In this document: piece by piece, positions 1-35,945 of the stretch | Layout of the letters: each line of letters starts with the position of its first letter | How positions within the stretch are numbered: position 1 is the stretch's first letter | Source: Alphaproteobacteria bacterium | GTDB taxonomy: Bacteria > Pseudomonadota > Alphaproteobacteria > UBA9655 | Direction: 5' to 3' | Assembly: GCA_013815465.1 (NCBI GenBank) | Contig: JACDGE010000016.1 | Coordinates: 1-35,945 of the forward strand | Length of the DNA stretch: 35,945 nt | Program-made: the position numbers and the translations under genes | Notes under the pieces: generated by a model | The model's database searches: none | Seen by the model: only the letters and a program-made list of their open reading frames with translations | Told to the model about the DNA's origin: nothing

Positions 1-104
1 CTCAAAATAATTCTGCTAAATTTTTTTATTTTCTCTCTTGACAGGTATCTCTGAGCTTTATTAACATCCTCCAAGTGGGTCAATTAAGTTGACGCGCCCC
101 CGGG

Positions 105-914
105 TCAATAAATCTGGCGCTCGACATAAACAGCATGTTGGTTTTCTGGACTTCCTAAGGACTGGCTAAATGTACTTTCACGCATTCCGAAAGGATCTAA
201 AACATTTCGTTTCATCCACATATCAAATTTTTCACCCGTAACATCTTCTATAAGCAGCTGAACGATTGTCGTTCCTCCCCCTGAATATTGGTGTTTACTT
301 CCGGGCTCATAAATCACGCTTACAGGCTCTGAATTAGCGAGAGGTTTTTCTCCTTTTAAAATTTCAACCAGCGAAGGAATTTTTTGATCAACTGAATACC
401 CGTTAAATCCCCCAACAGAAGTACCTGCACTGTGCGAAAGCAGTCGTCTTAACGTTACTTTCTGACCTACCGTAAATTTGTTCTCAGGAACTTTCCATGA
501 TTTTAAATAAATGTTCACATCCTTATCCAAGGATAGCTTTCCTTGTTGAACCAGTAACAAGGCTCCAACGGCAGTGATTGACTTACTCACAGAGGCCGCT
601 TGAAATAAGGGAAGGGTATCTCCTGTTTTACTGTCTGGTGATCCCTTAATTTTGCCATATCTTTTTGCCCAAGCCATTTTCCCCTTATCGATCACAGCTA
701 TACTTACGGCAGGCGCACCGTAATGCTTCATCCTATCAAATATATTCATGTGTGAAGGTTTTTCTCCTCCAAGGATAACCGTATCACGTAAACCGTTTTC
801 CACGGCTTTTATAGAAGCAGCTTCGGTGTCATGCTTAGGTTTTGATGCCTTTGCATTTAGAAAAGAAATTGTAAAAAAATTAAGAATAATTAAAGTAATG
901 TAGAATTTTTTCAT
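105..914 (-). pseudogene. Beta-lactamase-family serine hydrolase, C-terminally truncated
   Basis: Encodes 269 residues of a class C beta-lactamase/penicillin-binding-like serine hydrolase. A hydrophobic N-terminus (residues 4-20) looks like a signal peptide, so it should act in the periplasm. The nucleophile motif SVSK is at residues 108-111 and a YSG motif at 210-212, with the usual family segment around DPFGMRESTF near residue 240. Family members normally run to roughly 350-450 residues with a third, C-terminal active-site motif; here the reading frame stops about 30 residues past YSG. The other minus-strand frames between the stop and the window edge do not obviously restore the domain, so the 3' part looks lost or replaced. 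The substrate cannot be told. I am sure of the family and fairly sure of the truncation. Confidence 0.75.
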
Positions 915-983
915 TATTCCACCCTATATGGTTTAGAGAAACTTACTCATAGTATTTCTTTCCTGTTAAAAATTCATTAATCC

Positions 984-2111
984 TTAAAAAATCCCAATCG
1001 AATGCTGTGGAATTTTAAGGTTTCGGTGAATTCCAACGTTTAAAAGAAAACCAAAGCCCATCAAAAGGGTCAACATCGCTGTCCCTCCGTACGAAACAAG
1101 AGGAAGAGGAACACCCACAACAGGCAATAAGCCCATCACCATGGCAATATTAATAAACACGTAAAGGAAAAAGGTCATGGTCATCCCCGCGGCCACATAT
1201 TGCCCAAAAGCACTTTGCGTTGTCAGAATAATCCGAAAACACAGAACGATAAGCAGGACGTAGAGAGCGATCAAAAAGCTGCCCCCCATGAACCCCCATT
1301 CCTCGCATAAAAGTGTAAAAATGAAGTCGGTCTGCTTTTCCGGCAAAAAGTTCAAAGAGGCTTGAGTACCTTGCATATAACCTTTTCCCCAGAACCCCCC
1401 TGATCCAAGAGCAATCTTAGACTGGGTAATATGATAGCCTGCACCCAGTGAATCTTGGCCGGGATCAAAGAAAATTAGAATTCGATCCTTTTGATAGTCA
1501 TGGAGAAAACTCCACAAAAGAGGAATACAGGCACCCACTCCAATCACGGCTACAGCAAAATACCATAAAGAGACCCCCGCCAAAAAGAAAAGAGTTCCTC
1601 CCACCATGAGTAAAATCATAGCTGTACCTAAATCTGGCTGCCGCAAGACCAAAATGACCGGCAACATAATAAGCAAAAAGGGAAAAAGAAGTTGACGAAA
1701 GGACAGGGGCGCAGGTCGGCTATGAAAATAGCGGGCAAGTGCCATGACAAGCGCAATTTTCATCAATTCAGAGGGCTGTAGCTGGATAACGTAAAGATCG
1801 ATCCACCGCTCGGCCCCCTTCCCTATAAATCCGAGAAATTCCACACCACACAGAAGAACCAGTGAAAGGCCATAGAAAAAGTATGAAAAATGCAGCCACC
1901 AGCGAAGATCCACAAGAGCCAAAACGAGCATAATAATAGCCCCAAAACCAAAGCGGAGCACTTGCTTACCAGCCCAGACATTGGGTTCTCCCCCCGCTGC
2001 AGAAACCAAAAGCCCCCAGCCAATGGCTGAAATGAGAAGAATAAGCAGAAATATTCCCCAGTTAAGCTGGGTAAGTTTCTGGACAGATGTGGATAGGGTG
2101 TTGGTTATCAT
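984..2111 (-). CDS. rodA: RodA, peptidoglycan glycosyltransferase of the elongasome
   Basis: SEDS-family integral membrane protein of 375 residues, the usual length. It polymerises lipid II glycan strands with PBP2 during cell elongation. Visible family segments are QPSELMKI (112-119), RQPDLGTA (157-164), TDFIF (261-265, holding the conserved loop aspartate), GLLPVVGVPLP (327-337) and SYGG (340-343). About ten hydrophobic segments can be read. In many proteobacteria rodA directly follows mrdA. Here the two are 507 bp apart and an opposite-strand secreted-protein gene lies between them, so rodA may need its own promoter. No strong promoter is visible; a weak TTGGTT/TATCTT pair lies about 75 bp upstream. 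Confidence 0.96.
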   Translation of the reverse strand: MITNTLSTSVQKLTQLNWGIFLLILLISAIGWGLLVSAAGGEPNVWAGKQVLRFGFGAIIMLVLALVDLRWWLHFSYFFYGLSLVLLCGVEFLGFIGKGAERWIDLYVIQLQPSELMKIALVMALARYFHSRPAPLSFRQLLFPFLLIMLPVILVLRQPDLGTAMILLMVGGTLFFLAGVSLWYFAVAVIGVGACIPLLWSFLHDYQKDRILIFFDPGQDSLGAGYHITQSKIALGSGGFWGKGYMQGTQASLNFLPEKQTDFIFTLLCEEWGFMGGSFLIALYVLLIVLCFRIILTTQSAFGQYVAAGMTMTFFLYVFINIAMVMGLLPVVGVPLPLVSYGGTAMLTLLMGFGFLLNVGIHRNLKIPQHSIGIF

Positions 2112-2351
2112 GGCACAAACATTACCTGAACATCAGAGCCGAGTGAAGCTTTATTGCTTGGGGACTTAAGATAAACATTCTCTCGCGAAAACCAAGGACT
2201 TTCGACCTACAGACGTGCCTTGAAAAGCAGTGCTGTTAATCTAATCTTAACCCACATATGAGACGATGTAAAAATTAGTGAATTTTCCGGTCAACGTGGT
2301 GCCATAGACTAATTCACTCAACTCGGAAAACAATTTAAAAGGTGGATAACG

Positions 2352-2564
2352 ATGTTTACAAAAAATAATATTAGCGTTCTGACGTTAGGACTGCTCTTAG
2401 GCATGAGCCTGATCAATACTCCCAGCCAGGCACGTCAGGCCGGAATGTGCTGGTGTGACAATGAGCGCCGTAAAGATCTAGAAACACGTGACCAATGTGA
2501 ACAAACAGCTTGTACAACATGTCGGGGAAACGTTTGTCGCTGGGAGCAAGAACAATGGTTCTAA
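2352..2564 (+). CDS. Small secreted cysteine-rich protein
   Basis: Seventy codons, not recognised. Residues 1-27 form a clear signal peptide (KNN, hydrophobic core, then PSQA), leaving a mature chain of about 43 residues. This carries six cysteines at 33, 35, 49, 54, 57 and 62, in a CxC then CxxxxCxxC pattern, plus several Trp and charged residues. The spacing suggests a disulfide-stabilised or metal-binding miniprotein. A good Shine-Dalgarno, AAGGTGG, lies 8 nt before the ATG. It is on the opposite strand between mrdA and rodA, so it is not part of the shape operon by direction. Signal peptide plus ribosome site make it likely real; function is unknown. Confidence 0.7.
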   Translation: MFTKNNISVLTLGLLLGMSLINTPSQARQAGMCWCDNERRKDLETRDQCEQTACTTCRGNVCRWEQEQWF

Positions 2565-2596
2565 GACTCAGGTTAGGTCTCTAACGGTAGCTATAA

Positions 2597-2638
2597 ACTT
2601 AGCTTGACTTAGATTGACTTAGCTTGACTTAGCTTGAC
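2597..2638. repeat. Short tandem repeat of a 10-bp unit at the end of mrdA
   Basis: Four near-perfect copies of the unit AGCTTGACTT (one with AGATTGACTT) run head to tail. The mrdA stop codon (2619-2621) lies inside the array, and its last residues (QAKSS) are encoded by the repeat. Confidence 0.85.
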
Positions 2639-4415
2639 ACCCCTCATCCCGCTCCAATATCTGCGCTTTCTCTAAAATATCCCTTGCAGCTTGAGCGGCA
2701 GGTCCTGATCCCCCTGCATGTTCAACAACGACCGCAATGGCATAATGGGAGGCATGGCCGATAAAAAGGCCATGCTCACGGTATTTCCAAGCTAAATGAT
2801 GGGTTTTCGTGAGCCCTGCCTTCCGTTGAGCAAGCGTAATACGCCTCACTTGACTCGTGCCTGTTTTTCCTGCCATTTCAAGGCCTGGCGTCTGAATACG
2901 ATGACGAAAAGCTGTGCCATTGGGTTCATTCACGACTCCTTTGCTGGCCTCTAGAATGGTTTCAAGATGCTCTGGATTAATCTCCATTTTTTCAAAAACT
3001 GTTAAGTCTTGCTTTGTCAGACTCGGCGAAATCTTTTTGCCCCCACCTGCAAGCCTTGCCATCGCAACTGCCAATTCCAGAGGACTCGCCAACATAAATC
3101 CTTGCCCAATACTCACCTGTACCGTATCGCTGACATTCCAGTTTGTGTTCTTTTTCTCTTTTTTCCAGTCTTTTGTGGGGACAAGCCCTTTCTTACAGTG
3201 GGGAAAATTTTCAAGCCCTCCCTCCCCCAATCCAAAATCTCGATAAAAGGCAGAGAGTCTGTCAATGCCAATCTTCTTTCCCACCTCATAAAAGAAGACA
3301 TCACAGGATTCAACAATCGCTCGGGAAACATTGACGTTCCCATGGGCATGCATACAGTGAAATTTATGGTTTCCCACATAGGTGTGACCAGGACAATAAA
3401 CGGTATCATTTTTGTGAATAACCCTTAATTCCAGAGCCGCTAGAGCAACAAAAAGCTTAACCGTTGATCCTGGCGCATAGAGCCCTGAAATAGCCTTATT
3501 TGTCATCGGTACGTATGGATTTTCCTGAAGCTCATTCCAAGGTTTGTGACCAATCCCTTTCGGGAAAAGATTTGGATCAAAGGAAGGATTTGAAACAAGG
3601 GCCAGAATATCCCCCGTATGAATATCAATCACTACAGCTGAGGCACTTTCATAACGAGACAGCACACTTTGCGCATAGTCCTGGAGGCGACTATCAATGG
3701 TCAAGTGAACGTCCTGCCCCGTTGAGCTAGGAATTTGATATAATTCACGCACCACTTTGCGTTTCGCATTAATTTCAAAGGCGCTATGCCCCGGATTTCC
3801 ACGCAAATCTTTATCAAAATATTTTTCAAGCCCTACTTTTCCAACCTTCAAACCTGAAATGGTCAGCATAGCGTCATTCACTTGTTCTTTTTCAGAAGAA
3901 GAAGCGACATAGCCCAAAAGATGGGCACCTGCCTCGACTTTTGGATACCTGCGCGTCGATCCAATCTCGATAGAAATGCCAGGCAACTCAGCTGTATGCA
4001 ATTCAATCGCCGAAACTTCTTCCCAGGTGAGATTATCCTTGATAATCACTGAATCAAGTCCGCGCTTTTTATGGATAACGTTTAAGGCTTTTTTTTCTTC
4101 ATCAGATAAGGTAATGAGCCCGGAAAGCGTATAAAGCGTCTCTTCAACTTCTGAACGCTTGTCAGTCAAAAAGATAACACGAAAATTTGTTTCATTTTGA
4201 GCAAGGAGGACGCCATGGCGGTCATAAATTTGACCTCTTAAAGGAACAACGGGGCGGGTTGCAATACGGTTGCCCTCTGCCAATAAACGATAATGAGATC
4301 CTTCAAAAATCTGTAGATAACACATACGCCCGACAAGAATAAGTATAAAAACAATTTGAATAATTCCTAAAAAAATCATTCTACGAATAAATTGATGGTT
4401 TGATGCTTCAGACAT
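2619..4415 (-). CDS. mrdA: Penicillin-binding protein 2 (MrdA), elongation transpeptidase
   Basis: Class B PBP of 598 residues that cross-links peptidoglycan in the elongasome as partner of RodA. It has an N-terminal membrane anchor (residues 12-34), a non-penicillin-binding dimerisation domain (about 55-230) and a transpeptidase domain. The catalytic motifs are all present: STVK at 317-320, SCD at 370-372 (the usual PBP2 variant of SxN) and KTGT at 517-520. Its ATG overlaps the end of mreD by 8 bp, indicating translational coupling. The C-terminus ends within a 10-bp tandem repeat, so the last few residues probably vary between strains. Confidence 0.97.
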   Translation of the reverse strand: MSEASNHQFIRRMIFLGIIQIVFILILVGRMCYLQIFEGSHYRLLAEGNRIATRPVVPLRGQIYDRHGVLLAQNETNFRVIFLTDKRSEVEETLYTLSGLITLSDEEKKALNVIHKKRGLDSVIIKDNLTWEEVSAIELHTAELPGISIEIGSTRRYPKVEAGAHLLGYVASSSEKEQVNDAMLTISGLKVGKVGLEKYFDKDLRGNPGHSAFEINAKRKVVRELYQIPSSTGQDVHLTIDSRLQDYAQSVLSRYESASAVVIDIHTGDILALVSNPSFDPNLFPKGIGHKPWNELQENPYVPMTNKAISGLYAPGSTVKLFVALAALELRVIHKNDTVYCPGHTYVGNHKFHCMHAHGNVNVSRAIVESCDVFFYEVGKKIGIDRLSAFYRDFGLGEGGLENFPHCKKGLVPTKDWKKEKKNTNWNVSDTVQVSIGQGFMLASPLELAVAMARLAGGGKKISPSLTKQDLTVFEKMEINPEHLETILEASKGVVNEPNGTAFRHRIQTPGLEMAGKTGTSQVRRITLAQRKAGLTKTHHLAWKYREHGLFIGHASHYAIAVVVEHAGGSGPAAQAARDILEKAQILERDEGCQAKSS

Positions 4416-4878
4416 AAGATTGCAATCTCAAATGCAGATGACTTAAACTCCAAGCAACAAGAGGATATAAAACAATTCCATATGCCCAAGAAAAAAGAAG
4501 GGCCCACCCCCCTGAAAAAAGAAGTCCATAAATCATCAAGTAACATAAACTATAACAACAAAATATCCCCCAAATAAGGAAAAAGTGTTGAGAAGATAAA
4601 ATAGGCCGGATATAGTATCCAATAAGCCCGCTTAACACAAGAAGGAGGGAAGAAAACCCTAACTCCGACCCCATAAGAGCATCATAAAAAATGCCTATTC
4701 CAAAAAGGCTCCATAAGGGAAGCCAGTCTGGGCGAAAGATAAGCCAGTAGTAAATAGGAATCAAAAACAATGCAGGTAGGAGAGGATAGTTTCCTATTCG
4801 TAAGCTACATCCCCCCAATATGATGAAAAGAACGGTGAGAAAGGGAAGAGTTTTGAGGGTGTGAAGAAAGATTTTCAT
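4408..4878 (-). CDS. mreD: MreD, rod-shape membrane protein
   Basis: Small multi-pass membrane protein of the Mre complex; about five hydrophobic segments, no catalytic motif. Family assignment rests on length, hydropathy and its place between mreC and mrdA. I place the start at the ATG giving MKIFLHTLKTLPFL (156 residues). An in-frame GTG 39 bp upstream would add 13 non-hydrophobic residues running into a repeat-derived spacer, and is less likely. The 3' end overlaps mrdA by 8 bp. Confidence 0.88.
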   Translation of the reverse strand: MKIFLHTLKTLPFLTVLFIILGGCSLRIGNYPLLPALFLIPIYYWLIFRPDWLPLWSLFGIGIFYDALMGSELGFSSLLLVLSGLIGYYIRPILSSQHFFLIWGIFCCYSLCYLMIYGLLFSGGWALLFSWAYGIVLYPLVAWSLSHLHLRLQSYV

Positions 4879-4945
4879 GTATGTTATCCCTGCTTCAGGA
4901 CGATTGAATGCAAGCACTTTAGAAGTAATTTATGCCGCCCCGTGA

Positions 4946-5027
4946 TTGTTATTCCGAGGAGCTTTAGCTGGGAAGCAATCCAGAACCCCCCAGAGACTGG
5001 AGCGCTTCCCTCCCCTCGCGATGACAG
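4946..5027. repeat. Dispersed palindromic repeat between mreC and mreD
   Basis: Imperfect inverted repeat with left arm around ATTCCGAGGAGC...GGAAGCAATCCAG and right arm CTGGA...GCTTCCCTCCCCTCGCGATGAC. This resembles the widespread ATTGCGAGGAGC/GAAGCAATCCAG intergenic palindromes known in many bacterial genomes. A related copy lies at 26106-26184. It sits inside the otherwise tight mre operon, so the transcript should carry a long hairpin here. Confidence 0.7.
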
Positions 5028-5059
5028 CTCCCTGAAGGTGAGAACGACAATTGCATTCC

Positions 5060-5953
5060 TCATTCCGCCCTCAATGCAGCATTGAGTTCTTCCCTAAATC
5101 CTTCTGGGTGGAGGCGCAGAATGTGGACCCATTCAATAGATTTGAAGGGGACGTAAGGCCTCACTCTAATTTTGTTATTGGTTATTTCATCCACAATGCC
5201 TACAGGCAAGCCGGCAGGGAAAATCCCTCCCATTCCTGAGGTCAAAACTTGTTCCCCTTGCTGTATTTTACGCACATCCCCCACATAGACAAGGGTGGGG
5301 AGAAATGTTCCATCTCCGGCTAAAATTGCTTTTTGTTGTGAAGTAGAGGTGATAACAGGAATGCGAGAGTTCGAGTCATTAAGAAGCAGCACGCGAGACA
5401 CATGGGCTCCCACCTTTTCAAGACGCCCCACAACACCTTCTTTAACAATAACAGGTTGTTCTTTTTCGATCCCGTCTTTATCTCCTGAAGCGATCAAGAA
5501 GAAGTGATGAAGGCCATCATAGGGGCTGGAAAGAATTTTTGCTGTAAGGTGCCCACATTGTTCAACAATAGGGATATGCAAGTGTTGCCTCAATATTCCG
5601 TTTTCGTGATGGAGAGCCCCTAAGGTCTGGAGCTGCCATTTTAACTTTTCATTCTCTTGCGAGAGACGCTCATATTCTTCTCGAAGATGCATGAAGACAT
5701 GGGTGTTTTTAAGGAGTGCGCGGGTTTCTTGAAAAGGGTGAATAAATCCCGCTTGTATCCATGCTGTTCCCTCAAAAAGCCTTTGTTCAATTCCATCATA
5801 AAAGGGCTTATGCAACCGAAGGATTCCTCCCAATAGCCCAATAGCAATAAGCGTAAAACCCAACCTGTAACGCCATCTTGGAGAGCGAGAAGGATATGGG
5901 TTCGCCTTAGGTTTTAACGCGGCGGATTTTTTATGTCGAATAAAAAAGGACAC
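5060..5953 (-). CDS. mreC: MreC, cell-shape scaffold protein
   Basis: Bitopic periplasmic protein of 297 residues that links cytoplasmic MreB to the elongation enzymes. It has a basic cytoplasmic N-terminus (1-28), one membrane segment (30-46), a coiled coil at about 85-125 (EEYERLSQENEKLKWQLQTL) and the beta-rich MreC core with typical stretches such as VVGRLEKVG, LLNDSNSRIPV and GMGGIFPAGLPVGIV. It starts 12 bp after mreB ends, so both are cotranscribed. About 180 bp of repeat-bearing spacer separates it from mreD, which is unusual for this operon. Confidence 0.96.
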   Translation of the reverse strand: MSFFIRHKKSAALKPKANPYPSRSPRWRYRLGFTLIAIGLLGGILRLHKPFYDGIEQRLFEGTAWIQAGFIHPFQETRALLKNTHVFMHLREEYERLSQENEKLKWQLQTLGALHHENGILRQHLHIPIVEQCGHLTAKILSSPYDGLHHFFLIASGDKDGIEKEQPVIVKEGVVGRLEKVGAHVSRVLLLNDSNSRIPVITSTSQQKAILAGDGTFLPTLVYVGDVRKIQQGEQVLTSGMGGIFPAGLPVGIVDEITNNKIRVRPYVPFKSIEWVHILRLHPEGFREELNAALRAE

Positions 5954-5965
5954 ACTTTACACTTC

Positions 5966-7018
<1,053 letters not shown>

Positions 7019-7127
7019 TCATAAAAGTTAAGATTTAGTCTCTATTTAGCACATTCTTTTGTCAGTGCGCACATTTTTTTCAGTATTTCTTTAATAAACT
7101 GTTTTTTTTGGTGTTTTTCTTATTTTA

Positions 7128-7517
7128 TTAATCTTTTAGATAGCCAAAATAAATTAAAATAACGCCTATTAAAAAAGATAACAAAAAAGTTGTGTAATAA
7201 GCAAATTTATTGTTAATCCATTGCTTACTCATCTTAACAATGAGGTCTGGAAAAAGGATGAGACTCATCCCCTTGAGGAGAGCCATCCAACCCACGACGG
7301 TAATAATAACTCTCCAATCCTTTACCCAATGATTATGGCTTACGACCAAGAGGATTCCTACGATTAGACCCATAAAACCTGCCACGAGCATTAATGCAGA
7401 ATTTTTCGTCATATCCAGAATAAGATCTTTTAATCTTTTTTCGCATAAAACAAATGTCATGCTAATAAATATTAAATATATACCAAGAGCCTTTGCTAAG
7501 AAAATTGAATTCTCCAT
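7128..7517 (-). CDS. Small four-helix membrane protein, unknown function
   Basis: 129 residues with four hydrophobic segments at about 8-25, 40-60, 70-88 and 107-126. A polar stretch SHNHWVKDWRVIITVVGWMA joins helices 2 and 3. I recall similar small inner-membrane proteins in intracellular bacteria, but cannot assign a named family. The gene is on the same strand as the next small membrane gene, 74 bp away, and may be cotranscribed with it. No catalytic motif is visible. It is probably real because of length, composition and a coherent topology. Confidence 0.65.
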   Translation of the reverse strand: MENSIFLAKALGIYLIFISMTFVLCEKRLKDLILDMTKNSALMLVAGFMGLIVGILLVVSHNHWVKDWRVIITVVGWMALLKGMSLILFPDLIVKMSKQWINNKFAYYTTFLLSFLIGVILIYFGYLKD

Positions 7518-7553
7518 TTTAGCGCCCCCTCATTTATATTATTTTTTTGAGTT

Positions 7554-7801
7554 TTACGTATTCCATTCCACTAAATCAACACCATTAATTACTAGTAAAA
7601 TAATGGCGATGGGAAAAAAACGATGGTCCAGAAAATAAGCCACCCATAGCTTCCTCGATAGAAGAGTGATTGGTACTTTTCTCCCTTCAAAACCCTCAAG
7701 TTTTTGATTGCAAGGATAAGAGCAATAGGAAAAAAAATTATAATAAAAATTATGATATTCCCACTATATTCAAACGGATAATGTTTTTTAACTTTGTTCA
7801 T
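7554..7801 (-). pseudogene. Two-helix small membrane protein with a one-base frameshift near its end
   Basis: As sequenced, the frame opened at 7801 ends at 7592 after 69 residues, closing with VFFPSPLFY. Adding one base to the run of seven A (7614-7620; T on the coding strand) gives VFFPIAIILLVINGVDLVEW and a stop at 7554-7556, an 82-codon frame. The restored tail mirrors the first helix of the same protein, IIFFPIALILAIKNL, so the second helix is credible and the protein is an internal duplication of a short FFPIA hairpin unit. The cause may be a real inactivating deletion, phase variation at the homopolymer, or a sequencing error. Function is unknown. Confidence 0.7.
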
Positions 7802-7919
7802 TTATTTTATCCCCCCATAATAAACTGATACCTTATCTTTATCTGCTGCTTTGATGTAAATTATTTTAGATCTTCAAACTCAGCAACGCCAAAAAATGAA
7901 CCTGAGAGAACAAGGAAGC

Positions 7920-8774
7920 TCATGCTGTTTTTCCCATCAAGACTCCAAAAATATCAATCAATTTTTGACGTATATTTGCCCGGTGAACAACCATATCTAC
8001 CATCCCATGGGTGAGTTGAAATTCAGCACTTTGAAAGCCAATCGGTAGAACACATCGAATCGTTTCTTGAAGAACGCGCGGTCCCGTAAAGCCAATAAGC
8101 GCTCCAGGCTCAGCAATGGCAATATCACCCAACATGGCAAAAGAAGCCGCGACGCCCCCCGTGGTCGGATTTGTTAAAATGGGGATATAAGGTAAACCAG
8201 CTTCTTTAACTTGTTCAACTGCAATCACAGAGCGAGGCATTTGCATTAAGGAAAGGATACCTTCTTGCATGCGGGCCCCCCCTGAAGCAGGAATGGTAAG
8301 ATAAGCAGCTTTTAATTCACATGCTCTTTCAGCGCCCCTAACAAGCCCTTCACCAATACCCAATCCCATGGATCCTCCGATAAAGGAAAAATCAAAAGCT
8401 GAGATGACAACAGGGTACCCCCCTATATAGCCTTCCGCGACAACGATCGCATCCATTTCACCTGTTTTTTCACGGGCAGTCTTTAAACGATCCGGATATT
8501 TTTTAGAATCTTTAAACTTCAAAGGATCCACAGGAACGGGTTGAAGAGGAACACGGGTGTAATTCCCTTGATCAAAAAGATTTTCAAGGCGCATTTTAAC
8601 AGGGATGGCCATGTGATGGGCGCAATGACTGCAAACATATTGATTCGCTACTAAATCCCTGTGAAAGACCATTTGTTCACAATCTGTACACTTATGCCAA
8701 AGGTTGTCCGGAATTTCTTGCCTGCGCATTAATGCGCTAATCTTTGGTCGCACAAAGGTGGTAAACCAACTCAT
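7920..8774 (-). CDS. accD: Acetyl-CoA carboxylase carboxyltransferase subunit beta
   Basis: 284 residues, usual length. AccD pairs with AccA to move the carboxyl group from carboxybiotin to acetyl-CoA, giving malonyl-CoA for fatty-acid synthesis. The N-terminal zinc ribbon has cysteines at 29, 32, 48 and 51 (CxxC-15-CxxC). The crotonase-like core follows, with SFIGGSMGLGIGEG, ASGGARMQEG and the oxyanion-hole segment around TNPTTGGVAASFAMLGD. A GAGGAA ribosome site lies just before the ATG. It is divergent from prmA; the 178-bp gap should hold both promoters. folC, a frequent neighbour, is absent here. Confidence 0.97.
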   Translation of the reverse strand: MSWFTTFVRPKISALMRRQEIPDNLWHKCTDCEQMVFHRDLVANQYVCSHCAHHMAIPVKMRLENLFDQGNYTRVPLQPVPVDPLKFKDSKKYPDRLKTAREKTGEMDAIVVAEGYIGGYPVVISAFDFSFIGGSMGLGIGEGLVRGAERACELKAAYLTIPASGGARMQEGILSLMQMPRSVIAVEQVKEAGLPYIPILTNPTTGGVAASFAMLGDIAIAEPGALIGFTGPRVLQETIRCVLPIGFQSAEFQLTHGMVDMVVHRANIRQKLIDIFGVLMGKTA

Positions 8775-8818
8775 CGTAATTCCTCTTCATATTAAAAGTT
8801 CTTCCGTCAGACAGAAGG

Positions 8819-8848
8819 AGTGTAGCAAAAAAAAGAAAGGGATTGCAA
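8819..8848 (-). promoter_or_regulatory. Candidate accD promoter
   Basis: On the minus strand, TTGCAA (8843-8848) and TACACT (8819-8824) are 18 bp apart, and the -10 box is preceded by TG in the extended position. The predicted start is about 37 nt upstream of the accD ATG. This is from pattern only. Confidence 0.4.
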
Positions 8849-8952
8849 CAGCTGTCCCTGTGCCGTCCCTTTACCGCGATACCGCTGTGCATTCTTATGA
8901 ATCGGTGCTATTCTAAAATTACTCTGCTAATTTAATAAATGAGTATAAGAAA

Positions 8953-9816
8953 ATGAATTTAGGACAATTAGAATGTCCCCTTGATCCGGGCTTGGCCAAC
9001 GATCTTTCACTTATTTTAGAGGAAGAGGTTGTTTCCGTGTCTTGGTATGAGGCTAAAGCCGACAATTGGGTTTTATCCGTTCTTTTTAAAGAAGACCAAG
9101 AATCTCTAGTGCGTGAGAGAATCTCAATGTTTTTTACAGAGAATAATCTCCCCCTCCCAAAAATGACAGGCAGCAAGCTGACAGACAAAGACTGGGTAAC
9201 GGCGGTTTATCAAGGCTTTCCGCCTCTGAGCATTGGACGGTTTTATATTTATGGTATGCACATTCAAGAATCTCCCCCTGCAGGACTGATTCCCTTGCAC
9301 ATTGAGGCAGCGACAGCCTTTGGTTCAGGTCAACACGAATCTACGGAAGGATGCCTTAAAGCTTTAAGCCTTCTCGATACACAACAAATTTTTTCCGACC
9401 CCCTTGATATGGGATGCGGCTCAGGGATCTTAGCTATTGCCATGGCGGAATTATGGAATGTTCCTGTCGTTGCTTGTGACAATGACCCAGAAGCTGTTCG
9501 CGTGACCATAGAGAATGGGCAGAAAAATGGTGTTGGCCATCTAATCCAGGGGGGAGTCAGCGAAGGATTTGCAGCAATCTCCGCCAAAAAGTTCGATATA
9601 ATCACTGCTAACATCCTGGCAGGCCCCCTCTGCCATATGGCACAAGACGTTGGACGTGCTTTAATCCCGGGAGGATGCATTATTCTTTCTGGCCTCTTGA
9701 GCCGCCAAGCAGAAGAAGTCATTCATGCCTATGAGAGTGTGGGCATTAAACTATTTAGTCAGATTCCTATTGGGGATTGGTCTACCTTAATCATGCGGAA
9801 GGAAAGCAATGGATAA
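8953..9816 (+). CDS. prmA: Ribosomal protein L11 methyltransferase
   Basis: 287 residues, close to the usual 290. PrmA is a SAM-dependent enzyme that trimethylates ribosomal protein L11. The SAM-binding motif LDMGCGSGILAIA covers 151-163, the acidic ribose-binding residue is in VACDNDPEAV, and the motif TANILAGPL (218-226) matches the PrmA active-site segment. HIEAATAFGSGQHEST (116-131) is also a PrmA hallmark. The stop overlaps the following aminopeptidase gene by 8 bp, so the two are translationally coupled. Confidence 0.95.
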   Translation: MNLGQLECPLDPGLANDLSLILEEEVVSVSWYEAKADNWVLSVLFKEDQESLVRERISMFFTENNLPLPKMTGSKLTDKDWVTAVYQGFPPLSIGRFYIYGMHIQESPPAGLIPLHIEAATAFGSGQHESTEGCLKALSLLDTQQIFSDPLDMGCGSGILAIAMAELWNVPVVACDNDPEAVRVTIENGQKNGVGHLIQGGVSEGFAAISAKKFDIITANILAGPLCHMAQDVGRALIPGGCIILSGLLSRQAEEVIHAYESVGIKLFSQIPIGDWSTLIMRKESNG

Positions 9817-11482
9817 GATAAGCTCTTTACGAAAACTTATGAAAGACCAAGGTCTATCCGCGCTTCTGATTCCCCGCACCGATGAATTCCAAAGCGAAGA
9901 TATTGCTCCTCGGGCTCAAAGGCTTGCGTGGCTTACAGGATTCTCGGGCTCGGCTGGCTTTGCGGTCATCACGAATGATAAAGCTGCTTTCTTTACGGAT
10001 GGGCGTTATATTTTACAAGCTAAGGAAGAAGTTTCATCTTTCTATGAACACTATAATATTTCTGAAAAATCTCCTTTTCAATGGGTTATGGAAAATCTGT
10101 CTGCTCATGAAAAAATTGGCTATGACCCTTGGCTTTTTACAGAGCCCCAACTCATTAAATATGATCGGCCTCGGGTTGCGTTATCGTCCAACCCTATCGA
10201 TGAATTGTGGCGTGACCGCCCTGAATCTCCTGATAATCCTCTACGTCTTCATCCTTTAGAATATGCAGGTGAGAGTGATGAAGCCAAACGTATGCGTATC
10301 GCCACATCTCTAAAAGCGGACCAACTCTTGATGACAGCCTGCGATTCGATTGCCTGGCTTTTGAATATCAGGGGAAATGATGCACCCCATACGCCGATCG
10401 TTCATAGTATCTGCTTGTTAAACAAGGATGGCACCTATGACCTCTTCGTAGATCTTCAGAAAGTTAAGGATGAGGTTTTGACGATCCTACAAGAGACTGG
10501 AGGGACACTTATTGATATCTCTCAGGTTTTACTTCATATAGGGAAGATGAGCGGATCCTGCCAGATTGACCCTCACACCACACCGATGATTTTGCTGCAA
10601 ACCATGGAGCAAGCGGGGGTCAAAATTATTCGAGAACGAGATCCCTGTCTTTTACCCAAAGCCCTTAAAAATCCTGTTGAACTCAAGGGAGCCCGGGATG
10701 CCCATGTCCAAGATGGGATTGCCCTATGCCGCTTTTTTGACTGGCTTCATGCTCAGCCCTTAGAGGGGGAAACGACTGAGTTATCAGCGGCCAAAAAACT
10801 TCATGACTTTCGAAAAGAAGGATATCTTTTTCAAGATCTTAGTTTTAACACGATCTCTGGTTTTGCTGCCCATGGAGCGATCATTCATTATAATGTAACG
10901 GCAAAATCCGATATTCCTCTCAGGCGGGGGGAGCTTTATCTAGTGGATTCTGGTGGGCAATATTTAACAGGAACGACCGATGTGACCCGCACCATCGCTT
11001 TGGGCGATCCAACCGCTGAACAAAAAGACCGCTACACCCGCGTGCTGAAAGGCCATATCGCACTTGCTCAAGCCATTTTTCCACAGGGCACTACCGGCGC
11101 ACAATTGGACGTTCTTGCACGTCAGTTTTTATGGCAAGTTGGCTGCGATTATGACCATGGTACAGGCCATGGGGTGGGTAGCTATCTGACTCTTCATGAA
11201 GGGCCGCAGGGCATTTCTAAACGAGCCTCCGATGTACCTTTAATGCCCGGAATGATCCTTTCCAATGAGCCGGGTTATTATAAGGAAGGGGCGTATGGCA
11301 TCCGAATTGAAAACCTGATGGCCGTTGTTGCACTCCCTCATTTGCCGGGATTTTATGGATTTGAGACCATAACCTTAGCCCCCCTCGATTTGATGCTTAT
11401 TGAGGATAGCAAGCTATGTGATCAAGAACGAGCATGGGTTATGGATTATCATGAACGAATTCGGAGAATCCTCAAATTATAG
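9809..11482 (+). CDS. Aminopeptidase P family metallopeptidase (Xaa-Pro aminopeptidase), long form
   Basis: Removes N-terminal residues that precede proline; a cytoplasmic M24B metallopeptidase. The five metal ligands are visible at D380, D391, H454, E487 and E501 (in SGG, GTTDVT, GTGHGVG, NEPGYY and IRIEN). Spacing agrees with the known family pattern. At 557 residues it belongs to the longer form with two creatinase-like N-terminal domains, as in eukaryotic XPNPEP1 and many alphaproteobacteria, not the 440-residue E. coli PepP. It overlaps prmA by 8 bp and converges on the dciA-like gene 9 bp away. Confidence 0.93.
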   Translation: MDKISSLRKLMKDQGLSALLIPRTDEFQSEDIAPRAQRLAWLTGFSGSAGFAVITNDKAAFFTDGRYILQAKEEVSSFYEHYNISEKSPFQWVMENLSAHEKIGYDPWLFTEPQLIKYDRPRVALSSNPIDELWRDRPESPDNPLRLHPLEYAGESDEAKRMRIATSLKADQLLMTACDSIAWLLNIRGNDAPHTPIVHSICLLNKDGTYDLFVDLQKVKDEVLTILQETGGTLIDISQVLLHIGKMSGSCQIDPHTTPMILLQTMEQAGVKIIRERDPCLLPKALKNPVELKGARDAHVQDGIALCRFFDWLHAQPLEGETTELSAAKKLHDFRKEGYLFQDLSFNTISGFAAHGAIIHYNVTAKSDIPLRRGELYLVDSGGQYLTGTTDVTRTIALGDPTAEQKDRYTRVLKGHIALAQAIFPQGTTGAQLDVLARQFLWQVGCDYDHGTGHGVGSYLTLHEGPQGISKRASDVPLMPGMILSNEPGYYKEGAYGIRIENLMAVVALPHLPGFYGFETITLAPLDLMLIEDSKLCDQERAWVMDYHERIRRILKL

Positions 11483-11491
11483 AGAACCACT

Positions 11492-11962
11492 CTACCTCCG
11501 ACAAATTGCCTCGCCAAGCTTCTCAAGATAGCCCTTTAAATCTGGATCACTAACTCCTTGCATTTGTTGCGCCAGCCATTCTTTTTCCTCCTGCGCAAGA
11601 GGAGGGATGGTTTTTTCAGGCTCAACCATGGGGGGGGTAAAACCATGATTCATCTGTAGTTTGGAAATCGCTTTATATCCAAAAAAAGTATTAACATGCT
11701 CTAAAATGACGCCTTGGGAGTAATGAATAAAAAGAGAGCTTGAAGAAGTTACACTTAAGTAGAGAGTCCCCTCACCCTTTTTCCCTTTGGGAAACGTTAT
11801 TCTCTCTGGAAGGGCAAGATTAGCGAAACGATCACCTACAATTTGCGCCCAGTGAGTAATAATTTTCCCTTCCATAAGTCCCCGTGCCTTAAAGACGGGC
11901 TTAACAATTGCTTGTGTATAAAATCCTATGCGACTAGGACGGTATTTGTTAAAGTTATTCAT
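11492..11962 (-). CDS. DUF721 / DciA-like protein
   Basis: 156 residues. The segment from about 28 to 105 (KARGLMEGKIITHWAQIVGD, then a basic strand-rich stretch TLYLSVTSSS and a helix HVNTFFGYKAI) matches the DUF721 pattern. The family includes DciA, a loader of the replicative helicase DnaB, but many alphaproteobacterial members are uncharacterised. The C-terminal third is rich in Pro and Glu (VEPEKTIPPLAQEEKEW). It is divergent from mutY with 35 bp between them, an arrangement seen in other alphaproteobacteria. Role in replication is inference from family. Confidence 0.8.
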   Translation of the reverse strand: MNNFNKYRPSRIGFYTQAIVKPVFKARGLMEGKIITHWAQIVGDRFANLALPERITFPKGKKGEGTLYLSVTSSSSLFIHYSQGVILEHVNTFFGYKAISKLQMNHGFTPPMVEPEKTIPPLAQEEKEWLAQQMQGVSDPDLKGYLEKLGEAICRR

Positions 11963-11997
11963 AATCTCATACTATAATCTTTTAAGGGTAGCGGAAA

Positions 11998-12984
11998 GTG
12001 TTTTCAGGGAAGCTGTTAAAATGGTATGCAAAAGCCCAACGCAAACTCCCCTGGCGCACAGACGTCAAAAACCCTTACCACACATGGTTAAGTGAAATTA
12101 TGTTGCAGCAAACAACGGTTGCAACAGTTATTCCCTATTTCAATGCCTTTATTAAAAGATGGCCCACGGTTCAGGACTTGTGTAGTGCATCTCTCGATGA
12201 AGTCCTGACCCAATGGCAAGGCCTGGGATATTACTCTCGAGCCCGCAACCTTCACAAATGCGCTCAAATTTTGGCGAAGGGATTCCCATCAACGGAAGAG
12301 GACCTCCTGAAACTTCCCGGCATTGGACCTTATACAGCGGCGGCCATTTCTTCCATCGCCTTTGATGAGCAAGCAGCAGCCGTTGACGGCAATGTGGTTC
12401 GGGTCATAAGTCGCTATTTTGCCATAGCCACCCTTAAGCCTACTTTAGAGATCAGGGAAAGGGTTAAAACCCTTTTGCCTACTGAAAAAAATGGGGATTT
12501 TACCCAAGCCTTAATGGAATTTGGGGCTCTGTTGTGCCGTCCAAAGAATCCTCTCTGCATAACCTGTCCTCTTCAGAGTGGCTGTCAAGCTTATATGCAG
12601 GGTAAGACGGAAAACTACCCGATGAAGGCCCCTAAGCGAAAGCTACCCACTCGCTATGCCACAGCTTTTATTTTAAGACGGGAGGATGGAGCAATTTTAC
12701 TGAGAAAGCGTCCCCTTCAGGGGCTACTGGGAGGAATGATGGAAGTCCCCTCAACTCCCTGGGTAGAAGAAAAGGATCAAGCAGATTGGAGCGGACCTAT
12801 TGTTCGGCACACGTTTACCCATTTCCATTTTGAAGTGAGAGTACAGCTTGTAACTGACTTGGAAGCTGTTGAAGGAGTGTGGGTTTATCCACAGGATTTG
12901 AAAAACTATGCCCTTCCAACTGTAATGAAGAAGATTATTGCGAGTGGTTTTAATAAAGAGTCATTGCACTCCTTTGTAGAATGA
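11998..12984 (+). CDS. mutY: Adenine DNA glycosylase MutY
   Basis: Removes adenine mispaired with 8-oxoguanine. The helix-hairpin-helix is LLKLPGIGPYTAA (103-115), the catalytic aspartate is D130 in AVDGNVVRV, and the general acid E33 lies in LSEIMLQQT. Four cysteines at 180, 187, 190 and 196 (C-6-C-2-C-5-C) bind the 4Fe-4S cluster. A NUDIX-like domain recognising 8-oxoG follows from about 215. 328 residues is slightly short because the C-terminal domain is compact. The start is a GTG; a TATAAT at 11973-11978 only 20 nt before suggests a short leader. The stop overlaps a tiny downstream reading frame by ATGA. Confidence 0.96.
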   Translation: MFSGKLLKWYAKAQRKLPWRTDVKNPYHTWLSEIMLQQTTVATVIPYFNAFIKRWPTVQDLCSASLDEVLTQWQGLGYYSRARNLHKCAQILAKGFPSTEEDLLKLPGIGPYTAAAISSIAFDEQAAAVDGNVVRVISRYFAIATLKPTLEIRERVKTLLPTEKNGDFTQALMEFGALLCRPKNPLCITCPLQSGCQAYMQGKTENYPMKAPKRKLPTRYATAFILRREDGAILLRKRPLQGLLGGMMEVPSTPWVEEKDQADWSGPIVRHTFTHFHFEVRVQLVTDLEAVEGVWVYPQDLKNYALPTVMKKIIASGFNKESLHSFVE

Positions 12985-13076
12985 TGAAATTAAGTTTACC
13001 AGGTATCGCCTATTTATTTTTTATTTCTATTTTATGCGTTTTTTTGCCGGTTCCGAGCGAGGAATCATTAATTTAA
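12981..13076 (+). CDS. Possible 31-residue membrane peptide coupled to mutY
   Basis: The ATG overlaps the mutY stop as ATGA. The frame reads a Lys, then an uninterrupted hydrophobic stretch (AYLFFISILCVFLPV) and a short acidic tail ending in SEESLI. It looks like a lone signal anchor or the front of a lost secreted protein. Only the coupling and hydropathy support it; no ribosome site of its own is obvious. It may be chance. Confidence 0.25.
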   Translation: MMKLSLPGIAYLFFISILCVFLPVPSEESLI

Positions 13077-13179
13077 GGGCTCCCTCGGAAAAGATCACTG
13101 ACTCTTTCTTTTCATCTAGCTCATGGGAGAGCTTTATGGAACGATAAAAGACGTCATAATTCTGGTGAGCGATATAAAA

Positions 13180-13310
13180 TAGGCCTCTTTCGAAACTCTA
13201 TATACTACCCTAAAGTTGTCATGCTGAACTTGTTTCAGCATCTAAAAGAGATCCCGAAACAAGTGGGGGATGACAGAGTGGTAGCGAGAATGAGTTTTGA
13301 AAGAGGTCTA
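13180..13310. mobile_element. MITE-like palindromic element, copy A
   Basis: A 131-bp element bounded by inverted ends TAGGCCTCTTTCGAAACT and AGTTTTGAAAGAGGTCTA, with TA at both outer edges. Inside are two inverted half-sites, GTCATGCTGAACTTGTTTCA and the complement-like TCCCGAAACAAG...GGATGAC. The reverse complement of 14493-14625 matches it almost along its length. No transposase is encoded. Ends and the TA edges recall IS5- or IS630-type elements, but the family is not certain. Confidence 0.8.
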
Positions 13311-13321
13311 AGGTTTCCCCT

Positions 13322-13358
13322 AACTTAAAAAGAAAAGGGAGAGATCTTGCGATCTCTC
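13322..13358 (-). terminator. Rho-independent terminator of the histidine-rich gene
   Basis: On the minus strand an 8-bp perfect stem GAGAGATC/GATCTCTC with loop GCAA (13339-13358) is followed by CCTTTTCTTTTTAAG. It begins 20 bp after the stop of the histidine-rich gene. Confidence 0.85.
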
Positions 13359-13378
13359 TCTATTTCCCTATTAGTTAT

Positions 13379-14065
13379 TTACTCTATAGTCTGAGGAGCA
13401 GCCGACATTCCTTCTTCCGTTGGCATGCCTTCTTTGTCCATTTCACCATGGGCTGCTGGGGCTTTATGCATTTTTTTGTCAGCGTGGTGATGGGCTTTCT
13501 TGGCCTTATGATGATGACCATGCTTATGCATGCCCTTATGACCTCTATGATGATCCCTATTTTGCATACGCTCAGAACCTATTTGAACTGGATATACTTC
13601 ATGAGGCGTCATGTTTTCGCGGTCAATATACACCTTATGGGGGTGTGCTTGGCTAGGATACCAATAAGCTCCATGCTGTGAATGGGCTGTATACCCGGGT
13701 AGCATGTTAGCTTGTGCGTGGGGATACCAAAAATATCCTTCATGCCAAATGTAGCAATGCTCTTGGTTACCTTGATAGTATTCTCGTTGACATGCATTAA
13801 ATGCAGGCGCATTCACCAGAGGATAGTTTACATAAACCGCCAATGCATGTTGACCGTGATGACCATGGAATCTATGAGCATGCTTGTGGCCGTGATGCTT
13901 GTGCGCATGGTGTTTGTGATGATGAGGACCGTTTTCTTTCCTCGCCATCTCATGTGCTGATGCACCTTCCTTCATTTCAGTTGACTTCTTGTGCGCATCT
14001 ACATTTGCATATGCATTCCCAAGAAGGGCAATGGCTGAAACTGTCGCTATAACAAAATTTTTCAT
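13379..14065 (-). CDS. Secreted histidine-rich protein, probable metal binder
   Basis: 228 residues, of which 38 are histidine. The N-terminus is a signal peptide (hydrophobic 4-17, then NAYA at about 20). Two His/Lys-rich blocks lie at 46-73 (HHHKHHAHKHHGHKHAH) and 172-206. Between them is a His-poor, aromatic domain (about 76-160) with NYPLVNAPAFNACQREYYQG, CYIWHEGYFWYPHAQAN and GAYWYPSQAHP, and two cysteines at 92 and 104. The blocks should bind Ni, Zn, Cu or Co; storage, scavenging or host-facing roles are all possible. The gene has its own terminator and lies between two inverted MITE copies, which suggests it could have moved as a unit. The family is not recognised. Confidence 0.8.
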   Translation of the reverse strand: MKNFVIATVSAIALLGNAYANVDAHKKSTEMKEGASAHEMARKENGPHHHKHHAHKHHGHKHAHRFHGHHGQHALAVYVNYPLVNAPAFNACQREYYQGNQEHCYIWHEGYFWYPHAQANMLPGYTAHSQHGAYWYPSQAHPHKVYIDRENMTPHEVYPVQIGSERMQNRDHHRGHKGMHKHGHHHKAKKAHHHADKKMHKAPAAHGEMDKEGMPTEEGMSAAPQTIE

Positions 14066-14201
14066 GGAACCTCCGTATTATTTTGTTGTTTGAAGATACA
14101 TTTGCATTCATACAAAACATATGGTGCAAATCTCCTTTAAATAGAGAATAACAACAAAAAGATTAAAATTTGATTAATGACCGAATCTTATTTTTCTAAA
14201 A

Positions 14202-14456
14202 TTATTTTCCTAAAGGAATACGAATGCCTAACTGAGGAACGATCGGGAGATATTTATCTGCAGGCAAATGATTTTCAATAGGTTTTTCGACAGGCGGCAT
14301 ATAGTCATATTTTGGCCTTTTCTTGTCCGGGTTTGCTTTCACGATAATCTCTGAATCAGAAAAAGAGGAGCAGGCAGTTATGCCAATACCCATAAGCCCA
14401 ATTAAAAAAAATTTTAACACTTCTCTTCTACCTTTTTTAGTCTGATTCTTGCCCAC
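14202..14456 (-). CDS. Small lipoprotein
   Basis: 84 residues with a basic start (GKNQTKKGRREV), a hydrophobic stretch (15-26) and a lipobox ITAC with the acylated cysteine at 29. The mature part is a short, proline- and lysine-rich chain (KRPKYDYMPPVEKPIENH) with no fold that I recognise. The listed start is a GTG without a clear Shine-Dalgarno. MITE copy B ends 37 bp upstream, so transcription may begin within or beyond the element. Direction and spacing (136 bp) allow cotranscription with the histidine-rich gene. Envelope location is inferred from the lipobox. Confidence 0.65.
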   Translation of the reverse strand: MGKNQTKKGRREVLKFFLIGLMGIGITACSSFSDSEIIVKANPDKKRPKYDYMPPVEKPIENHLPADKYLPIVPQLGIRIPLGK

Positions 14457-14492
14457 AATTCAATTTGCTTTGCTACGGAGCAGTGATATATT

Positions 14493-14625
14493 GGACCTCT
14501 TTCGAAACTTATTATCGCTACCACTCCACTGTCATCCCGAACTTGTTTCAGGATCTCTTTTAGATGCTGAAACAAGTTCAGCATGACAACTTTAGGGGAG
14601 TATAGAGAGTTTCGAAAGAGGTCTA
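14493..14625. mobile_element. MITE-like palindromic element, copy B
   Basis: A 133-bp element in the opposite orientation to copy A at 13180-13310. It has ends GGACCTCTTTCGAAACTT and GAGTTTCGAAAGAGGTCTA and the same inner half-sites, TCATCCCGAACTTGTTTCAG and CTGAAACAAGTTCAGCATGA, which can fold into a long hairpin. The inner half-site belongs to a motif common in bacterial intergenic repeats, which gives spurious peptides such as VMLNLFQHL. Confidence 0.8.
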
Positions 14626-14732
14626 TTTTACTAAAAATTTGAGCATGAGGGATGATACTGTCTGATATTTTAATCGTTCTTGTCATGAGTCGATCACTCC
14701 TCTTCATTATGTTTCATAATGCAACTCTCGCC

Positions 14733-16124
14733 CTAAACCAAGAAAAGGCTTGCGAGCCCTAAAAACGTTGCAAAACCTAATAAATCGGTGGTTGTTGTTA
14801 GAAAAGGACCGGCACTAATAGCAGGATCCATACCCATTCTATCAATAACAATCGGCAATATAGCCCCCCCTACGGCGGCCCATATCATATTAAGAATTAA
14901 GGCACACCCTAGAACCATTCCTAAGGCAGGGTCAGAAAACCAAAAGGCTGCAATTGACCCCATCATCGCACCAAAGACAACGCCATTAATAAGGCCCACA
15001 AAGGTTTCTTTCCAAATCGCTCGCTTCATATTAGACCCACCGAGTTCACGATTGGCAATAGCCCTTACAGTAACGGTCACGACTTGCATCCCTGCATTTC
15101 CACTCATTGCAGCACTTATGGGCATGAGAACAGCAAGAGCGACCATTTTTTCAATTGTATGTTGAAATTGAGAAATAACCGTCACAGCCATTAAGGTGTT
15201 TAAAAGTGTAATCATTAGCCAGCCAATGCGAGAATAGGAGGTACTTAAAAGAGGTTCAAAAAAGTCCGATTCGTTTACCCGCGCGAGATGCATAATATCT
15301 TCTTCAGCGGCTTCTTCGATCACATCTACCACATCATCAATGGTAATCATCCCTATTACACGGCCTTTCCCATCCACAACAGGGGCTGAAACAAGACCAT
15401 ACTTACGAAACAGCAACGCCACTTCTTCCGTGTCCATTAAGGCAGGAATACGCTTAATATCAGTGGACATAATATCTGTGATTTTTGTAGAGGGAGATTG
15501 GCGCAATAAAAAACTTAAAGGAACGCCTCCCAAAGGGATCCGATTGCTATCAACAACAAAAAGATCGTAAAATTTTTCTGGTATATTTTTTTCGCGAGGA
15601 ATGTAATCGATTGTTTCTTTGACAATCCAGGTACTAGGCACACAAACCACTTCTCGCTGCATCAAACGAGCGGCGCTATCTTCTGGATAGTTGAGGACTT
15701 CCTCTAAAATGAGACGCTCACCCGCCGGAATAGAATCGAGGATTTCTTTCTGTTGTTGCTCGTCTAAATCTTCAATGACAGCAACAGCTTCATCGCTCTT
15801 GAGACCTGTGATTGCCTCTGCGATCTCTTGGGTCCCTAATTGTTCAACAACTTCTTCACAAACAGTTTCATTAAGATAATAAAGAATATCAGGATCAAAA
15901 TGAGGACGTAAGTGTTCAATCAACTGATGGCGTAAGTTGGGAGAAAGATATTCAATAACAATAGCTACATCTGCTGCATGGAGAGGTTCGATAAGACGCT
16001 CAACGCGTGCCTCGTCAGCATTTTCAAGAGCGTCCTCAAGGGCACGGATGGTTTCTTGTGACACGCCATAAAGAGCTTCATTCTCTCCATGTTCTTGGGT
16101 CTGGAAATGCTCTTTTTCAATCAT
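14733..16124 (-). CDS. mgtE: Magnesium transporter MgtE
   Basis: 463 residues, standard length. MgtE is a Mg2+-gated Mg2+ channel in the inner membrane. Domains in order: MgtE N superhelical domain (about 30-135, with repeated LxxxxxxEVVEQL- and DEAVAVIEDLDEQQ-type helices), tandem CBS domains (about 140-265, with VVDGKGRVIGMITIDDVVDV) and five membrane helices from about 290, including the PISAAMSGNAGMQVVTVTVR pore segment. The gene ends close to the MITE-bearing gap and follows maeB by 6 bp on the same strand, so the two are probably cotranscribed. Confidence 0.95.
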   Translation of the reverse strand: MIEKEHFQTQEHGENEALYGVSQETIRALEDALENADEARVERLIEPLHAADVAIVIEYLSPNLRHQLIEHLRPHFDPDILYYLNETVCEEVVEQLGTQEIAEAITGLKSDEAVAVIEDLDEQQQKEILDSIPAGERLILEEVLNYPEDSAARLMQREVVCVPSTWIVKETIDYIPREKNIPEKFYDLFVVDSNRIPLGGVPLSFLLRQSPSTKITDIMSTDIKRIPALMDTEEVALLFRKYGLVSAPVVDGKGRVIGMITIDDVVDVIEEAAEEDIMHLARVNESDFFEPLLSTSYSRIGWLMITLLNTLMAVTVISQFQHTIEKMVALAVLMPISAAMSGNAGMQVVTVTVRAIANRELGGSNMKRAIWKETFVGLINGVVFGAMMGSIAAFWFSDPALGMVLGCALILNMIWAAVGGAILPIVIDRMGMDPAISAGPFLTTTTDLLGFATFLGLASLFLV

Positions 16125-16130
16125 TTTGCA

Positions 16131-18425
16131 TTAGCTTTGAGCAGAATGAGAGTTGGTGGCGGCATTTTGAGCATCCACCACAGCAAATGCCGTCATATTA
16201 AAGATTCCCCGGGTCGTGACAGAGGGGGTCAAAATATGAATAGGTTTTTTAGGCCCTAATAAAATAGGTCCTATGGGTTGGCCATCGGCGAGAATTTTAA
16301 CCATATTCAAAGCAATGTTAGCCGTATCTAAATTAGGCATAATCAAAAGGTTAGCCATTCCTCTTAGCTCTGAACCTGGAAAAGCTTTGGTACGGATCAG
16401 TTCGCTCAGAGCTGAATCTGCATGCATTTCACCTTCAACCTCTAAGTCAGGAGAAAGGAATTTAATTTTTTCCAGGGCTTGGCGCATTTTTAAGACGGAT
16501 TCACCATGGGCAGATCCAAAGTTAGAATAAGACAATAAAGCTAGCTTAGGCAAAATGCCAAATTTACGAACCTGAGCGGCAGCCATGATCGCCATTTCAG
16601 CCAATTGAGAAGCTGTGGGGTCTTGATTGACATAGGGATCACAAAAGAAAAAGGATCCTTTTTCCAGGATCATGACGCTCATAGAGGCCGCGACTTCTAA
16701 GTTTTCCTTAAGACCAACAATATCTAAAATGGATTCCAGGTGATGACCATAGCGGCCGTCTGGACCACAAAGAGCAGCATCAGCCTCTCCAAAGTGAACC
16801 ATGAGGCTAGCAATAACAGACGTATTCGTGCGTAAAACAGTCTTCGCATAGCCAGGAGAAACGCCATTGCGTGCCATCAAACGATGATATTCTGTCCAAT
16901 ATTGATGATAGCGGGAATCTTTTTGAGGATCAACAAGTTCAAAATCCCGATCTAGTTCCAAACGAAGATTCAAGAGGTTAATGCGTTTTTCGATGACTTC
17001 GCGCCTTCCAATAAAGATGGGTCGCGCAATCCCCTCTTCAAGGACGTGTTGAGCAGCCGTCAAAACCCGTTCGTCTTCGCCTTCCGCATAGACGATACGA
17101 AGTGGCATGGCCTTTGCACGACTAAAAATAGGCTTCATAATTAAACTTGAACGGTATACAAACTCAGAAAGGGTTTGCTTATAAGCCTCTATATCTTGAA
17201 GTGGGCGGGTTGCAACCCCTGTAGCCATGGCGGCTTGCGCTACCGCTAGAGGTAGTTCGATGACCAATCGAGGATCAAAGGGTTTAGGGATAATATAATT
17301 AGGACCAAACAGAAGATCTTCTTGGGTATAAATTGAGGCAACCACATCAGAAGGATCGCGGTGTGTCAGATCAGCAAGGGCGTGCACACAAGCCAGTTTC
17401 ATCTCTTCATTGATGGTTGTCGCCCCAACATCTAAAGCACCCCTAAAAATAAAGGGAAAACACAAAACATTATTCACTTGATTCGGATAATCCGAACGAC
17501 CGGTAGCTATAATGGCGTCCGAGCGAACCGCGCTGACTTCTTCCGGTAAAATTTCAGGGATAGGGTTGGCCAGGGCGAAAATGATAGGTTGGCCTGCCAT
17601 AGTGGCCACCATCTCAGGTTTTACAACCCCACCAGCGGAAAGCCCTAAAAAGATATCTGCACCTTTAAGGGCTTCTTCAAGAGTTCGGGCACTCCCCTTC
17701 GTTGCATATTTTTCTTTATAAGGATCCATTTTTTCTTTGCGACCCCGATAAACCACACCTGCTTGATCTATGATGGTAATATGTTCTTTTTTCAGTCCCA
17801 AACCGACGAGAATATCCAGGCAGGCAAGGGCCGCAGCGCCTGCCCCCGAAGTAACCAGTTTAACCTCTTGAATGTCTTTTTTGACAAGCTTAAGCGCATT
17901 GAGCGTGGCTGCACCAACAATGATGGCCGTTCCGTGTTGATCGTCATGAAAGACTGGAATGTTAAGACGCTTTTTGAGTTCTTGCTCAACATAAAAACAC
18001 TCGGGGGCTTTAATATCTTCCAGATTAATACCACCAAAAGTGGGTTCTAGGCTTGCAATAATATCAACAAGTTTGATGGGATCAAGTTCATTAATCTCGA
18101 TATCAAAAACGTCAATCCCCGCAAATTTTTTAAAGAGGACAGCTTTTCCTTCCATCACCGGTTTTGCAGCCAAAGGACCAATATTTCCCAGGCCTAAAAC
18201 GGCAGTGCCATTTGAAACAACCGCCACAAGATTAGCACGGGCTGTAAGAAAGGCCGCTTGGTGCGGATCATTTTGAATGGCTTCGCTAACGGCTGCCACG
18301 CCGGGTGAGTATGCAAGCGCTAAATCTTCTTGGGTGGAAAGAGGCTTAGTCGCCACAATTTTTAGCTTACCAGGAGGGTTATGCCGATGATAATCAAGTG
18401 CCCGTTGGTAAAGAGTTTTCTTCAA
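16131..18425 (-). CDS. maeB: NADP-dependent malic enzyme with C-terminal phosphotransacetylase-like domain
   Basis: 764 residues, matching the large MaeB type. It converts malate to pyruvate and CO2 with NADP reduction. The malic-enzyme half (1 to about 425) has [32 protein letters not shown], the catalytic [13 protein letters not shown] and a dinucleotide-binding [20 protein letters not shown]. The C-terminal half (about 435-755) resembles phosphate acetyltransferase ([30 protein letters not shown]) and is regulatory in known MaeB enzymes. For a host-dependent cell this is a main link between C4 acids and pyruvate, and a source of NADPH. Confidence 0.96.
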
Positions 18426-18486
18426 GCCGCCCTCCTCTTTTTGAACACTTCAGTGTACTCTATTTAACGATAGATATAAATAATTA

Positions 18487-18573
18487 TGGTGCGGTCGAGA
18501 AGACTCGAACTTCCACAGGGTTTCCCCCACAGCGACCTCAACGCTGCGCGTCTACCAATTCCGCCACGACCGC
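18487..18573 (-). tRNA. tRNA-Leu (GAG)
   Basis: Eighty-seven bases including an encoded CCA. The acceptor arm GCGGTCG pairs with CGACCGC; the anticodon stem CAGCG/CGCTG encloses TTGAGGT, anticodon GAG. A long variable arm (TGTGGGGGAAACCCTGTG region) marks it as a class II leucine tRNA. The T-arm reads GTTCGAGTC. It sits upstream of maeB on the same strand. Confidence 0.96.
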
Positions 18574-18713
18574 ATATTTTGTGGTTTTTATTCCATGATA
18601 GTGTCCATGAGATAACAAATCTCTGCGTTAGATGCAAGGGTTCAATTTTTTATTCTCTCTCCCCCCAACATTAGAGGAGGGGAAAAGAAATTTTGAATTA
18701 GCCAAACAGCCTC

Positions 18714-19439
18714 TTACTTCCCAAACTCCACATAATGCTTTAAAAACTGATCTCGGCTTTCCCAACGAAGAATATCATCCGATTGAGAGCTCTCGACGAA
18801 AATAAAGTTCTCATCACAATTTTCCCGTTTGTGAGAAGACAGTGAATCGCCAATAATCTTACCCGGTTGTCCATTCCCCAGATAAGCCCCAACGCCGCTT
18901 TCTCCATGGCTTATCAACACAAGGGCTACATAATTCTGATTTTTCTCTGTTTTCTTAGGGGCGCCAAGGACAGGAAAGCCCTCTTCATTTTTGATCGTAA
19001 TCAATCCTCCAGCCTCCTCTTGAGGCTTTATTTGTGCTTTTGCGAGCTCGGGTTCAACGACATATGTCATCAATCGTTTAAACCCATCTCTTGCATAATT
19101 TTCACTAATTCCAAGACTTTTAAAGGGAATAATGCCCTTTGCTTTTTCCATTCGGCAAGCATCTTGCGCGATACCGAAATTAGCCCCCAGGATCTGAGCC
19201 TCCGCAGGACAAGGGAAACGCTTGTTTCTTTCCACATACACGGCAATCGCATTCATGGCATACTCTTGATGGGTGCGCGTCTTAAGAAAAGCCGCCCGTT
19301 TCATATGGGCGGTCACGAGAGGAATGCTCAGCCCCCCAATTGCCCCCAAAATCATCAAAACAATAGCGAGCTCAAGAAGGGAAAAACCCGCTTCAGAGCT
19401 GGAAGAACAAGACGCAGACTGGTTCATGATTTTCAACAT
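18714..19439 (-). CDS. Prepilin-like protein 2 (type IV pilin/pseudopilin family)
   Basis: 241 residues from the chosen ATG. A class III prepilin signal is clear: after a 17-residue leader comes G18-F19 with SLLELAIVLMILGAIGG, the processing-site Gly, and Glu5 of the mature chain (E23). I choose the ATG at 19439 because AAGGAGG lies 8 nt before it; the longer open frame to 19544 lies inside the upstream gene. The overlap with that gene is 47 bp. The mature region has no pilin signature beyond the N-terminal helix that I can name, and holds paired cysteines in the front and C-terminal parts. Pilus or secretion pseudopilin roles are both possible. Confidence 0.78.
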   Translation of the reverse strand: MLKIMNQSASCSSSSEAGFSLLELAIVLMILGAIGGLSIPLVTAHMKRAAFLKTRTHQEYAMNAIAVYVERNKRFPCPAEAQILGANFGIAQDACRMEKAKGIIPFKSLGISENYARDGFKRLMTYVVEPELAKAQIKPQEEAGGLITIKNEEGFPVLGAPKKTEKNQNYVALVLISHGESGVGAYLGNGQPGKIIGDSLSSHKRENCDENFIFVESSQSDDILRWESRDQFLKHYVEFGK

Positions 19440-20082
19440 TATAGGCCCCTCCTTCTGACACACACGCATGAGCAGACACATCTGATCCATCCATGGCCCG
19501 GACTTTTCCAGAGGTTGGGTGTCCATTGTCCATTTTTTTATCAATGCTTTGGGCTTGTGCAGGAGTTAACAATCCCCCATCCCCATGATCACCTACTTTT
19601 TTCCCTAAGATAAACCACAGCCCTTTGAGCCCCCTCGGATTGTTTTCCACCGTAAATCCTCCGCCTATGGAAGCTTCAGGAACGCCTTTCCCAAAATCCC
19701 CTGTGGCTTCTGTTCCTTGGGGGCCCGGGCTTCCAATAAGTCCAGCCGCAGAAAGATGCGTCCAAAAATTTAAGGCTTCACTCCCTGATGCAAGGCCCTC
19801 CCCATCAACAATTCCATTGCCATTGCCATTTTTAAGTCCCTGGTCAATAAGCATTGAGGCCTTGTTAAAATCACCGGGAAGCGCATCATATTTATCAAGG
19901 AAGGCGGTGGTGGCTAAACGATACTCATTAAGCTGCGATATGACCCGCTTAAGCCGAGCACTTTCAATAAGATCTTTTCCCTTTAAAACCCCACCAATAA
20001 GAAATCCCATGATGACAAGGACAATGGCTGACTCGATGAGGCTGAATCCCTTTTGGCAGAAGATTTTGCATTTCTTTTTCAA
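19393..20082 (-). CDS. Prepilin-like protein 1 (type IV pilin family)
   Basis: 229 residues. It has a short basic leader (KKKCKIFCQK), cleavage between G12 and F13, then FSLIESAIVLVIMGFLIGGV with the conserved Glu (E17). Further features include an ARLKRVISQLNEYRLATTAF helix and DALPGDF, a motif common in pilins of this type. The glycine-rich middle and a C-terminal Cys pair (ACVSEGGAYN...CVLF) resemble a pilin disulfide loop. The start is TTG with AGAGGG a few bases before it. It is first in a two-gene minus-strand operon with the second prepilin. No peptidase, ATPase or secretin gene is in the window. Confidence 0.8.
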   Translation of the reverse strand: MKKKCKIFCQKGFSLIESAIVLVIMGFLIGGVLKGKDLIESARLKRVISQLNEYRLATTAFLDKYDALPGDFNKASMLIDQGLKNGNGNGIVDGEGLASGSEALNFWTHLSAAGLIGSPGPQGTEATGDFGKGVPEASIGGGFTVENNPRGLKGLWFILGKKVGDHGDGGLLTPAQAQSIDKKMDNGHPTSGKVRAMDGSDVSAHACVSEGGAYNVENHEPVCVLFFQL

Positions 20083-20133
20083 CTTTCCCTCTCTTTTTTA
20101 CACCAAATAAGTTTAACTAATTATATAGGTAAA

Positions 20134-20161
20134 CTTATACGAAAATGATAGATATATGCAA
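20134..20161 (-). promoter_or_regulatory. Candidate prepilin operon promoter
   Basis: On the minus strand TTGCAT (20156-20161) and TATAAG (20134-20139) are 16 bp apart. The predicted start is about 45 nt upstream of the prepilin TTG. Confidence 0.4.
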
Positions 20162-20198
20162 TGGGTTTTTTGAGAAGGGTTTTTAGGAGGATCACCAA

Positions 20199-20270
20199 TT
20201 GAAACAATCAACATCGCCTCAAGAGAGTATCGCTAGAGTTGATGAAAATCATATACAAAAAAAATTTTAA
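20199..20270 (+). CDS. Possible 23-residue peptide
   Basis: A strong Shine-Dalgarno AGGAGG lies 8 nt before a TTG that opens a 24-codon frame (MKQSTSPQESIARVDENH...) ending after an eight-A run. No homology is recognised. It could be a leader, a remnant of a longer gene cut by the homopolymer, or chance. Confidence 0.22.
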   Translation: MKQSTSPQESIARVDENHIQKKF

Positions 20271-20331
20271 CAATGTGTTTAATAAAATAAATTAAATAAT
20301 GGATTGACAAAACTATACTAATATATATGAA

Positions 20332-20646
20332 ATGGAATATACGTATGTAGAACATGTTATTTATAAAATTTATGGGGCTTCATATGAAAAAACACGTTTA
20401 ATCTTGATGCTCGGGTCATCAGTTTTGATAATCAGTCCAACATTTTCCATGGAAAAAGACGCTTTTGAAGAAAATGATTTACCCTAAAATACTCGTCGTC
20501 AAGCTCAAAATCCTAGAGCCAAGGAAGCCAACAGAGCTCGTGTAGGGTATAGAGGGTTTTAACTTGGGATACAGATACCTTGTGTTCCTCCTGCCCAAAG
20601 CCAAATAAGAGGGCTTATGGATCCAGGCAGGGGTGGGCCAGCGTAA
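20332..20646 (+). pseudogene. Decayed paralogue (copy 1) of the secreted protein at 20836
   Basis: A single frame runs from the ATG at 20332 to 20646 with two in-frame stops (20485-20487 and 20560-20562). The piece LMLGSSVLIISPTFSMEKDAFEENDLP aligns with the signal peptide and early mature part of the intact neighbour (LLGLTIITIAPTFAMEPDDLEEKKLP). The first stop falls where the neighbour has Lys (AAA to TAA). The text beyond it, NPRAKEANRARVGYRGF, also resembles that protein. A TTGACA at 20304-20309 may be its old promoter. Clear relic, no product expected. Confidence 0.75.
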
Positions 20647-20764
20647 TAATCCAGATAATAACAATCAGCATAATGAGCCTCAATCTTAAAGATATCCATT
20701 TGTCCTGCCACAAACGCTCTTCCGTTAGGGAAAAAGTATACCAATGGCTTTTTAGATCGCGAAC

Positions 20765-20793
20765 TTGACACAGAATCTAAAATTAAATATATA
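20765..20793 (+). promoter_or_regulatory. Candidate promoter of the secreted protein gene at 20836
   Basis: TTGACA (20765-20770), 17-bp spacer, TATATA (20788-20793). A TATAAT also starts at 20790. The leader would be about 35 nt. Confidence 0.55.
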
Positions 20794-20835
20794 ATATCTA
20801 GTGGAACATATTAATATTATATTTTGGAGATTACA

Positions 20836-21126
20836 ATGAGGAGACACACTTTACCCGTGTTGTTAGGATTAACAATTATTACAATAGCGCCAACCTTTGC
20901 CATGGAACCAGACGACCTCGAAGAAAAGAAATTACCAAAACTTATTCTAAATCAAGACCCAAATTCTCGATCTAACGAAGACAACAGAGAGATTTACAGA
21001 GGGCAAGACGTATTTCGTCGGAGGGAGGATGGTAGTTGGGGTTTCAAACCTAACCCCTATATCCTTCCCCCGGAAATAGGTTATGACGTTATTGTTTCCA
21101 AACAAAACAGTGTACCTAAATCCTAG
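20836..21126 (+). CDS. Small secreted protein (copy 2, intact)
   Basis: 96 residues from the ATG, which has GGAG 6 nt before it; an in-frame TTG 12 bp upstream overlaps that site and is unlikely. A signal peptide (1-22, ending APTFA) is followed by an acidic start (MEPDDLEEKKLPK), a polar repeat-like stretch with SNEDNREIYRGQDVFRRRED, and GSWGFKPNPYILPPE. No cysteine. Not recognised in any family. Its final codons (KS, stop) sit at the junction with copy 3, so the present C-terminus may be a by-product of the duplication. Exported to the periplasm, membrane or host is inference. Confidence 0.6.
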   Translation: MRRHTLPVLLGLTIITIAPTFAMEPDDLEEKKLPKLILNQDPNSRSNEDNREIYRGQDVFRRREDGSWGFKPNPYILPPEIGYDVIVSKQNSVPKS

Positions 21127-21229
21127 AGCCAACGAAGACACCAGAGAGATTCACAGAGGGCAAGACGTATTTTGTCGGAGGATAAATGGCATCTGGAATT
21201 TTGAGTATATAAAGCTATGGCGTTACTAA
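21116..21229 (+). pseudogene. Partial paralogue (copy 3) of the secreted protein
   Basis: A 37-codon open piece without start codon. LNPRANEDTREIHRGQDVFC aligns with LNQDPNSRSNEDNREIYRGQDVF of copy 2, and the DNA is nearly identical across GAAGACA...GGGCAAGACGTATTT...GTCGGAGG. The piece then diverges and ends. It overlaps the last bases of copy 2 and looks like a head-to-tail partial duplication. Confidence 0.7.
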
Positions 21230-21358
21230 CTCCAAACAAGGCAGAGGATTAACAAGCTAGCCTCTATCGTCGCTACGATAAACACTCACAGAGGGAGAAA
21301 GCATATTTCTTTCCCTGATGACAAAACTTAAACAAGATAAGTCTGAAAGAAAAAAGAA

Positions 21359-21433
<75 letters not shown>

Positions 21434-21566
21434 ATTCTTACTCTTCGACTTCCCAGTTTAGGCGGCGTTACCCTTTGGGTCTCGTCCTCGGCCACGTATA
21501 AGAATTCTTGAAATTCTTCGGGTATAACAGCTCATATACACGTGATTTATTTGAGGTGCAAGTCTT

Positions 21567-21869
21567 TTAACAGCCTCGGATGCGCGGGCACGTAAAATTC
21601 GTTGCATAACTTTTGGGACTCATAATAGTCTGGGGGGAAGTGCAAATTGTATAGCCGAAGCCTCTGGTTGTGGCAAATTCAAGAGCCTCTCTCAAAGATG
21701 GAAAAGACAAACGAAGTTCCTGGGACATATCGTATGATTGAATCCACCCCATGAGTGGGTTAGCAATCAAGGGATCATTTGTTTCGAATTCAACACGCCA
21801 TTCTTTTGTTTTTCTTTTTCCTGATTGCATTGCTGTTTTAGTAGGTTGATAAATTCTAACTGTCGTCAT
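21567..21869 (-). CDS. NDUFS4-like complex I accessory protein (ETC complex I subunit family)
   Basis: 100 residues. The start VRIYQPTKTAMQSGKRKTKE, then WRVEFE, NPLMGWIQSYDMSQELRLSF and SYATNF match the alphaproteobacterial homologue of mitochondrial NDUFS4, an accessory subunit stabilising the NADH-binding arm of complex I. Length and order of motifs are normal; the last residues (CPRIRGC) are not conserved. It is a marker for Alphaproteobacteria and implies that respiratory complex I is kept. It is divergent from gmk and on the same strand as tRNA-Val. Confidence 0.88.
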   Translation of the reverse strand: MTTVRIYQPTKTAMQSGKRKTKEWRVEFETNDPLIANPLMGWIQSYDMSQELRLSFPSLREALEFATTRGFGYTICTSPQTIMSPKSYATNFTCPRIRGC

Positions 21870-21923
21870 AAGCTCTTCTCCTAATAAACAATATACAGAA
21901 TTTTATTGAGACTCGCAAAGGAT

Positions 21924-22577
21924 ATGATGAATACAGCTTCTCCCCCTCCTATTGTGCGCCGCGGTTTTATGTTTGTCCTTTCTTCTCCCTCTGGGGCAGG
22001 CAAGACTACGATTGCTCACAAGATTTTAAATTTTGAAGAGGAGATAGAGCTTTCAATTTCTGTAACAACTCGACCCAAACGTCCTTCAGAAATCGAAGGA
22101 GAAGACTATCATTTTTTACCTAAACATGAATTTGATAAAATGGTTCAAAATAATGAGCTCCTCGAATATGCTCTTGTCTATGGCCATCATTATGGGACAC
22201 CAAAAGCATCTATTGAAAAACAACTCGCGCAGGGAACAGACATTCTTTTTGACATAGATTGGCAAGGCACCCAACAACTTAAACAAGTTGCAACCGCAGA
22301 TTTGGTGAGCGTTTTTCTTCTTCCTCCTACCCTTAAAGATCTTGAAGAACGCCTTTATAAACGAGCTGCAGATGAAGAAGAAACCATCCGCATGCGCATG
22401 CGAAAATCCTCAGATGAGCTTAGCCATTGGGCCGAATACGATTATGTTATCATTAACACCCAACTGGAGGAGACTGTCCACGCTGTTCAATCTATTCTCC
22501 ACGCTGAACGGTTGAAAAGACGCCGTCAACTGGGGCTTGCAAATTTTGTTAATGCTTTAAGAGAAGATAAAGAATAA
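21924..22577 (+). CDS. gmk: Guanylate kinase
   Basis: Phosphorylates GMP to GDP with ATP. The P-loop SSPSGAGKTT is near the N-terminus, followed by the GMP-binding SVTTRPKRPSEIEGEDYHF, and the lid-like stretch RLYKRAADEEETIRMRMRKS. About 217 residues, usual length. Two adjacent ATGs (21924, 21927) follow AAAGGA; the second has the better spacing, and an upstream TTG at 21906 is less likely. It stands alone on the plus strand. Confidence 0.96.
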   Translation: MMNTASPPPIVRRGFMFVLSSPSGAGKTTIAHKILNFEEEIELSISVTTRPKRPSEIEGEDYHFLPKHEFDKMVQNNELLEYALVYGHHYGTPKASIEKQLAQGTDILFDIDWQGTQQLKQVATADLVSVFLLPPTLKDLEERLYKRAADEEETIRMRMRKSSDELSHWAEYDYVIINTQLEETVHAVQSILHAERLKRRRQLGLANFVNALREDKE

Positions 22578-22600
22578 TTTTGTTTAGTTACAATAATTCA

Positions 22601-22629
22601 TTGTCATTTTTTCATTGACTATATAATAA
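22601..22629 (+). promoter_or_regulatory. Candidate promoter of the secreted protein gene at 22684
   Basis: TTGTCA at 22601-22606 and an AT-rich -10 region TATAATAA at 22622-22629 (15-17 bp spacing depending on the hexamer chosen). Pattern only. Confidence 0.35.
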
Positions 22630-22683
22630 AATGTGATTAATCTCTTAAAATAAATTATTTTTGTTTTTTAAGAGTATAATGTC

Positions 22684-23664
22684 ATGAAAGTCAATATTAT
22701 TTTAAGTCTGTTAGCCACTTGCGCTACTTTGGTAGCCACCCCTAGTTTTGCCATGGAGATTCCCGAAATTGAAACGGGGAATGTCGCCAAATCTACGAAT
22801 ATAAGTGATGGCTTCTTAAGCCCAGAAGAAATTAAAGACTATAACACAGAAATATTAGCCCCTTATAAGGCAAAAATTAACTACACTTTCAACCCCGATA
22901 CGGTGGAAAATATCGTTGTGGGCTGCGACATCCTTATGCATTCCACCCATTTCTTTGGTGGACACTTTCAGAATGGCAGCAATAAATTTAACGGGTATAT
23001 TGTGCAGGGAGGCGCTTATACATATCCCACTGAGATGCGCGATAGGTATAAAACGTCTATGTTTGAACTCCCCCCGATCATTTGGCCCAATTATCAAGAC
23101 AATAAGCTTGCCTGCTCTTATAAATTTGCTCCCTGTAACTTACTCAATTACCGTATGGAGACAGAAGAGAAGTTTGAAAGAGGCCTTCACACCACAAACC
23201 ATTCTGAAGCGTTTAAATACGCCCTTTCAAAAGAGGGGGGAAAGTGTCGCTTGGATGAAAAGGGAAATATTTGGGAAGTTGATCCTGAAAAATCCATCTA
23301 TATAAACTTCTCAGGCAGTAATAACCATATAGAGGGAAGCTTCGAAGGCATAATAGCTTTACCATTTCTTAAAAATGTTAAAAAAATAATTATTGAATAT
23401 TATGATCCACGTCTTAAGGATAATTATAAGAAACTCATTCAAAATGCTTATACGATTCTTGCGCCCGGCGGTATGCTTCTTATGGAAGTCGGTCCTATGT
23501 CAACCAATGAGAGAACCTATAAATTTACCCCTACGGATATAAGAGCTCTCTCTTTACCTGATTTTCAATTGAAGCTATTAGATCCCTACAAAGGAGAAAA
23601 CCCGATCCCTTGCCGAGGGCAATGTAATGACGGCGTGTATAGCTTTCAGGCTATAAAGAAGTAG
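22684..23664 (+). CDS. Secreted protein of unknown function with methyltransferase-like C-terminal half
   Basis: 326 residues with a signal peptide (1-23, ending ATPSFA) and mature start MEIPEIETGN. The region around VKKIIIEYYDP and AYTILAPGGMLLMEVGPM (about residues 235-275) looks like the later strands of a class I methyltransferase fold. The upstream segment IVVGCDILMH is in the place where a SAM loop would be, but has no GxGxG. So a true enzymatic role is doubtful. Six or so cysteines suggest disulfides outside the cytoplasm. An exported, possibly host-facing protein is a fair guess, but only a guess. Confidence 0.6.
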   Translation: MKVNIILSLLATCATLVATPSFAMEIPEIETGNVAKSTNISDGFLSPEEIKDYNTEILAPYKAKINYTFNPDTVENIVVGCDILMHSTHFFGGHFQNGSNKFNGYIVQGGAYTYPTEMRDRYKTSMFELPPIIWPNYQDNKLACSYKFAPCNLLNYRMETEEKFERGLHTTNHSEAFKYALSKEGGKCRLDEKGNIWEVDPEKSIYINFSGSNNHIEGSFEGIIALPFLKNVKKIIIEYYDPRLKDNYKKLIQNAYTILAPGGMLLMEVGPMSTNERTYKFTPTDIRALSLPDFQLKLLDPYKGENPIPCRGQCNDGVYSFQAIKK

Positions 23665-23684
23665 GTAAGTTCATTTGAATAGGG

Positions 23685-23717
23685 CTCCTTATCCCATTCT
23701 TAGAATCAGGTAAGGAG
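23685..23717. other. Hairpin after the secreted protein gene
   Basis: CTCCTTA (23685-23691) and TAAGGAG (23711-23717) can pair around a 19-nt loop that itself contains ATTCT/AGAAT. There is no T-run after it, so it may be a weak terminator or a mere palindrome. Confidence 0.35.
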
Positions 23718-23905
23718 TGAACCTCTATCATCATTCCAGAGTTTAGAAAAGCTTGCGACGCTCGCGGAAGCAAGGGGCTATCAAAAGATCTTTGAAGCTA
23801 AGTGCCAAAAAGCATCCTTTTGTTTATAAAAAAATTCCAAAAACTTGTTTCCATTCTTCTTATTTAATGGAATACTCCAAATTGTCATTCAACAGGATAC
23901 AAACC

Positions 23906-24685
23906 ATGACCCCAAAATTTTCTTTAAAAGATATTCATAAAAGCTTTGGCCACAAGCGCGTCCTTCAAGGTGTTAATTTAGAGATCATGCCCGGAGAGTC
24001 GGTCGTCATTATTGGTGGTTCAGGCTCGGGGAAATCTGTCCTTCTTAAATGTCTTTTAGGCCTTGTATCGCCCGACAGCGGAAGTATTCTCATGGATGGG
24101 CAAGAAATTGTCAGAGAATCACTTGTTCAAAATGAGGCCCGCCTGCAGGATATTGGTGTCGTTTTTCAAGGCTCTGCCCTCTTTGACAGTCTTAAAGTAT
24201 GGGAAAATGTGGCTTTTCGTTTGATCCATGCTCACCATATGGACCGAAAACAAGCCAAACAGATTGCCTTAGAAAAGCTTGCAGAAGTTGGCTTGAATGA
24301 AACAGTTTCCGAGTTGCCTCCTTCTGAAATTTCGGGGGGTATGCAGAGGAGAGTTGCGTTAGCGCGCGCCATTGCAACCCACCCGCATGTGCTATTTTTT
24401 GATGAACCAACGGCAGGGCTCGATCCTATTTTTAGTAGCGTCATTAATGACCTCATTCGCATACATGTTAAAAACTTAGGGGCCACAGCTCTCACCATTA
24501 CTCACGATATGAATAGCGCTCGCCATGTGGCCGACCGCATCGCCATGCTATATGAAGGTAAAATTATATGGTCTGGACGGGCCAGTGACATCGACACGTG
24601 CGATAATCCTTATGTCCAACAGTTCATCCAAGGGCTTGCCGAAGGACCTATTGAACTTGATACCGCCATTCGGCGTGTTGCCTAA
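23906..24685 (+). CDS. mlaF: ABC transporter ATP-binding protein, MlaF type
   Basis: 259 residues from an ATG preceded by AGGA with an 8-nt gap. A longer frame to 23753 adds a basic tail not seen in the family. Walker A is GGSGSGKS (37-44), signature SEISGGMQRR, Walker B VLFFDEPTAGLDP and the switch His lies in LTITHDM. The residues match the MlaF (lipid-transport, MCE-linked) subgroup of ATPases, which drives phospholipid trafficking between the membranes. The partner permease mlaE, often just upstream in alphaproteobacteria, is not in the window. The gene's TAA overlaps radA's ATG by one base. Confidence 0.85.
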   Translation: MTPKFSLKDIHKSFGHKRVLQGVNLEIMPGESVVIIGGSGSGKSVLLKCLLGLVSPDSGSILMDGQEIVRESLVQNEARLQDIGVVFQGSALFDSLKVWENVAFRLIHAHHMDRKQAKQIALEKLAEVGLNETVSELPPSEISGGMQRRVALARAIATHPHVLFFDEPTAGLDPIFSSVINDLIRIHVKNLGATALTITHDMNSARHVADRIAMLYEGKIIWSGRASDIDTCDNPYVQQFIQGLAEGPIELDTAIRRVA

Positions 24686-26061
24686 TGGCAAAGGCAGTGA
24701 CTCATTATAGCTGCCAAACCTGCGGAAGCTGCTTTCCAAAATGGGCTGGCAAATGTGAGGGCTGCGGAAGTTGGAACAGTCTCGTGGAAGAAGCCACCGT
24801 TGACTCTTTTCAAAAAAAGACAGCCCTAAAGGCCCAAAAAATTACTTTTTCCTCCCTTGAGGATATATCTCCCCCCCTCCCCCGGCTTTTAACGGGCATC
24901 AATGAATTTGATCGAGTTTGTGGGGGAGGATTGGTCCCTGGATCCGTTCTCCTCGTCGGGGGCGACCCAGGCATCGGAAAATCGACACTTTTATTACAAG
25001 TCGCCGCAGCTATCAGCGGAAAAGCTGCATGTGCTTATATTTCAGGAGAAGAATCGGCGGATCAGGTCCGGCTGAGGGCCAAACGTCTTCAGGTTGCGTC
25101 GTCCCCTGTCCAGCTCGCAACCACAACCCACATAGGGGATATATTAAAATCCTTGCATAATACTTCGAATGTAGCGGTGATTGACTCAATTCAAACGATG
25201 TTTGTGGAAGCCCTAGATGCAGCACCGGGAAGCGTTTCGCAAGTCAAAGCCAGCGCTCATGAACTTATTCGCTTCGCTAAGAAATATGGAGTCACCATCG
25301 TGATTGTGGGCCATGTGACAAAGGAAGGCGTCATCGCTGGCCCGCGCGTTCTTGAGCATATGGTTGATACAGTTCTTTATTTTGAAGGAGAAAGAGGGCA
25401 TCACTTCCGCATCCTTCGCTCTGTGAAAAATCGCTTTGGCCCCACTGATGAAATCGGCGTTTTTGAAATGACTGATAAAGGCCTCGCGGAGGTCGCAAAC
25501 CCCTCTGCCCTTTTCCTCTCCCATACACGAGAGGATGTGACCGGATCGTGTGTTTTTGCAGGGCTTGAAGGAACGCGTCCTCTTCTTGTTGAGATCCAAA
25601 GCCTCATTGCCCCCTCTTCTCTTCCGACGCCACGGCGTGCTGTTGTGGGTTGGGATTCGGGACGTCTTTCCATGATTTTAGCTGTTCTTGAAGCCCGCTG
25701 TGGTCTTTCCTGTGGGAATCGAGATGTATTTTTGAATGTGGCAGGAGGGCTGAGGATTTCTGAACCGGCTGCAGACCTTGCTGTCGCTGCCTCCCTCCTC
25801 TCTTCGCTTGCCCACACACCTCTTCCCAAAGAAGCAATTTTTTTTGGAGAGATTGGGCTTTCGGGTGAAATTCGCCCTGTTAATCAACAAGAAGCTCGCC
25901 TTAAAGAGGCTTATAAGCTGGGATTTAAGACAGCTTTTATTCCTAAACCGACAAAACCTTTTACAATGCCAGAGATGACGCTTATTCCTCTTGCTCATTT
26001 AAGCGAACTAGCCGATTATCTTGATGAAAAATCAAAACCTCGGAAAGTTGTTGGAGGATAG
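24685..26061 (+). CDS. radA: DNA repair protein RadA
   Basis: 458 residues, usual length. RadA (Sms) is a RecA-like ATPase acting in recombination-intermediate processing. Zinc finger cysteines are at 10, 13, 24 and 27 (CxxC-10-CxxC), Walker A is GGDPGIGKST (92-101), and the RadA-specific KNRFG motif sits near residue 250. The C-terminal part has the Lon-protease-like fold (VFLNVAGGLRISEPAADLAV). It begins one base inside the mlaF stop, so the two are translationally coupled. Confidence 0.97.
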   Translation: MAKAVTHYSCQTCGSCFPKWAGKCEGCGSWNSLVEEATVDSFQKKTALKAQKITFSSLEDISPPLPRLLTGINEFDRVCGGGLVPGSVLLVGGDPGIGKSTLLLQVAAAISGKAACAYISGEESADQVRLRAKRLQVASSPVQLATTTHIGDILKSLHNTSNVAVIDSIQTMFVEALDAAPGSVSQVKASAHELIRFAKKYGVTIVIVGHVTKEGVIAGPRVLEHMVDTVLYFEGERGHHFRILRSVKNRFGPTDEIGVFEMTDKGLAEVANPSALFLSHTREDVTGSCVFAGLEGTRPLLVEIQSLIAPSSLPTPRRAVVGWDSGRLSMILAVLEARCGLSCGNRDVFLNVAGGLRISEPAADLAVAASLLSSLAHTPLPKEAIFFGEIGLSGEIRPVNQQEARLKEAYKLGFKTAFIPKPTKPFTMPEMTLIPLAHLSELADYLDEKSKPRKVVGG

Positions 26062-26105
26062 GGCTGTTGGATAGAGGTAATTTAGAAGAAATTCATGCCG
26101 ACCTC

Positions 26106-26184
26106 CGGTCGTTATTGCGAGCAGAGGGAAGAAATCCAGTCTTTTTGTGGCTTTCTGGATTGCTTTCCTCTGCGCACAATGAGG
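26106..26184. repeat. Dispersed palindromic repeat upstream of cvpA
   Basis: Left arm GTTATTGCGAGCAGAGGGAAG with AATCCAG, right arm CTGGATTGCTTTCCTCTGCG. This is a relative of the repeat at 4946-5027. A longer in-frame reading through it makes an apparent 48-residue extension of CvpA, which is not real. Confidence 0.7.
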
Positions 26185-26238
26185 AGACGGGAAGAGCATT
26201 TGACTGGCATCCAAGGACTGTATATACGGAAAACAACA

Positions 26239-26940
26239 ATGACTTTTAATATGGTTGACCTATCCATCATTATCCTCTTAGGACTTTCCATCCTAATCGG
26301 CATCCTTCGGGGCGCCACGAGAGAGGTCCTTGGTATTGCGGGATGGGTGGGAGCAATAGCCACAGTTTTTTATGGATTGCCACTCTTACGTCCTCTAGGC
26401 CGCCATTATATACATAATCCCATGGTTGCAGATCTGGTCATCGCGGGACTTCTTTTTATCCTCTCTCTTGTGGTTTTTATCATCATCAGCCGCACCATTT
26501 CGACTCGGGTCAAGGGAAGCCCCTTAGGAGGCCTTGATCGGTCCTTAGGGCTTATTTTTGGCTTTTTACGGGGCATTTTAGTCCTCTGCATTATCTATCT
26601 TGCCATGGGGTTTTTTTACCCCCCTGAGCAAATGCCAGAAGCGGTTAAACATGCCCGCTTTACCCCTTGGTTGGCTCGGGGTGCGCAGGAACTCAAGCTG
26701 TTTATTCCGAAAGACTATCTCCCTCAACAGGACGTTTCCCTATCTACAATCAACCCTTTGGATGCAAAGGATCTTATTGAACATTCTCTTCCCTCTCTTG
26801 AAGAGACGGTTAAAAATCTGTCCACCCTAAAACCAACTTCTCCTAAAAAGCCACAGCCTGTACCTGAAGAGCATAAAAAAGAAGAAGATGACGGTTTAGA
26901 AAAACTTATTGAAAAGAATGACACTGAGACTCAAAAATAA
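26239..26940 (+). CDS. cvpA: CvpA family membrane protein
   Basis: About 233 residues from the ATG giving MTFNMVDLSIIILLG; a second ATG is four codons in. Four hydrophobic segments fill the first 150 residues, with the family GILRGATREVLGIAGWVGA and GLDRSLGLIFGFLRGILVL. The C-terminal third is polar, with Lys/Glu-rich text (PTSPKKPQPVPEEHKKEED) that is probably disordered. CvpA proteins are of uncertain role, linked to envelope homeostasis and colicin V production. The upstream apparent extension is repeat-derived. Its end overlaps the SDR gene by 23 bp. purF, its usual downstream partner in alphaproteobacteria, is missing. Confidence 0.88.
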   Translation: MTFNMVDLSIIILLGLSILIGILRGATREVLGIAGWVGAIATVFYGLPLLRPLGRHYIHNPMVADLVIAGLLFILSLVVFIIISRTISTRVKGSPLGGLDRSLGLIFGFLRGILVLCIIYLAMGFFYPPEQMPEAVKHARFTPWLARGAQELKLFIPKDYLPQQDVSLSTINPLDAKDLIEHSLPSLEETVKNLSTLKPTSPKKPQPVPEEHKKEEDDGLEKLIEKNDTETQK

Positions 26941-27652
26941 AATTGCACTGATTACGGGGGCCTCCCGTGGAATAGGGGCAGCAGTTGCGAAGCGATTCGC
27001 CCAAGAAGGCGCCCAACTGATTCTGGTGGCTCGCTCTTTCGCTGATCTGGAAGAAGTCGATAATGAAATCCAACAATATGGCCCCCCTGCGGTTCTCGTT
27101 CCTTTTGATCTGATGGACTTGCCCCGCATTGATGACTTGGCCAAATCCATTGCAAAACGTTTTGGGCATTTGGATATTCTCGTTGGTAATGCCGCTATTT
27201 TGGGCGGTTTGACGCCTATTACCCACACCCCACCAACTATTTGGCATCAGGTGATGACGGTGAATCTTCACGCGAATTGGCATCTTTTAAAAGCGTTTGA
27301 GCCTCTCCTGATTAAAGCCCATGATGCCCGGCTTGTTTTCGTAACCAGTGGCATTACAATCCACCCTACACCTTATTGGGGGGGCTATGCGGTCACCAAA
27401 TCTGCTTTGGAAACGATGGTCAAAACCTATGCATCTGAGGTTAAGCATACGGCTTTTAAAGTGAATCTCGTAAACCCCGGCACTATACGAACCCCCATGC
27501 GTGCTCAGGCCATGCCTGGTGAAGATCCCATGACTCTGCCGCCGCCAGAGGATATTACGGAAGTATTCGTACGTCTCGCGGAAGCTGAATGCCCCTGGCA
27601 TGGTGAGATTTTATCTGCTCAAGAGCTAGCATTTTTTAAGGTTCGTGGATAA
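26918..27652 (+). CDS. Short-chain dehydrogenase/reductase
   Basis: 244 residues from the ATG; an in-frame TTG three codons upstream is an alternative. The dinucleotide-binding TGASRGIG is at 13-20, NAA at 91-93, and the catalytic triad is Ser144, Tyr157 and Lys161 (YAVTK). This is a classical SDR; the substrate cannot be told. In many alphaproteobacteria an SDR gene follows purF in the cvpA-purF block, so the placement fits, with purF removed. It overlaps cvpA by 23 bp. Confidence 0.88.
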   Translation: MTLRLKNKIALITGASRGIGAAVAKRFAQEGAQLILVARSFADLEEVDNEIQQYGPPAVLVPFDLMDLPRIDDLAKSIAKRFGHLDILVGNAAILGGLTPITHTPPTIWHQVMTVNLHANWHLLKAFEPLLIKAHDARLVFVTSGITIHPTPYWGGYAVTKSALETMVKTYASEVKHTAFKVNLVNPGTIRTPMRAQAMPGEDPMTLPPPEDITEVFVRLAEAECPWHGEILSAQELAFFKVRG

Positions 27653-27684
27653 CCCACTACAAATTAACCTCCTCAAACAATTCC

Positions 27685-27713
27685 TTGACTTTTAAACCGA
27701 TTTTCTTTAACGA
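27685..27713 (+). promoter_or_regulatory. Candidate promoter of tRNA-Leu (CAG)
   Basis: TTGACT (27685-27690), 17-bp spacer, TAACGA (27708-27713). The predicted start falls just before the tRNA at 27723. The -10 is weak. Confidence 0.4.
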
Positions 27714-27722
27714 AAATAGAGA

Positions 27723-27809
27723 GCCCAGGTGGCGGAATTGGTAGACGCGCTAGATTCAGGTTCTAGTAAACGTAAGTTTGTGGAAGTTCGAGTCTTCTCC
27801 TGGGCACCA
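27723..27809 (+). tRNA. tRNA-Leu (CAG)
   Basis: Eighty-seven bases with encoded CCA. Acceptor GCCCAGG/CCTGGGC, D-arm and variable arm similar to the leucine tRNA at 18487, anticodon stem CTAGA/TCTAG around TTCAGGT, anticodon CAG. T-arm GTTCGAGTC. Confidence 0.96.
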
Positions 27810-27854
27810 ATTCGAGGTACACTGTATCTATCGTCAATTTATTGAAAGAACATT

Positions 27855-28469
27855 ATGAAAATTCATTACCATCGTGGAGACCTCCCCAGTGGCATTAACT
27901 TTGGCCATTCAGTAGCCGTTGATACGGAAGCCATGGGCTTGTATATCCCCCGAGACCGATTATCGTTGGTACAACTCTCTGCAGGAGATGGGGAGTGCCA
28001 CCTTGTCCATTTCCCTCTCACGTCTTCCTATGATGCTCCAAACTTGCAGATGATTTTGAACGATAAAAATATCGAAAAAATCTTTCACTTTGCTCGTTTT
28101 GATTACGCAATTTTGAAGTATTATTTAAAAGTTCAAGCTTACCCTATTTTTTGCACCAAAATTGCGTCTAAGCTTTCCCGTACATTTACGGATAAACATG
28201 GCTTAAAGGATATTTGCAAACAGCTCTTAAGCGTCGACATTTCAAAAACAGAACAAACGTCTGACTGGGGATCGGACCATCTTTCCGAAAAGCAACTGAA
28301 CTATGCAGCTACCGATGTTCTTTACCTTCACCGGCTTAAAGCATTGTTACAAGAAATGTTAAAGCGTGAAGGACGGGAGTCCATCGCAAAAGCTTGCTTT
28401 GATTTTATTCCGGCGCGCTGTGAACTTGATATTCAAGGATGGAATGAAGTTGATATTTTCCAACATTGA
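27855..28469 (+). CDS. Ribonuclease D-like 3'-5' exonuclease, short form
   Basis: 204 residues: a DEDDy exonuclease domain without the HRDC domains of full RNase D. Acidic residues are D23 and E25 (AVDTEAMGL), D83 (FARFDYAIL) and the Exo III pair Y150 and D154 (NYAATDVLYL). Such short forms are common in alphaproteobacteria beside the LPS export genes. It likely trims tRNA or other small RNA 3' ends. It is the first of the kdsD-lptC-lptA-lptB group but stands 91 bp apart from kdsD. Confidence 0.9.
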   Translation: MKIHYHRGDLPSGINFGHSVAVDTEAMGLYIPRDRLSLVQLSAGDGECHLVHFPLTSSYDAPNLQMILNDKNIEKIFHFARFDYAILKYYLKVQAYPIFCTKIASKLSRTFTDKHGLKDICKQLLSVDISKTEQTSDWGSDHLSEKQLNYAATDVLYLHRLKALLQEMLKREGRESIAKACFDFIPARCELDIQGWNEVDIFQH

Positions 28470-28560
28470 TTAAGAAGTCATTATCGACTTTAAATTCACT
28501 CTGGAATAATTTTTCAATTTGCTCTATAAATAACTACGTTAATAAAATCATGGTATTTTA

Positions 28561-29550
28561 ATGCAACAAGCTACCGCAACGCCCATTTTTCTTTATGATG
28601 ATCTCTCAGAGGCACGTCGTGTTTTACACCTTGAAGCTGATGCTCTCTATCAGCTCGCTCAAAATTTAGATGAAACGTTTGAGAACGTCCTTGAAGTTTT
28701 GGTCAAAACAAAAGGACGGGTTATCCTTTCAGGAATTGGGAAAAGTGGTCATATTGCGAACAAGATTGCTTCTACCTTCTCTTCCACAGGCACCCCTGCT
28801 TTTTTTGTCCATCCCAGTGAGGCAAGTCATGGGGATTTGGGAATGATTACCCAGGAAGATACGCTCATTATTCTTTCTTATTCAGGAGATACGGCAGAGC
28901 TTTCTGATATGATAAGTTATGCGAAACGGTTTGCGATCTCTTTAATTGCCTTAACCCGCAAGCAAGAGAGCTTACTGGCAAAGGCTGCCCACCATACCCT
29001 CCTCCTTCCTTCCTCTCCCGAAGCTTGTCCCATGGGACTTGCTCCTACGACATCGACCACCCTTATGTTAGCACTAGGTGATGCACTGGCCGTTGCACTT
29101 TTGAAGCGCAAGGGGTTTTCGGAAAAAGACTTTAAAAAATTTCATCCCGGGGGAAAGTTAGGGAAAAAACTTTTGCATGTTTCTGATGTCATGCGACCGT
29201 ACAAAGACCTCCCCCTTGTCACCCCTGATACCTTAATGAGTGATGCTCTTGTAGAGATGACAGAAAAAGGTTTCGGATGTATTGGCGTTTTCGCAGAAAG
29301 AAATAAACTTATAGGCATTATTACAGACGGAGATTTACGGCGTCATATGAGCCCTTCTTTATTGAGCCAACGCGTTGAAGAGGTGATGACAGCCTCCCCT
29401 CAAACAATATATGACTCGGCTTTAGCGATTGAAGCCTTGGGATACATGAATCGCAAAGGAATCACCCACTTATTTGTGCTGGAAGAGACAACAGAGCAGT
29501 TAACAGGGCTTTTGCGTCTTCATGATTGCTTAATAGAAGGTCTGGCGTAA
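28561..29550 (+). CDS. kdsD: D-arabinose 5-phosphate isomerase
   Basis: Converts ribulose 5-phosphate to arabinose 5-phosphate, the first step of Kdo synthesis for LPS. The SIS domain spans about 40-175 with SGIGKSGHIANKIASTFSST and the HPSEASHGDLGM segment; two CBS domains follow (about 210-265 and 275-329). 329 residues, usual length. lptC starts at the next base, so the two are in one operon. Together they show that the cell makes and exports LPS. Confidence 0.95.
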   Translation: MQQATATPIFLYDDLSEARRVLHLEADALYQLAQNLDETFENVLEVLVKTKGRVILSGIGKSGHIANKIASTFSSTGTPAFFVHPSEASHGDLGMITQEDTLIILSYSGDTAELSDMISYAKRFAISLIALTRKQESLLAKAAHHTLLLPSSPEACPMGLAPTTSTTLMLALGDALAVALLKRKGFSEKDFKKFHPGGKLGKKLLHVSDVMRPYKDLPLVTPDTLMSDALVEMTEKGFGCIGVFAERNKLIGIITDGDLRRHMSPSLLSQRVEEVMTASPQTIYDSALAIEALGYMNRKGITHLFVLEETTEQLTGLLRLHDCLIEGLA

Positions 29551-30183
29551 ATGAGAGGACACCCTACCAATGCTTATTCTCGCTATGTGAGTTTGATGAA
29601 AATCATTCTTCCTGCTGGCATCCTTTTTTCTATAGGGCTTGCCCTTGGGTGGCCCTATTTTATATCAATAGGGAAGGAAAGCTTATCCAAGATTGATTTA
29701 AGTCGTCCAGAAATACAAGAAAATCGTATGGTGCATCCTCACTATATTTCAACAGATAATCAAGGACAACCTTTTCATCTTACAGCAGAGTGGGCAAAAC
29801 AAAAAACAGAAGATCTTGCGGATCTTATCCAACCTGAGGGATCAATGACCATGCTAGAGGGGGAAACCTTTAAGGTTAACTCAAAAAAAGGGCATTATGA
29901 TACCCAAGGAAAAATATTGATCTTACAAGAAAATGTAACTCTTACCAGTACAGATGGGTATCTTATAAAAACGGAAAAAGCGCGCATAAACATTGATAAG
30001 AAAATCATTGAAGGGGATGATTTCATTGAGGGAAGCGGGCCTACGGGTGCAATCATGGGGACAAATGGATTTAAAGTAGAAAACCATCCCCACGGAAAAA
30101 AGGTGATTACCCTTAAGGGTGTTTCCCGTGTTATACTCACTAATGTCTCCCGAAAAAAGGATAAAAAATCTCATGAGAACTAA
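29551..30183 (+). CDS. lptC: LptC, LPS export periplasmic protein
   Basis: 210 residues. One N-terminal membrane segment (about 16-35) anchors it; the rest is a beta-jellyroll-like periplasmic domain with segments such as ISTDNQGQPFHLTAEWA, FKVNSKKGHYDTQGKILILQ and TNGFKVENHPHGKKVITLKG. LptC passes LPS from the LptB2FG transporter to LptA. It abuts kdsD and its stop overlaps lptA by 11 bp. Confidence 0.9.
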   Translation: MRGHPTNAYSRYVSLMKIILPAGILFSIGLALGWPYFISIGKESLSKIDLSRPEIQENRMVHPHYISTDNQGQPFHLTAEWAKQKTEDLADLIQPEGSMTMLEGETFKVNSKKGHYDTQGKILILQENVTLTSTDGYLIKTEKARINIDKKIIEGDDFIEGSGPTGAIMGTNGFKVENHPHGKKVITLKGVSRVILTNVSRKKDKKSHEN

Positions 30184-31123
30184 GTTTTTTTACCTCGCGC
30201 TTCTTTTTGTAAGTCCCTCTTTTTGCTATGGGCAACTTATGCATCAACTCAGTGATAATAAGGATGAAACTCCCATTATTATTGAAGCTGATGAATCGGT
30301 CGTCTGCGATGAAACGGCTCTCAAATGCGTTGCCACCGGTCTTGCGTCAGCTCAAAAGGGAACATCAACAGTCTATGGAGATGTGCTGACTGTTTATTTT
30401 ACTGAAGGAAAGAATCGAGAAATCACGTCGATGACCGCCGATGGTAATGTTCGCATGGAAACGCCCACTGAAAAGGCCTATGGAGAGCACGCTCATTATG
30501 ATGTGGCCATTGATCGCGTCCTTCTAACAGGTGGAAATTTAAAAATCATAACGGCAAAAGAAGAAACGCTAACTGCTCGGGATTCCATTGAATATTATCA
30601 TACAGAAAATAAGGGAATTGCTCGAGGGAACGCCATAGCCCGATTCCCTGAGAAAGAGCAGCTTGTCCAAGCAGATACGCTTGTTGCTTATTTCAAGCCT
30701 TCTGCAGAAAAATCCAAAGATGGAGAAGATAAACTGAACCTGGAACGGGTAGAAGCAGAAGGCAATATGTTGGCTTCAGGTCCTAATGGGGTTGTCACTG
30801 GAGACCGAGGCGTATACCTAGAAAAAACAAAAATGATCGAGGTTTTTAATAATGTTAAGATTACCCAAGAAGAAAATGTCATAGAGGGTGAGTATGCCAA
30901 ATTTAATTTAGAAACAAATGTGGCCGAAATGTATACTCAACCTCCTCATGTGAGTCAAACAGGCTCTCGCAAGCGTATCCATGGAATGATTATTCCCGGA
31001 AGCGCAAAAAAAAGGAAAGAGAACAGTACAGAATCAACAAAAATGTCTGAAACGCGAAAAGATAGACAGAGCCTGCCCTGGTCTGCTAAAAAGAGACAAA
31101 ATAAACCTCCTCAATCAGAATAA
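30173..31123 (+). CDS. lptA: LptA, periplasmic LPS bridge protein, extended
   Basis: 316 residues from the ATG giving MRTKFFYLALLFVSPSFCYG, a signal peptide ending near residue 20. A longer frame from 30119 overlaps lptC and lacks a reason to be used. OstA-type strands are visible (YGDVLTVYFTE, ITSMTADGNVRMETPTEKAYGE, GVVTGDRGVYLEKTKMIEVF). It is much longer than the 185-residue E. coli protein: it has a second run of jellyroll strands and a basic C-terminal tail (SAKKRKENSTESTKMSET). LptA forms the filament crossing the periplasm. lptB follows 12 bp later. Confidence 0.88.
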   Translation: MRTKFFYLALLFVSPSFCYGQLMHQLSDNKDETPIIIEADESVVCDETALKCVATGLASAQKGTSTVYGDVLTVYFTEGKNREITSMTADGNVRMETPTEKAYGEHAHYDVAIDRVLLTGGNLKIITAKEETLTARDSIEYYHTENKGIARGNAIARFPEKEQLVQADTLVAYFKPSAEKSKDGEDKLNLERVEAEGNMLASGPNGVVTGDRGVYLEKTKMIEVFNNVKITQEENVIEGEYAKFNLETNVAEMYTQPPHVSQTGSRKRIHGMIIPGSAKKRKENSTESTKMSETRKDRQSLPWSAKKRQNKPPQSE

Positions 31124-31135
31124 AGAAATCACAGT

Positions 31136-31894
31136 ATGATGTTAACTTCCGAAAGCAATACGATCTTATTAGGCCAAGGGCTTAGAGCTGAAAATTTATG
31201 CAAATCCTATGCAAAACGTAGGGTTGTTGGCGGCGTCAGCCTCCACGTTAAACGGGGGGAAGCCGTGGGTCTTTTGGGCCCTAATGGGGCGGGAAAAACC
31301 ACTTGTTTTTCTATTATTACAGGGCTCATCCGTGCTGATTCTGGGGATGTTTTTTTGGATGACCATAGCATTAGAGATCTGCCCATGTACCGCAGGGCCC
31401 TCCTGGGGATTGGATATCTTCCCCAAGAAACATCCATCTTTCGGGGACTGTCGGTGGAAAACAATATTCGAGCAATTTTAGAAATTGTGGAATCAGACCC
31501 CGACCTACGAGAAGAACGACTTGAGATGCTCCTTGATGAATTCTCAATCAAACATATCCGCCACTCCCCTGCCCTCGCCTTATCAGGCGGGGAAAGACGC
31601 AGGACAGAAATTGCAAGAGCACTGGCGAGTAAACCGCACTTCATGCTTCTTGATGAGCCCTTAGCGGGTATTGATCCCATTGCAGTTGCGGAAATTCGTG
31701 ATCTTATTGCTCATTTAAAAGATAAAAATATTGGTGTTTTGATTACGGATCATAACGTAAGAGACACACTTGGTATCGTGGACCGCGCCTATATTATTAA
31801 CGAAGGGATTGTTCTTAAAGAAGGCAATCCGGAAGAAATTGTTGCCGACGCCAATGTACGCCGCGTTTATTTAGGCGAAGAATTTAGACTTTAG
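31136..31894 (+). CDS. lptB: LptB, LPS export ATPase
   Basis: 252 residues. Walker [10 protein letters not shown], the Q-loop in [10 protein letters not shown], signature LSGGERRR, Walker [14 protein letters not shown] and the switch His in [11 protein letters not shown]. These match LptB, the ATPase that powers LPS extraction from the inner membrane. The partners LptF and LptG are not in the window. In many alphaproteobacteria rpoN follows here; here proS follows after 10 bp. Confidence 0.96.
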
Positions 31895-31904
31895 GAGACA
31901 AAAA

Positions 31905-33194
31905 ATGCGATCTTCCGTTTATTTTTATCCCACATTAAAAGAGACACCTCAAGAGGCACAAATTGTGTCCCATCGTTTGATGCTAAGATCCGGAATGATC
32001 AGCCAAGTCACCGCGGGCATTTATACATGGCTTCCTTCAGGCTTAAAGGTCCTAAATAAGATCGCTCAAATTATACGCCAAGAACAGGACCGGGCCCAAA
32101 GTCTGGAAGTCCTCATGCCGACCATACAACCTGCTGCGCTTTGGGAAAAAAGCGGTCGGTATCATATTTACGGCAAAGAAATGCTTCGTATGGTGGACCG
32201 TCATGAGCGCGAGATGCTTTATGGTCCTACGGCGGAAGAAGTCATTACGGATATTTTTTCACGTTTTGTGAAGAGTTACAAAGATTTACCTAAACGGTTT
32301 TATAACATTCAATGGAAATTTCGGGACGAAATTCGCCCGCGATTTGGCATCATGCGTGGTCGGGAATTTCTCATGAAGGATAATTATTCCTTTGACCTTA
32401 CGGTCGAAGGAGCTAAAGCATCCTATCAAGCCATGCTTGAAGCTTACGTACGCACTTTTGCCCGCATGGATTTAACAGCTATCCCCGTAAGAGCGGCGAC
32501 TGGACCTATAGGTGGGGATCTGAGCCATGAATTTCAAATTCTCGCAGAAACCGGTGAGAGTGAGATTTTCTATGATGCCGCCTATGAGACCTTAGATGTG
32601 AATACGATCACTCTTGAGCGTCTTCAAACCCTTTATGCGGCAGCCGATGAACTCCATGACCCCCAAACATGCCCTGTTCCTGCAGACCAGCTTAGAACAG
32701 CGCGAGGCATTGAGGTCGGGCACGTTTTTTATTTTGGAACAAAATATTCTATTCCTCTGGGAGCTTATGTTACAGGCCCGGATGGAAAGCAAGTCCCCGT
32801 GGAAATGGGATCCTATGGGATCGGTGTTTCTCGTCTGGTAGGGGCCATCATTGAAGCCCATCATGATGACAAAGGAATCATCTGGCCTGAAAGTGTAGCT
32901 CCCTTCAAAGTAGGTCTTCTGAACCTTAATATTAAGGATAAAGCGTGCACAGAAATGTGCGAAGATTTGTATCAAAAGCTCCTTCAAGCAAAAATTGAGA
33001 CTCTCTATGATGACCGGGATATGGGGATAGGAGCCAAATTTGCCGATATGGATCTTATTGGGCTTCCTTGGCAAATTATTGTGGGGCCCCGCAGCGTTAC
33101 AACTGGTCAATGTGAGTTAAAAAACCGCCGAACGGGTGAAAAAATTGAGATTTCCCTTGAGGACGTTCTCAAGAGGATGTGTTATTGCGGATAA
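31905..33194 (+). CDS. proS: Prolyl-tRNA synthetase, short alphaproteobacterial type
   Basis: 429 residues. Class II synthetase motif 2 is visible as [16 protein letters not shown] and motif 3 as [13 protein letters not shown]; the anticodon-binding domain occupies about 330-429. The INS editing domain of the 570-residue bacterial enzyme is absent, a hallmark of the alphaproteobacterial form. A GGAG ribosome site lies 7 nt before the ATG. lolC and lolD, frequent downstream genes in this group, are not here; a decayed phosphatase-family fragment follows instead. Confidence 0.96.
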
Positions 33195-33302
33195 GCTGAA
33201 ATTGAGGCTTCTCGTGAGCCTATAAATCATGGTCAATCGTAAAATATTATTTTAACTTTTTTTATTATGTGATTGTATGAAAAAATATTGTTTTCCTCTT
33301 TT

Positions 33303-33512
33303 TAATCTTTCGTAGGACTTGTAAATTCAATGCAAGGATTAAGGATCCAAGGAACTTGGCCGAGCTTTATCCCCTTTTTTCTAAGGATACCCCTCGATCA
33401 TTTACTCGTTTCAGATAATATTCATATTATTAAACAGGAGGTTGGTCCACCTGTGGGTTCTGATCATTTGCCTATCTTAACAAAAATTAACCTTGGGGCG
33501 ATTAAAGAATAG
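33303..33512 (+). pseudogene. C-terminal remnant of an endonuclease/exonuclease/phosphatase family protein
   Basis: An open frame reads SFVGLVNSMQGLRIQGTWPS, then LRIPLDHLLVS and PPVGSDHLPI. The TWP...LRIP-DH...GSDH pattern is the end of the EEP (YafD-like) family, including the terminal catalytic SDH. The preceding two hundred or so residues are absent; a stop precedes the fragment at 33300-33302. A short separate peptide start (MKKYCFPLFNLS, 33277) may be part of the old N-terminus or chance. No function expected. Confidence 0.75.
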
Positions 33513-33528
33513 GTTAATATACAAATAG

Positions 33529-33572
33529 GTCAGACATTAAGAAGTATTCTTTCTCCTGACATTTATTTTTCT
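33529..33572 (+). terminator. Candidate terminator between the remnant and tag
   Basis: GTCAG (33529-33533) pairs with CTGAC (33556-33560), with an inner AAGAA/TTCTT stem, followed by ATTTATTTTTCTT. It could end transcripts from the proS side. Confidence 0.4.
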
Positions 33573-33584
33573 TGAGATAACTCT

Positions 33585-34160
33585 CTAATGCCCACAACGC
33601 CAACACCCCCTGATATGATCATTCACAAGGCCTACGGCTTGCATATAAGCATAAATGATGGTGGAGCCTACAAAAGTCATGCCTCGCTTTTTCAGATCCT
33701 TGGAGAGAGCATCACTTTCCAACGTAAAAGCAGGAGCATCCCTCAACTGTTGCCAAGGAGTAATGATCGGTTTTCCGTTCACAAAACCCCAAAGATAAGC
33801 ATCGAAAGACCCCAATTCTTTCTGAATTCTTAGAAAAACTTGTGCATTTTGACGAGCGGCATAGATTTTTAACCGGTTACGAATGACCTCTGGATTGTGA
33901 CGCAGGGCCTCCAATTCCTCATCTGTCATAGCAGCAACTTTGACGGGATCGAATTGATGAAAGGCTTTACGGTATCCTTCACGCTTTTTAAGAACCGTTT
34001 CCCAACTGAGGCCCGCTTGAGCCCCTTCAAGGATGAGCATCTCAAATAAATGCTGATCATTATGGGAAGGAACGCCCCATTCATGATCGTGATAATCAGC
34101 ATAAAATTCTTTACCCGGTTCACTGCCAAAGCAGCGGTTTTTACCGTCTATCTCTACCAT
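33585..34160 (-). CDS. tag: DNA-3-methyladenine glycosylase I
   Basis: 191 residues, usual length. Tag removes 3-methyladenine from alkylated DNA. The N-terminal NRCFG and DYHDHEWGVP, the MLILEGAQAGLSWETVLKKR helix and the C-terminal HIRGCWRCGH are all family marks, the Cys and His in these giving the zinc site. It is last in a minus-strand set with a DUF1398 gene (14 bp away) and a MarR regulator. Confidence 0.95.
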   Translation of the reverse strand: MVEIDGKNRCFGSEPGKEFYADYHDHEWGVPSHNDQHLFEMLILEGAQAGLSWETVLKKREGYRKAFHQFDPVKVAAMTDEELEALRHNPEVIRNRLKIYAARQNAQVFLRIQKELGSFDAYLWGFVNGKPIITPWQQLRDAPAFTLESDALSKDLKKRGMTFVGSTIIYAYMQAVGLVNDHIRGCWRCGH

Positions 34161-34174
34161 TGTTATTGAAGCCC

Positions 34175-34585
34175 TTATATTTCTCCCGTATAGGGAGGAA
34201 CCTTTTGTATGAAAAAATCTTTTTCCTTGCGCCCCGTATACGTTACGGTTTGTGTAGCCATATCGACATTATAGGATACAACGCCTGCCGCAGCCATATC
34301 ATTTAAAAATTCCACATAAGTGGTTTCATGTCTTAGACGACGTGCCAGGGCGTCTTGAAAAGCCGCTTCCTTAAAGTCATTTGCTGCTTTGAGAGCATGA
34401 AATCCATCAGGGAGAGGCTCCACGCATTCTTGAGAACCATTTTTATAAATGGATTTAAACTCTTCAATCCAGACTTCATGAGACATAACCCCGGCGTCTT
34501 TAAGTTCATGAAATATTTTAGGATAGGGCCAGGATTTGGCTTTCCCTTGTTTTGCAATGTATAATACTTGTTCTTCATCAAACAT
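34175..34585 (-). CDS. DUF1398 (YbcV-like) protein
   Basis: About 136 residues. The two-part pattern (helical front with PYPKIFHELKDAGVMSHEVW; C-terminal DMAAAGVVSYNVDMATQTVT followed by YTGRKEKDFF) matches DUF1398, a family of unknown role that occurs on plasmids, in phages and in genomes. Start: the second ATG (34585) has AAGGA at 8 nt, while the first (34591) is only 4 nt from that site. It overlaps the end of the MarR gene by 8 bp, so it is translationally coupled. Confidence 0.75.
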   Translation of the reverse strand: MFDEEQVLYIAKQGKAKSWPYPKIFHELKDAGVMSHEVWIEEFKSIYKNGSQECVEPLPDGFHALKAANDFKEAAFQDALARRLRHETTYVEFLNDMAAAGVVSYNVDMATQTVTYTGRKEKDFFIQKVPPYTGEI

Positions 34586-35054
34586 CGTCATTTTCCTTTA
34601 CATTAATAAGCCAACCACTCATCTGAATGGAGGACAAGTTAAGAAATAATTTATGAAAAAGGTGACGAAACTGCTCTCTCTCCTGAGACGTCAGACCTCC
34701 AAAAAACTGTTGTTCATTCTCCTGAGCAGCTTGTATAAGGAAAGGTATAAGTTCCCGCCCCTTTTGTGTCAATTGAACATGCCCTGAGCGACGATCATTC
34801 CCTGCCTGGTGTGTAACGAGTTCTTTCGTCAAAAGCCGCTCCACAACCCGAGAAATAGATGCCTTATCCACCTCAATAAATTTGGAAAGTTCCGTGATAG
34901 ACGCAGCACTCTCATTATAGAGGGCCAAGAGAATGCACCATTGCGCAATCGACACATCATATGCTTCCAATCGCACTTCAAAGCCATGATGCACTTGCAT
35001 CCGCAATCGATTGAGCCAATACCCAATATCATCTTTAAGATCATGCTTTTTCAT
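34578..35054 (-). CDS. MarR family transcriptional regulator
   Basis: 158 residues. The winged-helix core is readable: YDVSIAQWCILLALYNE, SITELSKFIEVDKASISRVV (recognition helix) and LTKELVTHQAGNDRRSGHVQ, whose DxRS in the wing is the MarR signature. Helices on both ends form the dimer. It heads the operon with the DUF1398 and tag genes. The ATG is only 6 nt from the predicted -10 box, so the messenger may be leaderless. It probably represses its own operon; the ligand is unknown. Confidence 0.9.
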   Translation of the reverse strand: MKKHDLKDDIGYWLNRLRMQVHHGFEVRLEAYDVSIAQWCILLALYNESAASITELSKFIEVDKASISRVVERLLTKELVTHQAGNDRRSGHVQLTQKGRELIPFLIQAAQENEQQFFGGLTSQEREQFRHLFHKLFLNLSSIQMSGWLINVKENDDV

Positions 35055-35060
35055 AAGACG

Positions 35061-35094
35061 AATATAGTTGTTACATCAACAGTTGTCAAGACAA
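35061..35094 (-). promoter_or_regulatory. Promoter and likely operator of the MarR operon
   Basis: On the minus strand, TTGACA (35084-35089), a spacer of exactly 17 bp, and TATATT (35061-35066). Two short palindromes overlie it: CAACAGTTG (35077-35085) and TTGTCAAGACAA (35083-35094, 5-bp arms), the latter covering the -35 box. The predicted start falls at the ATG (35054). Sites like this are typical for MarR self-repression. Confidence 0.7.
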
Positions 35095-35315
35095 TGGTGT
35101 CGAAGGAGGAAAAAAAAATATAGATCATTAATTGCGCACGAGGACGGAGAAATTTCTAATGGAAACACAGGCACCAATGGGTTCTTTAGAAATGGGTATG
35201 AACAATCTCGACGCTCGCAATCGTACTTAAGATGGCGCTTATCCGGAGGAAAAACAAAGGTGTTTTATGAGTTTCATTTTAGAAATCACTCTTTTATTTT
35301 AAAATATATATTATG

Positions 35316-35939
35316 TTAACATTTATAAATAGTAACCCCAAGATTTTTCAAATGATTTTCGAAATAGTTTTTAAATATGTTGATGTTTCTAAGCCTCCTA
35401 CCTGTTACGCTTTTTTTAATACAAAAAAACGTATTAACCTTGGGCCCAACAATTTCTGGAAAAATGTGCACGAGCTCATTACTATAAAATTTATTAGCTT
35501 CAATTGGAGAAGAACATATACCTAATCCATTTACAGCAGCATCAAAAATACCTTTAGTCGAGTTCATTGTCAAAATAGGCTTTAATTTTGGCAAACCATA
35601 ACCTATTCCTTTTAAGTGCCAATTAATATCATCAAAATAAGTGAACTTGTGTTCTCCATATCCTATGATTCGATGTGACAGGAGATCATCTGGGCATTTT
35701 GGCATTCCCATTCTCTTAATATACTCTTTACTCGCAAATAATCCATGCTGATAGGTCGCAAACCAGACCTTCATAAAGTTTTCCGAATCTCCAAAGGGCC
35801 TAACAAGAACATCTGCAGCATTTTCTTCCTCTTTTGTAAGGGTATCGGAGGAAGTTATGTGTAAGCTGTTACATTTTGAGCTCTGAGAGGGGGATTGGTT
35901 CGACCTATTTAAGGTGAGACAGGTTGATTTTCTATGCAA
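35316..35939 (-). CDS. LysR-type substrate-binding domain, N-terminal part missing or beyond the window
   Basis: 207 residues. From about residue 32, SSDTLTKEEENAADVLVRPF and later GLFASKEYIKRMGMP, CPDDLLSHRIIGYGEH and FDAAVNGLGICSSP match the periplasmic-binding-like half of LysR regulators. The DNA-binding helix-turn-helix is not included. The first 28 residues are Ser/Asn-rich and unlike LysR. The frame is open to the window edge, so the gene may continue or may be a fragment after a frameshift. The low-GC, Lys/Asn-rich text resembles the accessory genes rather than the core ones. Target genes are unknown. Confidence 0.65.
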   Translation of the reverse strand: MHRKSTCLTLNRSNQSPSQSSKCNSLHITSSDTLTKEEENAADVLVRPFGDSENFMKVWFATYQHGLFASKEYIKRMGMPKCPDDLLSHRIIGYGEHKFTYFDDINWHLKGIGYGLPKLKPILTMNSTKGIFDAAVNGLGICSSPIEANKFYSNELVHIFPEIVGPKVNTFFCIKKSVTGRRLRNINIFKNYFENHLKNLGVTIYKC

Positions 35940-35945
35940 TAAAAG

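Follow-up and report, generated by a model that had tools for sequence, protein, structure and literature searches.

Two IS5-derived MITEs flanking a histidine-rich and a lipoprotein gene are probably separate insertions beside native genes

Introduction

Several described systems resemble the elements considered here. MITECca01, from a Cardinium endosymbiont, is a short non-coding repeat that has its inverted ends in common with a resident IS (PMC9769881). ISCaa2 and ISCaa3 of Amoebophilus asiaticus (IS5 family, ISL2 group) are 914-916 bp long, with two ORFs, a predicted -1 frameshift and a 275-aa transposase, and relatives of both have been reported in other intracellular bacteria (PMC3196728). 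According to a review (PMC10969869), many Rickettsia palindromic elements (RPEs) sit in frame inside ORFs.

Here we examine a 35,945-nt stretch of alphaproteobacterial DNA (the window; contig C95 in a draft assembly of 2.26 Mb and 151 contigs), in which two short inverted elements enclose two genes. A sequence-only reading had proposed that the pair could move the enclosed genes as a unit, or that recombination between the copies could flip them. We conclude that the pair most probably (roughly 0.9) represents two separate, ordinary IS5-derived MITE insertions beside native genes, mobilized in trans, and not a mobile or invertible cassette.

Results

Two inverted elements with shared ends enclose two genes

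The sequence-only reading had placed two elements of about 130 bp, in opposite orientations, at 13180-13310 and 14493-14625, and both an inverted-repeat search and BLAST recovered them (Table 1). The inverted-repeat search paired arms 13175-13276 and 14529-14630 (94% complementary) as well as 13276-13311 and 14491-14526 (89% complementary), and copy 1 used as a BLAST query found copy 2 with E = 2e-47. The copies are alike, but "near-identical," as they had been called, slightly overstates an identity of about 90% (0.90 in global alignment, 91% by BLAST). Both carry the shared inverted end GACCTCTTTCGAAAC with at most one mismatch: copy 1 ends in GGCCTCTTTCGAAAC and GTTTTGAAAGAGGTC (one mismatch each), and copy 2 matches exactly on both sides. 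The other structural claims of that reading also stand. TA occupies three of the four outer edges, namely both edges of copy 1 and one of copy 2, and the inner palindrome is confirmed by hairpin folding, in which the whole elements reach -60.8 and -67.0 kcal/mol (z = -9.1 and -10.9).

At 131-134 bp the element, which we call MITE-A, is well within the size of a MITE (less than about 300 bp) and is without coding capacity; the sole ORF of at least 80 aa that overlaps a copy, 14414-14707(-), is a mechanical and unsupported call. As had been noted, two genes lie between the copies. The strong hairpins may act as transcription terminators, one 3' of mgtE and the other where the mutY and His-rich genes converge. 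A search of the window against Rfam returned tRNAs only. Elsewhere in the window, 88-nt direct repeats that are 81% identical and spaced 157 apart lie at 20508-21201, along with related copies of 29 nt.

Table 1. Positions of the MITE-A pair, the genes at the locus and the family C copies
Feature	Position	Strand	Remarks
MITE-A copy 1	13180..13310, including flanking TA	+	element proper 13182-13308
MITE-A copy 2	14492..14625	-	element proper 14494-14623; TA at 14624-14625, TG (not TA) at 14492-14493
Inner double palindrome, copy 1	13217..13275 (59 nt)	+	TGTCATGCTGAA..TTCAGCATCT / AGATCCCGAAAC..GATGACA
Inner double palindrome, copy 2	14530..14588	-	
Exported His-rich protein gene, native as judged by gene order	13379..14065	-	follows mgtE also in nine congeners
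Small lipoprotein gene, native as judged by gene order	14202..14456	-	GTG start; orthologue directly 3' of mgtE in congener G005
mgtE, divalent cation transporter	14733..16124	-	upstream anchor of conserved gene order
mutY-like adenine glycosylase	11998..12984	+	convergent neighbor
Family C copies (L016-L025)	own genome (G000), contigs C114, C101, C98, C25, C138, C133, C83, C66, C75, C9		

MITE-A is dispersed and shares its ends with an IS5-family element

The genome search for the ends that had been suggested turned up scattered MITE-A copies and a matching IS5 3' remnant. Nine full-length copies, one near-complete copy, one split by another insertion and three truncated copies are dispersed over many contigs. 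The full-length copies show uniform pairwise identities of 86-92% with star-like divergence, and the two in the window do not stand out (0.90 to each other versus 0.86-0.90 to other copies, global identity); that no copies are identical suggests an old MITE-A burst. TA abuts the right-hand end (contig strand) in all 13 copies that preserve that end and precedes the left-hand end in about 8 of 12, so that most MITE-A ends lie beside TA, as expected of a target-site duplication like that of the parent IS described below. Among 93 other genomes searched, full MITE-A was not found, and the matches span the inner palindrome region only.

The parent IS is present whole in two congeners (L081 and L082, in G003 and G005). 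It belongs to the IS5 family and is about 906 bp long (905-906 bp between TAs), with the same 15-bp ends, which read GACCTCTTTCGAAAC except for a single mismatch at one L081 end, and two overlapping frames. The coding region passes from one frame to the other near a stretch of A residues; a predicted -1 frameshift there would yield a 275-aa DDE transposase. L081 interrupts another transposase gene; when its flanks are joined with one TA removed, an unbroken 297-codon frame results, but not when both TAs are kept, which supports a 2-bp TA target duplication. The genome under study keeps one 3' remnant of this IS (L044), in which a lone end at C93:8058, near the contig edge and with terminal sequence identical to the MITE-A end, is followed by a transposase C-terminus. 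This 45-aa piece matches NCBIfam transpos_IS5_4 over the last 41 residues (E = 7.4e-10), below the curated whole-protein cut-off.

Thus, a transposase with the same ends does exist, as the sequence-only reading had anticipated, intact in congeners and as a remnant here. Since the draft genome yielded only this fragment and an intact parent transposase was not found in its 151 contigs, present-day mobility of MITE-A is unproven. Eleven other transposase sites in this genome (DDE_Tnp_1, PF01609 search) were considered as the parent and rejected, as none has MITE-A ends on both sides. Related IS whose ends are identical or almost so occur in genomes labelled Rickettsia, Legionella and Chlamydiales. 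The single genome of the Rickettsia endosymbiont of Bradysia coprophila holds about 40 nearly identical relatives of the parent IS (L182-L225).

Short, non-coding, dispersed and bounded by ends common to an autonomous IS, the elements are MITEs, as had been supposed. We considered instead that they might be primarily REP/BIME-like palindromes or terminators, with transposon-like ends that are incidental, a reading that accommodates both the very stable hairpins and the occurrence of the 59-nt double palindrome without MITE-A ends in this genome and in congeners. However, the 15-bp ends are exactly those of the autonomous IS5-type element and delimit the repeated unit at TA, and most of the extra palindrome copies in this genome sit inside another MITE family; we therefore regard this reading as unlikely.

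The double palindrome recurs between unrelated arms

That other family, the MITE-like family C (about 150 bp, about ten copies), has the ends TATAGTGCATTAAG / AACTCACTATA (TATAGTG..CACTATA); its arms are unrelated to those of MITE-A, but the double palindrome between them is the same. On contig C88, a family C copy is nested at a TA site in the loop of a MITE-A copy (L012 1501-1755; G000:C88:35217-35469), and thus at this site A is older than C. Family B (about 205 bp; L048, L050, L051, L056, L060 and the chimera L058) shares only its ends with MITE-A and carries the palindrome pair GATCCCGGC..GCCGGGATGACA. L058 itself appears to be a family B chimera that contains a MITE-A fragment. Copies of the double palindrome are also present in congeners, between unrelated flanks.

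From these arrangements, one might speculate that the 59-nt heterotypic double palindrome moves, or is selected, as a module in its own right and has come to reside in two MITE families that insert at TA and whose arms are unrelated, A (ends GACCTCTTTCGAAAC) and C (TAGTG..CACTA), with a related pair in family B, which shares the A ends; palindrome modules and transposon ends might then swap modularly. We consider this doubtful at present. A literature search for the palindrome core found no relevant paper among those listed. One partial Y1-transposase match was observed in this genome (C60).

The enclosed genes lie beside mgtE in relatives that lack the elements

Neither enclosed protein matched a Pfam or NCBIfam family; read by eye, the His-rich protein has a plausible, putative signal peptide at its N-terminus and the lipoprotein a putative lipobox (...GITAC/S). 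Homologues of the His-rich protein were found in 12 of the 15 genus genomes, including this one, and mgtE in 13 of the 15. In nine congeners (G002, G003, G006, G007, G009, G010, G012, G013 and G014), mgtE and the His-rich gene are neighbors on one contig in the order and on the strand seen in the window; the two genes are on separate contigs in G004 and G005, and no His-rich match was found in G008. The lipoprotein orthologue that directly follows mgtE in G005 is 48% identical. The MITE-A end, at up to three mismatches, is absent from all 15 stretches that were fetched. The congeners (mgtE 72-80% identity) are too distant for base-by-base alignment of the intergenic DNA.

Because the congeners keep the order and orientation relative to mgtE without MITE-A ends, the enclosed genes are, on this comparative evidence, native to the locus and unchanged in orientation. 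The sequence-only reading had named the presence of both genes in place in element-free relatives as a finding that would count against it. Each gene is indeed found beside mgtE in such relatives, although the exact mgtE-lipoprotein-His-rich order was not seen in any congener, just its two halves. On the other side of the locus, mutY is on other contigs in congeners and does not adjoin the His-rich gene in those examined, and the gene after the His-rich gene varies between congeners; thus, of the genomes examined only this one has the mutY junction. The His-rich protein, whose core resembles GYFWYPHARADMLPGY, is conserved beside mgtE across the genus and is a candidate metal-binding partner of MgtE.

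The other finding named as adverse, an element so scattered that pairing could occur by chance, also applies. With 11-18 copies in 2.26 Mb, a uniform model gives a probability of about 0.07-0.17 that at least one MITE-A pair falls within 1.4 kb; the model ignores confinement to intergenic DNA, which would raise this probability.

We also weighed the possibility that the segment is invertible, the two genes being flipped when the inverted copies recombine. Inverted copies of about 130 bp with about 90% identity could in principle recombine, and ectopic recombination between IS terminal inverted repeats has been reported (PMC3004938). However, the two genes lie in the same orientation to mgtE as in every congener that allows the comparison, the assembled contigs present only this one orientation, and a recombinase gene is absent beside the segment. 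Moreover, a 130-bp stretch at 90% identity is a weak substrate for RecA recombination. There is no indication that inversion by homologous recombination has taken place, and we consider an invertible segment very improbable. Also very improbable is a composite transposon-like unit, in which the two MITEs carried both enclosed genes as a block with a transposase in trans. The inverted flanking copies with intact outer ends and the MITE-flanked mobile blocks known elsewhere (review PMC10969869) would suit it. However, the His-rich and lipoprotein genes are at the mgtE locus in congeners free of the elements and so do not come and go with them, and this conserved gene order has already largely refuted the proposal. 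In addition, there is no second copy of the two-gene block in the genome, and the two MITE-A copies are not markedly each other's nearest relatives.

Discussion

The shared ends, the TA duplication by the IS, the scatter of the copies and the conserved gene order without elements point to two separate insertions. Under this model, the ~130-bp non-autonomous MITE-A would have inserted at TA, each copy independently, in a native mgtE-(lipoprotein)-His-rich cluster, and the genes would not have been carried in by it. An IS5-family transposase (DDE, 275 aa, predicted -1 frameshift) would act in trans, recognizing the end GACCTCTTTCGAAAC and duplicating TA. What looks like a gene cassette between inverted repeats can therefore be two unrelated insertions. 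The analysis also links an alphaproteobacterial MITE family to an IS5-type parent that has relatives in Rickettsia-, Legionella- and Chlamydiales-labelled genomes. Otherwise, this is ordinary mobile-element biology, with the palindrome modularity a mildly interesting by-product that may merit further work.

Like ISCaa2 and ISCaa3, the parent IS has two frames and a 275-aa fused product, here in 905-906 bp; unlike them, it resides in another lineage, its ends read as GACCTCTTTCGAAAC and it duplicates TA. It may be of the same kind, a likeness that is drawn from the published description and is not proven, with assignment to the ISL2 subgroup tentative. MITE-A resembles MITECca01, which also resides in an intracellular bacterium's genome as a short non-coding repeat with IS-shared ends. 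In contrast, MITECca01 derives from an IS982-family element and is about 240 bp long, and a REP-like palindrome pair is not among its described features as consulted here (PMC9769881). Finally, like REP/BIME and the RPEs of Rickettsia, itself an alphaproteobacterial genus, MITE-A is short, dispersed and strongly palindromic; unlike the RPEs, it has IS5-type ends and a TA target, and its copies in the window are intergenic.
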